In this document: piece by piece, positions 1 to 64,000 of the stretch | How positions within the stretch are numbered: position 1 is the first letter of the stretch | Layout of the letters: every line of letters starts with the position of its first letter | Assembly (NCBI RefSeq): GCF_015143595.1 | Contig: NZ_WYEU01000003.1 | Span: forward strand, 310,001-374,000 | DNA from: Sneathiella sp. P13V-1 | GTDB lineage: Bacteria; Pseudomonadota; Alphaproteobacteria; Sneathiellales; Sneathiellaceae | Length of the DNA stretch: 64,000 bases | Direction: 5' to 3' | Made by a program: the position numbers and the translations under genes | The notes under the pieces: generated by a model | What the model saw: only the letters and a program-made list of their open reading frames with translations | Databases searched by the model: none | Told to the model about the DNA's origin: nothing

Positions 1-169
1 CGTGGCGTGGCAGGAAAACCATCTGCACACCATCCAGTTCGCCAAACAGTAACTCATCGGACGGTTCCCCAAATGGAGAAGTTACTTGTTCCCATCGGGT
101 ATTTTGCAGATTATCAAGATCATAAACGCCACTTCCACCAATGACGCCGATTACTGGTTTTTTAGTCAC
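1..169 (-). CDS. mtnP: S-methyl-5'-thioadenosine phosphorylase, N-terminal part (gene cut by window edge)
   Basis: The first 56 codons, read leftwards from a GTG start at 169, give an N-terminus with the VIGVIGGSGVY motif followed by a phosphate-loop-like region and FLPRHG. This is the start of the MTAP/PNP family, which cleaves 5'-methylthioadenosine to adenine and methylthioribose-1-phosphate in methionine salvage. GGAGG sits 7 bases before the GTG, which supports this start. The rest of the gene lies outside the window. A hairpin terminator separates it from petC upstream, so it is probably transcribed separately from the bc1 operon. MTAP rather than another purine phosphorylase is inferred from the N-terminal motif only. 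Confidence 0.8.
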   Translation of the reverse strand, partial: MTKKPVIGVIGGSGVYDLDNLQNTRWEQVTSPFGEPSDELLFGELDGVQMVFLPRH

Positions 170-222
170 CGCAAGCCTCCTTATTGAGCTTGATAATAAC
201 CTGTTTCAGCACGGCGGAGCCA

Positions 223-254
223 CAAAAAAACCCCGCTCAGTAGCGGGGTTTTTC
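223..254 (-). terminator. Rho-independent terminator of the petABC operon
   Basis: A perfect stem AAAACCCCGCT / AGCGGGGTTTT with a short CAGT-type loop lies 32 bases beyond the petC stop. On the minus strand it is followed by a run of T residues, so it should end the bc1 transcript before mtnP. The symmetrical A and T flanks mean it could also work on the plus strand. Confidence 0.85.
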
Positions 255-285
255 AATCTGTGGAAGTTCCCTTCCAGCAAAATTC

Positions 286-1053
286 TTAGTGAACGTCAGC
301 CCAAACTTTACGTTTTGCAGCATAGAACAGCGCGCTGAGAACGATCAGGAACAGGATCACTTTCAGACCCATATTCTTACGCTCTTCCAGCTTAGGCTCA
401 GCAGCCCACGCAAGGAAAACCGTTACGTCTTTAGCTTGCTGATCAATCGTTGCTTTGGTTCCGTCTGAATATTCAACACCATCTTCCGCAAGAGGGGCTG
501 GCATCGCAATATTATGGCCGGCGAAGTACGCGTTGTAGTTCATGCCTTCTGGAACTTCAAAGTCAGCAGGTGCATCTGTGTAACCAGTCATTAGAGAGTA
601 CATGTAGTTCTCAAATCCTGGACGCGCTTTCACCATCAGAGACAGGTCTGGTGGATATGCGCCACCATTTGATGCACGAGCCGCTTTCTCGTTTGCAAAT
701 GGATCTGGGAATTTGTCGAATGTTTTTCCCGGACGCGTGAACATCTCACCTTCATCATCCGGACCATCAACAAATTCATACTCTGCCGCAATCGCTTTCA
801 CTTCTGCTTCAGAGAAGCCAAGGTCCTGCAACGTGCGGAAAGCAACTTGATTCAGACCATGACAACCGGCACAAACTTCGCGGTAAACCTGAAGGCCACG
901 CTGTGCAGCTTCACGATCATAAGTTCCAAAGATACCTGTGTGCTTCCAATCGACTGATTTGTAATCGATGGCGGCACCGGCGGCTTGTGCGCCGGTGAAC
1001 GTCATGACTGACAGAAGAGCAGCGGCGCTAAGTGATTTAATCAATTTAAGCAT
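286..1053 (-). CDS. petC: Cytochrome c1 subunit of the cytochrome bc1 complex
   Basis: The 255-residue protein has a signal peptide (residues 1-24, ending AQA), one CAGCH haem c motif (Cys61, Cys64, His65), a later Met ligand candidate in NIAMPAP, and a C-terminal membrane anchor near [18 protein letters not shown]. It passes electrons from the Rieske centre to soluble or membrane cytochrome c on the periplasmic side of complex III. The reading frame extends further upstream, but the signal peptide begins at the ATG at 1053, which overlaps the end of petB by 8 bases, so that start is chosen. It is the last gene of petABC and is followed by a strong terminator. Confidence 0.95.
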
Positions 1054-2284
1054 TGCTTGCTCCCTCAGCAGAAGGTTTCTTATCCAATACAGCTTCTGAA
1101 ATGCTTGCCGGAAGCGGTTTGTGTTTTTCAAACAGACCAACCAGTGGCAGCAAGAACAGGATATGTACGAAATAGTAGACAGTCGCGATACGTCCGATCA
1201 GGATGTATGGCTCTTCCGCTGGTTTACCACCAACATATGTCAGAACGATACAGTCAATCACGAAGATCCAGAACAGCTGCTTGTAAATCGGACGGAAGCG
1301 CGCAGATTTAACACGACTTTTGTCCAGCCAAGGCAGCGCGAACAGAACAGCGATCGCACCAAACATCAGAAGAACGCCACCAAGTTTATCAGGAACAGCA
1401 CGCAGGATCGCGTAGAATGGCAGGAAGTACCACTCAGGAACGATGTGTGCAGGTGTTACCAGTGGGTTAGCCGGAATGTAGTTGTCCGGGTGACCCAAAT
1501 AGTTTGGTGCGTAGAACAGGAAGGCACAGAAGAAGATCAGGAAGATCCCCAGTCCGAACAGATCCTTGATTGTGTAATAAGGATGGAACGGAATGCTGTC
1601 CTGTTTGTCTTTGATTTCGATACCTGTTGGGTTGTTTGAACCGTGGGTATGAAGCGCCCAGATGTGCAGGATAACCACACCAGCGATTACGAACGGCAGC
1701 AGATAGTGCAGGCTGAAGAAACGGTTCAATGTTGGGTTATCGACAGAGAAACCACCCCAGAGCCATGTTACAATCGGATCACCAACAACCGGCAATGCGC
1801 CGAACAGGTTGGTAATAACTGTCGCACCCCAGAAGCTCATTTGGCCCCAAGGAAGAACGTAACCCATAAAGGCTGTTGCCATCATCAGCAGGAAGATCAC
1901 AAGACCTAACCACCACAACAGTTCACGAGGCGCCTTGTAGGAGCCGTAGTACAACCCGCGGAAAATGTGAAGATACACAACGATAAAGAACATGGACGCG
2001 CCGTTTGCGTGCATGTAACGCAGCAGCCAGCCATAGTTCACGTCACGCATGATATGTTCAACAGAGTTAAACGCCATATCAACATGCGCTGTGTAGTGCA
2101 TGGAAAGCACGATACCAGTGACGATCTGTACAACCAGCATAAAGCCTGCCAGGGAGCCGAATGTCCACCAGTAGCTTAGGTTCTTTGGTGTTGGATATTC
2201 ATAAAGAGCGTGATGCAGCATGCCGAAAATCGGCAGGCGGTGATCCACCCATTTAATAACCGGATTTTTTGGTTCAAATGACAT
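1046..2284 (-). CDS. petB: Cytochrome b subunit of the cytochrome bc1 complex
   Basis: A 412-residue polytopic membrane protein with the PEWY motif of the quinol oxidation site (in [16 protein letters not shown]) and paired histidines in helices B and D ([28 protein letters not shown]) that bind the two b haems. The length matches bacterial, unsplit cytochrome b rather than the split b6/subunit IV arrangement. It oxidises ubiquinol and recycles one electron through the Q cycle. It lies 11 bases after petA and overlaps petC, so the three genes form one operon. Confidence 0.97.
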
Positions 2285-2295
2285 ATTGGATCCCC

Positions 2296-2826
2296 TTAGC
2301 CGATTTTTACAACGTTGCCGTCGTCGATAAAGGCATATGGTGGCACCTCAAGGTTGAGAGGCGCAGGACCTTTACGAATACGACCTGATGTATCGTAGTG
2401 AGAGCCATGGCATGGACAGAACCAACCATCGAAGTCACCTGCTTCTTTAAGCGGCACACAGCCAAGGTGAGTACAGATGCCCAGCATGACAAGCCATTCT
2501 GGATTCTGAACACGATCTTCGTCAGCCTGAGGATCAGGCAATGTGGCCACGTCAACGTCCTGTGCGGCTTTAATTTCTTCAGCCGTTCTATGACGTATGA
2601 AAACAGGCTTACCCTGCCACACGGCGGTAATTTCTGACCCTGCTTCAATAGCAGACAGATTAACTTCAGTCGTAGAAAGAGCAAGAACATCTGCAGATGG
2701 ATTCATCTGGTCGATAAACGGCCAAATTGCCATCGCTGTTCCCACTGCCCCTACGCCACCGGCAGCAATATATAGAAAATCACGACGTACGACGCCGTCT
2801 TCCTCTACAGGGGTGGTAGTAGTCAT
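2296..2826 (-). CDS. petA: Ubiquinol-cytochrome c reductase iron-sulfur (Rieske) subunit
   Basis: A 176-residue protein with an N-terminal Tat-type RRDFL motif (residues 14-18), a hydrophobic anchor to about residue 40, and the two Rieske boxes CTHLGC (118-123) and CPCHGSHYD (137-145) that hold the 2Fe-2S cluster through two Cys and two His. The two remaining Cys can form the usual disulfide. It takes the first electron from ubiquinol in complex III. It is the first gene of petABC; the promoter must lie in the 151-base gap shared with the divergent trmL. Confidence 0.97.
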
Positions 2827-2977
2827 TAAACTTCCCCGGAATTTTGCAAAATAAATCTCTAGCGACCGCTTTTTGTCACCATATTTCCAGAATGTCTAGC
2901 CCCAACATGGAAAATATGACAAACAGTCGCAGATTAGCTCTATAAATGTCACACCTTAATAAATAGGCAAACCAAGG

Positions 2978-3427
2978 ATGGAAATCGCTTTATACCAGCC
3001 GGATATCGCCCCAAATGTCGGGACAATTATACGTCTTGGTGCCTGTATGGGGGCGCCCGTACATATTATTGAGCCATGCGGCTTTCCGTTCGGAACGAAA
3101 GATTTACGCCGATCTGTCATGGATTATAAAGATATCGCCGAAGTTCACAGGCATAACAGCTGGGAAGATTTTGTAGAATCAACCAAAGGACAGCGAAAAG
3201 TCCTCCTGACCACACGTGCATCCAAGCCCTATACAGATTTCGCTTTTAGTAATAACGATATCCTGTTGCTAGGACGTGAAAGCGCCGGCGTTCCTGAAGA
3301 CGTGCACGAAATTGTGGATGGACGCGTGTTGATTCCCATGCAACAAGGAGCGAGATCCATCAACGTTGCCCTTTCCGCCTCCATGGTTCTGGGAGAGGCG
3401 TTGCGGCAAACAGATGGCTTCAAGTAA
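2978..3427 (+). CDS. trmL: tRNA (cytidine/uridine-34-2'-O)-methyltransferase
   Basis: A 149-residue single-domain SPOUT methyltransferase. The N-terminal IALYQPDIAPNVGTIIRLGACMG and the C-terminal knot segments LLLGRESAGVP, IPMQ and SINVALSASMV are typical of TrmL, which methylates the wobble ribose of certain leucine tRNAs. The length equals the minimal family. It is divergent from petA and 23 bases before hemF, so the two plus-strand genes may share a transcript. The ribosome site is weak: AAGG directly abuts the ATG. Confidence 0.92.
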   Translation: MEIALYQPDIAPNVGTIIRLGACMGAPVHIIEPCGFPFGTKDLRRSVMDYKDIAEVHRHNSWEDFVESTKGQRKVLLTTRASKPYTDFAFSNNDILLLGRESAGVPEDVHEIVDGRVLIPMQQGARSINVALSASMVLGEALRQTDGFK

Positions 3428-3450
3428 ACAAGCGTCAGCGGGTTAGATAA

Positions 3451-4299
3451 ATGTCAGAGATGATCGAAAAGCAAAAAGAGACTGCAGCAAACTGGTTTCG
3501 GCAATTGCGGGATGAAATTCGGGATGCTTTTGAAAAACTGGAAGACGAGCTTGTCGGTACGCATTCTGAACTTCCGCCAGGCCGGTTTGAAGTTTCAGAG
3601 TGGGACCGGCCTGGGGGCGGCGGTGGCCAAATGTCCGTTATGCGAGGCCGGGTCTTTGAAAAAGTTGGCGTGAACATCTCCACCGTTCATGGAGAGTTTT
3701 CAGAAGAGTTCCGTAAAAACATCCCCGGAACTGAACAATCGGGTTCCTTCTGGGCAAGCGGCATTTCTCTTGTTGCCCACATGCGCTCTCCTCTGGTTCC
3801 AGCAGTTCACATGAATACCCGCCATATCGTCACTGGCAAATCTTGGTTCGGCGGAGGGGCTGATCTTACTCCGATGTATGTGGATGATCAGGATACGGCC
3901 ACTTTCCACAACACCCTGAAAGAAGCCTGCGACAAACATAACCCCGCCTATTACCCAGAATATAAGAAATGGTGCGATGAGTATTTCTTCCTACCACACA
4001 GAAACGAACCACGCGGTGTGGGAGGGATCTTTTACGACAAGCTGGAAGGGGATTGGGACGCCAACTTCGCCTTTACTCAGGATGTAGGACGCGCGTTTCG
4101 CGATGTATATCCTGAAATCGTTCGCCGCCACATGAATAAAAGCTGGACGGCAGAACAGCGCGACCATCAACTGATCAAACGTGGCCGATATGTAGAGTTT
4201 AACCTGCTTCATGACCGCGGCACGACATTTGGCCTCAAAACCGGTGGCAACACAGAAGCCATTCTGATGTCCATGCCGCCAGAGGTTAAATGGCCCTAA
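3451..4299 (+). CDS. hemF: Oxygen-dependent coproporphyrinogen III oxidase
   Basis: The 282-residue protein carries the HemF hallmarks: [49 protein letters not shown] and [10 protein letters not shown], and in the C-terminal half the [20 protein letters not shown] substrate-site region. It decarboxylates coproporphyrinogen III to protoporphyrinogen IX using O2, in the cytoplasm. Beside the bc1 genes it fits an aerobic respiratory neighbourhood. The stop at 4299 is followed by a long stretch without protein genes. Confidence 0.95.
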
Positions 4300-4384
4300 T
4301 CTACATTTGAACGCTCCTAAGATACATTATGTGACGACCCTCACACAAATTGACCTTGGGTTCTGTCCCTTGGCCTCCTAAATG

Positions 4385-4598
4385 AAGATGCGTTGTTAGT
4401 TCAACGCCAGAGCATATCAGGTCTGGAGGCCTCTTCGCCTCCCCCTCTCTCAAGCGGTGCATATGAGTGCTGCATCGCTGAAGGGCCATCTGGACCACAA
4501 TGATATAGTCTCTGTCCCTCTAACTCAGTGGATTGGCAGATCTGCTTGAGGGAACCACCTCCTGTAAAGGCCCCGCCCCAATCGGGGCCTTTCTTTTT
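4385..4598 (+). ncRNA. Candidate structured small RNA ending in a terminator
   Basis: Between hemF and upp there is no convincing protein gene, but successive hairpins can be drawn on the plus strand: GCGTTG/CAACGC at 4390-4407, GGAGGC/GCCTCC at 4425-4442, AGCGGTGCA/TGCATCGCT at 4453-4479, AGGGCCA/TGTCCCT with one mismatch at 4482-4519, and a 10-bp terminator stem at 4566-4592 followed by T residues. A CTCAAGC/GCTTGAG pairing (about 4448-4454 with 4542-4549) would compete with the third hairpin. The layout fits a roughly 200-nt small RNA. I do not recognise the family. 6S RNA is one possibility by size, but its diagnostic bubble was not found. The 5' end is a guess. Confidence 0.4.
4566..4598 (+). 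terminator. Rho-independent terminator after the candidate small RNA
   Basis: A perfect 10-bp stem AAAGGCCCCG / CGGGGCCTTT with a 7-base loop is followed by CTTTTT on the plus strand. It lies 267 bases after the hemF stop, too far to be a simple hemF terminator unless hemF has a long 3' UTR. It is better explained as the end of a separate or processed RNA. Confidence 0.85.
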
Positions 4599-4729
4599 CC
4601 TAAAATTCAAAAATGGTGATGACGGACACAAGGTACGACCTGCATTTCGTGATGCCCGGCACAGTCGACAGCTGATTGATCGAGTAATGTAAGTTTCAGC
4701 AGTGCAGTTCAGCATTGGAGGACAAACAA

Positions 4730-4852
4730 ATGATCAGGTTCAGATACAATTATTTTTCCGTCGCGTTGCAAGTCTTTTGCAAGCTGGTTGCCAAGCCGCA
4801 GATGGGTGGAATGACGTTGAAGGCCTGCCAACAATGTAGCTGCCCGCAATAG
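4730..4852 (+). CDS. Possible small protein of 40 residues with a Cys-rich tail
   Basis: An ATG at 4730 preceded by TGGAGG at 4716-4721 opens a 40-codon frame ending at TAG. The product starts MIRFRYNYFSVAL and ends with ACQQCSCPQ. It is followed 50 bases later by a strong terminator on the same strand. The good ribosome site and terminator argue for expression; the short length and lack of any recognised homologue argue for caution. It could equally be part of a second non-coding RNA. Confidence 0.25.
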   Translation: MIRFRYNYFSVALQVFCKLVAKPQMGGMTLKACQQCSCPQ

Positions 4853-4901
4853 TTAGCCAACACAATTCTTGGTCATCACTGTCTCCCGATGGCCAGAAAT
4901 T

Positions 4902-4938
4902 AAAGCCCCTAATCCTAACGGATAGGGGCTTTTTCTTT
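4902..4938. terminator. Bidirectional terminator between the 4.7-kb unit and upp
   Basis: AAAGCCCCTA pairs with TAGGGGCTTT, and the inner TCC/GGA extends the stem around a TAAC loop with one bulged A. The plus strand continues TTTTCTTT; on the minus strand the stem sits 21 bases beyond the upp stop but has a poorer T tract. Confidence 0.8.
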
Positions 4939-4958
4939 GGATAGATATGTTCAGAAAA

Positions 4959-5609
4959 TTAGAGTGTTCCGTAAAGACGATCGCCTGCATCGCCAAGACC
5001 TGGAACGATGTAAGCCTTCTTATTCAGCTTTTCATCAAGTCCGGCTACATAAACTTTGATCTCAGGGTGGGCATCCAGCATAACTTGCACGCCTTCTGGT
5101 GCCGCAACCAGTGCCATAAAGCTGATATTTTCTTTCTTCACACCATGATCGAGCAAAACATCGACACCCGCTTCTGCCGTGTAGCCGGTCGCCAGCATTG
5201 GATCAACAAGAATGTAGAGGCGATCTGCAGCAGTCGGGAGTTTACGCAAATATTCGACAGGGCGTTTTGTTTCCGGATCCCGATACATGCCGATATGACC
5301 AACACGCGCGGCTGGCATCAATTCTAACAAACCATCAGCCATACCAAGGCCTGCCCGCAAAATGGGGACAATAGCTGCTTTTTTGTTGGCAAGAACGGGC
5401 TGAGTTGTTGAACAAATTGGAGTTTCAATCTGCTCATCGGTCATTTTAAGATTACGAGTAATCTCATATCCCATCAACAGGGCGATCTCTTTCAACAATT
5501 GGCGGAATGTTTTCGTGGACGTGTCTTTCATCCGCATATGGCTCAGTTTGTGAACAATCAGCGGGTGGTCGAGAATGTGAAGATTTGGGAATCGTGGATC
5601 AAAAGCCAT
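4959..5609 (-). CDS. upp: Uracil phosphoribosyltransferase
   Basis: From the ATG at 5609 the product is 216 residues beginning [18 protein letters not shown], the usual UPRT N-terminus; the frame continues upstream but without family similarity. [10 protein letters not shown], the PRPP-binding DPMLATG motif, and the C-terminal [16 protein letters not shown] uracil-binding region are all present. The enzyme converts uracil and PRPP to UMP in the cytoplasm. It stands divergent from the next gene and close to the large nucleoside catabolic operon, which will release uracil through DeoA. Confidence 0.96.
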
Positions 5610-5749
5610 CAATAAATACCTGTCAGTTTCATTTGCTTGCAGAATATAGTCCCCTAAAGAAGGCGGCAAGGTCTCTTTTCCCACAATAATTTTCTGGCTC
5701 CCTCCCCCCATATTGTTTTACGGTAAACAGAAAAAGGAGACGGGGGAAA

Positions 5750-6859
5750 ATGACTATTCAATTATTGGATCTTGAAGGCACGGCCTACCAGCGCGGACAG
5801 AAACACGGACAAGAACTGGCGAAAAATGTCCAATCCAATATCAAAACCTATCGTGATCGCTTCATGATGGGTGGCGCCAGCCAAGAGCGGATTGATGAAG
5901 AAGCTACCGCATGGGCCGATCGACTACAATCCCACGACGCTGAGTATTTTGAAGAAATGCAGGGGATCGCTGATGGATCTAACACGGACATTAAGGACAT
6001 TGCGCTTTTAAATGCCCGCTACGAAATCTCCTACAGCCTATACACGCAGGAAGCTGCCGCCGCTAATGATATGCCCATGCATGAACCAGACGGTTGTACG
6101 GCCTTTGGCATCCTGCCGGAATATTCGGCCAACGGGCATACTTTACTTGGACAAAACTGGGATTGGCTAAACGGCTTGCTCGGCAACCTCTGTCTTCTTC
6201 GCCAACGCTCTGACGAGCACCCTGATCATATTCTTCTCACCCAGGCGGGTATCGTGTCTGGGATGATAGGTTTTAACGAACATGGTATCGGCCTGTGTGT
6301 AAATGGCTTGTCGTCAAAGGCCGATGGCAAGGAGCTGCATCATCGCCCCTTTCACATGCGGGTGCGGGACATTATGCGAAGCAAGACCTATTTCGACGCC
6401 TTAAAAGTCATTTTTGGAACGGACAGAGTTTGCTCCACCAATTGGCTTATCGGTCAAAAAGGTGGGGAGATTCTGGATATCGAAAGCTCCCCTAACGTCG
6501 CCCACACCCTTTATCCTGAAAATGGCCTGATCACGCATGGGAATCACTTTATCAACAGGGATGGTATCGAAACTGAATATGAACGTATCGCCCCTTGCAG
6601 CTTATATCGCACGCCGCGCCTTGACCGTCTCATTCGTCAAAACAGTCAGAAATGGGACATTGAGCATCTGAAAGGGTGTCTGAAAGATCGGTTTGGGGAT
6701 CCAAAGGCGATTTGCCGTTATCCCAACCCTGAAGATCCTAATGCAGCGAAGACTGTTACCGTCACTGGCTTGATTATGGATTTGGACGAATTGACCATTG
6801 AGCTGACCGATGGTCCACCAGATCAAAACGAGTTTGTGAAATATTCACTGCGCGGGTGA
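5750..6859 (+). CDS. C45-family (acyl-CoA:6-APA acyltransferase-like) N-terminal nucleophile hydrolase
   Basis: The 369-residue protein has the C45/IAT layout: an N-terminal GTAYQRGQKHG segment, a helical stretch with EMQGIADGSN, and the DGCTAFG motif with Cys116 as the expected N-terminal nucleophile after self-cleavage, then GQNWDW and GMIGFNEHGIGLCVNGL. No signal peptide is seen, so it is likely cytoplasmic. The family includes penicillin acyltransferase, but most bacterial members have unknown amide substrates; beta-lactam chemistry should not be assumed. GGAGACGGGGG gives a strong ribosome site. The 3' end overlaps the convergent gene by 15 bases. Confidence 0.8.
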   Translation: MTIQLLDLEGTAYQRGQKHGQELAKNVQSNIKTYRDRFMMGGASQERIDEEATAWADRLQSHDAEYFEEMQGIADGSNTDIKDIALLNARYEISYSLYTQEAAAANDMPMHEPDGCTAFGILPEYSANGHTLLGQNWDWLNGLLGNLCLLRQRSDEHPDHILLTQAGIVSGMIGFNEHGIGLCVNGLSSKADGKELHHRPFHMRVRDIMRSKTYFDALKVIFGTDRVCSTNWLIGQKGGEILDIESSPNVAHTLYPENGLITHGNHFINRDGIETEYERIAPCSLYRTPRLDRLIRQNSQKWDIEHLKGCLKDRFGDPKAICRYPNPEDPNAAKTVTVTGLIMDLDELTIELTDGPPDQNEFVKYSLRG

Positions 6860-7435
6860 AGATTTCCGTTCACTTAAGCGTTCCGCCAGAATGCGGCCCA
6901 GTCCTTCAGCAATCGAATTAGTATTACGCTGAAGCAATCTGATGACGCATCGCCTGTCACATTCAGGCGGTGCGGTATAATTTTCTGGCAGTTTCAAATC
7001 AAACTTCGCAAGTAAGGTGCCATCTTCTGCCTCCAGCAAGCGCCCCTTGATCGCAAGGCGTATGCGGGTCCCAACATTCAAAAGGCTCATATCTGCGAAC
7101 AAGCTGAGGACTGCCACATAAGTAACTTTCCGGCCTTCTTGGCCTTCCAGGCCTCCTTCACGGGCACGCCGTAGGAGTGCCTCATCCTCATCTTTATCAG
7201 AAACACTCAGTCGTTCTGTTGCCTGAATCGCACTAAATCCGGCTTTTTCAACTTGCTCGGAGATTCTCGAAACCACGTCTCTGTATAGAGAATCTCCAAT
7301 TGGCGAATGCCCCTCTCCCTCACCAACGATCAGCACAGTCCGATCTTCAGCCTGAGCGTCAGAAAAACCAACACCTGCCATCATTATAACGGCGATCATT
7401 AACAAGAAGGTGGAAGTGAGAGAAAACTTAGCCAT
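6845..7435 (-). CDS. Putative secreted protein of unknown function (DUF2380-like)
   Basis: A 196-residue protein with an N-terminal signal peptide (about residues 1-29, ending DAQA). The mature part looks like a small alpha/beta domain: VLIVGEGEG, then a helix, YVAVLSLFADMSLLNVGTRIRLAIKGRLLEAEDGTLLAKFDLKLPE, and two Cys in PPECDRRCVIRLL that could form a disulfide. The pattern of strands followed by a C-terminal helix resembles periplasmic DUF2380 proteins, but I am not certain. It overlaps the convergent C45 gene and is 21 bases downstream of the next small gene. Confidence 0.6.
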   Translation of the reverse strand: MAKFSLTSTFLLMIAVIMMAGVGFSDAQAEDRTVLIVGEGEGHSPIGDSLYRDVVSRISEQVEKAGFSAIQATERLSVSDKDEDEALLRRAREGGLEGQEGRKVTYVAVLSLFADMSLLNVGTRIRLAIKGRLLEAEDGTLLAKFDLKLPENYTAPPECDRRCVIRLLQRNTNSIAEGLGRILAERLSERKSSPAQ

Positions 7436-7456
7436 TAAATATATTTTATAGGTGTG

Positions 7457-7648
7457 TTAGGAATTTTTCTTACGAGGGTCATTTGCAGCACGGGCCATCT
7501 TGCTGGCAAGTTTCCCTTCCAGCTCCAGCAGATAGGCTTCATACCCCAATTTCCGCAGTTTCTTTGAATTCCCGTACCCTTGAGTACCGTTGATTTTCTT
7601 TTCCGCAAGATCGCGGACCTTGATGATTCTGCTGTCGCTATCAGTCAT
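7457..7648 (-). CDS. Small basic hypothetical protein (63 residues)
   Basis: A 63-residue frame, rich in Lys and Arg, with no signal peptide or membrane helix: it reads KVRDLAEKKINGTQGYGNSKKLRKLGYEAYLLELEGKLASKMARA. The 21-base spacing to the next gene on the same strand suggests a two-gene transcript. I do not recognise the family. The low-complexity basic tail would suit nucleic-acid or ribosome contact, but this is a guess. Confidence 0.5.
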   Translation of the reverse strand: MTDSDSRIIKVRDLAEKKINGTQGYGNSKKLRKLGYEAYLLELEGKLASKMARAANDPRKKNS

Positions 7649-7786
7649 TTACTTTACCATTTTCGATTACCGGTTCGATTTCGTCCCAAACTTGCACAAA
7701 TCCAGCCATTTGTGGAATATTTTTTTATTCAATTCGCTATGTATTTCAGAAATCGCATTTTATAGTTAGAAGTGATACGCAAAGAC

Positions 7787-7802
7787 TTGACCAAATGGTC
7801 AA
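7787..7802. promoter_or_regulatory. Inverted repeat (likely operator) over a possible -35 box of the nucleoside operon
   Basis: TTGACCA-AA-TGGTCAA is a perfect 7+2+7 inverted repeat 72 bases before the ATG of the BMP gene. Its left half doubles as a TTGACC -35 box, with GTTAGT 17 bases downstream as a weak -10. A dimeric repressor binding here would block RNA polymerase. The regulator is not encoded next to it, and its family (GntR, TetR or other) cannot be read from the site alone. Confidence 0.5.
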
Positions 7803-7873
7803 ACTTGGTGTTAGTTCATTTTTTCCAATGAGAAGCATGACAGAATTCGAATTGCGAACAGGGAGACTAGATA

Positions 7874-8860
7874 ATGATTAAACGGTTTAAGCTGGTAGCG
7901 GCCGCAGCTGCATTGCTTGCAGCAACAGGTATCGCCAAAGCTGAGGACTTCAAACCAGCCATCGTGTTTGACATGGGTGGCAAGTTTGACAAATCCTTCA
8001 ATGAAGCAGCCTATAACGGCGCTGAAGAGTTCAAAAAAGAATCCGGCGTTGATTACATGGAATTTGAGGTCACTCAGGTTTCTCAGCGCGAACAGGCAAT
8101 GAAACGTATGGCACGCAAAGAAGCGTCCATTATCGTTGCCATGGGTTTTGCACAGGCGTCAGCTGTTGAAAAAGCTGCCAAAGCAAATCCAGATACAAAA
8201 TTCACCATCATTGACATGGTCGTTGATCTGCCAAATGTGCAGTCCATCGTCTTTAAAGAACATGAAGGTTCTTTCCTCGTTGGTATGGCGGCTGCCATGA
8301 CAAGTAAAACAGGCAAAGTTGGCTTCATCGGTGGTATGGACATTCCTCTGATCCGTAAATTCGCTCTGGGTTACGAAGAAGGCGCGAAATACGCGAACTC
8401 CAACGTTGAAGTGTTCCAGAACATGACCGGAACTACGCCGGCTGCATGGAATGATCCAACAAAAGGTGGCGAGCTTGCAAAAAGTCAGTTTGACCGTGGT
8501 GCAGACGTTGTGTTTGCTGCTGCTGGTGGTACTGGCACTGGTGTTTATCAGGCTGCGAAAGACAATGGCAAATTTGCGATCGGTGTTGACAGCAACCAGA
8601 ACTACCTGCACCCAGGCACCATGCTGACATCCATGACAAAACGTGTTGACGTTGCTGTTAAAGAAGCGTTTATGTCTGCGAAAAACGGTACATGGAAAGC
8701 TGGTATCAAGGTTCTTGGCCTGAAAGAAGAAGGCGTTGGTTATGCTGTTGACCAGTATAACAAAGATCTCCTGAGCGCAGATATGCTGGCAAAGCTTGAA
8801 AAAGCACGTGCTGACATCATCGCTGGCAACATCAAAGTTACTGACTACATGTCCAAATAA
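7874..8860 (+). CDS. BMP-family nucleoside-binding lipoprotein/periplasmic protein of an ABC importer
   Basis: A 328-residue protein with a Sec signal (residues 1-23, ending AKA). The mature part has the Med/BMP fold: FDMGGKFDKSFNEAAYNGAEEF, TIIDMVVDLPNVQSIVFKEHEGSFLVGMAAA, GKVGFIGGMDIPLI and GGTGTGVYQAAKD. The signal has no lipobox, so the protein is likely soluble in the periplasm. It captures purine or other nucleosides for the transporter encoded next. It is the first gene of a twelve-kilobase operon and the most strongly initiated one, with a GGGAGA ribosome site. Confidence 0.93.
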   Translation: MIKRFKLVAAAAALLAATGIAKAEDFKPAIVFDMGGKFDKSFNEAAYNGAEEFKKESGVDYMEFEVTQVSQREQAMKRMARKEASIIVAMGFAQASAVEKAAKANPDTKFTIIDMVVDLPNVQSIVFKEHEGSFLVGMAAAMTSKTGKVGFIGGMDIPLIRKFALGYEEGAKYANSNVEVFQNMTGTTPAAWNDPTKGGELAKSQFDRGADVVFAAAGGTGTGVYQAAKDNGKFAIGVDSNQNYLHPGTMLTSMTKRVDVAVKEAFMSAKNGTWKAGIKVLGLKEEGVGYAVDQYNKDLLSADMLAKLEKARADIIAGNIKVTDYMSK

Positions 8861-8875
8861 GTAAGATTTGAACTC

Positions 8876-10438
8876 ATGACGACTTCTAGCCCGGCGCTTG
8901 AACTGCGCCGCGTGAATAAGTGGTTTGGACCGGTCCACGCCAACAAGGACATTTCCTTGAGCGTGGACCGCGGAACCATCCACGGCATTATCGGCGAAAA
9001 CGGCGCCGGAAAATCCACCCTGATGAGCATCGTTTACGGCTTTTATCAAGCCGATGAAGGCGAGATTTATGTAAACGGGTCCAAGTGCGACATTGATAAC
9101 CCGCAAGCATCCATTGCCGCAGGTATCGGAATGGTGCATCAGCATTTCATGTTGGTGGATACTTTTACCGTTTTGGAAAATATCATTCTTGGCGTTGAAG
9201 GTAGCCCTCTTTTGAAGGAAGGTCTGGATCACGCTAGAAAAGAACTCTCACGCCTAGAAAAAGAATATAGTCTAGAGGTTGATGTGGACGCCGTTGTTGG
9301 CGACCTGCCCGTTGGACTGCGTCAACGCGTTGAAATTCTAAAAGCGCTCTATCGCGGGGCGGAAATTCTTATTCTGGATGAACCTACAGGGGTTCTGACA
9401 CCGCAAGAAGCAGATCATCTTTTCCGGATTTTAAATACTCTGCGTGAACAGGGCAAAACCGTTATTCTGATTACCCACAAACTACGGGAAATCATGGCCA
9501 TTACAGATAACGTATCTGTTATGCGCCGCGGCGAAATGGTGGCTCACGTGGCGACCAAAGACACGAATCGTGAACAACTCGCCGAATTGATGGTTGGACG
9601 TTCCGTCCTGCTTCGGGTGGAGAAGAGCCCTGCTGTTCCAGGCGAAACTGTCATGAAACTGGACAATGTGCGGTATCTGGATCGAGATGGTATTGCTCGC
9701 CTTAAAGACATCAACTTGGAAATTAAAGCGGGTGAAATTCTGGGGATTGCGGGCGTATCCGGTAACGGCCAGTCGGAGCTTTTGGAAATTCTTGGCGGGA
9801 CTTTGCGCCCTGAACAAGGTGCTGTGATCTACAAAGGTGAAGATATCACCAATCAGAGTAAATATAACGCGCGGGATCTTCGTAAAATCGGCCTTGGGCA
9901 TGTCCCTGAAGATCGTCATAGATCCGGCCTTGTCCTGTCTTTCACGGCAAACGAAAACACCATTCTTGGCTACCATGACAGTGATGACTACAACAACGGC
10001 ACCACACTGGATCGTAAAGCAATGGTTCAACATTGCGAAGATCACATCGAGAAATTTGATGTTCGCCCAACCAACCCGCATCTAAAAGCATCAGGCTTCT
10101 CTGGCGGTAATCAGCAGAAACTAGTGCTCGCCCGGGAAATGGAACAGGACCCCGATGTTCTTCTGGTGGGTCAGCCAACCCGCGGCGTTGATATCGGCGC
10201 CATTGAATTTATCCACAAACAACTCATCAAAATGCGTGATGAGGGGAAAGCCATCCTGGTTGTTTCTGTAGAAATTGATGAGGTGATGTCACTTGCTGAT
10301 CGGATTGCGGTCATGTTTGACGGTGCCATCGTCGGTGAGATTGACGCGCGTGAAGCAACCGAGACAAAACTAGGTCTGATGATGGCGGGTGTCCGTGATG
10401 ATCAAACGCCGGAGCAAAAAGAAGAGGCAGCGGTTTAA
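8876..10438 (+). CDS. Nucleoside ABC importer ATP-binding protein with two NBDs
   Basis: A 520-residue fusion of two ABC domains. The first has GENGAGKST (Walker A), a divergent signature PVGLRQRVEI and ILDEPTGVLTP (Walker B). The second has a degenerate Walker A, GVSGNGQSE, but a good signature SGGNQQKLVLARE and VGQPTRGVD. This RbsA/NupA-type asymmetry is normal for BMP-linked CUT2-like importers. It energises uptake across the inner membrane. The stop overlaps the start of the first permease (TAATG), so translation is probably coupled. Confidence 0.94.
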   Translation: MTTSSPALELRRVNKWFGPVHANKDISLSVDRGTIHGIIGENGAGKSTLMSIVYGFYQADEGEIYVNGSKCDIDNPQASIAAGIGMVHQHFMLVDTFTVLENIILGVEGSPLLKEGLDHARKELSRLEKEYSLEVDVDAVVGDLPVGLRQRVEILKALYRGAEILILDEPTGVLTPQEADHLFRILNTLREQGKTVILITHKLREIMAITDNVSVMRRGEMVAHVATKDTNREQLAELMVGRSVLLRVEKSPAVPGETVMKLDNVRYLDRDGIARLKDINLEIKAGEILGIAGVSGNGQSELLEILGGTLRPEQGAVIYKGEDITNQSKYNARDLRKIGLGHVPEDRHRSGLVLSFTANENTILGYHDSDDYNNGTTLDRKAMVQHCEDHIEKFDVRPTNPHLKASGFSGGNQQKLVLAREMEQDPDVLLVGQPTRGVDIGAIEFIHKQLIKMRDEGKAILVVSVEIDEVMSLADRIAVMFDGAIVGEIDAREATETKLGLMMAGVRDDQTPEQKEEAAV

Positions 10439-11556
10439 TGTCAGAAAATTCTTCGAAATTCGGCTCGCCTGCCAAAGTACCTGCTTGGGTTAATCTGGCA
10501 CTTATTCCGCTGGTTAATCTAACCGCTGCTTTTATTCTGTCAGGCATCGTCATCCTTATTGTCGGAGACAATCCAATCACCGCACTGGAAGTTCTGGTTT
10601 ATGGTGCGTTTGGTTATGCGGATGCTATTGGCTACACGCTCTATTACACCACCAACTTTATTTTCACCGGCCTTGCCGTTGCCATCGCTTTCCACTGTGG
10701 TCTTTTTAATATCGGCGCAGAAGGTCAGGCGATGATTGGTGGTCTTGGTGTTGGATTGGTGGCGCTATACTTTGATGCCCTTCCTTTCTGGGCAGTTATT
10801 CCAATCGCAATTATGGCCGCGGCCATTTTTGGCGGGTTCTGGGCTGCTGTGCCTGCGTATCTTCAGGCAAAACGCGGAAGTCATATTGTGATCACCACGA
10901 TCATGTTCAACTTCATCGCGGCGTCCATCATGACCTATCTACTGGTTGAGGTTTTAATCGCACCGGGTGGACAATCTCCTGAAAGCCGGGAGTTTGTGGA
11001 AAGCACCTGGTTGCCGTTTTTCCATGACTTCCTTCCGATGCCAGAAACTCCCTTGAACGTTTCCTTTCTCTTTGCCTTGGTATTAAGCGCCGCCTTCTAT
11101 TACTTCCTATGGCATACTCGCTGGGGATATGAAGTTCGGGTGGTGGGAGAAAATGAAACCGCCGCCAAATATGCCGGAATTTCTCCAGCCCGGAACATCA
11201 TTCTCGCCATGATTATTTCTGGAGCTCTTGCCGGTTTTGTTGGCGTGAACGAAATCCTTGGTGTGCATCATCGATTGATCCTTGAATTTACAGGCGGCTT
11301 TGGTTTTGTGGGTATCGCCGTTGCCTTGATGGGCCGCAATCACCCTGTGGGCATCTTCCTGGCTGCGCTTCTTTTTGGTGCACTTTATCAAGGTGGGTCA
11401 GAGCTTGCGTTTGAAATGAAATCTATCAACCGCGAGATGGTAATTGTGATCCAAGGTCTGATTATTCTGTTCTCAGGCGCCCTTGAGCATATGTTCCGAC
11501 CTACCATTGAGAATTTCTTCAAGAAACGTGCCGGCTCTGCCGCGGTGGAGGCGTAA
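10438..11556 (+). CDS. Nucleoside ABC importer permease, first subunit
   Basis: A 372-residue BPD_transp_2-family membrane protein with about eight to ten hydrophobic segments. Diagnostic stretches are FHCGLFNIGAEGQAMIGGLGVG, RGSHIVITTIMFNFIA and VVGENETAAKYAGISPARN, the last being the cytoplasmic coupling loop to the ATPase. It forms the channel with the next gene's product. It starts inside the ATPase stop and ends 3 bases before the second permease. Confidence 0.93.
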   Translation: MSENSSKFGSPAKVPAWVNLALIPLVNLTAAFILSGIVILIVGDNPITALEVLVYGAFGYADAIGYTLYYTTNFIFTGLAVAIAFHCGLFNIGAEGQAMIGGLGVGLVALYFDALPFWAVIPIAIMAAAIFGGFWAAVPAYLQAKRGSHIVITTIMFNFIAASIMTYLLVEVLIAPGGQSPESREFVESTWLPFFHDFLPMPETPLNVSFLFALVLSAAFYYFLWHTRWGYEVRVVGENETAAKYAGISPARNIILAMIISGALAGFVGVNEILGVHHRLILEFTGGFGFVGIAVALMGRNHPVGIFLAALLFGALYQGGSELAFEMKSINREMVIVIQGLIILFSGALEHMFRPTIENFFKKRAGSAAVEA

Positions 11557-11559
11557 ATC

Positions 11560-12531
11560 ATGGAAATTTTTGAGATCTTCATTCTATTGATGGACGCTAC
11601 TTTCCGTGTAGCCACCCCATTGGTTCTGGCCGCGATGGCGGGAATGTTTTCCGAACGCTCTGGCATTGTGGATATCGGCCTTGAGGGTAAAATGCTGGGC
11701 GCTGCTTTTGCAGCCGCGGCAACTGCCTACACCACCGGATCCGTCTGGCTTGGACTGATGGCGGGTATTGTGACCTCCATGGCCCTTTCCATGCTTCATG
11801 CCTACGCTTGCGTAACCCATAAAGGTAATCAGGTTGTCTCCGGCATGGCCATTAACATTATGGTGGCTGGCCTGACGCCCACCCTAGCTTTTGCGTGGTT
11901 CCAGCGTGGTGGACAAACACCGGCGCTTACCGGTGACGATCGTTTCCATTCCATCACCCTGCCATTTGCAGAAGCGGTTCGGGATATTCCAGTAATAGGT
12001 TACACCTACGCTGAGCTGATTTCCGGTCATAACATTCTGGTTTATGTGGCCGCAGCCTCTGTTCCTATTTGTGCATATGTCCTTTACCGCACACGTTTTG
12101 GCCTTCGGGTGCGTGCGGTAGGTGAAAACCCACATGCAGTAGATACCGCTGGTATCGTGGTGAACAAACTTCGTTATCAGGCATTGATGGTCACGGGTCT
12201 TCTCTGTGGTATCGGTGGGTCCTATCTTTCCACTGCTCACGGTGCAGCCTTTATTCGCGATATGACAGCGGGTAAAGGGTATCTTGCCCTTGCCGCCCTT
12301 ATCTTTGGTAAGTGGAAACCGGTTCCCACATTATTTGCCTGTCTTTTATTTGCCTTCACGGATGCCTTGCAAGCACGCTTGCAAGGGGTGGATCTGCCAA
12401 TCGTTGGCGTGATCCCGGTTCAATTCATTCAGGCACTTCCATATGTCCTGACAGTTCTGCTATTGGCAGGCTTTGTCGGCAAAGCCATTCCGCCAAAAGC
12501 CATCGGACAACCCTATATCAAGGAAAGATAG
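11560..12531 (+). CDS. Nucleoside ABC importer permease, second subunit
   Basis: A 323-residue BPD_transp_2-family permease, shorter than its partner. It has FSERSGIVDIGLEGKMLGAAFAA, THKGNQVVSGMAINIM and RTRFGLRVRAVGENPHAVDTAGI, the conserved membrane and coupling-loop motifs of the YufQ/NupC type. Several hydrophobic helices span the length. It pairs with the preceding permease to make the heterodimeric pore, and is followed after 3 bases by the phosphorylase that would act on the imported nucleosides. Confidence 0.93.
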   Translation: MEIFEIFILLMDATFRVATPLVLAAMAGMFSERSGIVDIGLEGKMLGAAFAAAATAYTTGSVWLGLMAGIVTSMALSMLHAYACVTHKGNQVVSGMAINIMVAGLTPTLAFAWFQRGGQTPALTGDDRFHSITLPFAEAVRDIPVIGYTYAELISGHNILVYVAAASVPICAYVLYRTRFGLRVRAVGENPHAVDTAGIVVNKLRYQALMVTGLLCGIGGSYLSTAHGAAFIRDMTAGKGYLALAALIFGKWKPVPTLFACLLFAFTDALQARLQGVDLPIVGVIPVQFIQALPYVLTVLLLAGFVGKAIPPKAIGQPYIKER

Positions 12532-12534
12532 ACT

Positions 12535-13404
12535 ATGTCTCTTGATCCCCATGTTGCCGCCGATTTTGTAAAATCAAAGGCGGAAGGTTTCGCACCCAGA
12601 GTTGGTATCATTCTGGGATCCGGCCTTGGTGGCCTCGCTGATAAAATCGAGGCGGTTGCCAGCATCGACTTTAAAGACATCCCGGATTTTCCCCAGTCCA
12701 CTGTGGAAGGTCATGCCGGCCGCCTGATCCTTGGGCGACTTGGCGGCATGCCTGTGGTTTGTATGCAGGGCCGTATTCACCTTTACGAAGGTGTCGATCC
12801 GCAAGATCTGGCGGTTCCAGTTCGTGTCTTGAAACTTCTTGGCATAGACATCCTTCTGGTGACCAATGCTGCCGGAAGTTTCCATGAAGATATGGGCCCT
12901 GGATCTTTGATGCTTCTAAATGATCATATCAATCTTACTGGCCGCAACCCGTTAGTTGGTGAGAATGACGATCGATTTGGTCCCCGCTTTTTCTCCATGG
13001 AAGATGCGTATGATCCTATTTTGCGGGAACATCTGAAAGCCGTTGCCAAAGAGTTGGACATCAAACTCCATGAAGGGGTTTACCTTCACTATCTTGGCCC
13101 TAACTTTGAAACACCGGCAGAGATCAGAGCCTTTAAAACATTAGGTGCAGATGCGGTTGGAATGTCCACAACACCAGAAGTTCTGGTTGCCCGTCATATG
13201 GGGCTCCGTGTTGCAGCCATATCCAACATTACCAATCTGGCCGCAGGCATGAACAAAGAAACCCTCAGCCACGAACAAACGCTGGAATGCGCGAAACTGG
13301 CGGCAGAGGACCTTGAAAATCTTGTGATTATTTTCCTCGGCACCCTAAAGCGGGAATTGCTGAAGGCACATATGAAAGAAGAAAATGATGGCGACACTCA
13401 GTAA
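12535..13404 (+). CDS. punA: Purine nucleoside phosphorylase (trimeric PNP family)
   Basis: A 289-residue PNP of the mammalian-like trimeric family: GIILGSGLGG phosphate loop, FPQSTVEGHAGRL, GRIHLYEG, VTNAAGSF, GPNFETPAEIRAFK, GADAVGMSTTPE and ITNLAAGM. It splits inosine, guanosine or deoxy forms with phosphate to base and (deoxy)ribose-1-phosphate. The Asn in ITNLAAG is typical of members acting on 6-oxopurines. Xanthosine use is possible but cannot be read out. It overlaps deoC by about 20 bases. Confidence 0.92.
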   Translation: MSLDPHVAADFVKSKAEGFAPRVGIILGSGLGGLADKIEAVASIDFKDIPDFPQSTVEGHAGRLILGRLGGMPVVCMQGRIHLYEGVDPQDLAVPVRVLKLLGIDILLVTNAAGSFHEDMGPGSLMLLNDHINLTGRNPLVGENDDRFGPRFFSMEDAYDPILREHLKAVAKELDIKLHEGVYLHYLGPNFETPAEIRAFKTLGADAVGMSTTPEVLVARHMGLRVAAISNITNLAAGMNKETLSHEQTLECAKLAAEDLENLVIIFLGTLKRELLKAHMKEENDGDTQ

Positions 13405-14374
13405 GCTATCCCCGACATCTCACGTCATTGACCGTAACCCAGGTCTTCCTTTTGATGCGGAAGCTATCGACGGCATTCAGGTTAATTTAAGTGCGGTTGA
13501 ACGCCGGACTTCCTCCTTGGGCGGACGTCGGACTGTCAAAAAAGAACATCAAGCAGCGTGGCTACTAAAAGCCATCTCCTGCATCGACTTGACGACACTC
13601 AGCGGTGATGACACACCACGCCGGGTTAAACGCCTGTGTGCAAAAGCAAGACAACCTGTTCGTCAGGATTTGCTGGATGCCATGGGTATGGGTGATAGAG
13701 GCCTGACTACGGGAGCCGTTTGCGTCTATCACACTATGGTCGATACAGCGGTCACAGCACTGGAGGGATCCGGTATCCCTGTGGCCGCCGTATCCACCGG
13801 CTTCCCTGCGGGATTGAGCCCCATGAAAACGCGGCTTGAAGAAATTCGTGAATCTGTCGCAGCAGGGGCGTCTGAAATCGACATCGTAATTACCCGCGGC
13901 CATGTGCTTACAGGCAACTGGAAAGCGCTTTATGATGAAATCAAAGCCTTTCGCGAAGCCTGCGGAGATGCACATCTTAAAGCCATTTTAGGAACTGGTG
14001 AACTTGTTACACTTCGTAACGTCGCCAAAGCCAGCATGATTGCCATGATGGCAGGTGCAGATTTCATTAAAACATCCACAGGCAAGGAAAGTGTCAATGC
14101 CACCTTGCCAGTAAGCCTTGTGATGATCCGCGCCATTCGTGCGTATGAAGAAATGACTGGTTTCCAGATCGGATACAAACCTGCAGGCGGCATCAGTGCC
14201 GCGAAAGATATTCTGGGCTATCAGATTCTGATGAAAGAAGAATTGGGTCACGATTGGTTGCAGCCTGATCTATTCCGCATCGGGGCTTCCAGTCTTCTTG
14301 GCGATATTGAACGCCAGCTTGAACATCATGTAACCGGCCGTTATTCCGCCGATTTCCGCCATCCTATGGCTTAA
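13385..14374 (+). CDS. deoC: Deoxyribose-phosphate aldolase
   Basis: A 329-residue DeoC of the longer type. AVCVYHTMVDTA, VAAVSTGFPAG, ASEIDIVITRGHV, LKAILGTGEL with its Lys, and the Schiff-base region ADFIKTSTGKESVNATL with Lys in KTSTGK are all present. It splits deoxyribose-5-phosphate into glyceraldehyde-3-phosphate and acetaldehyde. Tandem ATG codons at 13385 and 13388 leave the exact start open by one residue. It starts inside the punA stop region and is followed by an aldehyde dehydrogenase that would remove the acetaldehyde. Confidence 0.95.
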   Translation: MMATLSKLSPTSHVIDRNPGLPFDAEAIDGIQVNLSAVERRTSSLGGRRTVKKEHQAAWLLKAISCIDLTTLSGDDTPRRVKRLCAKARQPVRQDLLDAMGMGDRGLTTGAVCVYHTMVDTAVTALEGSGIPVAAVSTGFPAGLSPMKTRLEEIRESVAAGASEIDIVITRGHVLTGNWKALYDEIKAFREACGDAHLKAILGTGELVTLRNVAKASMIAMMAGADFIKTSTGKESVNATLPVSLVMIRAIRAYEEMTGFQIGYKPAGGISAAKDILGYQILMKEELGHDWLQPDLFRIGASSLLGDIERQLEHHVTGRYSADFRHPMA

Positions 14375-14383
14375 GGACATATT

Positions 14384-16765
14384 ATGAGCATCGCAGAGAT
14401 CTTTGATACAATGGAATATGGCGCCGCCCCTGAAAGCGATAGCGAGGCCCGAGCCTGGCTTGCCCGTCACAACAGCCAGTTTGGCCTGTTCATTAATGGA
14501 AGCTGGACAGCACCTTCAAATAACAGCTTCAAAGCCTTTAATCCCGCTGACAACAGTGACCTTGCAAATTTGAGCATGGCAACATCCGATGACGTCAACG
14601 ACGCCGTAAATGCTGCTCGAAAAGCGCAGAAGAAATGGGAAAAACTGGGAGGTCCTGCACGTGCAAGACATATGTATGCCCTTGCCCGTGCAATCCAGCG
14701 CCATTCACGCCTGTTGGCTGTTCTGGAAAGTCTTGATAACGGTAAATCCGTTCGCGAAACCCGCGACATTGATATCCCGCTTGTCGCCCGCCATTTCTAT
14801 CATCATGCTGGTTGGGCACAACTGCAGGAAACAACGTTCGCAGATTATGAAGCCATGGGTGTGATCGGCCAGATCATCCCATGGAACTTCCCGCTTTTGA
14901 TGTTGGCCTGGAAAATTGCCCCGGCCATTGCCGCTGGTAATACTGTGGTTCTAAAGCCTGCTGAACACACGTCTCTCACCGCCCTTTGTTTTGCGGAAAT
15001 CTGTAAAAATGCAGGATTGCCGGATGGGGTGATCAACATTGTCACGGGTGATGGTACGGTAGGCGACATGATCGTCAATCACGGCGATATCGACAAAATT
15101 GCCTTCACCGGCTCAACGGGCGTTGGTCGTCAGATCCGTGAAAAAACGGCTGGTAGCGGAAAACACCTGACCCTTGAACTTGGTGGCAAGTCGCCGTTCA
15201 TCGTTTTTGAAGATGCAGATATCGACAGCGCCATTGAAGGTGTTGTGGACGCCATCTGGTTTAATCAGGGCCAGGTTTGCTGCGCAGGATCACGTCTGCT
15301 CTTGCAGGAAGGCATCTACGATAAATTTATCCAGCGCCTGAAAAACCGCATGGAAAAACTACGTCTTGGTGATCCCCTTGATAAGTGCATCGATATGGGG
15401 GCCATCGTTGCCCCTGTTCAAAAGGATCGCATTGAGAAACTGGTCAAGACAGGCTGTGCAGAAGGGGCGGAAATGTGGCAACCTGATATCGAGATGCCAC
15501 AGGACGGTAGCTTCTTCCCACCCACCTTGTTTACCGAGGTGGAGCCCGCCTGCACAATTGCACAGGAAGAGATTTTTGGTCCTGTTGTGGTGACGCTTTC
15601 TTTCCGCACACCTGACGAAGCGGTGAAGATTGCCAATAACACCCGATACGGACTTGCCGCCTCTATCTGGAGCGAGAACATCAATCTCGCACTGGATATC
15701 GCGCCAAAACTGGATTGTGGTGTCGCGTGGATTAACAGCACCAATCAATTTGATGCAGCTTGCGGCTTTGGTGGCAACCGCGAAAGTGGTTATGGCCGTG
15801 AAGGCGGTATTGAAGGCATGTATGAAGTACTCCGTCCTCGCTTTGAAGCTGGCCTTCCACTTTACAAACCCGCAAAAGAAGTTACGGCAAGTGGTCAATC
15901 GGCAAACGCCCCGACCAAATCCGTTGATCGGACACCGAAACTCTATATAGGCGGAAAACAGGCGCGTCCTGACAGCGGCTATTCCCTGCCTGTTCGCAAT
16001 AACAAAGGCGATCTGATCGGCGAAGTTGGTTTCGGTAACCGCAAAGACATTAGAAATGCGGTTGAGGCTGCCGCCAAAAACGCTGGCTGGTCAAAAGCAT
16101 CAGCCCATAATCGTGCACAGGTTCTTTTCTATCTGGGTGAAAATCTGGATATCCGGAAAGACGAGTTTGTCGCGCGCATTGTGGAAACAACCGGTGCCAC
16201 CATCGCCAATGCGAAGAAAGAAGTGGAAGCCTCAATTCAGCGGCTCTTCACTTACGCCGCTTGGGCCGACAAATATGAAAGCCGTGTACACACTCCGCCA
16301 ATGCGTGGCGTGACGCTCGCCATGAAAGAAACCATTGGTACTATTGGCATTCTCTGCCCTGATGAAAATCCGCTCCTTGCAATGATTTCTCTGGCAGGTC
16401 CGGCCCTCGCCATGGGCAATCGCATCGTCCTTGTGCCATCCGAAGCCGCACCGTTAATTGCCACTGACTTTTATCAGATTCTGGAAACTTCTGATGTTCC
16501 AGCGGGTTGCTTTAACATTGTTACGGGTAAGCGGGATGAGTTGGCGAAAACGCTGGCGGATCATGACAATGTGAAATCCGTTTGGTATTTCGGCCCTGAA
16601 GGTGGCAGCCAACTGGTCGAAGCCTCATCCGCCGGAAACATGAAACGCACATGGTGTAATCACGGTCGTCGCCGTGACTGGTTTGATGCCCGGCAGGCCG
16701 AAGGGGAAGAGTTCCTTCGCCATGCTGTTCAAATTAAAAACATCTGGATCCCTTACGGTGAATAG
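14384..16765 (+). CDS. Two-domain aldehyde dehydrogenase of the deo operon
   Basis: A 793-residue protein. Residues 1-490 form a complete ALDH: IIPWNFP with Asn168, KPAEHT with Lys191, FTGSTGVG, ELGGKSP with Glu265, and GQVCCAGSR with Cys299/Cys300. Residues from about 510 form a second, shorter ALDH-like domain (LYIGGKQ, VGFGNRKDIRNAV, FGPEGGSQLVEAS) without the Glu and Cys motifs, ending KNIWIPYGE. The N-terminal half should oxidise acetaldehyde from DeoC; the C-terminal half is probably structural or regulatory. Full-length homologues of this shape occur in other deo operons, so this is not a frameshift. AAGGAC precedes the ATG. Confidence 0.88.
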   Translation: MSIAEIFDTMEYGAAPESDSEARAWLARHNSQFGLFINGSWTAPSNNSFKAFNPADNSDLANLSMATSDDVNDAVNAARKAQKKWEKLGGPARARHMYALARAIQRHSRLLAVLESLDNGKSVRETRDIDIPLVARHFYHHAGWAQLQETTFADYEAMGVIGQIIPWNFPLLMLAWKIAPAIAAGNTVVLKPAEHTSLTALCFAEICKNAGLPDGVINIVTGDGTVGDMIVNHGDIDKIAFTGSTGVGRQIREKTAGSGKHLTLELGGKSPFIVFEDADIDSAIEGVVDAIWFNQGQVCCAGSRLLLQEGIYDKFIQRLKNRMEKLRLGDPLDKCIDMGAIVAPVQKDRIEKLVKTGCAEGAEMWQPDIEMPQDGSFFPPTLFTEVEPACTIAQEEIFGPVVVTLSFRTPDEAVKIANNTRYGLAASIWSENINLALDIAPKLDCGVAWINSTNQFDAACGFGGNRESGYGREGGIEGMYEVLRPRFEAGLPLYKPAKEVTASGQSANAPTKSVDRTPKLYIGGKQARPDSGYSLPVRNNKGDLIGEVGFGNRKDIRNAVEAAAKNAGWSKASAHNRAQVLFYLGENLDIRKDEFVARIVETTGATIANAKKEVEASIQRLFTYAAWADKYESRVHTPPMRGVTLAMKETIGTIGILCPDENPLLAMISLAGPALAMGNRIVLVPSEAAPLIATDFYQILETSDVPAGCFNIVTGKRDELAKTLADHDNVKSVWYFGPEGGSQLVEASSAGNMKRTWCNHGRRRDWFDARQAEGEEFLRHAVQIKNIWIPYGE

Positions 16766-16774
16766 GACCCATAA

Positions 16775-18112
16775 ATGAGTGCAGAATTTTTCCCGCAGGA
16801 AATCATCCGTAAAAAACGTGATGGCCTACCGCTGAGTGAAGCGGAGATCCAGTTTATTGTGCGTGGGATAACAGACAATTCAATTTCTGAAGGGCAAATC
16901 GCCGCCTTCGCCATGGCTGTCTTCTTTCAGGATATGTCCATGGAGGAACGTGTATGGCTGACCCGTGCTATGGTCAATTCTGGCGATGTAATGGATTGGT
17001 CCAACGCCGACCTTGGTCGCCCTGTCGTGGACAAACACTCTACAGGCGGTGTTGGCGATAAGGTCAGCCTGATGTTGGCCGCCATTGTTGCGGCTTGCGG
17101 CGGGGCCGTTCCCATGATCTCCGGCCGTGGTCTTGGTCATACCGGCGGCACACTGGATAAACTGGATAGTGTGCCAGGTTACAACACTGCGCCTGATCCT
17201 GATCTTTTGAAGAAGGTCGTGAAAAATGTGGGCTGCGCCATTATTGGCCAGACATCAGATTTAGCCACTGCGGATCGGCGTTTTTATGCCACACGAGATG
17301 TCACTGCGACCGTTGAAAGTATCGCTCTGATCACCGCATCAATTCTGTCCAAGAAACTGGCGGCGGGTCTTGACGCGCTTGTGATGGATGTGAAATTTGG
17401 ATCTGGTGCTTTCAAGGAAAAATACGAAGATGCTGAAGCACTGGCAAAAAGCATCGTCACTGTTGCCAATGGTGCAGGCATGCCGACAACAGCCATCCTC
17501 ACCGATATGAACCAGGTTCTGGGGCATACGGCAGGTAATGCGATTGAAGTGCGGGAGACCATTGATTTCCTTATGGGCAAGAATGTTGACAAACGCCTTT
17601 TGGAAGTTGTCTCAGTCCTATGTTCAGAGATGCTGGTCATCGCAGGAATTGCGGACGAAACAACGGCACCAATGGCCGTACATGGGGCGCTTAACAGTGG
17701 CAGCGCCGCTGAACGTTTTGCCCAGATGATTGCCGCATTGGGCGGACCAACCGACTTGATGACAAATCCGGACAAACACCTTCCCCTTGCCCCGATCAGT
17801 CGGGATGTTATTGCGCCGCGTCGCGGCTATATCGCAAAGATGGATACCCGCGCGATGGGTGTTGCCGTGATGGATCTTGGCGGTGGTCGCCATAAGGCAA
17901 GCGACAGTATTGATTATGGTGTTGGTCTGTCCAATATTCAGGGAATTGGCGCAAAACTTGGCCCCCGCAACCCGGTGGCAACCATCTTTGCCCGCAACGA
18001 AGCACAAGCGGATCAGGCAGAAAAACGTATCTTGGGCGCCATCACCATTGCCGAAGAAGCACCAGCACCAACATCCGCCATAGGCCGCAAAATTACAAAG
18101 GAAGATTTATGA
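16775..18112 (+). CDS. deoA: Thymidine phosphorylase
   Basis: A 445-residue pyrimidine nucleoside phosphorylase with the family signature [17 protein letters not shown], the phosphate loop [10 protein letters not shown], and [10 protein letters not shown]. It splits thymidine and deoxyuridine to base and deoxyribose-1-phosphate. The length matches the full three-domain dimeric enzyme. Uracil released by related reactions can be taken by the nearby upp product. The stop overlaps the ATG of deoB in an ATGA. Confidence 0.96.
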
Positions 18113-19317
18113 GCCGCGCAATCCTAATGGTTCTCGACAGCTTTGGATTAGGGGCGACCCCTGATGCGGATCAGTTCGGCGATCAAGGCGCGGACACATT
18201 TGGTCATATTATTAAGGCCGCACATGATGGACGGGCAAATAACGACAATCGAAACGGTCCTTTGCAAATTCCGAACATGGAAAAACTAGGGCTTGTGGCC
18301 GCCCATCAGAACTATCATCAAACGCAGAGCGCCTCTGATGATCTGATCGGTTTGTATGGAGTAGCAAAAGAACTGAGCCGAGGGAAAGATACTCCATCTG
18401 GTCATTGGGAAATGGCGGGTCTTCCTGTTCAGTTTGATTGGGGGTATTTTCCAACGACAGTTCCCTGCTTCCCGGAAGAGCTGATTAGTCACCTTATCGA
18501 AGAATGTGACCTACCGGGCATTTTGGGAAATTGTCATGCGTCAGGAACCGAAATCATCGCCCGCCTTGGCGATGAGCACGTGGCAAGCGGAAAACCCATT
18601 TTCTACACCTCTGCAGATAGCGTCCTGCAAATCGCTGCCCATGAAGAGGTTTTTGGGCTAGACCGTCTATATGCCCTTTGTGAAGCCGCCCGTGTAGCCG
18701 TAGATGACTTAAACATCGGGCGCGTGATTGCCCGTCCGTTCTTAGGGTCTAATGGGGACTATGCCCGCACGGCAAACCGGCGGGACCTAGCCGTACCACC
18801 TCATGCGCCCACGCTGCTGGATATTCTCGAAAAAGAAAATCGATCCGTTATTTCAGTTGGAAAGATCGGGGATATTTTCGCTCATAGCGGCACGGGTAAA
18901 GTCGTGAAAGCCGATGGTAATATGGCGCTTGTCGATGCGACACTCTCCGCTATGGATGACTGTCCGGACGGCGGACTCATCTTCACCAATCTGGTAGATT
19001 TCGATCAATCCTATGGACACCGGAGGGATGTTGCGGGCTATGCGAATGCCTTGGAAGAGTTCGACAAACGCCTTCCGGAAATCATGAACGCTATGAATGA
19101 TGACGATCTGTTGATCCTTACCGCTGATCATGGCTGCGATCCCACATGGGAAGGCACAGATCATACAAGAGAGGTTGTGCCAGTTATCGGATACTCCTCT
19201 TCCTTGCAGCCCCGCGCGCTTGGCACCCGAGAGACGTTTGCTGACATTGGTCAAACTATCGCTGATTACTTAAACATCCCTGCCCTGAATGCTGGCAGTT
19301 CATTTCTGGAAAATTAA
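18109..19317 (+). CDS. deoB: Phosphopentomutase
   Basis: A 402-residue member of the alkaline phosphatase superfamily: [26 protein letters not shown] at the N-terminus, the nucleophile-loop region around [13 protein letters not shown] with Thr, and [22 protein letters not shown] with metal ligands near the C-terminus. It converts (deoxy)ribose-1-phosphate to the 5-phosphate, joining PunA and DeoA to DeoC. It overlaps deoA by 4 bases and touches add directly. Confidence 0.96.
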
Positions 19318-20283
19318 ATGATCAAAAAAGCGGAACTGCATGTTCACCTTGAGGGCACTGCGACCCCTCTTCTTGTAAAGCAGATGGCAGAAAGAAACGG
19401 GGCGGAGCTGGACCCCACAACTTTTGCATCGGATGGTGAGTATCGTTGGTCAGACTTTTGGGAATTCCTGAAATGTTATGATAAAGCAGCAGCAGCGATA
19501 CGAAGCCGGGATGACTACAAGACTGTCACCTACGATTATCTAAAACGTGCAGCGGCGGAAGGGACCATATATGTGGAAACCTTCTCCTCCCCAGATCATG
19601 CGGCCTCCGTTGGCATCTCCTACGAAGATCATCTGATGGGGATCGCAGATGGGATTGATGCAGCCCGCGAAGAATTTGGGATTGAGTGCCGGATCATTGT
19701 GACCTGTGTTCGCCATTTAGGACCAGAGAAAGCTCTAGAGGTTGCCAAGAAGGTTGTGAGCACCCCTCACCCTTATGTTGTTGGTTTTGGAATGGGGGGA
19801 GATGAGGCCCAGTTCCACCCAAAGGATTTTGCGCCTGCGTTTGATTTGATCCATGAAGCTGGTCTTCCCACAACGAACCATGCCGGAGAGTTTGGCGGCC
19901 CTCAGAGTATCCGTGATACGCTGACCCACTTGCCCGTTACCCGAATTGGGCATGGTGTCCGTTCCATTGAAGATCCTGATCTGGTAAGAGAACTGGCAGA
20001 GAGGAAAATCGTGCTGGAGGTATGTCCTGGAAGCAATGTCTCAACTGGTTTGTATCCTTCAGTGAAAGACCATCCCATTGACGCCCTTAAGAAAGCTGGG
20101 TGTATTGTGACAATCAGTTCTGATGATCCGCCATTTTTCCACACCAGCATTGGTCAGGAATATGATCGCACACAAGAGGCATTTGGCTACAGTGATGACG
20201 AGATGCGGACCATTACCCGCAACAGCATTCAGGCCGCCTTCTGCGAAGACAGCCTGAAAGAAAAATTGCTCGCGAAAATCTAG
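19318..20283 (+). CDS. add: Adenosine deaminase
   Basis: A 321-residue amidohydrolase. KAELHVHLEGT supplies the HxH zinc ligands, NHAGE and RIGHGV a further ligand and catalytic residues, and ISSDDPPFF the paired Asp. It deaminates adenosine or deoxyadenosine to (deoxy)inosine, feeding PunA. AdeC/adenine deaminase-like relatives exist in the same superfamily, so adenosine specificity rests mainly on operon context. It is the last gene of the nucleoside operon; no clear terminator follows before the convergent gene 11 bases away. Confidence 0.9.
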   Translation: MIKKAELHVHLEGTATPLLVKQMAERNGAELDPTTFASDGEYRWSDFWEFLKCYDKAAAAIRSRDDYKTVTYDYLKRAAAEGTIYVETFSSPDHAASVGISYEDHLMGIADGIDAAREEFGIECRIIVTCVRHLGPEKALEVAKKVVSTPHPYVVGFGMGGDEAQFHPKDFAPAFDLIHEAGLPTTNHAGEFGGPQSIRDTLTHLPVTRIGHGVRSIEDPDLVRELAERKIVLEVCPGSNVSTGLYPSVKDHPIDALKKAGCIVTISSDDPPFFHTSIGQEYDRTQEAFGYSDDEMRTITRNSIQAAFCEDSLKEKLLAKI

Positions 20284-20294
20284 GCTAACCCAGG

Positions 20295-20858
20295 CTATTC
20301 GATCTTCGCATCAGAAGCATCAAAACGTTTTAGTACTTCGTCGCTGATATCCATACCGTCATCGAAGAACAGAACATTTGAGCGATCAACGCCGATGTTG
20401 AGTTTTCGCTCCTGCGCGACCACGGCGGCAGTTTTAATGATCAATTCGCTCAGCTTACCCCGTAGCTCTGCCAACACTTCGTTGAGCTTGCGGTTTGCTT
20501 TTTGAAGTTCGATTTGAAGGTTACGTTGCTTTTGCTGAAGCGCTGCCACTTTCTGCTGAAACACTTCCGGCGCCAAAATAGCTTGCTGACGCTTCAGTTC
20601 ATCCGCTTCAGTTTTCAAAACGGCGCGATCAGCTTCCACTTGTGAGCGAACGGCACCCACCTGCCCTTCAATTTTTGCTTTTGCCTCTTTCCAGACACGT
20701 GATTTGGCCATCACCCCCGCAACATTGACAATTGCCACTTTGGCTTCAGGGATCTGTTGGGCAGAAGCAGAAGACATCTGACCAGACAGTCCGCCGTTCA
20801 GCAGAATACCAACAGAAAGAGAAGCGACCAAAAAGAGGTTACCAGCAAGTTTGCGCAC
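20295..20858 (-). CDS. Skp/OmpH-family periplasmic chaperone
   Basis: A 187-residue protein with a signal peptide (ending about SASAQ at 34). It has VAIVNVAGVMAKSRVWKEAKAKIEGQ and a long Gln/Lys-rich coiled coil (about residues 60-140), then a tail in which LNIGVDRSNVLFFDDGMDISDEVLKRFD matches the usual Skp C-terminal strand. Skp holds unfolded outer-membrane proteins in the periplasm. Skp genes usually sit beside bamA and lpxD; this one does not, so it may be a relocated or second copy. It converges on add. Confidence 0.82.
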   Translation of the reverse strand: MRKLAGNLFLVASLSVGILLNGGLSGQMSSASAQQIPEAKVAIVNVAGVMAKSRVWKEAKAKIEGQVGAVRSQVEADRAVLKTEADELKRQQAILAPEVFQQKVAALQQKQRNLQIELQKANRKLNEVLAELRGKLSELIIKTAAVVAQERKLNIGVDRSNVLFFDDGMDISDEVLKRFDASDAKIE

Positions 20859-20961
20859 GAAAGGCTCCAGTTCTCAAAATTAATTTGTTGAGGTTGCCCA
20901 AGAACATATCAAAAGCACCCCCAATACCGCAACTTATACAATCGCCTAAATTTGGCAAAAT

Positions 20962-21522
20962 TCAGACGCTTTTCCATTCCTGTATATGGTCAGACATCTC
21001 AAATTCGGGAATGGGTGGATGGCTTTTGGGTGTACCCAGATACAGAAAGCCAATAATTTCATCCAGACCTGTTGCACCGAGACGCGTTTTTACCGTTTCA
21101 TCAAAGCAAATGTCACCGCTTCGCCAAATGCCTCCGAATCCCAGAGCATGGGACGCCAGCATAATATTTTGGGCCGCCGCTCCAGCAGATAGCAACTGTT
21201 CAGATTGCGGAATTTTAGGATGATCCTGGATCTTGGCGATAACCGCAATCACCAAAGGGGCTCGTAGCGGTTTCTTCAGTTCTTTTTCAAGGGCAGCATC
21301 AGACGCGTCAACATCCTTCTTCTTTAGGGCTTCTGCATATATCTGACCCAACTCGTGCCGTGCATCGTCCTTAAAGAGAATTATCCGCCATGGACGAAGA
21401 CAGGCATGGTCTGGTGCGCGCAAAGCCGCTTTTAATATCTTTTCAAGATCATCCCCAGCTGGCGCTGGCGCCTCCAGCAATGCTGTTGATTTTCTGGTCA
21501 ATAAAGCTTCGATCGCATCCAT
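20962..21522 (-). CDS. Nitroreductase-family oxidoreductase (YdjA-like)
   Basis: From the ATG at 21522, preceded by GGGAGAGG, the protein has 186 residues. LLTRKST, APDHACLRPWRIILF, SAGAAAQNIMLASHALGFGGIWRSGD and IIGFLYLGTP are the FMN-binding and dimer motifs of the small nitroreductase family, closest in shape to YdjA. These enzymes are cytoplasmic NAD(P)H-dependent FMN proteins with poorly defined substrates. It stands alone, about 100 bases downstream-to-upstream from the Skp-like gene on the same strand. Confidence 0.85.
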   Translation of the reverse strand: MDAIEALLTRKSTALLEAPAPAGDDLEKILKAALRAPDHACLRPWRIILFKDDARHELGQIYAEALKKKDVDASDAALEKELKKPLRAPLVIAVIAKIQDHPKIPQSEQLLSAGAAAQNIMLASHALGFGGIWRSGDICFDETVKTRLGATGLDEIIGFLYLGTPKSHPPIPEFEMSDHIQEWKSV

Positions 21523-21638
21523 TAACGCTGCCTCTCCCAATTCTCTGATTTTTCCACCTATTTCTGTAACTTAATCCTATTTCAAAAAGACACAACCATC
21601 CAACTTTACATTAGGAATTAAAAAAAAGGATTGTCCAA

Positions 21639-21652
21639 TTGCGTCAGATCAA
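21639..21652 (+). promoter_or_regulatory. Putative FNR/FixK binding site upstream of the universal stress gene
   Basis: TTGCGTCAGATCAA matches the TTGNN-N4-NNCAA frame of FNR/FixK boxes (consensus TTGAT-N4-ATCAA) with a perfect right half and two changes in the left half. It ends 65 bases before the ATG of the Usp gene. Oxygen-regulated Usp genes under FNR-type control are common in Alphaproteobacteria, so the position makes sense. The site has not been tested against a matrix. Confidence 0.45.
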
Positions 21653-21717
21653 TTCATGATTGTTATCTGTGTCCTACACTCTCTTCACAGACCATAAATC
21701 GAATGCGAGGCGATGAA

Positions 21718-22542
21718 ATGTCTATAAAAACGATAATCTTACATCTGACTAACGACGACAAACTTGATGGAAGAATTGAGGTGGCCCTTGGTTTGGCAAC
21801 TCAGAACGGTGCGCATGTGACCGGTATCTATACCGTGACGCCTGCAACACCGCCAACCTCTTTCATGGGTTACATCCCACCAGAATTCATTGAACGCACA
21901 CGCGCACAAGAAGCTGAAAATGCCGAAGCAGCGGCAGGTAAGCTGAAAGAAGCTGCTGCACGCGTTGATGTCTCTGTCAGCACCTTTAAAGAAGAAGGCT
22001 ATGCGCTGGACATCTTGAACAAATATGCGATTGCTGCTGATCTGGTGATTATTGGTCAGGTAGATCCTGATGATGACAAATCTGCTCAGTATCAATATCT
22101 AGCGGATGAACTGGTTGTTAGCTGCCCAGCTGCTGTTCTGGCAGTTCCTTATGCGGGCACCTATCATAACTTTGGTGAGCGTATTTTGGTTGGCTGGAAC
22201 GGAACACGCGAAGCTGCAAATGCTATTCAGGCAGCAATGCCATTCCTGCAAAAAGCAGATACGGTAACACTTCTCAGCATCAACCCTGACAGCGATCAAT
22301 CTCAAGAAAATGAAGCTATTGAGGCTCACCTGAAACGTCATGGTGTGAATGCGACAGTTAAAACAACTCACTTTAAAGACGTGGGTGTCGGCAATGCATT
22401 GCTCGACTCCCTCGTGGATTATAACGCTGACATGCTGGTCATGGGCGCTTACGGTCACAGCCGTATCCGCGAAATGATCCTAGGCGGCGCAACACAGGAA
22501 ATTCTGGAGCATATGACGGCACCAATCCTGTTTAAACACTAA
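21718..22542 (+). CDS. Tandem-domain universal stress protein
   Basis: A 274-residue cytoplasmic protein with two Usp domains. The first begins SIKTIILHLTNDDKLDGRIEVAL and ends PAAVLAVPY; the second begins ERILVGWNGTREAANAI and holds GAYGHSRIREMILGGATQEIL, matching the G-x2-G-x9-G-S/T ATP-binding pattern. The first domain lacks a clear copy of that motif. The frame runs further upstream, but the ATG at 21718 follows GAGG and starts at the Usp beta strand. Such proteins are usually made under low oxygen or starvation, in line with the FNR-like box upstream. Confidence 0.92.
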   Translation: MSIKTIILHLTNDDKLDGRIEVALGLATQNGAHVTGIYTVTPATPPTSFMGYIPPEFIERTRAQEAENAEAAAGKLKEAAARVDVSVSTFKEEGYALDILNKYAIAADLVIIGQVDPDDDKSAQYQYLADELVVSCPAAVLAVPYAGTYHNFGERILVGWNGTREAANAIQAAMPFLQKADTVTLLSINPDSDQSQENEAIEAHLKRHGVNATVKTTHFKDVGVGNALLDSLVDYNADMLVMGAYGHSRIREMILGGATQEILEHMTAPILFKH

Positions 22543-22569
22543 ACCGGGGCTTCGGTCCCTGTTTCGAAG

Positions 22570-22622
22570 GGGGCATCTTACACTCTCCACTCCATCCATC
22601 ACCTTGGTAAGATGTCCCCTTT
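22570..22622. terminator. Long-loop inverted repeat between the convergent Usp and rluE genes
   Basis: GGGGCATCTTAC pairs with GTAAGATGTCCCC (12 bp, one G-U) around a loop of about two dozen bases, and is followed by TTTT on the plus strand. The right arm lies inside the last codons of rluE. It may terminate the Usp transcript. The long loop and overlap with coding sequence make it atypical. Confidence 0.45.
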
Positions 22623-23228
22623 TGAAACCTCCCTCCATTCACCGGACGGGAGCTTTTTCAATTCCAGCTTTCCGATGGATTTTCTAATCAGCCTCAAAGT
22701 TGGACATCCAACCGCAGCCGTCATTCGGCGTACTTGCCTGTTCTTTCCCTCGGTGAGTTCTATCTCAATCCAGGTATCCGGAATGTTTTTTCGAACTCTT
22801 ATGGGCGGTATCCTGTCCGGCACCTCTGGTTGCGGGTCCAATACGCGAACCTTGCAAGGTTTTGGCTTGTAACCTTTAAATTCCGGTCCAGCAGCCAATG
22901 CAGATAGCTGTTCTTTTGATGGACTACCTTCCACCTGCACCCAATAAGATCTCGGGTGGGCAAAACTCGGATCCAGCAGCTTTTTTATGAACTTTCCATC
23001 ATTAGTCAGCAATAGAAGCCCTTCACTATCCCGGTCCAAACGGCCCGCCGCATAAATTCCTTTTGGCAAGTTAAAACCATCAAGGGCCGGATGGCCGCCT
23101 TCGCTTGTAAACTGACTTAAGACACCATAGGGCTTATTAAAGGCTATATATCTGAATTTACTTTGCAAATTGATGCTTCCTTTCACCTCATATGGCGAAT
23201 ACGACACATAAATTTTATTTCTCTTCAA
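22599..23228 (-). CDS. rluE: 23S rRNA pseudouridine synthase, RluE/RsuA family
   Basis: A 209-residue synthase without an S4 domain. YIAFNKPYGVLSQF, the catalytic motif AAGRLDRDSEGLLLLTNDG with its Asp, and IELTEGKNRQVRRMTAAVG with LRLIRKSIGKLEL are all typical of RluE (pseudouridine 2457 in E. coli numbering). The absence of the S4 domain separates it from RluB and RsuA. It runs convergent to the Usp gene. The start at 23228 gives a slightly long N-terminus of about 20 residues before the fold; a later start is possible. Confidence 0.9.
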   Translation of the reverse strand: MKRNKIYVSYSPYEVKGSINLQSKFRYIAFNKPYGVLSQFTSEGGHPALDGFNLPKGIYAAGRLDRDSEGLLLLTNDGKFIKKLLDPSFAHPRSYWVQVEGSPSKEQLSALAAGPEFKGYKPKPCKVRVLDPQPEVPDRIPPIRVRKNIPDTWIEIELTEGKNRQVRRMTAAVGCPTLRLIRKSIGKLELKKLPSGEWREVSKGDILPR

Positions 23229-23304
23229 CCGATGTGAAAAAGAAACGATTTTATTAACTTTGTTGCCTTATTTTGAGGACCACTCAGTAATTTGTACAGG
23301 CACC

Positions 23305-23398
23305 ATTGCCGAAATTCAGATCGTTGTAAATCTGACAAAACAAACAAAAGTACCTGCACCCTGGGATGGGTGCCGGGCTAACTGCGGAGTAGTACGGG
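23305..23398 (+). promoter_or_regulatory. Structured leader before the LuxR-type regulator
   Basis: Three hairpins precede the ATG at 23403: TCAGAT/ATCTGA at 23316-23335, GCACCC/GGGTGC around a 6-base loop at 23356-23373, and CTA-CT/AG-TAG with a GCGG tetraloop at 23378-23392. GTAC at 23350 can pair with GTAC at 23392, enclosing the last two. The compact structure ends about 8 bases before the start codon and could control initiation. It matches no riboswitch class I can name. Confidence 0.3.
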
Positions 23399-23402
23399 CG
23401 AA

Positions 23403-24425
23403 ATGAGTGAGTTACCACCCTTGAAAATTCTGTTTGTGGGAAACAGAGAGGGGGATGCGCAACAATTTTCTTGGTTGATTTCAAATATCAAGAAACCGGT
23501 TATGGAAATCATGTCCGTACCCGATGCTGATGCGCTACTCAACCAACGCAGTAATGCGGGGGCCGACGCTATTCTTCTGGATTTGGATTCGACAGGTGAT
23601 TCCGATTTCGAAACATTAAAGGCGTTAAGGGCAACTTTCTCCACAACTCCGGTTGTTGTTCTCACTGAATCCGAAGACGAAGACGGTCAACTGGCCATTC
23701 GCAACGGGGCACAGGATTTCATAGGGCGCGGTCAACTCACAGCTGCAAGCCTGGCGAGAAGTCTGGTCAGTTCTATTGAACGTCAAAAAGGCCAACAATC
23801 CACTCAGGAAAACAGCCCTCTTTTAGAATCGGCAACGGCAGTTCTAAATCGCCTGCCTATGGGGGTTATTCTAGTAACGGCGACTTCGCAAGTCCTGTTT
23901 ATGAACGGTAAAGCAAAAAACTACCTTGATCAGGGGGATGGCCTCAAGGTTGATCAGAACAGAATCTGCCGGGCGGCCCTATCAAGTGAAAACAAGCAGC
24001 TCTCCAATTTGCTTCAAAGCGTCTTAAACCAAGAAAGCGAAGAAGCTACTGACGGTGAATTTGCCATGTCGGTAACGAGAGAGCAAAAGGATACTCCTCT
24101 AACAGTTATGGTAGCGCCCATTGGAACAGGTATCGCGGGTAAAGGCGCAGTTCTTTTTGTGTCAGACCCCAGCGAACCTGTCGAATTATCGATTGATGCC
24201 ATTTGCGGTCTATATGGCCTCACACCTGCAGAAGGCAGATTGGCATTGGGGTTGACCAATGGCTATAAATTGGATGACCTTGCTGAAGAATGGAACGTCA
24301 GCATGCATACTGTCCGTTCCCAACTCCGTCAGATTTTCAGGAAAACTGACACAAGCCGGCAAAGTGAGTTGGTCAAACTTATTCTGACCGGACCCGCTGC
24401 TCTAAAGGCGACACCAATTCTGTAA
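23403..24425 (+). CDS. Response-regulator-like protein: degenerate receiver, PAS-like and LuxR HTH
   Basis: A 340-residue cytoplasmic protein. Residues about 8-125 follow the receiver fold (KILFVGN, ILLDLDS, VVVLTES, NGAQDFIGRG), but the acidic pair after strand 1 and the usual Lys (here Arg in IGRG) are missing. Residues about 145-260 look PAS-like (LNRLPMGVILVTATSQVLFMNGKA). Residues about 275-335 hold a LuxR-type HTH: GLTPAEGRLALGLTNGYKLDDLAEEWNVSMHTVRSQLRQIF. It likely binds DNA and may be controlled without phosphorylation. It converges on the HD-GYP sensor gene 25 bases away, next to the Lap-like secretion genes, which are plausible targets. Confidence 0.8.
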   Translation: MSELPPLKILFVGNREGDAQQFSWLISNIKKPVMEIMSVPDADALLNQRSNAGADAILLDLDSTGDSDFETLKALRATFSTTPVVVLTESEDEDGQLAIRNGAQDFIGRGQLTAASLARSLVSSIERQKGQQSTQENSPLLESATAVLNRLPMGVILVTATSQVLFMNGKAKNYLDQGDGLKVDQNRICRAALSSENKQLSNLLQSVLNQESEEATDGEFAMSVTREQKDTPLTVMVAPIGTGIAGKGAVLFVSDPSEPVELSIDAICGLYGLTPAEGRLALGLTNGYKLDDLAEEWNVSMHTVRSQLRQIFRKTDTSRQSELVKLILTGPAALKATPIL

Positions 24426-24450
24426 ATTGCTATCGCCTTTAGATTACACT

Positions 24451-26568
24451 TCAGCTTTCTTCAATGTTCTCTGGTGGATTGGAAAAATGAGCCCAGTCTT
24501 CTCTTCCGCCCTTATTTTCCACATAATTGATCAGTGCACTCACCGGACGACGGTCATATTTTTTATCCGTCCCCTCCATCAGAATGGAAAGCGCTCTATT
24601 TATTGATAGTGCCGGACGATAAGCCCGCGCACTTACCATTCCCACATAATCATTTGCCACCAACAGAATACGGGCTGGCAAACTGATTGCCTCTTCTTTC
24701 AAGCCCCGCGGCTGACCGCTACCATCCCAATGTTCCTGCAACTGACGCAATGCTTCAGCAACAGGCAAGTCAAAACGCACCCCTTCCAGAAGATCTGCAC
24801 TTGCAAACATGCTATCTCGAATGATCGCTTTCTCTTCATCCGTCAGATTTTCAGTTTTGGTCAGCAACTCAGGTGGGACAAGGATTTTACCCAAATTCAT
24901 CAAATTGCCGGCGATATCTACGGTACGGCGGATACGATCTTCCGCACCGAGTTCCTCTGAAATAGCGATGGCGACTTCCGCAACCCGGGCAGACTGGTTT
25001 GCAGAATAGGGATCACGTCGGTCCAAAAATGCCACCAAAGTGCGCACCAGGCTTCGAAGGACTTTCTCGCGCTGTTCGCGTTCTGCGACGACTTCCGTAA
25101 TATCCTGAAATACACCAAGCATTTCGGAGCCATGTTCATCCCCTTTACCCAATGGGACAAATTCTGACATCCACACTCGATCGCCTTCTTCTGTCTGCAC
25201 ATGAACCAGTTCACTTTGAATTTCTTTTTCTCGGCGTCCACGATCCAGGATTTCTTTAAGCTGATTTCCCACGTCTTTGTTAAAAGCTGTCAAAAGTGAA
25301 CGCCCAATAATCTCCGTTTGATTCATTTGCGCATCATCAGCCGCCATCTTGTTGGCAAAGGTGTAGTGGTCATCTTTGTCAAACACAGCAATGGCATTCG
25401 GTTGCTGGTCCGTTACAATCTTGAGAAATTCAGTGCGTTCAGAAAGATTATCGGCTGTTTCTTTATATTTGGCAGCCAACTCAGCGGCACGCAATGAAGT
25501 ACCATGACGCCATACCGCAATAACCGTACCTGTGACACCGATAATCAGCAGGAGAAACACCCCAAGCATTGTGTTAAGACGCTGCTTCGATTCCGCAAGT
25601 GCTTCTATTGTTGTTATACTCCGAACGAGATACCAAGGCGCACCTGAAATAGCACGGCCTGTTACCAGTACTTCATCGCCAAGATAGTTGCTGCGAGCGG
25701 CAAAACTCCCTGGGTTTTCTACAACGAAAGCCGCCGCTAATTTGGCGTCTGCCGTGAGTTTTCGTTTCAATGCGTCTGTACCATCTCCTAGTGGAGAGAT
25801 ATAGTCGATCAGCTTGTCACTTTTGCGAACAAGATAGGTATCCGTTGTCTCTAACGTGTCACCTGGTTGGTGCAGGGTTGGGAAGAGTGACTTCCTGACC
25901 GTTCTCAATCCAACAATAAAGCCAATGATATCGTCTTTCGACCCTTCATTTTGGATAGAGTAAACGGGTTGAACAAAGCCCATTGTAGGCTCGCCATCCA
26001 ATCCTTCGTATATGTCTATGATCGCAGCAACACCATTTGCAGCTTCTGCCATCCCTGCACGGATTGCCGGGTTCATCGGCGGCATACTTCCACTGGATAC
26101 GAGAAGCTGACCTGTTGCGTCAGTCAATGCAATACCGGCTCTACCCGGGCGCGCCACATTGGCCCTTATTTCCGGTTCCTCTGGCTCCCAAAAACCGCTT
26201 ATCACTGCCTGATTATTTAGCAGGTTAATCAAATAGCCGGCCTCAGGAACATCAGTGATCTTGCTTCCATTGTCCCCTGTCTCAATCACCAACTGCGTCA
26301 AATAGATTTGCAGCGATTCATTTTCGGCGAGCGAAAGAACAGCCGCTTTTTGCTCCGTAATCCACCGTTGTACATCCGCAGCACGACTGTCTGCGACGAT
26401 GCCAAGCTGAACTTCCCAGTTTTGGATATCTCTTTCTCTCTGACTATTTACAAAAGAAAGAGTTCCCCATACTCCCGCGATGACGACTGACGCCAATGCA
26501 ATCGCACCAACTGACAGAATTTTATAGGTGCGCTTGCGCGTACTGGTTTCTTCAATAATGTCCGACAT
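24451..26568 (-). CDS. Membrane sensor with dCACHE-like, PAS and degenerate HD-GYP domains
   Basis: From the ATG at 26568 the protein has 705 residues: TM1 about 17-40, a periplasmic region about 41-333 with CACHE-like segments (AGIALTDATGQLLVSSG, VTGRAISGAPWYLVRS), TM2 about 334-353, a PAS domain about 375-495 ending in FQDITE, and an HD-GYP-like domain about 505-690. The metal site is lost: the HD pair is Met557-Asn558, the HHE region reads QEHWDGSGQP, and the aspartate of the VAD motif is Asn640. c-di-GMP hydrolysis is therefore unlikely; a receptor or scaffold role is inferred. It is divergent from lapG, sharing its promoter region. Confidence 0.88.
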   Translation of the reverse strand: MSDIIEETSTRKRTYKILSVGAIALASVVIAGVWGTLSFVNSQRERDIQNWEVQLGIVADSRAADVQRWITEQKAAVLSLAENESLQIYLTQLVIETGDNGSKITDVPEAGYLINLLNNQAVISGFWEPEEPEIRANVARPGRAGIALTDATGQLLVSSGSMPPMNPAIRAGMAEAANGVAAIIDIYEGLDGEPTMGFVQPVYSIQNEGSKDDIIGFIVGLRTVRKSLFPTLHQPGDTLETTDTYLVRKSDKLIDYISPLGDGTDALKRKLTADAKLAAAFVVENPGSFAARSNYLGDEVLVTGRAISGAPWYLVRSITTIEALAESKQRLNTMLGVFLLLIIGVTGTVIAVWRHGTSLRAAELAAKYKETADNLSERTEFLKIVTDQQPNAIAVFDKDDHYTFANKMAADDAQMNQTEIIGRSLLTAFNKDVGNQLKEILDRGRREKEIQSELVHVQTEEGDRVWMSEFVPLGKGDEHGSEMLGVFQDITEVVAEREQREKVLRSLVRTLVAFLDRRDPYSANQSARVAEVAIAISEELGAEDRIRRTVDIAGNLMNLGKILVPPELLTKTENLTDEEKAIIRDSMFASADLLEGVRFDLPVAEALRQLQEHWDGSGQPRGLKEEAISLPARILLVANDYVGMVSARAYRPALSINRALSILMEGTDKKYDRRPVSALINYVENKGGREDWAHFSNPPENIEES

Positions 26569-26681
26569 ATTTTTTTCCGCTAGGGTATCAGTGTTTTTTA
26601 CCTTGAGATCCAATGCAACAGATTGAACAACAAGCATTATTTAGTAGCCCAAAACTATTTCACGATAAAATGAACTAACGA

Positions 26682-26699
26682 TTAACAGTTATTAACCAT
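26682..26699 (+). promoter_or_regulatory. CtrA-like site between the HD-GYP sensor and lapG
   Basis: TTAACAG-TTA-TTAACCAT contains a perfect TTAACCAT half-site at 26692-26699 and a second TTAA six bases upstream. The known alphaproteobacterial CtrA box is TTAA-N7-TTAA or the half-site TTAACCAT; the spacing here is N6. It lies 60 bases before the lapG ATG and 114 bases before the divergent sensor gene, so it could act on both. Confidence 0.4.
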
Positions 26700-26758
26700 T
26701 TTTGCCCGATACTCTAGATAATTGCATAAATTCTACTTAATGAATGTAAGCACAGGAA

Positions 26759-27406
26759 ATGAAAAAGCGACTTTCAGTCAGTAAACAACTTCTGTTGGCA
26801 TCTTTGTTGTCGATGGGCCTGGCAACCACCGGGATGGCGGAGCCTGCTGAAGCAAAAACTGTATTTGGCTTCAAGGGATACAGCCACAACACCTTGAAAC
26901 CATTTCCAAAATGGCGACGTGTTCTTGATGAATACAAAGAACGCCCTGGAGATTGTAATAGCGGTCAACTAAACGCCTGTGCATTCAAGAAGTGGAACGA
27001 GTTGATCGAAGAGCTCAAAGACAAGCCGAAGAAATTCCAGTTGGGCAAAGTAAACAGCTACATGAATCTTTATCGCTACATGCTGGATCCAATTAACTGG
27101 GGGGTGAAGGACTACTGGGAAATTCCAAAGGAGTTTTTTGCTAAATTCGGTGACTGTGAAGACTATGCAATTGTCAAATACTTCACCCTGCGTGCGCTAG
27201 GTTGGGAAGCCGATGATTTACAGATCGTCGTCCTGCAGGATCTGAATTTGCGAATTGCCCATGCCATTCTCACCGTCAATCTGGATGGCAAAAAAATGGT
27301 ACTGGATAATCAGATCAGTCTGGTTGTAGATGCAAAACGCATTCGTCACTACCGGCCTATCTATTCGGTAAACGAAAAGGGTTGGTGGCGTTATAAACCT
27401 TCATGA
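26759..27406 (+). CDS. lapG: LapG-type transglutaminase-like cysteine protease (BTLCP family), catalytically intact
   Basis: A 215-residue protein with a signal peptide (about 1-32, ending AEA). The core reads KDYWEIPKEFFAKFGDCEDYAIVKYFTLRALG and places Cys133 (GDCEDY), His168 (RIAHAILTV) and Asp183 (MVLDNQ) as the catalytic set of LapG. Acidic residues around DCED could bind calcium as in known LapG. The known role is periplasmic cleavage of a T1SS-anchored adhesin near its N-terminus, releasing it from the surface. It sits between the divergent HD-GYP sensor and the convergent TolC-like gene, a few kilobases from the cognate secretion genes. AGGA lies unusually close to the ATG. Confidence 0.93.
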   Translation: MKKRLSVSKQLLLASLLSMGLATTGMAEPAEAKTVFGFKGYSHNTLKPFPKWRRVLDEYKERPGDCNSGQLNACAFKKWNELIEELKDKPKKFQLGKVNSYMNLYRYMLDPINWGVKDYWEIPKEFFAKFGDCEDYAIVKYFTLRALGWEADDLQIVVLQDLNLRIAHAILTVNLDGKKMVLDNQISLVVDAKRIRHYRPIYSVNEKGWWRYKPS

Positions 27407-27422
27407 ACTCACAAATTTCAAC

Positions 27423-27458
27423 AAAAAAGCCCCGGAAAAATCCGGGGCTTTTTTTTTG
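27423..27458. terminator. Bidirectional terminator between lapG and the tolC-like gene
   Basis: AGCCCCGGA / TCCGGGGCT with an AAAA loop is flanked by A6 on the left and T8 on the right. It lies 17 bases after the lapG stop and 12 bases before the end of the convergent gene, and reads as a good terminator in both directions. Confidence 0.92.
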
Positions 27459-27469
27459 AGATTGATCTC

Positions 27470-28813
27470 TTAGCTATTGTCGTTTGGCAACGCTTCTTCC
27501 GGGAGAGTGACACCCAGAGTGCTGTTCAAGCGACCCATAGTTGCAAGCAGACGATACTTGGCAAACAGAACTGCATATTCAACAGTTGTCAAAGCAGTAC
27601 GAGAGTTGAACAACTCGTTGTCTGCGTCCAGCATATCGAGAAGATCACGCTGACCGATCTGGAATTCCTGACGGTAAGTCGCAGCCACCTGACCGTTCGC
27701 AACCACCTGATCACCAAGTGAAACGGAACGAGCCTGTGAGCGCATCAGTATGCTCCAGCTTTGGCGAATTTCTTCTTCAACCAAACGCTCAAAACGCATT
27801 TTACGCTGTTTGCTTTCGGAGCTGCGCTCCATAGCTTCCTGCTGGCGACCGACATCGATACCGCCACGATACAGGTTGTAACGCATACGAACCATTGCAG
27901 TGAAGTCGTCGCTGTGACCTTCAACACCGTCTAGATCATTGTTGGCAGAAGCACCAAGCTCAAGGTTGACCGTTGGATAGAAGTTAGCTTCCGCAGCTCT
28001 GATTTCAGCTTCAGAAGTTACAACATCTGCATTTGCGAAGCGAATGTCAGGGTTGCTTTCGAGGCCGATTGAAACCACGTCTTCCAGTGTGTCTGGAATA
28101 ATATCATCCTTGAAGGACGGCAGTTCCAGATTTACAGGAGCCTCACCAACCAAGCGGCGGTATGCAATTTCTGATTCATCCAGCTGACGGAGAGTTTCTG
28201 TCAGAGCAGCTTCAGCGGCAGCGACACGAGATTCAGTCTGCTGTACATCACCAACACCACTTTGACCTGCGTCTGCACGATCACGGATTTCTTTCAGTGT
28301 ACGCTTGTGGATTTCCAGATTTTCCGTCGCAAGGTTTACAACTTCGAGATTACGAAGAACGTCTAGGTATGCCTGAACAGTATCGAGACCGATTGCTTCA
28401 GAACGTTCACGAACGCGGTATGCTGCACCATCAATGCGGCTTTCCTGACGATCGACCTCTGCCGCACGGAAACCACCGTCAATCAGTGTCTGTGTCAGAG
28501 TAATGCTACCCTCAGTACGTGTCAGCCACTCATCATCAATTGTGTTGGTGTCTGTCCACTCTTTACCAGCGCCAATCGCAAGATCAACTGATGGATAGTA
28601 TAAACCTTCAGCTTGCTCCAGCTCCTGACCGATCGCGCGACGGTTAGCAGCAGCTTCCGCAATTTCAGGATAGTTTGTGACGGTTGCCTGAACCGCATCT
28701 TTCAATGACGCGGCCTGAACCGGTGCCGCCATCAGAGCGCCTCCGAACACAGCTGCCACTACACCCGCTGAAATCACGTTGCGAGCGCTGATTGAGCTAA
28801 TTTTGGACTTCAT
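27470..28813 (-). CDS. lapE: TolC-family outer-membrane channel of a type I secretion system (LapE-like)
   Basis: A 447-residue outer-membrane efflux protein with a signal peptide (1-34, ending VQA). The two OEP repeats are visible: the first around RRAIGQELEQAEGLYYPSVDLAIGAG and YRVRERSEAIGLDTVQAYLDVLRN, the second around EAEIRAAEANFYPTVNLELGASA and LVEEEIRQSWSILMRSQARS, with NSRTALTTVEYAVLFAKYRLLATMG at the end. It forms the trimeric exit duct for the LapB/LapC pump encoded 0.8 kb away on the other strand. GAGGGG precedes the ATG. Confidence 0.92.
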   Translation of the reverse strand: MKSKISSISARNVISAGVVAAVFGGALMAAPVQAASLKDAVQATVTNYPEIAEAAANRRAIGQELEQAEGLYYPSVDLAIGAGKEWTDTNTIDDEWLTRTEGSITLTQTLIDGGFRAAEVDRQESRIDGAAYRVRERSEAIGLDTVQAYLDVLRNLEVVNLATENLEIHKRTLKEIRDRADAGQSGVGDVQQTESRVAAAEAALTETLRQLDESEIAYRRLVGEAPVNLELPSFKDDIIPDTLEDVVSIGLESNPDIRFANADVVTSEAEIRAAEANFYPTVNLELGASANNDLDGVEGHSDDFTAMVRMRYNLYRGGIDVGRQQEAMERSSESKQRKMRFERLVEEEIRQSWSILMRSQARSVSLGDQVVANGQVAATYRQEFQIGQRDLLDMLDADNELFNSRTALTTVEYAVLFAKYRLLATMGRLNSTLGVTLPEEALPNDNS

Positions 28814-29615
28814 GCCCCTCTCCCAAAAAAGAATTTCTGTCTTACAGGATACTAAACTTCAATACCTGGTCAATACTTCCATACTCATCATTTAATGAGA
28901 TGGAGTAGTATTTATCACCTTGAGTGTCAACCACTTGTCCGCAAGGTGTGTCAATTCTGCTCACTGTTTTACAGTAATTCGCCCATGCCTTAACAGTACA
29001 AATACAGTGCCTCAGAAAAAAATCACATAGAGGCGTCAGATTGTGGCTAATATGCAACTTATGCCATACTTAAATTTATGAAGTGGTCAAGTTGGCCGTC
29101 CGCCGCCCCACAAACACCCAATATCCACACCCGCATTTTGAGTATTTTTTCCAAAATCACAAAACTTCCACAACAATACTACATAAGATTCGTATGATTC
29201 GTGGTTAACAACCCTCACACAGAAATTCCATTTCTTTGAATTTCTGTGTTATTTCAATGAAATTTATGGTTAACATTTAGACATCTCACAGCAGATCGCC
29301 GTTTAACACCAGTGCAAAATGGGCGATTCTCAGATCACACTGACCAAAAATTTGGAAATGAACAAATTTGAGGCGTTTTTTAGGGGATTAGAGACTTATT
29401 AACATGTTTTTCATCAAATGGTTTCTTAATCACCGCGTTGGCTCATCAGCCACGCTTTTCTGGGTACCAAGTAACTGACATTGGACACGCATATTTAAAG
29501 GGGGAGTTCTACCGACTTACCAAGCCGCTCACTTTATAGCTTGGTAAAGCAAGTAGTTCTTGAATTTTCAGGGGACGGTGCCTCGCATATCCGCCCCGAT
29601 ACGGAAAATTGAAAC
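28814..29615. other. 802-base AT-rich intergenic region before the lapB operon, with hairpins and CtrA-like sites
   Basis: No convincing protein gene was found here. The region holds an AT-rich perfect 12-bp hairpin ACACAGAAATTC/GAATTTCTGTGT at 29217-29249; TTAACCAC and TTAACCAT (minus strand) at 29201-29208 and 29266-29273, flanking that hairpin; and a perfect 9-bp stem TTACCAAGC/GCTTGGTAA at 29517-29547 in what must be the lapB leader. TACCAAG recurs at 29465. It carries divergent promoters for lapE and lapB and is unusually long for this window. Confidence 0.6.
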
Positions 29616-31931
29616 ATGACAGATCAAACCAGTAGTGCAGGTAAACGCCCAAATTTGGGCGGGGAAAGTTTCGACCAAAAGGCGGCTGAGAGCTTAAAGC
29701 ACGCGGATCCGCATATGGCACATCGAGATGCCGAAGAGATGAAAGAGAGTGCGGCTGCCGCCAGCAATCCTGAAGCTGAAGGCTGGGAAATCAACCTATC
29801 TGAAGTCTCCAGAACGGATCACGACAGCCTGCTTGGCTGCCTTGTCGCGATGACAAAAATCTTTGATGATCCAAGAACATCTGACGCCTTAATTTATGGT
29901 CTTCCTTTAGAAGATAATAAACTGACACCTGGCCTATTTGTACGCGCAGCTGAGAGAATCGGCGTTAGCGCGAGAGTTACAAACAGGAAAATTAGCAAAA
30001 TCCCAGACATCGTTCTGCCTACAGTATTGCTGCTTAAAGATCGTCGGGCTTGCGTCCTTTTGAAAAGAAGCGGTCAGCAAGCTGAAGTCATTTTCCCCGA
30101 GACTGGAGAGGGAACTCAAACAGTTCCCTTGAAAGAACTAGAGGATCTATATGCAGGTTATGCAATTTTTATGCGACCTAACTTTAAATTCAGGGTTGCA
30201 AAGGATGATCGTCTGGAAGAACGCACAGGCTCCTGGTTCTGGGGAACCATCTGGAAGTTCTGGCCAACTTACGCTCAGGTGGTTGTAGCCGCATTTCTTA
30301 TCAATAGCTTCGCGATCGCGAGCCCCCTATTCATTATGAATGTCTACGACCGTGTTGTACCGAATAAGGCATTGGAAACGCTATGGGTTTTGGCTTTCGG
30401 TGTCATAACAGTTGTGGGATTTGATCTTGTCCTGAAGACCTTGCGATCTTACTTTGTTGATAATGCAGGCAAGCGTGCAGATGTACTCCTCTCAAGCCGG
30501 ATTTTCGAGCAGGTATTGAACATTCAGGTAAAAGCCCGCCCCCAATCCTCGGGCGCTTTTGCCAATCACCTGAGAGAGTTTGAAACGCTCCGTGATTTCT
30601 TCACTTCTGCGACCGTAACAGCTCTGGTTGACCTGCCGTTCCTTGGCGTTTTCCTGTTTATTATTTTCCTGATCGGCGGTCCAATTGCCATTGTTCCTGC
30701 GATCGCTGTTCCCGTGGTGATCATCCTCGGTCTGTTACTACAACTTCCTATGCGAAGGGCAGTTGCCAAAAACACAGAAGAGAACTCGCAAAAGCATGGT
30801 GTGATCATTGAAACTATTTCCGCCCTCGACACAGTTAAAAGTCTGGGCGTGGAAGGTCACATGCAGAAAGAGTGGGAGCGCTTTGTCGGACAAACAGCCA
30901 AAACCAGTGTAACGTCCCGCTTTTTCGCTGGCCTAGGGATCAATTTGTCCGCAGCGGCCATGCAGCTCGTTACCGTATTTGTTGTGATCTATGGTGTGAC
31001 ATTGATGTCAGATCCCGATTCTACAATGACAATTGGCGCTTTGATCGCTTCTACAATTCTAACGGGCCGGACAATGGCACCGCTTAGCCAGATCGCGGCA
31101 CTTCTAACACGTCTTAATCAGGCGATGGTCGCCCTGAAAGGGTTAAACCAGATCATGGATCTGCCTGTGGAGCGGGATGCACAGAAGCGTCAGCTGAGCC
31201 GCCCGAACATTAAGGGTGAAGTGGAGTTCAAAGATGTCACATTCAAATATCCTGGAACTGATCTTCCTGCGCTTTCAAATGTGTCGTTCAAAATACGCCC
31301 CGGTGAAAAAGTGGCGATCATTGGTCCGGTGGGATCAGGGAAGACCACGATTTCAAGATTGCTGATTAATCTGTATGAGCCGGATGAGGGGGCTGTCCTT
31401 GTGGACGGGACTGATATTCGTCAGATTGATCCATCGGACATTCGTCGCTCGGTCGGCAGTGTGATGCAGGATGTCACCCTGTTCCACGGCACTGTGCGTC
31501 ATAATATTACCATGGGCCACCCTCAAGCCGACGATGAAATGATCCTCCGCGCCTCCAAACTTGCCGGGGTTCATGATTTCGTCAGCCGTCATCCACATGG
31601 ATACGACCTTCTTGTTGGCGAAAAAGGGGCGACACTTTCTGGTGGTCAACGTCAGGCACTTGGTATTGCCAGATCACTTCTGCCAAACCCACCGGTTTTG
31701 ATGTTTGATGAGCCGACCAGCTCCATGGATTTGAACTCGGAGAAACGTTTCATCTCCCGTCTTCAAAGCTACGCTCAAAACAAGACACTTATTCTGGTGA
31801 CACACAGAACATCCCTGTTCTCCATCGTCGATCGGATCATTGTTCTTGGGAACGGTAAAATCGTTGCCGATGGCCCGCGCGACGAGGTCCTGAAAATTGG
31901 ACAACGTCAGAACAAAAAGAAATCTGCATAA
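29616..31931 (+). CDS. lapB: Type I secretion ABC transporter with C39-like domain (LapB-like)
   Basis: A 771-residue membrane exporter. A hydrophilic extension of about 65 residues is followed by a C39-like domain (about 66-195; SLLGCLVAMTKIFDDP) typical of LapB proteins, which bind but do not cleave substrate. Next come six membrane helices (about 205-470, FAIASPLFIMNVYDRVVPN) and an NBD with GPVGSGKTT (Walker A), LSGGQRQALGIARSLL (signature), LMFDEPTSSMD (Walker B) and VTHRTSL. The family exports large RTX adhesins through LapC and LapE. It begins the lapB-lapC-pseudo-lapG-sensor operon. Confidence 0.93.
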   Translation: MTDQTSSAGKRPNLGGESFDQKAAESLKHADPHMAHRDAEEMKESAAAASNPEAEGWEINLSEVSRTDHDSLLGCLVAMTKIFDDPRTSDALIYGLPLEDNKLTPGLFVRAAERIGVSARVTNRKISKIPDIVLPTVLLLKDRRACVLLKRSGQQAEVIFPETGEGTQTVPLKELEDLYAGYAIFMRPNFKFRVAKDDRLEERTGSWFWGTIWKFWPTYAQVVVAAFLINSFAIASPLFIMNVYDRVVPNKALETLWVLAFGVITVVGFDLVLKTLRSYFVDNAGKRADVLLSSRIFEQVLNIQVKARPQSSGAFANHLREFETLRDFFTSATVTALVDLPFLGVFLFIIFLIGGPIAIVPAIAVPVVIILGLLLQLPMRRAVAKNTEENSQKHGVIIETISALDTVKSLGVEGHMQKEWERFVGQTAKTSVTSRFFAGLGINLSAAAMQLVTVFVVIYGVTLMSDPDSTMTIGALIASTILTGRTMAPLSQIAALLTRLNQAMVALKGLNQIMDLPVERDAQKRQLSRPNIKGEVEFKDVTFKYPGTDLPALSNVSFKIRPGEKVAIIGPVGSGKTTISRLLINLYEPDEGAVLVDGTDIRQIDPSDIRRSVGSVMQDVTLFHGTVRHNITMGHPQADDEMILRASKLAGVHDFVSRHPHGYDLLVGEKGATLSGGQRQALGIARSLLPNPPVLMFDEPTSSMDLNSEKRFISRLQSYAQNKTLILVTHRTSLFSIVDRIIVLGNGKIVADGPRDEVLKIGQRQNKKKSA

Positions 31932-31968
31932 CCGTCCGGAAGAATTTAGAGAGATATAGGCTAAGAAT

Positions 31969-33297
31969 ATGTCCAAAAAGAATAACTGGAATGACGCAGA
32001 TTTTGCTTCTGATGTGGCGGCTGCGGAAATACAAGGGCCAAGCCCAAAATCACTGCTTTTACTATTTGGTGTTATTGCCTTCTTTGTGGCTGCCTATATT
32101 TGGGCGGACAACGCGATTCTGGATGAGGTAACTCGCGGTGACGGTAAAGTTATCCCTTCATCACAAGTTCAGGTCATTCAAAACCTTGAAGGTGGCATCC
32201 TGAAAGAACTTCTGGTGCGCGAGGGTGAGATCGTTGAGAAAGGTCAAATTCTTCTTCGTATTGACGATACGGGTTTTGCAGCCAGATTTGGTGAAATTGA
32301 ATCTCAATACATGAATCTGCTTGGCAAGATCGCCAGGCTGGAGGCAGAAGCTGAAGGCAAGGGAGTAAACTTCCCTCCAGAACTCCTGGCGGAAGCGCCT
32401 ACCATTAGTCAGCGTGAACAAAGTTTGTTCAATGCACGTCAGGCTGAACTGCAATCTCAGATTTCCATTTTGCGTCAGCAGTCTCAGCAAAGAAAACAGG
32501 AAATTGCTGAAATTAACGGTAAGCTGGATCAACTCACTGCTAGTCTGGCACTGGTAACTGAGGAGCTATCCATTACAGAACCACTCGCGGAAAAAGGTAT
32601 TGTTCCGAAAGTTCAACTGCTTCAATTAAAACGCGAAGTGAATGAGCTTCGTGGTCAGATCTCAGCTTCAAGACTTGCCCTTCCTCGCGCTCAAGGTGCG
32701 TTAAGGGAAGCTAACCAGCGTATTGAGGAAAAAATCCTGAATTTCAGAAGTCTCGCCTCTCAGGAACTCAGTGTTTCCCGTGCTGAATATGAAGTGGTTC
32801 GCCAATCAATTCTGGCGGCTAAAGACCGGGTTACCCGTACAGATGTACGCTCGCCGCTTAAAGGTGAAGTGAAAGCGCTTCACATCCAAACACTAGGCGG
32901 TGTTGTCCGCCCAGGTCAGGATATTGTGGAGATTGTTCCGATTGAGGATTCCCTACTAGTGGAAGCAAAAATCCGACCATCGGATATTGCCTTCCTGCGC
33001 CCAGGACAACAAGCCACGGTGAAAATCTCGGCCTATGACTATTCCATTTATGGCGGTTTACCTGCCAAGCTGGAAAGGATCAGTCCGGATACCATTACTG
33101 ATGAACAAACAGGTGAAACCTTCTATCAGATTATTGTTCGGACAGAAGAGAACTCTCTAAAACGTGGCGAAGAAATATTCCCGATTAAACCTGGTATGAT
33201 CGCTACAGTTGATACCCTTACCGGCCATAAGTCGGTGCTGGACTACATTTTAAAACCAATTCTGAAAACCAAGAACAACGCTTTGAGAGAACGCTAA
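31969..33297 (+). CDS. lapC: HlyD-family membrane fusion protein (LapC-like)
   Basis: A 442-residue periplasmic adaptor with one N-terminal membrane helix (about residues 25-43), a lipoyl half-motif VIPSSQVQVIQNLEGGILKELLVREGEIVEKGQILLRID, a long coiled coil (about 130-285), a second lipoyl half TDVRSPLKGEVKAL, and a beta-barrel domain LVEAKIRPSDIAFLRPGQQATVKISAYDYSIYGGL. This is the type I secretion MFP layout. It links LapB with the TolC-like duct. It ends inside the start of the next gene (TAATG), so translation is likely coupled. Confidence 0.93.
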   Translation: MSKKNNWNDADFASDVAAAEIQGPSPKSLLLLFGVIAFFVAAYIWADNAILDEVTRGDGKVIPSSQVQVIQNLEGGILKELLVREGEIVEKGQILLRIDDTGFAARFGEIESQYMNLLGKIARLEAEAEGKGVNFPPELLAEAPTISQREQSLFNARQAELQSQISILRQQSQQRKQEIAEINGKLDQLTASLALVTEELSITEPLAEKGIVPKVQLLQLKREVNELRGQISASRLALPRAQGALREANQRIEEKILNFRSLASQELSVSRAEYEVVRQSILAAKDRVTRTDVRSPLKGEVKALHIQTLGGVVRPGQDIVEIVPIEDSLLVEAKIRPSDIAFLRPGQQATVKISAYDYSIYGGLPAKLERISPDTITDEQTGETFYQIIVRTEENSLKRGEEIFPIKPGMIATVDTLTGHKSVLDYILKPILKTKNNALRER

Positions 33298-33977
33298 TGA
33301 TTGCAAAATCACTTATTCTCGCCGCGTTAGGTATGGGTTTGATGAATGCACCTTCAAACGTTTCGGCGACTGAAAACGGTCTATTTGGAACTACGGAGAT
33401 ACCATCTCGAAATCTGGATGCCTTGCCACAATGGAAGCGTGTTATCTCAAGTTTTCCAGAACTGGAAAAAGCGGCCGCGGAATGTGACCGTGATATCCTG
33501 CGCTGTGGATCGCAGCAAATGACGCTGTGGCGCACAAAAATTCAGGAGTTGGAACACGCAAGCCTCAATCAAAAGGTGCGTGAAGTGAACCGTTTTATCA
33601 ACAAGTGGCAAATTGCCAAAGATCAGGATCTGTATAAACAGGCTGATCATTGGGCAGCACCTCTTGATTTCCTACCGAACGGTGGGGATTCTGAAGATTT
33701 TGCGATTATGAAATATGTCAGCCTGAAAGAGTTGGGGGTTAAGCCGGAAAACATGCGGCTCGTGGTGACAAATGATGTCCTGCGCGGACAGACCCACACG
33801 ATCTTAGGCCTCACGGCAGCAGGTAAGACATATATCCTGGACTCGCAAAATGACAGCGTCCTTGAGGAGGGACTCGTGAAATACTACGTCCCTTTTTATT
33901 CAGCAAACGAAACCACCCGCTGGGCACATATCCCCGGCCACTTAGCACGTCAGGGGAATGTTGGGGGGAATAAATAA
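33297..33977 (+). CDS. LapG-like protein with catalytic Cys replaced by Ser (probable pseudoprotease)
   Basis: A 226-residue secreted protein (signal about 1-24) collinear with the intact LapG of this window: LPQWKRVI, LNQKVREVNRFINKWQIAKD, then GGDSEDFAIMKYVSLKELG where LapG has GDCEDYAI. The codon at 33690-33692 is TCT, so residue 132 is Ser; His167 (QTHTILGL) and Asp182 (YILDSQ) are kept. Cysteine protease activity should be lost or changed. It is encoded within the secretion operon, overlapping both neighbours by one base, so it likely works with the secretion pump or the adjacent sensor. A Ser-based hydrolase cannot be ruled out. Confidence 0.88.
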   Translation: MIAKSLILAALGMGLMNAPSNVSATENGLFGTTEIPSRNLDALPQWKRVISSFPELEKAAAECDRDILRCGSQQMTLWRTKIQELEHASLNQKVREVNRFINKWQIAKDQDLYKQADHWAAPLDFLPNGGDSEDFAIMKYVSLKELGVKPENMRLVVTNDVLRGQTHTILGLTAAGKTYILDSQNDSVLEEGLVKYYVPFYSANETTRWAHIPGHLARQGNVGGNK

Positions 33978-36031
33978 TGACTGAAACAATGGCAAATATG
34001 GAATTAAACAAGTTTATGGCCAATGATCTGCCGGATGAGGCGGATGGTGGTAACAAAAAACCCCTCCTTATTGGCGGTATCCTAGCCTTGGCTTTGGCAA
34101 TTGGTTGCGTTTTTGTTTCCAATTCCTTTATCAGCGGAAAGCAGACAGCTCTTCTCGAAGAGTTGCAAACCCGGCAAGAAATCGCGGTTGAAGGCCGTGC
34201 CAATCTATTGGCGGCCTGGTTAGATGAAACTGCGCAACGGGCGAAGCCGATTACGGCCAGTCCGCTGTTCCAATTGTTTGCAACGGAAATTGGTATTTCA
34301 GGTGGTGGAAATCTTCCGCAAGCCCTTCAAAACCAGTTGCCTTACATGCAGAATGCAATCACTAGCTTTGTTCAAGAGAACCAGTTGGTTGGCGCCTATC
34401 TTATTGGACCTGATGGCCGAGCTTATCTGGCCTCTGCGGGCGCACCGGGTTTGAGCGATGAACAACGTGAAAAAGCGGTTAGCCAATATGACCGATCTGA
34501 AATCACTGTATCACCACTGCGTGATGCAAGTGACGACCTGCTCATTGATTATATGATCCCGATCTTTGCACCGCAAGCAACCGCTGGTGAAGAAAAAGGC
34601 AAAGTGACAGGCGTGTTGGTCATGGTGCTAAGTGCCTCCGATGCAATTAACACAGCCCTCAAGCCATCAAAACTTGATGCAGAGGGGCAGGTTCTTCACC
34701 TTTATCAGAAGCAGGGCGATAACTACGCGTTGGTTTCCCCGTCAAAAACCCCGAAAATTGCGAAAAGCAATACATCAGACATGGGCCAAGACTTTGGCTT
34801 ACGCCCACTAAACTCTAACGGTACGTTCTATTTCACATCTGGCAACCAGGTGACAGGTACTGATTGGATGGTCTTGCAAGGACTACCTCAAAGCACTGCA
34901 TTATCGGAGTTGGAGACCTACAAGTTTTCAATCTATGGCCTATCCGGCAGCTTTTTCCTGGTTGTGATCAGTATTGTCAGCGGCATCTGGTTTAGTCTGA
35001 AAAGCCAAAATGCCAAAGATATGGCTGACCAATACAAAACGCTTGCACAGCAAATCAATGCACAGCGCCGTCTACTTGGCAGCATCAATGGAAGTATCGA
35101 GGACCTTATTGGTCTGACGGATGCGCAAGGATTTTACGTTTATGCCAACCCTGCCCTCGCCCGTTTTACAGATTTCCCGGAAGCCTCAATTGCCGGTAAA
35201 TCCGACCGAGATCTGTTTGGCGACGTCGCGGCAAGAAAACTGGATGAGATGAACCAGAAAGTCATGGTCAGCGGTCAGCCGACAAATGACATTTTTGAAA
35301 TGGATACCGCCAATGGGGTCCGGATTGTTCGCGTCGAAAAATCCAAACTGTCTGATGACAGCGATTCCTTTATGGGTATTGTGACCGTTATCGGTGATAT
35401 CACCGAATATATCACCTTCCAGCGCCAGAAAGAGGAACAGGGTCGCAAGACAATCTCAATCCTTGTGCGCATGATGGAAGAAAATGATCCATATCTCGCC
35501 GGTCATTCACAGCGGATGGGAGAACTTTCCAACAATGTTGCCAAGATTTTGGATATCCCACGTGAGGAACGCCAAAATATTGCAACCTCTGCGAACCTTT
35601 CACAGATTGGTAAAATCTCGATTCCACCGGAAATCCGGACAAAAGAAGGCCGTTTGACCGACGAAGAAATGAACATCATGAAAGGTCATGTGGACCGCGC
35701 GGGTGAATTGCTCGGAGAGATGGATATCGATGAAGATGTGATTACAGCCGTAACACAGATGTATGAGCGTCAAGATGGATCCGGCTATCCGAAACAACTT
35801 TCTGGGGATGAGATTAACGTCTCCGCCCGTATTCTGGGCATGGCTGATATTCTGGTCGCGCGTGTATCACCGCGCTCCTACCGTCAGGCAATTACCGTGG
35901 AAGAAGCCATGGAAGTATTCCGCACAAATCCGGAGAAATATGATCCGAAGGTCGTGACGGCGTTCGATGAATTCTTAAAAACAACTGACGGAAAGACGCT
36001 AGTCGATAGTCTTGAAGGTGGAATTGGATAA
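33977..36031 (+). CDS. Second membrane sensor with dCACHE-like, PAS and degenerate HD-GYP domains
   Basis: A 684-residue protein with TM1 about 28-50, a periplasmic domain about 51-317 with CACHE-like segments (VGAYLIGPDGRAYLASAG, TFYFTSGNQVTGTDWMVLQG), TM2 about 318-340, a PAS domain about 368-480 (IGLTDAQGFYVYANPALARF, VIGDITEY) and an HD-GYP-like domain about 490-672. GHS with His510, His571 and GSGYP are kept, but the HD pair is Ser542-Gln543 and the HHE motif is Met-Tyr-Glu. Hydrolysis of c-di-GMP is doubtful; binding is possible. It closes the lapB operon, starting within the stop of the pseudo-LapG gene, and ends at a strong terminator. Confidence 0.88.
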   Translation: MTETMANMELNKFMANDLPDEADGGNKKPLLIGGILALALAIGCVFVSNSFISGKQTALLEELQTRQEIAVEGRANLLAAWLDETAQRAKPITASPLFQLFATEIGISGGGNLPQALQNQLPYMQNAITSFVQENQLVGAYLIGPDGRAYLASAGAPGLSDEQREKAVSQYDRSEITVSPLRDASDDLLIDYMIPIFAPQATAGEEKGKVTGVLVMVLSASDAINTALKPSKLDAEGQVLHLYQKQGDNYALVSPSKTPKIAKSNTSDMGQDFGLRPLNSNGTFYFTSGNQVTGTDWMVLQGLPQSTALSELETYKFSIYGLSGSFFLVVISIVSGIWFSLKSQNAKDMADQYKTLAQQINAQRRLLGSINGSIEDLIGLTDAQGFYVYANPALARFTDFPEASIAGKSDRDLFGDVAARKLDEMNQKVMVSGQPTNDIFEMDTANGVRIVRVEKSKLSDDSDSFMGIVTVIGDITEYITFQRQKEEQGRKTISILVRMMEENDPYLAGHSQRMGELSNNVAKILDIPREERQNIATSANLSQIGKISIPPEIRTKEGRLTDEEMNIMKGHVDRAGELLGEMDIDEDVITAVTQMYERQDGSGYPKQLSGDEINVSARILGMADILVARVSPRSYRQAITVEEAMEVFRTNPEKYDPKVVTAFDEFLKTTDGKTLVDSLEGGIG

Positions 36032-36032
36032 T

Positions 36033-36064
36033 AAAAAAGGGCCGCTTTTAGCGGCCCTTTTTAT
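36033..36064. terminator. Bidirectional terminator closing the lapB operon
   Basis: AAAGGGCCGCT / AGCGGCCCTTT with a TTT loop, extended by A and T runs on both sides, starts two bases after the stop of the sensor gene and ends 16 bases before the stop of the convergent acidic-protein gene. Confidence 0.93.
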
Positions 36065-36079
36065 TCGGTTGAACCTCGA

Positions 36080-36454
36080 TTAGGATTCGTCCGAGATGAT
36101 CTTATCAGCCAGGGCTTCGCTTGCGTGGCTTTCTAATTCTTCTAAAGATGCGCTATGTAACAGTTCGGCATTAACGGTCAGAACGCCATGATGGTCCGCA
36201 TCTTCTGAATAAGTTGCTACCTCTACACCTTCGCTCGCTGCGACATTGAGCGCATCAAACAAGGCATCCAGATCGACCAGTTCATTTTGGTCATCAATCA
36301 TTACGTTCGCACCTTCCACATTCGAACTTTCGGTCTTCGGATTTGCTACATCACCAACAGAAGCCGCCATCAGGCTTTCCAACCGCTTATCCGCAGTTGT
36401 TTCGTCTTCAATTTCGATAATAACTTTACCGTTTTCGTCTCTTATTTCAGACAT
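36080..36454 (-). CDS. Small acidic protein of unknown function next to the Lap-like operon
   Basis: From the ATG at 36454 (AGGAAAAAGG upstream) the product has 124 residues, no Cys, no signal peptide and no membrane helix. It is strongly acidic: it opens SEIRDENGKVIIEIEDETTADKR, continues with NELVDLDALFDALN, and ends ELESHASEALADKIISDES. I do not recognise it. The acidic composition and absence of an N-terminal signal resemble small type I substrates or T1SS-related N-terminal modules only in a loose way; a cytoplasmic partner protein is as likely. It converges on the lapB operon. Confidence 0.55.
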   Translation of the reverse strand: MSEIRDENGKVIIEIEDETTADKRLESLMAASVGDVANPKTESSNVEGANVMIDDQNELVDLDALFDALNVAASEGVEVATYSEDADHHGVLTVNAELLHSASLEELESHASEALADKIISDES

Positions 36455-36533
36455 TGACCTTTTTCCTAAGCCGCAACGTTTCACTTCGTTTGACGACTTC
36501 TAAGAAATGTTCACATCACCATTGATTAAAAAA

Positions 36534-36545
36534 CTAGCGCGCTAG
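36534..36545. promoter_or_regulatory. Perfect 12-base palindrome upstream of the acidic-protein gene
   Basis: CTAGCGCGCTAG is its own reverse complement and stands 80 bases before the ATG of the minus-strand gene at 36454, inside an otherwise AT-rich 203-base gap. It may be an operator. No regulator is identified and a chance occurrence cannot be excluded. Confidence 0.25.
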
Positions 36546-36657
36546 ACAAGTAAATACATCCCTCATTTGAGTTAATATCTCCAATTTAATAAGAAATTTC
36601 CTAAAATTTTATGCAAATTTTGTCGACTAAATGACTGATGCCGTCAGAAAATTATGG

Positions 36658-37419
36658 TTAACGTCTAATATTAGAAAATAATGAACTTGGTATCCCGATC
36701 CCGTATACTTTTCCATCATCTAAAGTTCTCGTAGCTGAATGCAGCCCGATAATCTGGTACTCGCCATCAGTTTTCGTAAAAATGGGAGATCCAGAATCCC
36801 CTTTTGTCGCATCGCAGTCATGCGCATAGAGGGGAACTGTCCCATCGTTCAACTTCGCTATTCTAACCACTTTACAATTCCGATGCATGGTCAAGACATG
36901 TGGATAATCCTTGCTATAGCCAGATTGCATCACAGAGGCATTTCGCTTCTTTAGGGACGTTGACAATACAGGGATCCACCCGAACTGATCACCAAGCGGC
37001 TTGTCGATTTTTAAAATAGCCCAGTCATCTTTTCGTTCTGCGTTAGGGTAACTACCTGCTTTCTTCATATCGGTGGAAAGTGAATAGCTAACGCCTTTTG
37101 CGTGTCCTGCAAAGCGTCCCTTTTCATATCCTGGCAGGAAATGGAAATATTTGGCGTCTGACCAGCGTCTGGTTCGCTTGTTCCAAAAACAATGGGCCGC
37201 AGTCAGAACTGTATCTGGGCCGATCAACACCCCTGTACAGAAACTGCCGTCTTTGTTAATTCGGCCAATACTGCGCCATGGTGTCTTCGTGACATCCGGA
37301 AACTCCCTGTTATCTTCTCCCTTAATTCCGCGCAACTGAAGTTTTTTTGCAGCATGGACATTTCCTTCCGTAAATGAAAGGCAAAGGGGGATCAGCAGTA
37401 AGGAGAAAAACTTGTTCAT
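36658..37419 (-). CDS. Secreted trypsin-like serine protease
   Basis: A 253-residue protein with a signal peptide (about 1-23, ending VHA). The S1 chymotrypsin-fold catalytic triad is complete: His76 in TAAHC, Asp132 in DDWAIL and Ser209 in GDSGSP. Paired Cys (61/77 and 182/202 by position) can form disulfides. The mature part starts near a RGIKGEDNRE segment, which may be a propeptide. It acts in the periplasm or outside; substrates are unknown. The gene follows a small lipoprotein gene without a gap, so the two form an operon. Confidence 0.9.
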   Translation of the reverse strand: MNKFFSLLLIPLCLSFTEGNVHAAKKLQLRGIKGEDNREFPDVTKTPWRSIGRINKDGSFCTGVLIGPDTVLTAAHCFWNKRTRRWSDAKYFHFLPGYEKGRFAGHAKGVSYSLSTDMKKAGSYPNAERKDDWAILKIDKPLGDQFGWIPVLSTSLKKRNASVMQSGYSKDYPHVLTMHRNCKVVRIAKLNDGTVPLYAHDCDATKGDSGSPIFTKTDGEYQIIGLHSATRTLDDGKVYGIGIPSSLFSNIRR

Positions 37420-37677
37420 CTAGCTACATATCATACGCATGGCGAGATTACCCACCATTGAAAAACAAACAGGTCCGTCTGAAGTGTTATATTTCCAGAG
37501 TTTTAACGCACCATCATTTGTAATATCCGCAGGCTTTCCAAGAGCCGCTTCTATTTCAGCAGGCGTAGATTTACCTTCCACTTTGGCAAGCAATTCTGCT
37601 TTACTGATATCCTCACAGGCGGCAGCTATAAACAATATGGAGGCCAGAACGCTGAGTTTTAGGGACATTTTTAACAT
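37420..37677 (-). CDS. Small BamE/SmpA-like lipoprotein
   Basis: An 85-residue protein with a lipoprotein signal: a hydrophobic stretch LSVLASILFIAAAC puts the lipidated Cys at residue 21. The mature part, KVEGKSTPAEIEAALGKPADITNDGALKLWKYNTS, resembles the helix-strand pattern of the SmpA/OmlA (BamE) fold, with two more Cys near the C-terminus that may pair. BamE proper is usually longer, so this is probably a relative and not the assembly factor. Its last base abuts the serine protease gene. Two in-frame ATG codons (37677 and 37668) leave the start uncertain. Confidence 0.65.
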   Translation of the reverse strand: MLKMSLKLSVLASILFIAAACEDISKAELLAKVEGKSTPAEIEAALGKPADITNDGALKLWKYNTSDGPVCFSMVGNLAMRMICS

Positions 37678-37777
37678 TCAAAATTCCGATTTCTGTAGAT
37701 TGCAGATCACTGGACGCACTCCAATCTAATCGAATAAGATTGCGAGGCTATTAACAGAGCGATCAAGGGAGTGTGAT

Positions 37778-38341
37778 GTGACAGATATAAACAGGGTACT
37801 GGATTTCTGGTTTTTGCCAGACACCCATCCGGAATTTGGCGAACATCGCGAAGCCTGGTGGCAAAAAGACGCCACGTTCGATGCAGAAATCCGACAAAAT
37901 TTTGAAGAACTTGTTCTCAAGGCTGAGAATGGTGATCTGCTCTCTTGGACGGAAAGCGCCAAAGGATGCATGGCTCTCATAATCCTGCTCGATCAATTTC
38001 CACGAAACATATACCGGGATACAGCGCGCGCCTTTTCCTTTGACGGTAAAGCAAGAGAAATTGCACGCCATACAATGGATCGGGGTTATTTCGACCAGCT
38101 ACCTGAAATCATGCAATTTTTTGCGCTACTCCCGTTTGAACATAGCGAGTCTCTTGAGGATCAGAAATTCTCGGTTGAGTCCTACAAAAAGCTGGGAAAT
38201 GAAAATGGTCTGGACTTTGCCATTCGACATCTAGAGATTATAGAGAGATTTGGAAGGTTCCCTCATCGAAATGAAATACTGGGGCGCACCAGTACTGCAG
38301 AGGAAATTGAATTTCTTCAGCAGCCTAATTCTTCATTCTAG
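37778..38341 (+). CDS. DUF924 family protein
   Basis: A 187-residue cytoplasmic, helix-rich protein starting at a GTG with AAGGGAG upstream. VLDFWFLPDTHPEFGEHREAWWQKDATFDAEIRQNF at the N-terminus, then LLDQFPRNIYRDTARAFSFDGKAREIA and FFALLPFEHSESLEDQ, are the DUF924 (YcdF-like) hallmarks, a tetratricopeptide-like family of unknown function. It may share a transcript with the SDR gene 23 bases downstream. Confidence 0.88.
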   Translation: MTDINRVLDFWFLPDTHPEFGEHREAWWQKDATFDAEIRQNFEELVLKAENGDLLSWTESAKGCMALIILLDQFPRNIYRDTARAFSFDGKAREIARHTMDRGYFDQLPEIMQFFALLPFEHSESLEDQKFSVESYKKLGNENGLDFAIRHLEIIERFGRFPHRNEILGRTSTAEEIEFLQQPNSSF

Positions 38342-38364
38342 GTATGAATTAAAAGGAAGATTAA

Positions 38365-39138
38365 ATGTCTGACCTAAAAGACAAAGTTGTTGTTGTTACA
38401 GGTGCTAGCCGCGGTATCGGTGCCGCAGCGGCCGTGGAGCTGGCCGCAAGAGGGGCGCGGGTTGTAGCGGCGGCTAGAAATGCAAGTGCTTGCAGTGACG
38501 TACTGGAACAAATCGGAAATAATGGCGGCGAAGCCTTCGCTGTAAGCTGTGATGTCTCCGATTATAGTGCCGTTGAGAAAATGATCTCCGACACGCTGGA
38601 ACGTTTTGGCAAAATTGATGTGCTCGTCAACAATGCGGGTATTGTTGACCCAATTGGCATGATTGAAGATACAGACCCAGAAGCCTGGGCGCGTAATATC
38701 TCTGTCAATCTGGTGGGTGTGTATAATGGCATCCGTGCCGTTCTTGGTAAATTCTATGATCAGGGGCACGGCACCATCATTAATATCAGTTCAGGTGCCG
38801 CCCATAATCCACTGGAAGGCTGGAGTGCATACTGTTCCGGCAAAGCTGGTGTTTATATGATGACACGCGCAACAGCCCATGAAGCTGGTGAAAAAGGCGT
38901 TCGGGTATTTGGTTTCGCACCAGGGGTCGTTGATACAGATATGCAGGTCAACATTCGCGCCTCCGGCATCAACCGTGTAAGCCAACTACCCCGCGAAAAC
39001 TTGTCAGCCGCGAAGGATCCAGCTCAAGCCATCGCCTGGCTTTGTTCTGAAGCCGCTGATGAATTTGCTGGTCAGGAACTGGACATTCGCAATCCAGAGT
39101 TCCGTGAAAAATCTGGCCTGCCTGCACTTGAAGGCTAA
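38365..39138 (+). CDS. Short-chain dehydrogenase/reductase
   Basis: A 257-residue classical SDR: TGASRGIGAAAA cofactor-binding motif, VNNAGIV, NISSGAAH with the catalytic Ser, and YCSGK with Tyr and Lys. The absence of an acidic residue after strand 2 and the Ala-Arg-Asn segment favour NADP(H). The substrate cannot be inferred. AAGGAAG precedes the ATG. Its last codons overlap the convergent gene by four bases. Confidence 0.88.
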   Translation: MSDLKDKVVVVTGASRGIGAAAAVELAARGARVVAAARNASACSDVLEQIGNNGGEAFAVSCDVSDYSAVEKMISDTLERFGKIDVLVNNAGIVDPIGMIEDTDPEAWARNISVNLVGVYNGIRAVLGKFYDQGHGTIINISSGAAHNPLEGWSAYCSGKAGVYMMTRATAHEAGEKGVRVFGFAPGVVDTDMQVNIRASGINRVSQLPRENLSAAKDPAQAIAWLCSEAADEFAGQELDIRNPEFREKSGLPALEG

Positions 39139-39827
39139 TCTGTAAAGATATCCTCTAAAGTGAGCTTAAAATCACGGGAGAGAACAAGTAGCCATTCCAG
39201 TTCTCTCTCGTAACTATCCTGATGGGAAAAAGCTCCAATCAGTTCCTTATCGCTCATCCGGGTAATGTATCTGATATACGCAACTGTCCTGCTTTTCTGA
39301 GCCGCTCTCCCCTGATCCGCGTTAAACCTCATTGTCGCCGTGAATCGATCTGCCCTAGCAACAAGTTCATGAGCCGGATAAAGAAGAGGTGCTGATCGAA
39401 TGAACCACTTGCTCCATTTGGCTTTCGGGGCGCTTGCATCAAGCAGTTTCAGGTCCATATAACGCGCCAAAATCTTTCGGCGTGCCCCCAGCATCTGACG
39501 CGGCATTAATTTGACGATCTGATAAAAGGACGGCAGATAAAGCTCCATCTGGATCGGAGACATGATGTTCTTGAAAAACTTTCCATCCGCTGCCCAGGAA
39601 TGAAAAGGCTTTACATTCATCAGCTTGAGTTTTGTTTCCACGCTTTGGAAACAATGCCTCCAATAATCTTCCTCTATCTCCTCAAGGGAGTGTTCGTAAG
39701 CGAAATTAGCGCCACTTAGGACATGGAGCTTTCTGTCCCATAAGGTCACAACACCTCCATGCCAACCAGATATCTGCCGCGGCTCAAGCAAATCTGCCAA
39801 ATCATTATGTGAGGTGTAAAAATCCAA
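39135..39827 (-). CDS. Hypothetical protein of 230 residues
   Basis: I do not recognise the family. The product has no signal peptide or clear membrane helix and is rich in aromatic and basic residues. It opens MDFYTSHNDLADLLEPRQISGWHGGVVTLWD and ends YERELEWLLVLSRDFKLTLEDIFTD; the middle has a basic helical stretch (MLGARRKILARYMDLKLLD). Good length and normal codon use support a real gene. It overlaps the convergent SDR gene by four bases. Confidence 0.6.
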   Translation of the reverse strand: MDFYTSHNDLADLLEPRQISGWHGGVVTLWDRKLHVLSGANFAYEHSLEEIEEDYWRHCFQSVETKLKLMNVKPFHSWAADGKFFKNIMSPIQMELYLPSFYQIVKLMPRQMLGARRKILARYMDLKLLDASAPKAKWSKWFIRSAPLLYPAHELVARADRFTATMRFNADQGRAAQKSRTVAYIRYITRMSDKELIGAFSHQDSYERELEWLLVLSRDFKLTLEDIFTD

Positions 39828-39885
39828 CCTAACCTCCCTTAAGTGATGGAGGTCAGTAGACGCTTACATACATATGTTCGTGAGG

Positions 39886-40671
39886 TTAAAAGGCCAGGGA
39901 CGAGACGGGCATCTTAATCGGACCGTCCTTCTTCTTGTGCCAGAACTGATAAACATATGGATTATCAGTGTCTTCAATTTCATCAGAACTGCCTTGCCAC
40001 ATGGCATGACCTTCATGAAGCATAACAATCTGGTCTGAAATCCGGGACGCGGTTACCAAATTGCTGGTTACGACGATGGCCGTACTGCCCATTTCACGCA
40101 CATTTTTAACTATCAGATCATTGATGACGTTGCTCATGATCGGATCAAGGCCCGCGGTTGGTTCATCCAAGAACAAAATGGGCGGGTTCCCAGCCAAAGC
40201 CCGTGCTATACCCACACGTTTCTGCATGCCGCCAGAAAGCTCCGACGGATAAAGATCAACGGCATCAGCAGAAAGTCCAACGGACCTTAGTTTGTCTTTT
40301 GCCTGCTCACGGACATCTTTGCGGGTCGCCCCAGGCTGTTGAAGAAGTCGAAAGCCGATATTTTCCCATACCGGTAACCCATCAAACAAACCGGAGCGTT
40401 GAAACAGGATACCAAACTGTTTCAAAAACTCGTCATAGTCCTGACCGCGCAGAGTATCTGTGCGTTTTCCATCAATTTCGATTGTGCCGCTGTCAGGACG
40501 CTCCAACCCAACAATGCTTTTTAAGGCAAGGCTTTTCCCAGAACCTGAAGGTCCAATAAGGGTGAGGATCTGCCCTGCCCCTACGGACAGGCTTAGATCA
40601 TTTAGCGCGTGATTGGCGCCAAAATGTTTGTTTAGCCCTTTGATTGTGATTTTTTCAGGCTGTGCAGACAC
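39886..40671 (-). CDS. ABC transporter ATP-binding protein, MlaF-like
   Basis: A 261-residue NBD: GPSGSGKS (Walker A), LSGGMQKRVGIARAL (signature, with the Met typical of MlaF) and ILFLDEPTAGLDPIMS (Walker B). The C-terminal tail, NPYVYQFWHKKKDGPI, resembles the MlaF end. MlaF powers phospholipid transport between membranes with MlaE and MlaD, but no permease or MCE gene lies nearby, so the partner is encoded elsewhere. It is divergent from the cobD gene. Confidence 0.82.
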   Translation of the reverse strand: MSAQPEKITIKGLNKHFGANHALNDLSLSVGAGQILTLIGPSGSGKSLALKSIVGLERPDSGTIEIDGKRTDTLRGQDYDEFLKQFGILFQRSGLFDGLPVWENIGFRLLQQPGATRKDVREQAKDKLRSVGLSADAVDLYPSELSGGMQKRVGIARALAGNPPILFLDEPTAGLDPIMSNVINDLIVKNVREMGSTAIVVTSNLVTASRISDQIVMLHEGHAMWQGSSDEIEDTDNPYVYQFWHKKKDGPIKMPVSSLAF

Positions 40672-40775
40672 GAATATTCCTTCCCCTATTTACCTCTTCA
40701 AATTACAGAAACTGGCAATGATTTCAATCTGCTTTATAACTAAGTCGAATAGAATTAATTTCGGGTTCGGTATTC

Positions 40776-41795
40776 ATGGGTATTTCGTCAAACAGCTATA
40801 ATCGGCCTGTCTTTCATGGCGGTGACATCGATGCCGCGAGGTGTGCGTATGGCGGCAATGCTTCTGATTGGCTGGATTTAAGTACAGGCATCAATCCAAA
40901 CGCCTACTCTGTCCCTGAGATATCCACCCAGTTTTGGACATCTCTCCCTGGAACAGAACAGGAAGAAAAGCTGCTTTCCTCGGCAAGATCTTACTTTGGC
41001 CTTCCAGAAAGTTATTCAATTACCGCCGCCCCCGGCACCCAAAGCATCTTGCAAATCCTGCCCCTTATCGCGGGCGGCCCTCAAAAGGTTGCCATTCAAT
41101 CTCCGACCTATGCCGAGCATTCCAATTGCTGGAAATTAGGCGGTCATGAAGTTTACGGTTCTGCAAAGGCACCTGCTGAGCCAGCCGATATTGCCGTGCT
41201 TGTGAACCCGAACAATCCTACAGGCACCTTATTTAATTCTGATGAAATCAATTTATGGCGAACAAACTGGTTGAAACCAGATGGCCTTCTGATCATTGAC
41301 GAAGCCTTTATGGATGTGACACCGGATAAAAGTGCGGCGGCCTCCAACGACCCCGAGAACACACTTATCTTAAAATCATTCGGGAAATTCTTTGGGCTCG
41401 CAGGGGTTCGCCTTGGATTTGTTTGCGGAGATCCAACATGGGTCTCGAAAATAAGATCCTCTCTTGGCCCATGGGCGGTAAGCGGGGTTGCCGCAGAGGT
41501 TGGTTCTGTCGCCTATGCAGATACTCATTGGCATTGCTCCACTCGGACACAAATCGCAAACATGTCTGAAAAAGTGGCGGTGCTTCTATCGCAGTCCGGC
41601 GGTAAGGTTATGGGAAATGCGGGGCTGTTTTTGTTAGCCGAATTTGACGAAGCCAATGCGATATTTGAACATTTGTGCCAAAATCATATTTTGACACGCC
41701 CCTTCGAATATAACTCCAAATGGCTGCGGTTTGGGCTTCCCAAAGACGAAGAAGCCCTGAACCGTTTATCTAAAGCGCTTAAGTCTCTAAGTTAG
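40776..41795 (+). CDS. cobD: Threonine-phosphate decarboxylase
   Basis: A 339-residue PLP enzyme of the aspartate aminotransferase fold: FHGGDIDAARCAYG, WLDLSTGINP, VNPNNPTGTLF, IIDEAFMDV and LKSFGKFFGLAGVRLGF, where the Lys of SFGKFFGL binds PLP. It makes (R)-1-amino-2-propanol phosphate from threonine phosphate for the cobalamin side chain, used by the CbiB product encoded 9 kb away. Pseudomonas literature calls the same enzyme CobC. It precedes the B12 riboswitch but lies upstream of it, so it is not directly under its control. Confidence 0.93.
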   Translation: MGISSNSYNRPVFHGGDIDAARCAYGGNASDWLDLSTGINPNAYSVPEISTQFWTSLPGTEQEEKLLSSARSYFGLPESYSITAAPGTQSILQILPLIAGGPQKVAIQSPTYAEHSNCWKLGGHEVYGSAKAPAEPADIAVLVNPNNPTGTLFNSDEINLWRTNWLKPDGLLIIDEAFMDVTPDKSAAASNDPENTLILKSFGKFFGLAGVRLGFVCGDPTWVSKIRSSLGPWAVSGVAAEVGSVAYADTHWHCSTRTQIANMSEKVAVLLSQSGGKVMGNAGLFLLAEFDEANAIFEHLCQNHILTRPFEYNSKWLRFGLPKDEEALNRLSKALKSLS

Positions 41796-42208
41796 CCGGC
41801 ATCGAACAAGCTATCCATATCTTTGAAAGTCTTGAACTCCATCGCATTACCTGCGGGGTCTTTGATAAAGAAAATCCCCTGCTCGCCTGGCTGACCTTCA
41901 AAACGGATGCGCGGTTCAATGATAAATTCAACACCCGCCGCTTTAACACGCTCCAGCAGAGATTCCCATTCTGACCACTCCAATACGGCACCGAAATGGC
42001 GAACCGGCACCTGATCCCCGTCCACACCATTTGTTTGCGCGCCTGTACATTCTTCAGGTTTCACATGAGCAGAAATCTGATGACCAAAGAAATCAAAATC
42101 AATCCATTTCTCAGCTTCACGCCCGACCTTGCAGCCTAGAACATCAACAAAAAACTGGCGTGTATCTTCTATATCCAGAACAGGGAACGCAAGGTGAAAC
42201 GGGGGCAT
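41792..42208 (-). CDS. VOC (glyoxalase/bleomycin-resistance fold) protein
   Basis: A 138-residue VOC-superfamily protein: HLAFPVLDIEDTRQFFVDVLGC at the start, WIDFDFFGHQISAH, VEFIIEPRIRFEGQPGEQGIFFIKDPAGNAMEFKTF at the end. The potential metal ligands (His, His, Glu) fit an extradiol-dioxygenase-like or glyoxalase-like site. The substrate is unknown. GGAG precedes the ATG. It overlaps the convergent cobD by four bases and is divergent from the riboswitch-controlled cob operon. Confidence 0.82.
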   Translation of the reverse strand: MPPFHLAFPVLDIEDTRQFFVDVLGCKVGREAEKWIDFDFFGHQISAHVKPEECTGAQTNGVDGDQVPVRHFGAVLEWSEWESLLERVKAAGVEFIIEPRIRFEGQPGEQGIFFIKDPAGNAMEFKTFKDMDSLFDAG

Positions 42209-42280
42209 TAATTTTCTCCAGACAAGTCTTCTAACCAGCCGGGACGGTAATCTCTTTTGTGCCTCCTGTCACTTATTGAA

Positions 42281-42309
42281 TTGACACCAACCCGTTATCC
42301 CCTTAGCGT
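42281..42309 (+). promoter_or_regulatory. Possible promoter of the riboswitch-controlled cob operon
   Basis: TTGACA at 42281-42286 is a perfect -35 box. TAGCGT lies 17 bases further as a weak -10. A start about seven bases beyond would fall just before the riboswitch aptamer, which supports the choice. Confidence 0.45.
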
Positions 42310-42317
42310 CCGGCAAC

Positions 42318-42476
42318 GATGGTTCCTGAAGTTTTTTGGGATTAAAAAGGGAACGCGGTGCGATTAAGATCAATTCCGCGGCTGTCCCCGCAACTGTAGG
42401 CGATTAGCCGAACAACAAACCACTGCTACGGCGGGAAGGTGTTCGGTGTCATTCGTAAGCCAGGAGACCTGCCATC
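42318..42476 (+). promoter_or_regulatory. Cobalamin (B12) riboswitch upstream of cobW
   Basis: The order of conserved elements matches the adenosylcobalamin aptamer: GGTTCC, TTAAAAAGGGAA, CCGCGGCTGTCCCCGCAACTGT, CACTGC, GGCGGGAAGG, and the B12 box AGCCAGGAGACCTGCC at 42458-42473. It controls the following leader ORF and cobW-cobN-cobO-cobQ. No T-tract terminator is seen between aptamer and cobW, so translational control by ribosome-site masking is more likely than attenuation. Confidence 0.96.
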
Positions 42477-42493
42477 AAATGAGGTTCTAAAAC

Positions 42494-42619
42494 ATGACGG
42501 AGGATCATGACGTGCCGAGAATGAGTTTTATTCGGCCTCTTACATCGCTGATTACCTGCGCCCGTTCTGGTTTGCCAGCGCGCCATATCCCCATGTCTTC
42601 ATTTCAGGAAAAACCATGA
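42494..42619 (+). CDS. Possible 41-codon leader ORF coupled to cobW
   Basis: An ATG 18 bases after the riboswitch aptamer, with GAGG nine bases upstream, opens a 41-residue frame that ends in TGA overlapping the cobW ATG (ATGA). The product includes MSFIRPLTSLITCARSGLPARH and has no recognised homologue. If translated, the riboswitch would control this ORF and cobW would follow by coupling. Start codons later in the frame are also possible. Chance cannot be excluded for a frame this short. Confidence 0.35.
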   Translation: MTEDHDVPRMSFIRPLTSLITCARSGLPARHIPMSSFQEKP

Positions 42620-43650
42620 CCGCATACGAGAAAATTCCAGCAACTGTTGTAACCGGCTTTTTGGGTGCTGGTAAGACCAGCCTCATCCGCAATCTAATTG
42701 AGAACGCAAATGGCAAACGCCTTGCGTTGATTATCAATGAATTTGGTGATCTAGGGGTCGACGGTGAAGTCTTGAAAGGCTGCGGTAATGAAAATTGCAG
42801 TGAAGAAGACATTGTCGAGCTCGCCAATGGATGTATCTGCTGTACGGTTGCAGATGACTTCCTGCCAACCATTCAGGCGCTGCTGGATCGTGAAGAACGT
42901 CCTGATCATATTATAGTTGAAACATCCGGCCTTGCCCTGCCAAAACCTTTGGTTCGTGCCTTTGGATGGCCAGAGGTGCGTACTCAGGTGACAGTGGATG
43001 GTGTTGTCACTGTAATCGACAGCCCTGCCTATCGTGACGGGTTGTTTGCCTCTAACCCGGATGCCGTACAAGCGCAGCGCGAAGCAGATGAAAATCTGGA
43101 TCATGATAGTCCATTAGAGGAACTGTTCGAAGACCAGCTCAATTGCGCAGATATGATCTTGCTGAACAAAGCAGATATGCTGGAAGATGCTGATCTTGTA
43201 AAAGCAGAAACAGAACTTCGGGATCGTGTACGCCCATCGGTGAAATTGGTTCGCACTTCCCATGGGAACATCAGCGCCGCGGTTCTTTTGGGAATGGGGG
43301 CCGCCGCAGAAGATGATCTGGAAGGGCGCAAATCCCACCATGATGATCATGACGATCACGAACATGATGATTTCGACAGCTTTGTTGTGGCCCTTGATAA
43401 CCCTGACGATCCGGAAACACTGGTTGCTCGTTTGAAATCCGCCATCGAAAATCATGGCATCCTTCGGGCAAAAGGTTTCATTGCCGTGAATGGTAAGGAT
43501 ATGCGCCTTGTGGTTCAGGCCGTTGGAAATCGCATTCAGCATTATTTTGATCGCGAATGGAATGACAGTGACGAACGTGTCAGCCGTCTTGTCATAATTG
43601 GCGAGCATGGCCTTGATGAAGGTGCTATTACTTCCGCGCTAAAGGGTTAA
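42616..43650 (+). CDS. cobW: CobW, G3E GTPase metallochaperone
   Basis: A 344-residue COG0523 GTPase: GFLGAGKT P-loop (14-21), the metal-binding CICC-type motif (Cys73, Cys75, Cys76) in NGCICCTV, and EDQLNCADMILLNKADM with the NKAD guanine motif. A His/Asp-rich linker SHHDDHDDHEHDDFD (about residues 238-251) precedes the C-terminal domain. CobW is thought to load cobalt into the chelatase, and it sits directly upstream of cobN here. The ATG overlaps the leader ORF, and CAGGAAAAA lies upstream. Confidence 0.94.
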   Translation: MTAYEKIPATVVTGFLGAGKTSLIRNLIENANGKRLALIINEFGDLGVDGEVLKGCGNENCSEEDIVELANGCICCTVADDFLPTIQALLDREERPDHIIVETSGLALPKPLVRAFGWPEVRTQVTVDGVVTVIDSPAYRDGLFASNPDAVQAQREADENLDHDSPLEELFEDQLNCADMILLNKADMLEDADLVKAETELRDRVRPSVKLVRTSHGNISAAVLLGMGAAAEDDLEGRKSHHDDHDDHEHDDFDSFVVALDNPDDPETLVARLKSAIENHGILRAKGFIAVNGKDMRLVVQAVGNRIQHYFDREWNDSDERVSRLVIIGEHGLDEGAITSALKG

Positions 43651-43653
43651 TTC

Positions 43654-46600
43654 ATGCATCTGTTGGCAGCGACACCTGGCGGCATTTCAGACGGATCAGA
43701 AGCCGTAGATCTGGGGCAAACCCCCGGTGACATTGTTGTTCTTTCCGCCGCGGATACGGAACTTTCTTCCCTCGCCCTCGTGAACGAGGAGCGAGAAGAG
43801 AACGCGCCTTCCTTACGCCTTGCCAACAATATGCAACTTTCCCACAACCTCAGCGTCGATATTTATGTTGAGGAGATTATCTCTGAAGCCAAGTTGGTCG
43901 TTGTTCGCCTATTGGGTGGTGTGAGCTATTGGTCTTATGGTGTGGAACAAATTACCGAATGTTGTCGCCGCAACAACATTCCGTTGGCGCTTTTGCCTGG
44001 TGATGACAAGGAAGACCCAGAGCTTTTGGGGCTCAATACACTGCCTGCAGATCAAGTACACCGGTTATGGCAGTATCTGGTTCAAGGCGGCGCCATCAAC
44101 TATCGCGCTTTTCTGGAATATTGCGATTTTATTCTGGATGGTCAATCGGATTGGCAAGAGCCGTATCTACTGCCTAAGGCGGGTTTATACTGTCCAAATA
44201 CAGATCATCCTGACCTCAATATCCTTCGTAATAAATGGATCGAAGGACAACCGGTTGTCGCCATTACTTTCTATCGCGCCTTATTTCAGGCAAATAATCT
44301 GGCACCCGTTGATGCACTGATTGAGGCGTTAAAGGATCAAGGCATGAATGCCCTGCCTTTATTCATTTCATCCCTGAAAGATCCGGTGTCATCAGAGATT
44401 ATCGAAACCGTATTTGAAGACACAAATCCAAGCGTGATCCTAAACGCCACAGGGTTCGCTGTTTCAAGTCCCGGTGGGGCGCGACATGAAACCCCCTTTG
44501 ACGGTGCCAACTGTCCGATTTTGCAAGTGATATTCTCTGGCGGCAACGAGGAAGGATGGCGTGACGGGCTTGCAGGTCTTTCCGCCCGCGATATCGCCAT
44601 GAATGTTGCCTTGCCAGAAGTAGACGGCCGAATTTTAAGCCGTGCTGTGTCCTTTAAGGCGGATGCCGGGTTCGATAAACGGACTGAAACCAATATTGTT
44701 ACCTACAAGCCTGTTCTTGACAGGATTGATTTTGTCGCAAAATTGGCTGCTAAATGGGCTATTCTGCAAAAAACAGACCCTATAGATCGCAAAATTGCAC
44801 TTATTCTTGCGAACTACCCTAATCGCAACGGACGCATCGGTAACGGTGTAGGCCTTGATACCCCGGCTGGTGTTATTGAAGTATTGAACGCCCTTCATAA
44901 GGAAAGATATGCGGTTTCCGGCATTCCAGAAGATGGAAATGCGCTCATTGATGCTCTGCTTTCCGGCCCGACTAACGACCGCCAAACTGACGGTGTTTAT
45001 CGCTTAAGCGAATGCCATTTGTCTGTATCAGATTATCAAAAGATGTTCGAAAGCCTGCCTGAGAAAGTTCGATCTGAAGTTACTAAACGTTGGGGCAGTC
45101 CATCGGATGATCCATTTGTGGAAGATGGTGAGTTTCATTTATCGGTGAAACGCTATGGGAATATCCTGATCGGCATTCAGCCAGCCCGTGGATACAATAT
45201 TAACCCAACCGAAAGTTATCATGATCCGGATTTGGTACCGCCTCATGGGTATCTTGCGTTTTACATGTGGCTTCGTGAAGTAGAGGGCATTCATGCAGCG
45301 GTTCATATGGGCAAACATGGCAACATGGAATGGCTTCCCGGTAAATCCTTGGCCTTATCAGAAGAATGCTATCCCGAAACTGTGTTTGGCGCCCTTCCCC
45401 ACATCTATCCGTTTATTGTGAACGATCCCGGCGAAGGAACCCAAGCCAAGCGCCGATCTTCCGCGGTTATCATCGACCATCTCACCCCGCCCATGACACG
45501 GGCGGAAAGTTATGGCCCGCTTGCGGATCTGGAACGACTGGTGGATGAGTACTACGAAGCCGCCGGGGTTGATCCCCGACGTTTGGAATTGCTGAAAAAG
45601 CAAATCCTTGAAATGACGCAGCTGTCTGGAGTTGATAGTGATTGCGGAATTACAGAAGGTGAAAGCGAAGAAGAACAGCTTTCGAAACTGGATAATTATC
45701 TGTGTGAATTGAAAGAGCTGCAGATCAGGGATGGTTTGCATATTTTCGGCAAATCACCTGATGGGCGACAGCTTGAAGATCTTCTGGTTGCCTTGGTACG
45801 TATTCCGCGTGGGGATGGCAAAGGTAGAGATGCATCTCTCATCCGCGCACTTGCCCGTGATCTGGATATTGATGATGAGTTTGATCCGCTCGACTGTGAA
45901 ATGGGGGCCAGTTGGACGGGGCCACGTCCCGCGGCACTTGATCGTGACATCAAATGGCGCAGCAACGGAGACACAGTCGAGCGCCTTGAATTACTTGCCA
46001 GTGATCTTATCAGCGGGCGCACAGCGCCTGAAGAAAACTGGGTGCAGACAAAAGCTGCTCTGGCCTATGTGGAAGAGACCTTAAAGCCAACCGTTCTTTC
46101 ATCCGGAAATGACGAACTAAAAGGTCTGCTAAAAGGCTTAAATGGTGATTTTGTACCAGCAGGGCCATCAGGCGCACCGACCCGTGGCCGGAATGATGTT
46201 CTGCCAACGGGCCGAAATTTCTATTCCGTGGATAGCCGATCTGTGCCCACTCCTACGGCATGGCTTTTAGGCTGGAAATCAGCAGAACGTTTGATTGCCC
46301 ATTACCGCCAAAGCCACGGCAGCTGGCCCAAATCCATGATTTTAAGCGCGTGGGGCACATCCAACATGCGCACCGGTGGTGATGATATCGCCCAAGCTTT
46401 GGCATTGATGGGGGTTCGCCCCACATGGGATAAGGCATCCAACCGGGTAACAGGGTTTGAAATTCTACCTGAGAGTATTCTGGACAGGCCACGTGTGGAT
46501 GTGACCCTTCGTATTTCGGGCTTCTTCCGAGATGCCTTCCCGCAGCAAATGGCCCTGTTTGACAGTGCAAGCCGCGCTGTTGCCAAACTGGATGAAGATG

Positions 46601-47400
46601 AAAAGACCAACCCCCTCGCCCATAAAGTACGCAGGGAAACCGAGGAGCTCATTGCCAAAGGCGTTGAGGCGACGCAAGCCGCCCATCAGGCTGGCTTCCG
46701 CCTGTTCGGATCAAAACCCGGCGCTTACGGCGCAGGATTGCAGGCCCTCATCGATGAAAAAGGCTGGGATGATGAAGGAGATCTGGCCCGTGCCTATGTG
46801 GCGTGGGGCGGATATGCCTACGGATCCAAGGATGATGGCGAGGCGGCTCACTCCCAATTTGAAGACCGCCTTAAAAACATTGATGCCGTTGTCCACAATC
46901 AGGATAACCGCGAACACGACCTTTTGGATAGCGACGATTATTACCAATTTGAAGGTGGTGTAACTGCTGCAGTTCGCCATCTAAAAGGCGCGCAGCCGAC
47001 CATTTATCACAATGATCATTCGCGCCCTGAAAGTCCAAAAATCCAGACTTTGGAAGAGGAAATCGGGCGTATTGTCCGGGCGCGCGCTGCCAATCCCAAA
47101 TGGATCGAAAGTGCCATGCGCCACGGGTACAAAGGTGCCTTCGAAATGGCAGCGACCGTGGATTATCTTTTTGCCTTTGCCGCCACAGCAAAGGCGGTCA
47201 AAGATCATCACTTCGACATCCTGTTTGATGCCTATATAAATGATGATCGGGTACATGACTTTCTAAAAGACAATAACCCGGATGCTTTGCAGGAAATGCT
47301 GGACCGCTTTAACGAAGCGTTGGAACGAAACATGTGGACACCGCGACGGAACAGTACCGCCGCTAACATCGCGGAAATGAAAAGGGAGATGGGATCATGA
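43654..47400 (+). CDS. cobN: Cobaltochelatase large subunit CobN
   Basis: A 1248-residue CobN/BchH-family protein. The C-terminal half has the metal-chelatase segments HMGKHGNMEWLPGKSLALSEECYP, LPTGRNFYSVDSRSVPTPTAW, HYRQSHGSWPKSMILSAWGTSNMRTGGDDIAQALALMGVRPTWD and GMNYDA-like region EMAATVDYLFAFAAT. It inserts cobalt into hydrogenobyrinic acid a,c-diamide, normally with CobS and CobT, which are not in this window. It follows cobW after three bases and overlaps cobO (ATGA). Confidence 0.96.
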   Translation: MHLLAATPGGISDGSEAVDLGQTPGDIVVLSAADTELSSLALVNEEREENAPSLRLANNMQLSHNLSVDIYVEEIISEAKLVVVRLLGGVSYWSYGVEQITECCRRNNIPLALLPGDDKEDPELLGLNTLPADQVHRLWQYLVQGGAINYRAFLEYCDFILDGQSDWQEPYLLPKAGLYCPNTDHPDLNILRNKWIEGQPVVAITFYRALFQANNLAPVDALIEALKDQGMNALPLFISSLKDPVSSEIIETVFEDTNPSVILNATGFAVSSPGGARHETPFDGANCPILQVIFSGGNEEGWRDGLAGLSARDIAMNVALPEVDGRILSRAVSFKADAGFDKRTETNIVTYKPVLDRIDFVAKLAAKWAILQKTDPIDRKIALILANYPNRNGRIGNGVGLDTPAGVIEVLNALHKERYAVSGIPEDGNALIDALLSGPTNDRQTDGVYRLSECHLSVSDYQKMFESLPEKVRSEVTKRWGSPSDDPFVEDGEFHLSVKRYGNILIGIQPARGYNINPTESYHDPDLVPPHGYLAFYMWLREVEGIHAAVHMGKHGNMEWLPGKSLALSEECYPETVFGALPHIYPFIVNDPGEGTQAKRRSSAVIIDHLTPPMTRAESYGPLADLERLVDEYYEAAGVDPRRLELLKKQILEMTQLSGVDSDCGITEGESEEEQLSKLDNYLCELKELQIRDGLHIFGKSPDGRQLEDLLVALVRIPRGDGKGRDASLIRALARDLDIDDEFDPLDCEMGASWTGPRPAALDRDIKWRSNGDTVERLELLASDLISGRTAPEENWVQTKAALAYVEETLKPTVLSSGNDELKGLLKGLNGDFVPAGPSGAPTRGRNDVLPTGRNFYSVDSRSVPTPTAWLLGWKSAERLIAHYRQSHGSWPKSMILSAWGTSNMRTGGDDIAQALALMGVRPTWDKASNRVTGFEILPESILDRPRVDVTLRISGFFRDAFPQQMALFDSASRAVAKLDEDEKTNPLAHKVRRETEELIAKGVEATQAAHQAGFRLFGSKPGAYGAGLQALIDEKGWDDEGDLARAYVAWGGYAYGSKDDGEAAHSQFEDRLKNIDAVVHNQDNREHDLLDSDDYYQFEGGVTAAVRHLKGAQPTIYHNDHSRPESPKIQTLEEEIGRIVRARAANPKWIESAMRHGYKGAFEMAATVDYLFAFAATAKAVKDHHFDILFDAYINDDRVHDFLKDNNPDALQEMLDRFNEALERNMWTPRRNSTAANIAEMKREMGS

Positions 47401-48032
47401 CAGGAAAACAACTGACACCTGAAGAGCTGGAACGCGCCAACGAAAAGGCCCGCAAAAAGAAAGCCGCCCGCGACAAAATGCTGGCAACCAAAACCATCGA
47501 AAAGGGACTGCTGATTGTCCACACAGGTAAAGGGAAAGGCAAATCCACTGCCGCCTTTGGTCTTGCCGCCCGTGCCATTGGCAACGACATGAAAGTTGGT
47601 GTTGTCCAATATGTAAAAGGCAAATGGGAAACCGGAGAGCGTAAAGTTCTGGAAGCCTTCCCTGATCAGATTGAAATTCACACCATGGGTGAAGGATTTA
47701 CGTGGGAGACGCAGGATCGTGAACGGGATATTCGCGCGGCTGAAAAAGCATGGGCAAAGTCCAAGGAAATGATCGAAGCCTGTCGCGGTGAAAATCCTGA
47801 ATATGACATGATCATTCTGGATGAGCTTAACATCGTCCTTCGTTATGACAGCCTTGATCTCAACGAAGTGGTCGAGTTTTTGAAAAACAAGCCGGAAAAC
47901 CTGCATGTGGTTGTCACCGGCCGCAATGCAAAAGACGAACTGATTGATGCGGCGGATCTGGTCACTGAAATGACGCAGATCAAGCACCCCTTCCGCAGCG
48001 GTGTAAAAGCACAGGTCGGGATCGAATTTTAA
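47397..48032 (+). CDS. cobO: Cob(I)yrinic acid a,c-diamide adenosyltransferase
   Basis: A 211-residue CobA/CobO-type adenosyltransferase with a Lys-rich N-terminal tail, the P-loop HTGKGKGKSTAAFG, VGVVQYVKGKWETGE and DMIILDELNIVLRYD. It attaches the 5'-deoxyadenosyl group to reduced cobalt. It overlaps cobN by four bases and shares its last base with the start of cobQ (TAATG). Confidence 0.95.
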   Translation: MTGKQLTPEELERANEKARKKKAARDKMLATKTIEKGLLIVHTGKGKGKSTAAFGLAARAIGNDMKVGVVQYVKGKWETGERKVLEAFPDQIEIHTMGEGFTWETQDRERDIRAAEKAWAKSKEMIEACRGENPEYDMIILDELNIVLRYDSLDLNEVVEFLKNKPENLHVVVTGRNAKDELIDAADLVTEMTQIKHPFRSGVKAQVGIEF

Positions 48033-49498
48033 TGACCAACGCCCTGATGATACAAGGTACGGGATCCGATGTCGGCAAGTCACTGCTTGTCGCAGGCATT
48101 GCCCGTGCTTTGACCAATCGGGGCATGAAGGTCAAGCCATTCAAACCGCAAAACATGTCCAATAATGCGGCCGTCACTGTTGAGGGCGGCGAAATTGGGC
48201 GCGCACAAGCCTTGCAAGCGCGTGCCGCCCGCGCACCGCTTTTGAACGATATGAACCCGGTTCTTCTGAAACCTCAAAGTATGGTCGGGGCACAAGTGAT
48301 CCTGCAGGGAAAAATCTGGGGCAACGCAAACGCACGGGAGTTTCAGAAAGTTAAACCTGAATTCCTGTCAAAGGCTGTAGAGAGCTTCCGCCGCCTTGGT
48401 GAAGATGCGGATATCGTCATCGTGGAAGGCGCGGGCAGCCCGGCAGAAGTAAATCTTCGGAAAAATGATATCGCCAATATGGGATTTGCCGAGGCCGCAG
48501 ATATTCCCGTTCTGTTGGCTGGCGACATCGATCGGGGCGGCGTCATCGCCCAAATCGCGGGCACACATCTTCTGTTGTCTGACAGCGAAAAACAGCGCAC
48601 TAAAGGGTTTATTGTCAACAAATTCCGCGGTGATCCGACGCTGTTTGATGATGGCATGTCGATTTTGGAAGAGAAAACAGGATGGGAAAATTTTGGATTG
48701 GTTCCGTTTTTTCAAGATGCCCATAAATTGCCGCCAGAAGACGCATTTTCTATACAAAGCACACAAAAAAACACCACTGATAAGATTAGAATTGTTGTGC
48801 CGGTCCTGCCACGTATTTCCAATTTTGATGATCTGGACCCCTTGCATGCAGAACCGGATGTTTCTGTTGAAATGATCAAACCCGGCACCCCCCTTCCCAT
48901 AGGTGCGGATTTGATCCTGCTTCCGGGATCAAAAGCAACTATCGCCGACATGAAGGCGATAGAAGACTGTGGATGGGATCTGGATATCAAAGTACACCTT
49001 CGCCAAGGCGGAAGCATCTTTGGCATTTGCGGCGGCCTTCAAATGTTAGGACAGAAAATCACCGATCCTAAAGGCATCGAAGGGGATATTCCCTCCATTG
49101 ATGGGCTAGGGTTTTTGGAATTTGAAACGGAACTTTCAGGGGATAAAAAACTTCTGGAAGAGGCAGGCGAAGATCTCCTGACGGGCAACAGGATCTCAGG
49201 CTATCATATGCATGTAGGGGAATGCCGAGGAGAAGCCATCCAACGCCCGTTCGCCCAACTGGCGTCCGGGTCCGACGGTGTGATGTCGAAAGACGGACGT
49301 GTGATGGGCACCTACCTTCACGGCGTTTTCGCCAACGATCATTTCCGGCAGAAATTCCTGTCGCGCTTTAGGGACGGAACAATAGCACTACTGGCATTTG
49401 AAGAACAGGTTGAGAAGGCGTTGGATGACCTTTCAGATCATCTTGAAACCCATATGAAACTGGATCGATTGGTGGAGGTTGCAAATGCCGCTAACTAA
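48032..49498 (+). CDS. cobQ: Cobyric acid synthase
   Basis: A 488-residue amidotransferase: the N-terminal QGTGSDVGKS ATP-binding motif, KPFKPQNMSNNA, and the C-terminal glutaminase with FGICGGLQMLG (Cys nucleophile), HMHVGE and GTYLHGVF (His). It amidates four carboxyl groups of adenosylcobyrinic a,c-diamide. Its end overlaps cbiB by eight bases on the other strand. The plus-strand unit cobW-N-O-Q under the riboswitch ends here. Confidence 0.95.
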   Translation: MTNALMIQGTGSDVGKSLLVAGIARALTNRGMKVKPFKPQNMSNNAAVTVEGGEIGRAQALQARAARAPLLNDMNPVLLKPQSMVGAQVILQGKIWGNANAREFQKVKPEFLSKAVESFRRLGEDADIVIVEGAGSPAEVNLRKNDIANMGFAEAADIPVLLAGDIDRGGVIAQIAGTHLLLSDSEKQRTKGFIVNKFRGDPTLFDDGMSILEEKTGWENFGLVPFFQDAHKLPPEDAFSIQSTQKNTTDKIRIVVPVLPRISNFDDLDPLHAEPDVSVEMIKPGTPLPIGADLILLPGSKATIADMKAIEDCGWDLDIKVHLRQGGSIFGICGGLQMLGQKITDPKGIEGDIPSIDGLGFLEFETELSGDKKLLEEAGEDLLTGNRISGYHMHVGECRGEAIQRPFAQLASGSDGVMSKDGRVMGTYLHGVFANDHFRQKFLSRFRDGTIALLAFEEQVEKALDDLSDHLETHMKLDRLVEVANAAN

Positions 49499-50486
49499 TC
49501 TGAAGCCATGCAATAACAGCCAGTACACCGACCAACAACAAAACGGACAGACGATAAAGGCTGAGGGCACGCCCCAAATGGGCGGCGCCCACATCTTTCA
49601 CGCCAGCCTCGTTCATCCAAATATCGTTGGTGAGCTTGCCACCGTAAATACGTGGTCCAGCGAGAGAAATCCCAAGGGCACCAGCAACCGCCGCTTCCTG
49701 CCAACCGGCGTTGACACTTTTATGACCGCTGGCATCAGTCACCAAACAGCTGAACGCGCGTCTGCTGGATGCACCCGGCAAGAGAACAGCCGCCACAGCA
49801 ATCAGCAACCCGGTCAATCGCGCGGGAATGTAATTGGCGGCATCATCAAGGCGCGCCGCGAATTTACCGAAATATTCATATCGATCGTTGCGGTGACCGA
49901 TCATGCTATCAAGGGTGTTAATCGCCTTGTATCCAATCAGCCCCGGCAATCCGAAAAGTGCGAACCAGAATATGGGTGCCACGGTCCCGTCCGAAAAATT
50001 CTCAGCGAGGCTTTCAATGGCGGCACGGGTAACGCCGCTTTCATCAAGGCTTTCGGGATCACGGCCAACAATCTGGCTAACCGCGGCGCGTCCTTTGTCC
50101 AAAGAAACATCCAGTCCTTTTTGAACGGCGCGCACCGCATCATAAAGGCCGCGGCAAGCGATCAGGCTGCTGGCGAGCAGGATTTCCAAAACGAACCCGA
50201 ATGGAATCCGTTCAATCAGCGCCATGATCATGACACCCGCAATGACAGATATCAGGATTACCGACAGGGTTGTCAGGCTGCCTGTCATGAAGCGAAGAAT
50301 ATTTCCGCCCCGGTTCAACAGCTTTTCGAAGAAACTGATGAGATTGCCGATAATCACAACCGGATGAGAAATGCGCGCGTATACAAAAGCTGGATCGCCG
50401 ATCAACAGATCCACCAACAATACACACCCTGCAAGCGTCGCGGGGTCCCTCAAAATCTGAGCTATCTGATGGAGTGTCTCTGGCAT
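49491..50486 (-). CDS. cbiB: Adenosylcobinamide-phosphate synthase
   Basis: A 331-residue membrane protein: LLVDLLIGDPAFVYARISHPVVIIGNLISFFEKLLN, SLAENFSDGTVAPIFWFALFGLPGLIGYKAINTLDSMIGHRNDRYEYFGKFAARLDDAANYIPARLTG and AVAGALGI are family motifs. It joins aminopropanol phosphate (from CobD) to cobyric acid. The opposite-strand orientation splits the cob genes and leaves a 56-base divergent promoter region with cbiX. Confidence 0.94.
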   Translation of the reverse strand: MPETLHQIAQILRDPATLAGCVLLVDLLIGDPAFVYARISHPVVIIGNLISFFEKLLNRGGNILRFMTGSLTTLSVILISVIAGVMIMALIERIPFGFVLEILLASSLIACRGLYDAVRAVQKGLDVSLDKGRAAVSQIVGRDPESLDESGVTRAAIESLAENFSDGTVAPIFWFALFGLPGLIGYKAINTLDSMIGHRNDRYEYFGKFAARLDDAANYIPARLTGLLIAVAAVLLPGASSRRAFSCLVTDASGHKSVNAGWQEAAVAGALGISLAGPRIYGGKLTNDIWMNEAGVKDVGAAHLGRALSLYRLSVLLLVGVLAVIAWLQIS

Positions 50487-50542
50487 GGCGCAAAGATGAT
50501 CTGCCAGACCCGATCCGTCAACCTAGAAACTGGAGTTAAGAA

Positions 50543-51589
50543 ATGACCGAAAAAATTGGTGTTATGGTTTGTGGCCATGGAAGCCGCGATGAAGGTGCGG
50601 TTACACAATTTGCCTCTGTCGCCAAAGGCATTGCAGAACGCCTGCCGCAATATGAAGTCGACTCCGGTTTTCTGGAATTTGCCACACCGATTATCCGCAC
50701 TGGATTGGATAACCTTCGTGAAAGTGGCCACAATCATATTCTCGCCATACCCGGTATGCTATTCGCGGCAGGTCATGCAAAAAACGATATCCCATCCGTT
50801 CTGAACACCTATGCGGCGCAACATGAAGGGCTTAAAATCTCTTACGGGCGGGAACTTGGCATTGATCTGAAAATGATCCGGGCCGCTGGTGATCGTATTC
50901 GTGAAGCGTTGGAAGCCGCTGAAGATGACGTTCCTTTGCATGAAACCATGCTGGTGGTTGTGGGGCGTGGCGCATCTGATCCTGATGCCAATTCAAATGT
51001 TTCAAAAGTCATGCGGATGCTTTGGGAAGGCATGGGATTTGGCTGGGGGGAAACGGTCTATTCTGGCGTCACTTTCCCATTGGTGGAGCCGGGCCTAGAC
51101 CACGCGGCACGCCTTGGATACAAGCGCATCGTTGTGTTCCCCTACTTCCTGTTTACAGGCATTCTGGTGGATCGTATTTACGACTACACCGACAAAGTTG
51201 CAGCCAAATATCCTGATATTAAATTTATCAAAGCATCTTACTTAAACGATCATCCGCTCGTGCTGGATTGTTTTGCTGATCGGGTTCAGGAAATTCTGGA
51301 CGGCACGAATAATATGAACTGTGGTCTTTGTAAGTATCGTGAGCAGGCCCTCGGCTTTGAGGATGAAGTGGGCATGGTTCAGGAAAGCCATCATCACCAC
51401 GTGGAAGGTATCGGCACTGGGCATTCTCACGACCACAACCATGATCACAGTCATGACCATGGACACCATCATCACCACGACCATGATCACGATCATGGAC
51501 ATAGTCATGATCATGGACATCATCACCACCCTTACCCACATGCGGACCATCCGCTGGGGCCGGTTACCATGAAAAAGGATGATAAATAA
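50543..51589 (+). CDS. cbiX: Sirohydrochlorin cobaltochelatase CbiX, long form with Fe-S motif and His-rich tail
   Basis: A 348-residue CbiX. Two CbiX-type halves carry CGHGSRDEG with His12 and FAAGHAKNDIP with His78. Near the end NMNCGLCKYRE gives an MxCxxC motif (Cys260, Cys263), which in Bacillus CbiX binds an iron-sulfur cluster. Residues 283-336 contain 28 His, mostly in HD or HH repeats, fit for cobalt or nickel storage. It inserts cobalt into sirohydrochlorin, the first step of the cobalt-early pathway. AGTTAAG precedes the ATG, and cobH follows three bases later. Confidence 0.92.
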   Translation: MTEKIGVMVCGHGSRDEGAVTQFASVAKGIAERLPQYEVDSGFLEFATPIIRTGLDNLRESGHNHILAIPGMLFAAGHAKNDIPSVLNTYAAQHEGLKISYGRELGIDLKMIRAAGDRIREALEAAEDDVPLHETMLVVVGRGASDPDANSNVSKVMRMLWEGMGFGWGETVYSGVTFPLVEPGLDHAARLGYKRIVVFPYFLFTGILVDRIYDYTDKVAAKYPDIKFIKASYLNDHPLVLDCFADRVQEILDGTNNMNCGLCKYREQALGFEDEVGMVQESHHHHVEGIGTGHSHDHNHDHSHDHGHHHHHDHDHDHGHSHDHGHHHHPYPHADHPLGPVTMKKDDK

Positions 51590-51592
51590 TCC

Positions 51593-52246
51593 ATGACGGA
51601 ACACCGTTTCACATATGATTACATCCGCGATCCTGCTGCCATCTATGAAAAGTCATTTTCAACGGTGGCAAGTGAAGTAGATTTCGGTGGCATCCCTAAA
51701 GATCTGGCGCGCATGATTACGCGGATCATTCATGCCTGCGGAATGACAGAGATTTTTAACGAACTGGCCTACAGCGAAGACGTGGTTGTCTCCGCGACCA
51801 AAGCACTGAATTCTGGGGGTACGGTTTTTTGTGATTGTGAAATGGTCCGCCGCGGTATCATTAGCCGCTTTTTGCCAGACGATGTGGACGTCATTTGCAC
51901 ATTAAATGATGAAACGGTTCCAAATCTTGCGAAAGAAATTGGGACGACAAGATCAGCCGCTGCAATAGAGCTTTGGCGGCCTCATCTTGAAAACAGTGTT
52001 GTTGTGATCGGCAATGCGCCCACTGCCCTTTTTCACCTTCTGGAAATGGTCGAACAGGGAGCCCCCAAACCAGCGGCTATTATTGGCTTCCCGGTCGGAT
52101 TTGTAGGGGCCGCAGAATCCAAGCAAGCGCTGCATGAAGCACAAATTGGTGTGCCATATGTCACCTTACTTGGCCGAAAAGGCGGAAGCGCTATGGCGGC
52201 GGGCGCCTTGAATGGGATCTCCATTGGATTAAAGGATAAATCATGA
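51593..52246 (+). CDS. cobH: Precorrin-8X methylmutase
   Basis: A 217-residue CobH/CbiC: YIRDPAAIYEKSFSTVASE, RIIHACGMTE with the catalytic His, SGGTVFCDCEMVRRGI, VIGNAPTALFHLLEMVEQGAPKPAAIIGFPVGFVGAAESKQAL and GRKGGSAMAAGALNGI. It moves a methyl group from C11 to C12, giving (cobalt-)hydrogenobyrinate. It overlaps the cobL start (ATGA). Confidence 0.95.
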   Translation: MTEHRFTYDYIRDPAAIYEKSFSTVASEVDFGGIPKDLARMITRIIHACGMTEIFNELAYSEDVVVSATKALNSGGTVFCDCEMVRRGIISRFLPDDVDVICTLNDETVPNLAKEIGTTRSAAAIELWRPHLENSVVVIGNAPTALFHLLEMVEQGAPKPAAIIGFPVGFVGAAESKQALHEAQIGVPYVTLLGRKGGSAMAAGALNGISIGLKDKS

Positions 52247-53454
52247 GCGATCCTTGGCTATATATCATTGGTGTCGGCGATGATGGGCTGGAGCGGTTAT
52301 CACCCAAGGCAAAGTCCGCGCTAACAAGCGCCACTTTAATCATTGGCGGCGATCGTCATCTGGCAATGCTTCCGGAAAATGACACACGCCCCCGCCTTTC
52401 CTGGCCATCCCCGCTAATGAAGCTCGTTAACGACGTGATGGATCGTCGGGGGGAACCCACAGCCATTCTGGCAACGGGCGACCCACAGCATTTCGGGATT
52501 GGTGTCACTTTCGCCAAAAGGTTGCCTGCCGAAGAAATTAGCATTTTTCCAGCAAGTTCCGCTTTTTCATTGGCCGCGGCAGCGCTCTGCTGGGACCTTA
52601 CACGTGTTCACCAGATTACCCTGCACGGCAGACCTCTAGATTTAATCCGCAGCTCTCTTTATCCCGGGGCGAAACTAATTGCCCTATCGGATACAGGAAA
52701 GACCCCAGCCGATGTTGCTACTCTGTTGTCAGACGCGGGCTATGGTCAAAGCGCAATGACGGTGCTGGAGCATATGGGCGGCGAGACAGAAGTGATCCGC
52801 ACAAAGATGGCTTCTGAATGGATAGGCGCGACAGATATTCAAGATCTCAACTGCATTGCCATTGAGTGCGTTGCAGATGACACAGCCAAACCGTTACCTG
52901 TTATTCCCGGACTGCCGGATGATGTCTTTCTTCATGATGGACAACTCACCAAACGGGAAATCAGAAGCGCGACTTTATCTGCCCTTGCGCCCTTTCCAGG
53001 AATGCATCTTTGGGATATTGGCGGCGGTTCCGGTTCCATTGCGATCGAATGGATGCGATGTCATCCTTTGAATACAGCAATATGCGTGGAGACGCGCAAT
53101 GACCGTGTGCAGCATATTCTTCAAAATAAAGTCAGGCTCGGCACCCCTTTATTGAAGGTCATCGAAGGGCGAGCACCGGATGCTTTGAAAGAACAGGCGC
53201 CCCCTGATCGGGTATTTATCGGCGGCGGCCTCACCAGTGGCGTTTTTGATTATTGCTGGGAACAGCTAAAACCCGGCGGCATTTTGGCCGCTAATACAGT
53301 TACCGTCGAAGGGGAAGCGCTGGCTTTTAAGCTCAATGAGCTTTATGACGGTGAATTAACAAGATTAAACTTTGCCCGCGCGCAGAAAATTGGCGGCTTT
53401 ACCAGCTGGAAACCGTCGCGTCAGGTAACACAACTCGTACTGAAAAAGAAATGA
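52243..53454 (+). CDS. cobL: Precorrin-6Y C5,15-methyltransferase (decarboxylating), CbiE-CbiT fusion
   Basis: A 403-residue bifunctional enzyme. Residues about 1-205 are a CbiE-type tetrapyrrole methylase (IIGVGDDGLERLSPKAKSAL, TGDPQHFGIG, TLHGRPLDL). Residues about 225-403 are a CbiT-type SAM methyltransferase (LTKREIRSATLSAL, LWDIGGGSGSIAIEWMR, VFIGGG). Together they methylate C5 and C15 and remove the C12 acetate carboxyl. It overlaps both neighbours in ATGA junctions. Confidence 0.95.
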   Translation: MSDPWLYIIGVGDDGLERLSPKAKSALTSATLIIGGDRHLAMLPENDTRPRLSWPSPLMKLVNDVMDRRGEPTAILATGDPQHFGIGVTFAKRLPAEEISIFPASSAFSLAAAALCWDLTRVHQITLHGRPLDLIRSSLYPGAKLIALSDTGKTPADVATLLSDAGYGQSAMTVLEHMGGETEVIRTKMASEWIGATDIQDLNCIAIECVADDTAKPLPVIPGLPDDVFLHDGQLTKREIRSATLSALAPFPGMHLWDIGGGSGSIAIEWMRCHPLNTAICVETRNDRVQHILQNKVRLGTPLLKVIEGRAPDALKEQAPPDRVFIGGGLTSGVFDYCWEQLKPGGILAANTVTVEGEALAFKLNELYDGELTRLNFARAQKIGGFTSWKPSRQVTQLVLKKK

Positions 53455-54155
53455 CCGGTAAATTATTTGGCCTTGGTATTGGCCCGGGCGACCCTGAGCT
53501 GATCACACTCAAAGCCCATCGCATTTTACAATCCTCACCTGTCGTGGCTTATCCTGCGCTTGAAGATGGCGAAAGCCTCGCCCGCGCGATTGTAGCCCCG
53601 CACTTAAGAGGTGATCAGGAAGAATATGCGATCCGTATCCCCATGTCAGTGGAGCGCGAACCCGCGCAACTGGCCTATGATGCCGCGGCAAAGGATATCG
53701 CAGGATATCTGTCGGACGGAAAGGATGTTGCCGTCCTTTGCGAAGGGGATCCCTTTTTCTACGGATCCTTCATGTATCTATTTGGGCGGTTGGCTGAAGA
53801 TCATACGGTTGAAGTTATCCCGGGTGTCTCCTCACTCACCGCCTGTTCCACAGCCCTTCAAAAACCCCTGTCTGCGCGCAACGATATTCTGACAGTACTG
53901 CCAGCTCCGCTTAAAGATGATGTGTTGAAATCAAAAATCGAAGCTGCTGACAGTGTCGCCGTAATGAAGGTAGGTCGCCACTTTGATCGTATTCGTGCAC
54001 TGATCAATGATATGGGGCTCTCCGATCAAGCAAGCTATATCGAGCGGGCCAGTATGGAAAACCAGAAAATCATGCCGCTCAACGATGTTCCGGCCGATGC
54101 GGCACCATATTTTTCCATGGTCCTTATTCATAAACGGGGGGACGCATGGAAATGA
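53451..54155 (+). CDS. cobI: Precorrin-2 C20-methyltransferase
   Basis: A 234-residue tetrapyrrole methylase: FGLGIGPGDPELITLKAHRIL, CEGDPFFYGSFMYLFGRL and VIPGVSSLTACSTALQKPL match CobI/CbiL. It acts on precorrin-2 or its cobalt form; both families share this shape, and with CbiX upstream the cobalt form is the likely substrate. It overlaps cobL and the next gene by four bases each. Confidence 0.93.
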   Translation: MTGKLFGLGIGPGDPELITLKAHRILQSSPVVAYPALEDGESLARAIVAPHLRGDQEEYAIRIPMSVEREPAQLAYDAAAKDIAGYLSDGKDVAVLCEGDPFFYGSFMYLFGRLAEDHTVEVIPGVSSLTACSTALQKPLSARNDILTVLPAPLKDDVLKSKIEAADSVAVMKVGRHFDRIRALINDMGLSDQASYIERASMENQKIMPLNDVPADAAPYFSMVLIHKRGDAWK

Positions 54156-55972
54156 GTATGCCACGCGCCATTATCCTTCTAAATGACAGCGGATGGGAAA
54201 CCGCTAAGAAGCTGCAGAACCTGTATCCGGATGCGCTTGTTCATGGCCTGTCAGGGCGGGTAAATAATGCTGATATCAGTTTTCAGCAAACCGCCCGTCA
54301 CCTTCAGGAACTCTATGTCGCGAACACCCAGATTTTTGGCATCTGTGCCAGCGCCATTTTGGTGCGCTGCCTTGCCCCGGCGCTCGACAACAAGCATGTA
54401 GAACCCCCTGTTATCGCCATCTCTGACACCGGCAATAACGTTGTGCCGCTTCTGGGCGGGCATCACGGGGCTAATGCTATGGCCGTGAGTATAGCTGAAC
54501 ATCTGGACGGTCATCCCGCCATTACCACAGCCAGCGATTTGCGCTTTAACATCGCTTTGGATGAGCCACCGCTGGATCTCGCTGCTGGTAATCCAGAAGA
54601 TATGAAAGTCTTTGCGGGTAAACTTCTGGGCGGTAAGACCATTAAACTCAATGGTTCGCACCCTTGGCTTGAAAATTCTGATCTGCCCTTTTCAGAGGAC
54701 GGATCTCTTCAGATCACCATTTCTGATCAGATAATCGAAGGGAATGAAAGTCATCTTGTTTTCCATCCAAAGTCCCATTTTGTCGGGGTCGGATGTGAAC
54801 GGCACGCAGATGCAGATGAACTGATCAACTCCATCAAATCGGCCCTTACTGACAACAATATCAGTCCGTTTTCAGTTGCAGGTGTTTATTCCATTGATTT
54901 GAAATCTGACGAGAGAGCCGTTCATGCAGCCGCTCGTCATTTTGGAATGACACCCCGTTTCTTTGATGCGGCCACTTTAGAAGCCGAAACCCCTCAACTT
55001 GTAAACCCATCGGACATCGTATTTCAGGAAGTTGGATGCCATGGCGTTAGTGAAGGGGCCGCACTTGCCGCCGCGGGGCCTGATGCCGAACTGGTGGTTC
55101 CAAAGGTAAAAACCAAACGTACGACAGTAGCCGTGGCGAAGGGTAAGCCAGTACAACCATCCACCGAAATCGGTAAACCACAAGGCAAATTGTCTGTGAT
55201 CGGTATAGGCCCAGGACAAGCCCCATGGCGCACACCAGAAGCCAGCCAATTGATTGACGACGTCACAGATATCGTTGCTTATGGCCTATACACAGACCTT
55301 CTGGGCCCTGCTGCCTTTGGTAAAAACCGTCATGATTTTGCATTGGGTGAGGAAGAAGCGCGCGTTCGTTTCGCCCTTGATCTCGCCGCGGAAGGTAAAA
55401 ATGTCGCCCTTATTTCATCGGGTGATATTGGTATTTATGCCATGGCGACGTTGGTGTTTGAGCTGATCCAGGAAGATCCGCATGATGCGTGGGATCGCCT
55501 CGACATTCAAGTGACACCGGGCATATCGGCCTTGCAAGCTGCCGCGGCCAGGGCCGGTGCCCCCCTTGGGCATGACTTCTGCACCATATCTTTGTCCGAT
55601 CTCTTAACTCCATGGGAAGCCATCGAAAAACGCTTGAAAGCTGCGGCCCAAGGGGATTTCGTGGTTGCATTTTATAACCCGGTATCCATCAAGCGGCGCA
55701 CACAATTGCATGCCGCCAAAGCGATTTTAAGTGAACATCGCCCTGATGACACACCCGTGATTGTGGCGCGTAATCTTGGGCGGGAGACGGAAAATGTGCA
55801 GATCATGCCGCTTAAAGAACTGGATCCTGAAAAGGTCGATATGCTGACCCTTGTCATGGTCGGTTCCAGCGAGAGCAAAACCACCTGGACCAACTCAAAA
55901 TTGAAAAAATGGGCCTACACCCCGCGCGGATATGCGGGGAAGATGCAGGTTAAAAAGAAAGAACAAAACTGA
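54152..55972 (+). CDS. cobJ: CbiG-CobJ fusion: cobalt-precorrin-5A hydrolase and precorrin-3B C17-methyltransferase
   Basis: A 606-residue fusion. The N-terminal 330 residues are Cbi[45 protein letters not shown] and [17 protein letters not shown] basic linker [18 protein letters not shown] joins a CobJ methylase (about 350-606: [72 protein letters not shown]). CbiG opens the delta-lactone ring in the cobalt-early route and CobJ/CbiH makes the ring contraction product. The ATG at 54152 overlaps the cobI stop (ATGA); an ATG six bases earlier is possible. Confidence 0.92.
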
Positions 55973-56745
55973 TGAAAGTACATTTTATTGGCGCAGGCCC
56001 AGGTGCCGCGGACCTCATCACCCTTCGCGGTCGTGACCTGATTGCAGCCTCCCCTGTATGCCTTTACGCAGGATCACTGGTGCCAGAAGAAATCCTGTCT
56101 CACGCACCGGAGGGCGCGAAGGTTATTGATACAGCGCCGTTGCATCTGGATGAAATCATCGCGGAAATGGTGGAAGCCCAAAAAGAAGGCAAAGACGTTG
56201 CTCGCGTTCATTCAGGAGACCCAAGCCTTTACGGAGCCATTGCGGAACAGATGCGCCGCCTTGATGAACTTGGTATTGAATATACTATCACGCCTGGCGT
56301 TCCAGCATTTGCCGCCGCTGCCGCGACTTTGGGAACAGAGCTCACCCTTCCGAATGTCAGTCAGACCATTATCCTAACCCGCACGGCGATGCAGGCAACG
56401 GCAATGCCAAATAACGAAGATCTGGTTACACTTGGTAAATCCGGTGGGACGCTCGCCATTCATTTGAGCGTTCGCAACCTTCGTAAAGTAACGGCTGACC
56501 TAATTCCTCATTACGGTGAAGATTGTCCGGTGGCGGTTGTTTACCGCGCAAGCTGGCCGGATGAGCAGATTATCAAAGGCACACTCGCTGATATTCAGGA
56601 AAAGGTCCGTGCCTCAAAAATCACTCGCACGGCGCTGATTATTGTAGGTCGTGTATTGGAAGCAAAAGACTATCCGGACAGCGCACTATACCATGCGGAT
56701 CATGTGCATGTATTGCGCCCTAAACGCAAAGAGACGGATGGTTAA
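55972..56745 (+). CDS. cobM: Precorrin-4 C11-methyltransferase
   Basis: A 257-residue methylase: [86 protein letters not shown] and [22 protein letters not shown] are CobM/CbiF motifs. The start overlaps the previous stop (TGATGA). The 3' end overlaps the convergent cobK by 26 bases. Confidence 0.95.
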
Positions 56746-57463
56746 ATAAATCCTCAATGGATGAAAATACCTGACCGTCTGGTCCTGCCGGACGGTCAAC
56801 CATGATAACAGGAACTCCCAATTCCCGCGCGGCCCCAATTTTGGCATAGGTTGCCATTCCGCCACTATTTTTGCTAACCACTACGTCAATCTCATGATTG
56901 GTTAGCAATGCCATCTCATCATCCAATAAAAACGGCCCGCGCTCCTGAATATACTCAACAGTTCCCCTCACCGGCTGAAAGGACACCGGTTCGATGGAGC
57001 GAAGGAGAAAGTGTTTTCCCTCCAGCGCCTCAAACGCACCTACCTCCTGCCGCCCGATGGTTAGGAAAATCCGCTGATAATTTTCACACGCTTCTGCCGC
57101 ACGCTTTAAATAAGGGACTTCAATCCAGTTATCTTCTGATTGTTTACGCCATGCGGGTCTGTCAAAACGAAGATAATCGATCCCGTGCTGGTTACATATT
57201 TCCGCGGCTTTATGACTGATCTGTGCTGCAAAAGGATGGGTCGCATCGATAACAACATTCACCCCATGCGCCTGGATAAAATCTGACATGCCGCCAAACT
57301 CATCAAAACCGTGCGGCAACACTTCTCCCAGAAGGCGCGATGGATTAAGTGTTCGCCCTGCAAGGCTCGTCCAAAAGGGAACCCCCAAGTCATCCAAACG
57401 CTCATTAATCTGCGCGCCCTCGTTTGTTCCTGCTAGCAAAAGCACACTTAGATCTTGTTTCAT
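56720..57463 (-). CDS. cobK: Precorrin-6A (cobalt-precorrin-6A) reductase
   Basis: A 247-residue CobK/Cbi[70 protein letters not shown] and [32 protein letters not shown]. It reduces the macrocycle with NADPH before CobL acts. It overlaps cbiD by four bases on the same strand, giving a two-gene minus-strand unit inserted in the pathway cluster. Confidence 0.94.
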
Positions 57464-58542
57464 GCGCGGCCCACCAACTCGCCTTTGCGATCAAAGATCA
57501 GAATTTCCACTTGAAGATCCCCACCTGAAACAACCTTAGCCGTTTCTATCGCTTTTCTAGTAACTTCCTCAGCAATAGGAATACTATTCGCGGTACAGAT
57601 CTGCAGGACTTCCATTGCGGTATTCGCATTTACTATTTCCGCTCTCAGCCTTTCATCTGCGCCAAGGTTGTTCGCCATATCTGCAAGAAACGCAAAATTG
57701 ACTTTGCTGCGCCCGGAATGTAAATCCATGTGTCCTTCCGCCAGTTTGGAGATTTTTGCAAATCCCCCGGCAAGCGTCAGTTTTCGCACCGGCTTTTTCT
57801 TCAGATATTTAAGGACGCCCCCTGCAAAATCCCCCATATCCAACAAAGCATAATCGGGAAGATCATAAATCGCGTTTGCCGCCTTTTCGGATGTAGAGCC
57901 GGTGGAGGCGATCATATGGTCTGCCCCCGCTGCCCTCGCCACATCGATACCCCGATGCAAGGATGCGATCCACGCTGCGCAAGAATAAGGAACCACGATC
58001 CCTGTTGTTCCCAATACAGACAAGCCGCCGACAATGCCCAAGCGACCATTCATCGTATATTTGGCAAGCTCTTCCCCATTTTCGATCCCGATAGTAACAT
58101 CGACATCTGGGGATACCCCTGCCTCAAGGCAAAGCTCTTCAATAACACCCTGAATCATTTGGCGCGGCACCGGGTTGATCGCGGGCTCGCCCACTTCCAA
58201 GGGCAGACCTTCCTTGGTGACAGTGCCGACACCACTGCCAGCATAAAACCGGATCCCTTTTCCGGCCTCTGACAGTTTGACGGTGGAGATAATGCGCGCG
58301 TGGTGGGTAACGTCCGGATCATCCCCCGCGTCTTTGATGATGGAGGCTGTCGCGGTGTCGTCCCTCAACTCTTCGGTAGCTAGTGCAAAGGCAGGGGTTT
58401 GTCCCTTTGGCAAGGTAATAGTTACTGGATCAAGGAAGCCTTTCCCAAGCAATGCAGACAATGCGGATTTGGTTGCCGCAGTGGCACATGCCCCCGTGGT
58501 CCAGCCATATCGCAATTCCTTCTTTTCATCACCCTTATCCAT
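57460..58542 (-). CDS. cbiD: Cobalt-precorrin-5B C1-methyltransferase
   Basis: A 360-residue CbiD: RYGWTTGACATAATKSAL, VTITLPKG, VGTVTKEGLPLEVGEPAINPVPRQMI, GRLGIVGGLSVLGTTGIVVPYSCAAWIASLHRGIDVARA, and DMGDFAGGVLKYLKKKPVRKLTLAGGFAKISKLAEGHMDLHS. CbiD marks the cobalt-early pathway; the cobalt-late pathway uses CobF instead. It is divergent from cobA across a 68-base gap with no second riboswitch. Confidence 0.95.
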   Translation of the reverse strand: MDKGDEKKELRYGWTTGACATAATKSALSALLGKGFLDPVTITLPKGQTPAFALATEELRDDTATASIIKDAGDDPDVTHHARIISTVKLSEAGKGIRFYAGSGVGTVTKEGLPLEVGEPAINPVPRQMIQGVIEELCLEAGVSPDVDVTIGIENGEELAKYTMNGRLGIVGGLSVLGTTGIVVPYSCAAWIASLHRGIDVARAAGADHMIASTGSTSEKAANAIYDLPDYALLDMGDFAGGVLKYLKKKPVRKLTLAGGFAKISKLAEGHMDLHSGRSKVNFAFLADMANNLGADERLRAEIVNANTAMEVLQICTANSIPIAEEVTRKAIETAKVVSGGDLQVEILIFDRKGELVGRA

Positions 58543-58610
58543 CCCATATGTATAAGCGTCTCGCTAACAGTTGGCTAGGCGAGAGGCAAAAACCTGTGTA
58601 AAAGAGTTCC

Positions 58611-59420
58611 ATGGAAAATATCTTGAGCAAAATTCCTGCCTTTGAGGCAGGCAGCGTTTGGTTGGTTGGCGCAGGACCTGGCGATCCAGGCTTGCTAACG
58701 CTTTACGCCGTTGAAGGGTTACGTCAGGCCGATATACTGGTGTATGACGCCCTCGTCAGTAAAGAAATCCTGTCCCTGACAAGCCCCAATTGTATATTGG
58801 AATATGCAGGTAAGCGTGGCGGAAAACCGTCTCATAAACAAAAAGATATTACAGAACGTCTGGTCACGTTGGCACGTGAGGGGAAAAAAGTCCTGCGCCT
58901 AAAAGGGGGGGATCCCTATATATTTGGGCGCGGCGGGGAAGAAGCCTTGCGCCTGAAAGCCGAGGACATCCCGTTCCGCGTAATCCCGGGAATTTCATCT
59001 GGTGTTGGTGGCCTCGCCTATACCGGTATCCCACTCACCCATCGCACCAAAAACTCAGCGGCGACTTTTGTCACCGGCCATGATGCAAGCGGTGAGGTTC
59101 CCAGCGTCAACTGGGAGCATATCGCCAAAGGATCACCCGTGATTGTGATCTATATGGGCATGAAACATATTCGCACGATCACAGAAAAACTGATCAGCTA
59201 TGGAAGGCCTGAGGACGAATCTGTAGCCATTGTCTCCAATGCAACCCTCCCAAATCAGCGTGTCTTGACAACAACTCTGTCTACCGCTGCAGATGATGTG
59301 ATTGCTAATAACTTCGAACCCCCGGCTCTAATTGTAGTGGGTGGTGTAGTGGATCTGCATTCGGAGCTGGGTTGGTATATGAAAGAACTGGAGCCGAAAC
59401 AAAGCGAGGCAGGCACTTAA
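58611..59420 (+). CDS. cobA: Uroporphyrinogen-III C-methyltransferase
   Basis: A 269-residue SUMT: VWLVGAGPGDPGLLTLYAVEGLRQADILVYDALVS, RLKGGDPYIFGRGGEEAL, VIPGISSGVGGLAYTGIPLTHR and VTGHDASG. It makes precorrin-2, the shared precursor of sirohydrochlorin and cobalamin. It lacks the CysG oxidase/ferrochelatase half, so conversion to sirohydrochlorin for CbiX needs an enzyme encoded elsewhere. Confidence 0.95.
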   Translation: MENILSKIPAFEAGSVWLVGAGPGDPGLLTLYAVEGLRQADILVYDALVSKEILSLTSPNCILEYAGKRGGKPSHKQKDITERLVTLAREGKKVLRLKGGDPYIFGRGGEEALRLKAEDIPFRVIPGISSGVGGLAYTGIPLTHRTKNSAATFVTGHDASGEVPSVNWEHIAKGSPVIVIYMGMKHIRTITEKLISYGRPEDESVAIVSNATLPNQRVLTTTLSTAADDVIANNFEPPALIVVGGVVDLHSELGWYMKELEPKQSEAGT

Positions 59421-59421
59421 C

Positions 59422-60729
59422 GTGACCCAATCCCCGGCGTTCATAATTGCCGCCCCTTCATCCGGCAGCGGTAAAACTCTGATCACGCTGGGGCTTCTTC
59501 GTGCCTTTCATAATCGGGGCATAAGGATTGCTTCTTTCAAAACCGGCCCTGACTATATCGACCCGCAGTTTCATGAGCTGGCAAGCGGACGTGCTTGTTT
59601 TAACCTTGATCCTTGGGCAATGACATCCACCTCCCTCTCCAATTCCTATTCAGCCACCGCCGAGGGGGTTGATCTTGTGATTGGCGAAGGTGTAATGGGG
59701 CTTTTCGACGGGGCGCAGGATGGCACTGGCTCAACGGCTGATCTGGCTGATAAACTTCAGCTTCCCATTATCTTGGTTATTGATGCGAAAGGCCAATCTG
59801 CTAGCGTTGCGGCAATCCTGCACGGCTTTAACAGTTATCGACCACAGACAAAAATCGCAGGGGTAATCTTTAACCGCGTGGGCAGCCAAATCCATGCAGA
59901 TATGCTGAAAACCGCCGCGGATAAGGTGGACATCCCCACATTGGGCTTTATTCCCCATGCGACAACACTTCATATGCCATCCCGTCACCTTGGATTGGTT
60001 CAAGCATCAGAAAATAAGGATATTGAGGCTTTCATTGAACAGGCCGCAGCCCTGATCACAGAGAATGTAGATCTGGGCCATCTGGCGAAAACCGCCAAGG
60101 CACCGGTTCTGGCAAGCCAAAAACATAAAACAACGCCTCCCGGCCGACATATTGCCGTCGCAAAAGACATTGCTTTTGCGTTTTCATATCCTCACCTCCT
60201 GAAACGGTGGGAAGAAAATGGGGCGAGACTCAGCTTCTTTTCTCCTCTCGCCAATGAAGCACCTTCCCTTGATGCTGATTTCATTTACTTGCCAGGCGGT
60301 TATCCCGAATTGCATGCAGATGCTCTGTCAAAAGCAGGCAACTTCAAAGCGGGTATGAAAGATGCTGCGGACCGCGGTGCCTCCATTTATGGAGAATGCG
60401 GGGGATATATGACGCTTGGACGCACGTTGACCGACAAAGAAGGTAATTGCCATCCCATGCTTGGGCTATTGCCGATTGATACCTCTTTCGCTGAACCCAA
60501 AAGGCATCTTGGATATCGCAAAGTCAGTCAACTTATAGACACTCCATTTGGCAACGCTGGATCACGCCATATGGCCCATGAATTTCACTATGCGTCAGAA
60601 ATGCAGAACGACAGTGCCACACCCTTGTTTGAAATAGAGAACGCGCGCGGTAACAATCTTGGTAAAGTCGGTGCAGTTAGTGGTAATGTGTGCGGATCAT
60701 TTATTCATCTAATTGATCAGGTTTCATGA
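59422..60729 (+). CDS. cobB: Cobyrinic acid a,c-diamide synthase
   Basis: A 435-residue amidotransferase starting at GTG: IAAPSSGSGKTLITLGLLRAF, FKTGPDYIDPQFHELASGR, GEGVMGLFDG, IFNRVGS, YLPGGYPELH, and glutaminase SIYGECGGYMTLGR with Cys. It amidates the a and c carboxyls. CbiA and CobB differ in whether the substrate already holds cobalt; motif reading cannot separate them here. It lies one base after cobA and overlaps cobU by four bases. Confidence 0.94.
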   Translation: MTQSPAFIIAAPSSGSGKTLITLGLLRAFHNRGIRIASFKTGPDYIDPQFHELASGRACFNLDPWAMTSTSLSNSYSATAEGVDLVIGEGVMGLFDGAQDGTGSTADLADKLQLPIILVIDAKGQSASVAAILHGFNSYRPQTKIAGVIFNRVGSQIHADMLKTAADKVDIPTLGFIPHATTLHMPSRHLGLVQASENKDIEAFIEQAAALITENVDLGHLAKTAKAPVLASQKHKTTPPGRHIAVAKDIAFAFSYPHLLKRWEENGARLSFFSPLANEAPSLDADFIYLPGGYPELHADALSKAGNFKAGMKDAADRGASIYGECGGYMTLGRTLTDKEGNCHPMLGLLPIDTSFAEPKRHLGYRKVSQLIDTPFGNAGSRHMAHEFHYASEMQNDSATPLFEIENARGNNLGKVGAVSGNVCGSFIHLIDQVS

Positions 60730-61238
60730 GCAATAAAATCACATTGGTTCTTGGAGGCGCACGATCCGGGAAAAGCCGTTTTGCAGAAAAGCAGGCGCAC
60801 GTATCCGGAAAAGAACGTCTTTATCTTGCCACCAGTCAGATTTTTGATGAGGAAATGAAAAACCGTGTCGATAAGCACAAATCGGATCGCGGTTCCGGTT
60901 GGATCACCATTGAAGAGCCTCTTGATATCTCTGATGTCCTAAAGAAAGAAGCCGCGCCGGACCGGGTCATCCTTCTAGATTGTCTGACATTATGGGTGAC
61001 CAACCTGATGATGGCGGAGCAGGATTTTAAGCTCGCATTCAACGAACTTGTTCAAACCCTGCCGACTTTAAACGGGGAAGTGATACTCGTCTCCAACGAG
61101 GTGGGGCAAGGAATTATTCCAGATAACAAAATGGCCCGGGAATTTCGTGATCTTGCGGGATGGCTTCATCAGGATATCGCGGCTATTGCAACTGAAGTCT
61201 ATTTTGTCACCGCTGGATTGCCACAAAGATTGAAATGA
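60726..61238 (+). CDS. cobU: Adenosylcobinamide kinase / GTP:adenosylcobinamide-phosphate guanylyltransferase
   Basis: A 170-residue CobU/CobP: LVLGGARSGKSRFAE P-loop, YLATSQIFDEEMKNRVDKHKSDRGSGWITIEEPLD with His in the active site, LLDCLTLWVTNLM and LVSNEVGQGIIPDNKMAREFRDLAG. It phosphorylates adenosylcobinamide and adds GMP. The gene is one base from cobS, completing the nucleotide-loop part of the pathway apart from a CobT-type (DMB) gene, which is not in the window. Confidence 0.95.
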   Translation: MSNKITLVLGGARSGKSRFAEKQAHVSGKERLYLATSQIFDEEMKNRVDKHKSDRGSGWITIEEPLDISDVLKKEAAPDRVILLDCLTLWVTNLMMAEQDFKLAFNELVQTLPTLNGEVILVSNEVGQGIIPDNKMAREFRDLAGWLHQDIAAIATEVYFVTAGLPQRLK

Positions 61239-61239
61239 T

Positions 61240-62046
61240 ATGAGTGACGAAGCCCCCCCAACAATGAAGGAATATAAACCCAGTTGGATCAATGATCTTC
61301 TGGTCGCGTTGTTATTTCTGACCCGGATCCCCCTTAAGATAAATATGAACTTCTCCATGGCCGCCGTGGGATCTTCAGCTCGCTGTTTTCCGTTAGTAGG
61401 TTTGGTCGTAGGCGGGATATCAGGTGGGGCGTTTTTCGCACTGAATTTGCTTGGGTTGCCCGTTTTTGTGTGCGCAACAATTGCCGTTGGGCTTCAAATT
61501 CTGATCACAGGTGCCCTGCATGAAGATGCCATTGGGGATGTGGCGGATGGTTTTGGTGGCGGCGCTACCAAAGACAAAAAACTTGAAATTATGCGGGACA
61601 GCCGGGTCGGTACCTATGCCGTTGTCACCCTGATCATTGCAATTGTCCTTAAGATCACCTCCATAGGCTCCATGTATCCCGAAGTTATGGCTCTGCCAGC
61701 CATTATTTCCGCCGCAGTTGCAAGTCGTGGGGTGGTCGCATGGGGTATGTATCTCATGCCATCTGCACGCAAAGATGGACTTGGGGCAAGTGCGGGTAAA
61801 CCGCCCCTTATGTCAGTCGTAGCGGCCCTGATTTTCACTCTTGTTATCCCCGTTGCGCTTATGGGGCCATTCGCAGCTTCCGCGGCATTGTTGGGGTCGT
61901 TTGTCTCTGCCGGTTTGATGGGATGGATTGCCCACCGTCAGATTGGCGGGCAAACAGGTGACGTCTTGGGTAGTCTGCAACAAGTCTCAGAGATTACATT
62001 TCTTGTAATAGCTGCGGGTCTATTTTCCGCGGGGTTTAGCGCGTGA
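61240..62046 (+). CDS. cobS: Adenosylcobinamide-GDP ribazoletransferase (cobalamin synthase)
   Basis: A 268-residue integral membrane protein: LLFLTRIPLKINM, FPLVGLVVGGISGGAFFA, ITGALHEDAIGDVADGFGGGATKDKKLEIMRDSRVGTYAV (the DxxDD-type metal site, here HEDAIGDVADG) and RQIGGQTGDVLGS. It joins alpha-ribazole phosphate to adenosylcobinamide-GDP. In Pseudomonas it is called CobV. The end overlaps hrpB by 27 bases on the other strand. Confidence 0.93.
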   Translation: MSDEAPPTMKEYKPSWINDLLVALLFLTRIPLKINMNFSMAAVGSSARCFPLVGLVVGGISGGAFFALNLLGLPVFVCATIAVGLQILITGALHEDAIGDVADGFGGGATKDKKLEIMRDSRVGTYAVVTLIIAIVLKITSIGSMYPEVMALPAIISAAVASRGVVAWGMYLMPSARKDGLGASAGKPPLMSVVAALIFTLVIPVALMGPFAASAALLGSFVSAGLMGWIAHRQIGGQTGDVLGSLQQVSEITFLVIAAGLFSAGFSA

Positions 62047-64000
62047 GGTAGGTTCTGCCTGCAGGGGATCATCCGGCCAGTAATGCCTTGGATACTGCCC
62101 TTTCAGGTCCTTTTTCACATCTTTGTAGCTGTTCTTCCAAAACCCGGCTAAATCCTTGGTGATCTGGGCGGGACGCCGCGCCGGACTTAGCAAATGAGCG
62201 GTAAGCGGCACTTTACCATTGGCCAATTTTGGTAAATCCGCCATGCCGAAAATTTCCTGCATACGCACGGCCAACACCGGGGCTTCCGGGTCGGAATAAT
62301 CAAGACGGATTTTTGATCCTGTCGGCACTTCCAACTTGGCTGGCGCCAACTGATCCAGTTCCTGCTGCAAGTCCCAATCAATAAGGGACAGCAGGATTTC
62401 TTCCAATTTCAGATCCTGCACCGCATCCAGAGTATTCTTGCCAAGAAGGTAAGGCTTTAACCAATCCTGTACCGTTTCTTTCAAAACCTCCTTAGTAACA
62501 TTTGGCCAACCTTTATCCGGATCATGAAGGCGCACAAAAGCCAAGCGGTCCAATACTGCTTCACTTGCCCCATCCCAGGGAAGGGGCCTTAGATCCTTTG
62601 ACGCAATCACATCGGCCAACGCGGTTGCGATTTGATCCGCGTCCGGAGATTTGATCCGCCTGCTTTCCAAAACCAGCGCTCCAATCCTCCGCTCTTCATC
62701 GGCGATAATTCTCTCACGCTCCGCATCCCATTGGACATTGAGGTGTGTATTTATCTGGTCTTCAAAATAGTCCTGCAACTGATGATAGGTCACGGCAGCC
62801 CCAAGATATATGCGGGCCTCTCTTCCCTTCCCATCAAGGTCCGCCACAACCATATAAGGCTCCCCCGCCATGGGATCCCCTTCATCCAGCTGAACACCAC
62901 GCCCGCCAGACAACCGATAGCTGGTCTTCTTTCCTTTTCGAAGTTCCCCAATACGATCGGGATAGGCGAAGGCAAGGATAACACCGGCAAGGGATGGATC
63001 AGATTTCCCCTTTCCAAGAGAAAACCTTCGGCGCAGATCATCCGCATTTCGAAGAACCTGTTTTACGGCGGGGTTGTTACTGCCGCTATCCCGCGCTTTA
63101 TTCAACAGATTAAGGCGCAACCTGATGTCTGCACTCCGCGCGCCTTCATTGGGTTTCAATATATCTCGCTCTGACAATAACGCGGCCAGATCACAGGCCA
63201 AATCCGCTTGATCAATCTCTTTGGCTTTGAGGATCATATGGGCGAGACGCGGATGAAGCGGCAGGCGAACCATTTCTTCGCCCAAAGGCGTAATGGCCCC
63301 ACCGCCACCTAATCCATCCAGTGTTTTCAGCAAATCCTGAGCTTGCGCCAAAAGACCTGAGGGCGGCGGTGTCATCCAATCCAGCTCATCCGGCTCCGCC
63401 CCCCATTTGGCAAGCTCCAGCGCCAGTGAACAAAGATCGGCGTTCGCAATCTCAGGATCACTATGGGGAATAAGACCTCGATCTTCTGCGCGCGGCCAAA
63501 AGCGATAACTCACCCCCGGCCCTTGTCGCCCTGCGCGCCCCGTTCGCTGATCCGCAGACGCGCGAGAAATGCGTTTTGTCTCCAACCGGCTCATCCCGCT
63601 GTTGGGATCAAAACGAGGTTTGCGGGAGAGGCCACTATCCACAACAACTCTCACCCCTTCAATGGTCAGACTTGTTTCCGCGATATCGGTGGAGAGGACA
63701 ATTTTTCGCCGACCTTCTTTATCTGGCAACAAGGCGCGATCCTGATCTTTTTGCGAAAGGTTACCAAACAGTGGCAGGATCGAGATATTCCGCTTTCGTC
63801 CCATTTCGGCCAAGGCAGATTGAAGCCTGTTAATTTCCCCTGCCCCGGGAAGAAAAACAAGAATGTCCCCTTCTGTCTCCGGGATGATGTCTTCCTCTAT
63901 CCATTTGGCGAGGGGACCATCCATACGCCCTTTGATGCGCTCCTCGTAGAACCGGGTTTCCACAGGATATTGCCGCCCTTCGCTTGTCACAATCGGGGCA
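62020..64000 (-). CDS. hrpB: ATP-dependent helicase HrpB (N-terminal part outside the window)
   Basis: 660 residues of a DEAH-box helicase whose 5' end runs off the window. The visible part starts in APIVTSEGRQYPVETRFY and has DILVFLPGAGEI, VLSTDIAETSLTIEGVRVVVDSGLSRKPRFD (motif V region), QRTGRAGRQGPG (motif VI), and the long HrpB-type C-terminal domain (LLSPARRPAQITKDLAGFWKNSYKDVKKDLKGQYPRHYWPDDPL). HrpB is a conserved, poorly understood RNA helicase. The catalytic DEAH box itself lies beyond 64000. Confidence 0.93.
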   Translation of the reverse strand, partial: APIVTSEGRQYPVETRFYEERIKGRMDGPLAKWIEEDIIPETEGDILVFLPGAGEINRLQSALAEMGRKRNISILPLFGNLSQKDQDRALLPDKEGRRKIVLSTDIAETSLTIEGVRVVVDSGLSRKPRFDPNSGMSRLETKRISRASADQRTGRAGRQGPGVSYRFWPRAEDRGLIPHSDPEIANADLCSLALELAKWGAEPDELDWMTPPPSGLLAQAQDLLKTLDGLGGGGAITPLGEEMVRLPLHPRLAHMILKAKEIDQADLACDLAALLSERDILKPNEGARSADIRLRLNLLNKARDSGSNNPAVKQVLRNADDLRRRFSLGKGKSDPSLAGVILAFAYPDRIGELRKGKKTSYRLSGGRGVQLDEGDPMAGEPYMVVADLDGKGREARIYLGAAVTYHQLQDYFEDQINTHLNVQWDAERERIIADEERRIGALVLESRRIKSPDADQIATALADVIASKDLRPLPWDGASEAVLDRLAFVRLHDPDKGWPNVTKEVLKETVQDWLKPYLLGKNTLDAVQDLKLEEILLSLIDWDLQQELDQLAPAKLEVPTGSKIRLDYSDPEAPVLAVRMQEIFGMADLPKLANGKVPLTAHLLSPARRPAQITKDLAGFWKNSYKDVKKDLKGQYPRHYWPDDPLQAEPTSRAKPRGK

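Follow-up and report, generated by a model that had tools for sequence, protein, structure and literature searches.

Sneathiella sp. P13V-1 carries, within a type I secretion operon, a LapG-family protein that lacks the catalytic cysteine and is very probably a conserved non-catalytic protein; that it acts as a regulator through binding only is the reading favoured as a whole, with a lesser degree of confidence. Lap/Dvh systems govern the choice of biofilm cells to stay attached or to leave. In the known systems, a receptor restrains a protease that cuts surface adhesins and thereby frees the cells. The gene, here called pseudo-LapG (pseudo-DvhG), occupies positions 33297-33977 on the forward strand of the analysed window, a stretch of 64,000 nucleotides that contains both Peptidase_C93 genes of this genome.

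The open reading frame of pseudo-LapG starts with ATG and encodes 226 amino acids, with an N-terminus that reads as Sec-type from the sequence. The codon TCT at 33690-33692 (forward strand) encodes S132 where LapG proteases have their catalytic Cys, and residues 130-134 accordingly read GDSED, while H167 and D182 are present and align in register with the LapG triad. The Cys-His-Asp triad of the LapG/DvhG protease is therefore incomplete by one residue, as the original prediction had claimed. The protein belongs to the Peptidase_C93 family by both profile match and transglutaminase-like fold: PF06035 (Peptidase_C93/BTLCP) matches with an E-value of 3.6e-15 and 56.6 bits against a cut-off of 27, and the AlphaFold2 model (mean pLDDT 87.9) is closest to the LapG structures 4FGQ, 4FGP, 4FGO and 4U65 in the PDB, with Z scores of 18-19 compared to 10.6 for the next unrelated chain. 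On the NCBIfam CystProtLapG equivalog profile, which has a cut-off of 320, pseudo-LapG scores 76.5 bits and the active-type paralogue 89.8 bits, likewise below the cut-off. The window protein retains the calcium ligands D131, E133 and D109, which part of Sneathiella has lost.

Pseudo-LapG is embedded in a locus with two LapG-receptor pairs. The active-type LapG paralogue (26759-27406, forward strand) displays GDCED as well as the His and Asp, is 29% identical to pseudo-LapG and is divergent from a second DvhD-type receptor, DvhD_up (24451-26637, reverse strand), which has dCache, PAS and HD-GYP domains with HD replaced by MN. Throughout, the term active for GDCED copies is read from the motif. 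A TolC-family outer membrane channel (27470-28813, reverse strand; TIGR01844) follows, and then the type I secretion ABC transporter LapB of the LssB subfamily (29616-31931, forward strand; TIGR03375), the HlyD-family type I secretion adaptor LapC (31969-33297, forward strand; TIGR01843), pseudo-LapG and the operon receptor DvhD_op (33977-36031, forward strand), again a dCache-PAS-HD-GYP protein, with HD replaced by SQ and HH by MY. The one-base overlaps predicted on both sides of pseudo-LapG were confirmed, as lapC ends at 33297 and the receptor gene starts at 33977, both junctions reading TAATG. Finally, a trypsin-like secreted protease with intact VLTAAHC and GDSGSP motifs (36658-37419, reverse strand) is a possible part of the system. 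The gene order receptor-LapG-TolC-LapB-LapC-pseudoLapG-receptor is identical across all intact Sneathiella loci, with the active-type LapG and DvhD_up 6.5 kb upstream of pseudo-LapG in every one of them. Among the loci compared, the upstream receptor gene of L057 (11205-13362) lies in two overlapping frames and lapC of L054 (2298-3650) is split, each reflecting a frameshift or sequencing error, and L049 (6788-8687) holds a tandem pair of LapG-family genes, both GDCED.

The assignment of a LapG motif and a lapBC operon in the original prediction stood, but it had left the type of sensor unnamed; the downstream gene encodes a DvhD-type dCache-PAS-HD-GYP receptor and not LapD. The best PDB matches of DvhD_op are structures of Desulfovibrio vulgaris DvhD (9RC0, E=8e-51; 9RBZ, E=1.3e-38; dCache domain 9RC2, E=3.4e-19), and its domain order of dCache, PAS and HD-GYP is the DvhD-type architecture. 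DvhD_up matches DvhD by sequence in the PAS and HD-GYP domains, and its model resembles the DvhD dCache domain 9RC2 with a target TM-score of 0.75. A single profile search for LapD_MoxY_N (PF16448) gave no match in the genome, and the control genomes were silent too. The HD-GYP metal motifs have been lost genus-wide in both receptors, with SQ and MY in DvhD_op (IN in one subclade) and MN and LQ in DvhD_up. DvhD itself carries the SQ substitution and binds c-di-GMP without cleaving it (PMC13090378). Mapping the c-di-GMP contacts by hand from a phmmer alignment showed that Y523, P567, L577, Y621, R650 and Y652 are kept in DvhD_op and that K582, M646 and E668 are changed; because three DvhD contacts are changed, c-di-GMP binding by DvhD_op is uncertain. 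An HD-GYP receptor in place of LapD was considered as a novelty and rejected, having already been published for DvhD. A third HD-GYP domain gene (contig C3:448143-448637) is unlinked to any LapG. In D. vulgaris, the genes are ordered T1SS-DvhG-DvhD (PMC13090378 Fig. 1b), and the same order here puts pseudo-LapG in the DvhG slot; since the tree described below contains no DvhG sequence, gene order and the receptor are the grounds for treating the operon copy as a DvhG orthologue.

A class-wide search of Alphaproteobacteria, including gene neighbourhoods, revealed two separate pairs: an operon type, LapB-LapC-LapG-DvhD, with an SQ-like receptor motif, and a divergent LapG-DvhD pair with MN. In other families, the LapGs of both types are GDCED, and genomes G172 and G349 contain both pair types, unlinked and both active-type. 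In a tree made without the motif columns and based on 133 columns only, the operon-type clade has a support of 95/92 and includes Cys-bearing members. The original prediction had proposed examining whether the Ser form makes a conserved clade, and the Cys-less operon copies (Sneathiella, its sister genus, L042-L044 and L046) do group, forming one clade of 26 rows with 92/85 support beside Cys-bearing orthologues. Judged from these sequences, the analysis shows that the catalytic Cys was lost in an ancestor that Sneathiella shares with its close relatives. The GDDED proteins L045 and L115 may represent a second loss of the Cys, with a single origin not rejected (p-AU 0.275).

Across the genus, residue 132 is Ser in all readable copies (24-25 genomes, fragments included), and the upstream paralogue is GDCED in every genome. 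Cys in close relatives with Ser in this strain only, as a recent mutation or sequencing error would give, was looked for and rejected, Ser being fixed across Sneathiella in many assemblies. The sister genus has Pro at the Cys position within a GDPLD motif. In one Sneathiella subclade, the motif has eroded to GGSRD, GRSRD or GGSKD, with Gln in place of His in a single member; here D131, E133, D109 and the His are eroded while the gene remains intact. At D109, the third calcium residue, all 52 Cys-bearing LapGs have Asp, but four proteins of the decayed subclade have E, A or N. Overall, position 132 in the Cys-less clade is S, P or G (D in the possible second loss), two lineages have lost the His (Q or E), and one subclade has lost the calcium ligands. 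The outgroup L046 (3709-13149) has the full two-pair cluster, in which the operon LapG keeps no residue of the catalytic triad (GDGED, with Glu for His and Gly for Asp).

These patterns bear on the serine hydrolase that the original prediction had offered as a second option, in which Ser132 would act as the nucleophile with His167 and Asp182 in a Ser-type LapG. The window protein has all three residues, as does most of Sneathiella, and the Ser is invariant in the genus despite being encoded by all four TCN codons. Yet the same clade also tolerates Pro or Gly for the Ser and Gln or Glu for the His, and calcium ligands, which are required for DvhG activity (PMC13090378), are eroded in the decayed subclade (subclade B). 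In the census, which covers about 113 distinct C93 proteins, 105 carry the C-H-D triad, and four LapG relatives from other alphaproteobacterial families have independently exchanged Cys for Ser (L216 1786-2694; L231 3742-4566; L237 3989-4642; L239 3730-4398); in each of them the His and/or Asp is replaced, and none has an adjoining DvhD-type receptor. In addition, the C192S substitution inactivates the family member HvyA (PMC4241560). A serine hydrolase is consequently very unlikely, even if weak hydrolysis is possible in this species, as the S-H-D triad of the window protein is formally intact. The retention of Ser could be explained without chemistry: in the AlphaFold2 model the central helix (132-145) begins with S132, and the residues seen at this position, S, D, G and P, are favourable for starting a helix. 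Ser132 would then be kept because it caps the helix N-terminus well, with no part as a nucleophile.

The main claim of the original prediction, selection rather than pseudogenisation, was borne out by the proposed comparison of nonsynonymous and synonymous change. In close Sneathiella pairs (dS ~0.9-2.6), dN/dS is 0.04-0.11 for pseudo-LapG and 0.04-0.09 for the active-type LapG, and the pseudo-LapG frames are open throughout, except in copies cut by short contigs; together with the fixed Ser and the supported Cys-less clade, this argues for a maintained pseudoprotease, and a pseudogene was rejected. Pairs among L042-L044 gave dN/dS of 0.45-0.66, but these are near-identical metagenome sequences in which the receptor gene is raised too. 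It could still be argued that the gene is decaying and kept only through its operon position, considering that pseudo-LapG evolves faster than the active LapG (mean distance 0.68 versus 0.42) and that the active site is eroding in one subclade. Such decay is, however, most improbable given the low dN/dS, the open frames and the appearance of a newly invariant helix.

This helix, QQMTLWRTKIQEL (residues 73-85; 33513-33551, forward strand), is nearly invariant in the Sneathiella pseudo-LapGs only. In the same 18 species, the mean pair identity of window 73-85 is 0.90 in pseudo-LapG (rank 3 of 169) versus 0.66 in the active-type LapG (rank 123). The opposite is seen for window 106-118, which aligns to the calcium-binding loop of LapG: here pseudo-LapG is at 0.21, last of 169, versus 0.87 in the active type. 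Column permutations gave p=0.013 for 73-85, a window found by scanning and for which p allows for the maximum over windows, and p<5e-5 for 106-118. The codons of helix 73-85 vary synonymously, which points to constraint on the protein; an overlapping gene or nucleotide-level constraint was rejected for the same reason. The genus-specific signal could also originate from folding or an unrelated partner. The loss of the Cys and of constraint on the calcium loop, combined with the retained fold, export signal and receptor coupling and the newly constrained helix, fits a binding role.

As for what pseudo-LapG binds, its coupling to the neighbouring gene and the top partial rate correlation lead us to infer that its partner is the operon receptor. 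Pseudo-LapG and the DvhD_op dCache domain are a fast-evolving pair with the highest partial rate correlation (0.47), albeit a weak and phylogenetically non-independent one; the value with the DvhD_up dCache domain is 0.32, a small difference. By analogy with the handling of an active protease by DvhD and LapD, DvhD_op would sense cytoplasmic c-di-GMP and retain or free pseudo-LapG in the periplasm. Once freed, pseudo-LapG may rival the active LapG for the retention module and the P[AE][AG]G site of the adhesin, or for the second receptor, so that the two branches together would set how easily the adhesin is cut. It may be speculated, if only tentatively, that the doubly dead branch (HD-GYP and LapG) is a c-di-GMP-gated protector or decoy opposing the parallel active pair on the same adhesin. 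The two targets put forward in the original prediction, the adhesin cleavage site and the sensor (here DvhD-type), are both plausible candidates. Among the targets, shielding of the adhesin is rated the likeliest, slightly above competition for the receptor, yet it is itself a more doubtful proposal.

Competition for the receptor would have the reverse outcome: pseudo-LapG would bind the dCache domain of DvhD_up, displace the active LapG and promote adhesin release. The fold common to both LapGs, the single architecture of both receptors and the clustering of both pairs in all intact Sneathiella loci would suit such a decoy. On the other hand, the two LapGs share only 29% of their residues and the rate correlation is higher with DvhD_op, albeit by the small gap noted above, making a decoy for DvhD_up rather unlikely.

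Alternatively, recognition of the adhesin N-terminus by pseudo-LapG could take place at the type I secretion system and aid retention or positioning, with no interplay with the active LapG. Translational coupling to lapC in the transporter operon would be expected of such an accessory, as would the LapG fold, which normally docks on the retention module (PMC13090378). The GDDED LapG relative at L115 (5986-8885) speaks against it: this dead copy has a DvhD-type receptor and no lapB or lapC beside it, indicating that the link to lapB and lapC is less constant than that to the receptor. In the same genome, G203, there is an operon copy (L116) that is GDCED. A purely secretory function is hence regarded as improbable.

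The trypsin-like neighbour could instead do the cutting, with pseudo-LapG as an adaptor presenting the adhesin. The gene with GDSGSP adjoins that of the operon receptor at 20 loci of Sneathiella as well as at L120 and L124, but the latter two carry an active-type GDCED LapG. With an active-type LapG kept everywhere and trypsin-like genes found beside GDCED copies, no replacement protease is needed, and little likelihood is given to an adaptor function. A binding-only regulator coupled to the operon receptor is the favoured reading.

Candidate adhesin substrates are found in most members of the genus as FecR/RTX proteins of 1000-2100 amino acids with P[AE][AG]G directly after the FecR domain. 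In this genome, the candidate LapG substrate, predicted from its sequence, is a 2098-amino-acid FecR/RTX adhesin with EPAAGG past the FecR domain; its start lies at L081 1168-3195 (contig C2 near 47016), with a TolC gene upstream. At the equivalent position, relatives have PAAG, PEAG or PEGG. The P[AE][AG]G motif resembles the published adhesin cleavage consensus, [TAP]AAG (PMC13090378).

The closest known system is DvhG-DvhD of D. vulgaris (PMC13090378), with which Sneathiella shares the T1SS-DvhG-DvhD order with its LapG-fold periplasmic protein, a dCache-PAS-HD-GYP receptor with HD replaced by SQ, and FecR/RTX-type adhesins whose P-x-x-G motif matches the layout of a retention domain plus [TAP]AAG. 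However, DvhG is an active Cys protease and its positional counterpart in Sneathiella is dead, and Sneathiella adds a second, active-type LapG and another receptor built from the same domains. The LapG-LapD systems of Pseudomonas fluorescens and Legionella (PDB 4U65, 4FGO) have in common the LapG fold, the C93 profile and the logic of adhesin release, but differ in that the receptors here are HD-GYP-based, with no LapD detected, and in that the operon copy has no catalytic Cys. HvyA, a BTLCP of Caulobacter, is likewise a periplasmic member of the family from an alphaproteobacterium, yet it requires its Cys (C192S is non-functional), acts on capsulation and is encoded in the capsule locus (PMC4241560). 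No LapG pseudoprotease was found by name in the literature searched, which is not proof of absence, nor did that literature describe a locus where the DvhG slot is filled by a conserved pseudoprotease and an active-type paralogue nearby has a receptor to itself.

The DvhD-type receptor, whose structure was reported in 2026 from sulfate reducers, is now extended to operons in several alphaproteobacterial families. If the proposed function is true, no earlier case of a pseudoprotease regulating Lap/Dvh adhesin release is on record within the literature searched, and the doubly dead branch would be the first. Two pairs have been kept, one of them with a protease that does not cut, so that the tuning of adhesin release could be studied here as a natural experiment, and the Sneathiella lineage offers a defined test of whether docking to substrate and receptor can be separated from cutting.

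Follow-up and report, generated by a model that had tools for sequence, protein, structure and literature searches.

A likely ribosome-relay leader frame between a cobalamin riboswitch and cobW in the genus Sneathiella

Between the cobalamin (B12) riboswitch and cobW, Sneathiella genomes carry a short open reading frame (ORF) that, judging from sequence comparison, is likely to act as a ribosome relay: placed under the riboswitch, this leader would receive ribosomes and hand them on to cobW. The window, i.e. the whole stretch of 64,000 nucleotides analysed here, is part of a 3.7 Mb Sneathiella genome (G000, contig 3). The conserved frame most likely starts there at GTG 42512, 8 nt after the Shine-Dalgarno (SD) sequence GGAGG, and extends over 42512..42619 of the + strand, with 35 codons and a TGA that overlaps the start of cobW as ATGA (42616-42619). 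The translational coupling of cobW put forward in the original prediction would fit a ribosome site located after the aptamer, the ATGA overlap, also noted there, and the conservation of the frame.

Sixty related genomes, many of them incomplete, were searched, and 24 belong to the same genus, the window's own genome included. The counted set consists of 21 loci of the genus (the window being L001) in which a match to the Rfam family RF00174 lies on the same strand directly 5' of cobW. The genus genomes outside this set are G012, whose cobW is 53% identical and stands ~520 nt behind its riboswitch, G014, with no match, and G015, with a distant match only.

The riboswitch, its promoter and the cobW operon

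The aptamer (RF00174, 42303..42490, + strand) scores 109.6 bits, the gathering score being 31.5, and the family was also found at all 20 other Sneathiella cobW loci. A putative promoter of the riboswitch RNA (42281..42309, + strand), made of TTGACA, a 17-nt spacer and TAGCGT, is kept across the 21 loci, 20 having the exact boxes and spacing and the remaining one TTGACT, with a spacer of variable sequence; the Rfam match begins inside its -10 element. A simple promoter scan called no promoter at 42281-42309. The conserved AGCGTC 5' of the aptamer, considered as an RNA element, is better read as the -10 of TTGACA-17-TAGCGT.

At positions 42382-42391, in the conserved core, the cobW riboswitches of the genus (window, L002-L021) read CTGTCCCCGC, and the other printed B12 riboswitches of the genus read CTGCCCCCGC. 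The L5 region (42362-42371) forms a small extra stem with changes compensated between genomes (GAT/ATC, GAG/CTC, GGC/GCC, GAA/TTC).

The first protein gene of the operon is cobW (PF02492 + PF07683, 42616..43650, + strand), followed by cobN (PF02514, 43654..47400, + strand). The stop of cobN is overlapped as ATGA (47397-47400) by the start of cobO, which encodes a CobO/BtuR adenosyltransferase, and a further stop/start overlap, TAATG (48030-48034), stands before the gene for a CobQ-type amidotransferase. Further 3' come one gene on the opposite strand, then CbiX, CbiC and four genes with tetrapyrrole methylase domains. The CbiX-type protein (50543-51589) has a long His/Asp-rich tail, probably involved in metal binding.

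The ribosome site and the leader frame

On the 3' side of the aptamer, the sequence CATGACGGAGGATCAT is invariant in the 21 aligned leaders, and the spacer from P1 to this element is variable. In the window the conserved SD element is CATGACGGAGGATCATG (42493..42509, + strand; final G in 20 of 21 loci), in which a CATGA/TCATG hairpin is possible at the place of P13, with the SD sequence GGAGG (42499..42503, + strand; present in all 21 leaders) in its loop. Among 38 distinct riboswitch sites from the fetched loci, the element was found in 20 and was absent from 18; by count, the 20 correspond to the cobW loci minus L019, the regular expression used missing some riboswitches, L019 included. Twelve of the 18 element-free sites are other B12 riboswitches of the genus Sneathiella. 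Ten of the 18 have a stem-flanked CGGGGTG at a distance of 23-34 nt downstream of the box, the SD element being at 23-29 nt; these matching distances indicate that the SD element occupies the usual place of a P13-like hairpin. A scan of a genome collection for the motif behind the GAGACCT box returned 19 stretches, 18 in Sneathiella, alphaproteobacterial or proteobacterial records and one in Paenibacillus. Since the 18 come from the same genomes as 18 of the 21 loci, they are not independent evidence. The Paenibacillus match (L068) was discarded, RF00174 being absent from its locus and about one such chance match being expected by our own estimate.

Another B12 riboswitch of Sneathiella (L031 ~1660-1800, in G004) is followed by CGAAC-GGAGG-GTTCG, in which the P13 place is again taken by an SD-like loop, on a stem of different sequence. 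ATGATG and a short frame come next, ahead of the following likely start, and this may be a second instance of the design.

The hairpin itself is of low stability. Isolated, it folds at -2.9 to -4 kcal/mol; the bare 17-mer is equalled by 10.5% of random flanks, and 9 of 200 shuffles do as well as a 19-nt piece. Among 21 short contexts, the hairpin reaches a probability of at least 0.87 in only nine, and the probability falls to 0.42 or less once the interval up to cobW is folded as well. Because its sequence is nearly invariant, covariation is not informative on the hairpin, and longer folds of the window were no more stable than those of shuffled sequences. Folding of the leader gave no consistent partner of the SD in the aptamer. 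Pairing of the SD with the 3' strand of P1, considered as the switch, is possible in 21/21 loci (-7.5 to -16 kcal/mol, the strongest cases being L006 and L008), but its direction is wrong, and with the P1 strand of the window random flanks around GGAGG equal it in 41-52% of cases. For an L5-L13 kissing loop involving the SD, comparison by eye of the L5 stretches with the SD loop revealed no shared complement, and folding again gave no consistent partner.

An ATG or GTG is found exactly 6 nt after GGAGG in 18 of the 21 loci, mostly as ATGATG, the L018 locus having GTG instead of ATG. One extra base in L005 moves the ATG to 7 nt, the frame still ending in ATGA, and L010 has ATA at the usual place and an ATG 3 nt after GGAGG. 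The window is itself an irregular case: it reads ATGACGTG, the second ATG of ATGATG being replaced by ACG. An alternative start, the ATG 3 nt after GGAGG, gives the peptide MTCRE* (42507..42524, + strand), whose TGA overlaps ATG 42521 as ATGA, and the leader frame could be re-entered there. In the window, either the GTG start or this detour via MTCRE* and ATG 42521 must be assumed, which counts against the relay reading.

It had been predicted that the ORF is initiated at ATG 42494, is served by a GAGG of its own and encodes a 41-aa peptide (42494..42619, + strand). This frame is indeed open in the window, shares its phase with GTG 42512 and has the same ATGA end, and the corresponding frame is open in 21/21 loci, so that the existence of a short ORF between riboswitch and cobW holds. 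The start does not. The GAGG (42481-42484, in tgaggttc) lies in the end of the aptamer, inside the Rfam match, and by eye was seen in only 1 of 21 leaders, the window, whereas the conserved SD is the GGAGG at 42499-42503, inside the very ORF it was supposed to precede. The distance of 18 bases given from aptamer to ORF is correct when counted from the P1 strand, but the Rfam match ends only 4 bases before ATG 42494. The equivalent of this ATG is kept within the SD element; in 18 of 20 relatives a ribosome starting there would meet a stop after 6-20 codons, and in the remaining two it would continue in frame through cobW. Comparison of the intervals in relatives, where broken frames were to speak against the prediction, thus goes against the exact ORF from 42494, and the frame starting after GGAGG passes it in 21/21. 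Initiation at ATG 42494 from the aptamer's own GAGG is therefore, in our opinion, very improbable.

The leader frame opened by the start 6-8 nt after GGAGG (3 nt in L010) extends over 32-52 codons in 21/21 loci. Its stop lies 4 nt past the A of the cobW start in 17 of them (ATGA), 8 nt in one, 11 nt in one and 14 nt in two. The two other frames of the interval are stop-free in 0/21 and 4/21 loci, and none of the 21 leaders shares the frame of cobW (p = 0.001 for 17 clusters if the three phases are taken as equal). The interval might still be an untranslated spacer, with GGAGG-ATG as a structural element of the riboswitch. When the interval of the window was shuffled 1000 times with its dinucleotides kept, 34% of the shuffles had a frame that ends 1-20 nt beyond the start of cobW. 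This probability of 0.34 is in agreement with such a spacer, as is the peptide, which is not conserved. Taken by itself, the open frame of the window does no better than random sequence, and only the comparison across the genus makes it significant. There, 21/21 frames are open with a stop in an overlap of 4-14 nt, and the joint shuffle probability is about 3e-12 for 17 leader clusters at 65% identity, or 2.4e-10 for 14 clusters when the loci with irregular starts (window, L005, L010) are left out; both values treat related clusters as independent and are overstated to that extent. Given that 16 of the 21 intervals are at 52-64% identity, we consider this chance explanation barely credible.

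The conservation of the frame does not extend to its product. These 16 intervals, which lie outside a clade of five loci, have only 52-64% identity with the closest of the other intervals, cobW being 69-78% identical in the same pairs; 200 shuffled leader pairs reached 47% identity on average and 56% at most. In the clade of five, the only one close enough for a codon test, single-base codon differences over 10 pairs were 10 synonymous and 60 non-synonymous, the other two frames giving 20/64 and 29/63, and codon positions 1, 2 and 3 differed 48, 72 and 44 times, with no third-position excess. No amino-acid constraint is apparent in this clade. No Pfam match was found for the ORF of the window, and a small protein gene, or any function of the peptide, was rejected on these codon counts and the missing match. 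As the intervals are near random identity and free of amino-acid constraint, yet open with a fixed end, it is the frame and not the peptide that is kept. Selection, as far as the alignments tell, apparently acts on the openness and the end of the leader only.

The same data bear on a regulatory leader peptide of the attenuation type, in which a stalled ribosome would sense an amino acid or a metal. A leader that is short, apparently translated and placed ahead of biosynthetic genes is what such a device would look like, but no residues or codon runs common to the 21 peptides could be seen by eye, non-synonymous changes are plentiful in the clade tested, and no terminator-like site was found on the + strand at 42000-42800. 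Attenuation of this kind is, in consequence, highly unlikely.

A proposed route of ribosomes to cobW

In the relay that we propose, the transcript would probably start just 5' of P1, if the promoter described above is used. The expression platform after the aptamer carries the strongest ribosome site of the leader, the GGAGG within the 17-nt element at the P13 place. At low B12 this site would be open. Ribosomes would initiate 6-8 nt further on (at GTG 42512 in the window), pass through the frame of 32-52 codons, the peptide of which would be without importance, terminate at the TGA overlapping the AUG of cobW and initiate again on cobW, which has a weaker SD of its own. The energies of pairing with the anti-SD are in agreement with this order: -9.5 kcal/mol in each of the 21 leaders, the values for cobW averaging -4.7 and ranging from -3.0 to -7.4. 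In six of the 21 loci (L002, L007, L013, L016, L017, L018), however, cobW has a moderate SD of -6.1 to -7.4 kcal/mol, a point against the relay. Bound B12 would mask the SD element, the relay would not be loaded, and cobW and the closely spaced genes that follow would be translated less. Masking by the ligand, with its OFF direction, is plausible from the position of the SD element and is the weakest step of the scheme. The four overlaps of 8-14 nt also count against coupling, since longer overlaps are reported, in the accessible part of a review (PMC12548453), to couple less well.

Translation of the leader could alternatively serve mainly to protect the stretch of RNA that joins the riboswitch to cobW against Rho or RNases, in which case the switch would govern survival of the transcript and re-initiation would be secondary. 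The lack of a terminator-like site on the + strand between 42000 and 42800 would suit this explanation, and so would the published Mbox of Mycobacterium tuberculosis, which, according to the available portion of the report (PMC12810186), acts on a small upstream ORF (uORF) with Rho-dependent termination. Shielding does not, however, require a stop exactly at the cobW start, as observed with the 4-nt overlap in 17/21 loci; a slightly earlier stop would suffice. We regard shielding as the main role of the leader as unlikely, and retain the relay to cobW as the preferred reading.

Relation to known systems and meaning

The closest known system is uPPE2-ppe2 of M. tuberculosis. From what could be consulted of Kipkorir et al. 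2024 (PMC11260477), the uORF uPPE2 is under the control of a B12 riboswitch and shares an AUGA with ppe2. Experiments reported there established that translation of uPPE2 is essential for PPE2, mostly via termination-reinitiation, and the SD of uPPE2 lies in a hairpin with a likely L13. Compared with that account, the Sneathiella locus has the same parts: a B12 riboswitch, a uORF after the aptamer with its own SD, and an AUGA/ATGA overlap with an out-of-frame main gene. No obvious SD is described for ppe2, and that of cobW is on average weaker than the leader's, with values from -3.0 to -7.4 kcal/mol. Several points differ. The uPPE2 switch is described as a variant of class IIb before ppe2, whereas the Sneathiella switch is a full-length match to RF00174 before a B12-biosynthesis operon. 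Unlike uPPE2, the Sneathiella frame is kept across the genus without its peptide, and is known here from sequence alone. We read the Sneathiella leader as what would be an independent, genus-wide member of the uPPE2 kind in the Alphaproteobacteria.

The Mbox, a sensor of Mg2+ which controls the uORF rv1805A before pe20 with the involvement of Rho, resembles the present case, as far as the consulted text of PMC12810186 goes, in that the riboswitch acts directly on a small uORF heading an operon; rv1805A is highly conserved, unlike the Sneathiella leader peptide. The review of coupled overlapping ORFs cited above, in the part seen, states that overlapping gene pairs most often have a start-stop spacing of -4, which is also one of those that couple most efficiently (PMC12548453), and the NTGA (-4) spacing of the Sneathiella leader is of this type. 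It also discusses short uORFs whose sole role is possibly the delivery of ribosomes, the word "riboswitch" being absent from its main text (PMC12548453). Literature searches returned no paper on Sneathiella riboswitches, nor on the combination of riboswitch, leader peptide, cobW and B12. For cobalamin riboswitch, uORF and translational coupling together, only the M. tuberculosis case was found (PMC11260477), and in the wider literature no report of the Sneathiella case stood among the matches listed (best 20 of 636; best 15 of 32).

For a comparison at the level of the class, the best 30 of 85 matching genomes were taken, and the 24 new cobW loci among them, outside the genus, were examined for RF00174. 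It was present in 19 of these loci and, in seven, lay 92-161 nt before the cobW match. Unlike the Sneathiella leaders, five of these seven alphaproteobacterial riboswitches have CGGGGTG, without SD, at the P13 place, and L080 and L100 show neither. No SD-led uORF overlapping a plausible cobW start was found in the seven loci, a 6-codon frame of L100 against a remote TTG apart. Candidates set aside there are the open frames of L089 and L094, with a 4-nt overlap but without SD, and those of L100, which have no more than 9 codons, end at remote alternative starts and in one case have an AGGA. In several Alphaproteobacteria (L080-L103) riboswitch and cobW lie ~600 nt apart, a distance that could accommodate a gene, and the P13 place again has CGGGGTG.

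The target of a riboswitch is usually annotated as the first long gene downstream, and the likely direct target here is a frame that annotation would miss. If the relay is real, a reporter joined at cobW that lacks the leader would give a false picture of the switch. The 21 sequences would then form a natural series in which SD, start spacing, absence of stops and overlap are kept and peptide and length are free, and the coupling of riboswitch and uORF known from M. tuberculosis would be extended to a second, unrelated lineage. In a broader interpretation, to which we give even chances, a B12 riboswitch that is ordinary in other respects would have had its regulatory hairpin converted to a ribosome entry site that loads a sequence-free relay frame leading to cobW, a single SD would license a B12-synthesis operon with overlapping or closely spaced junctions, and riboswitches acting on content-free uORFs may recur, unannotated, outside mycobacteria.
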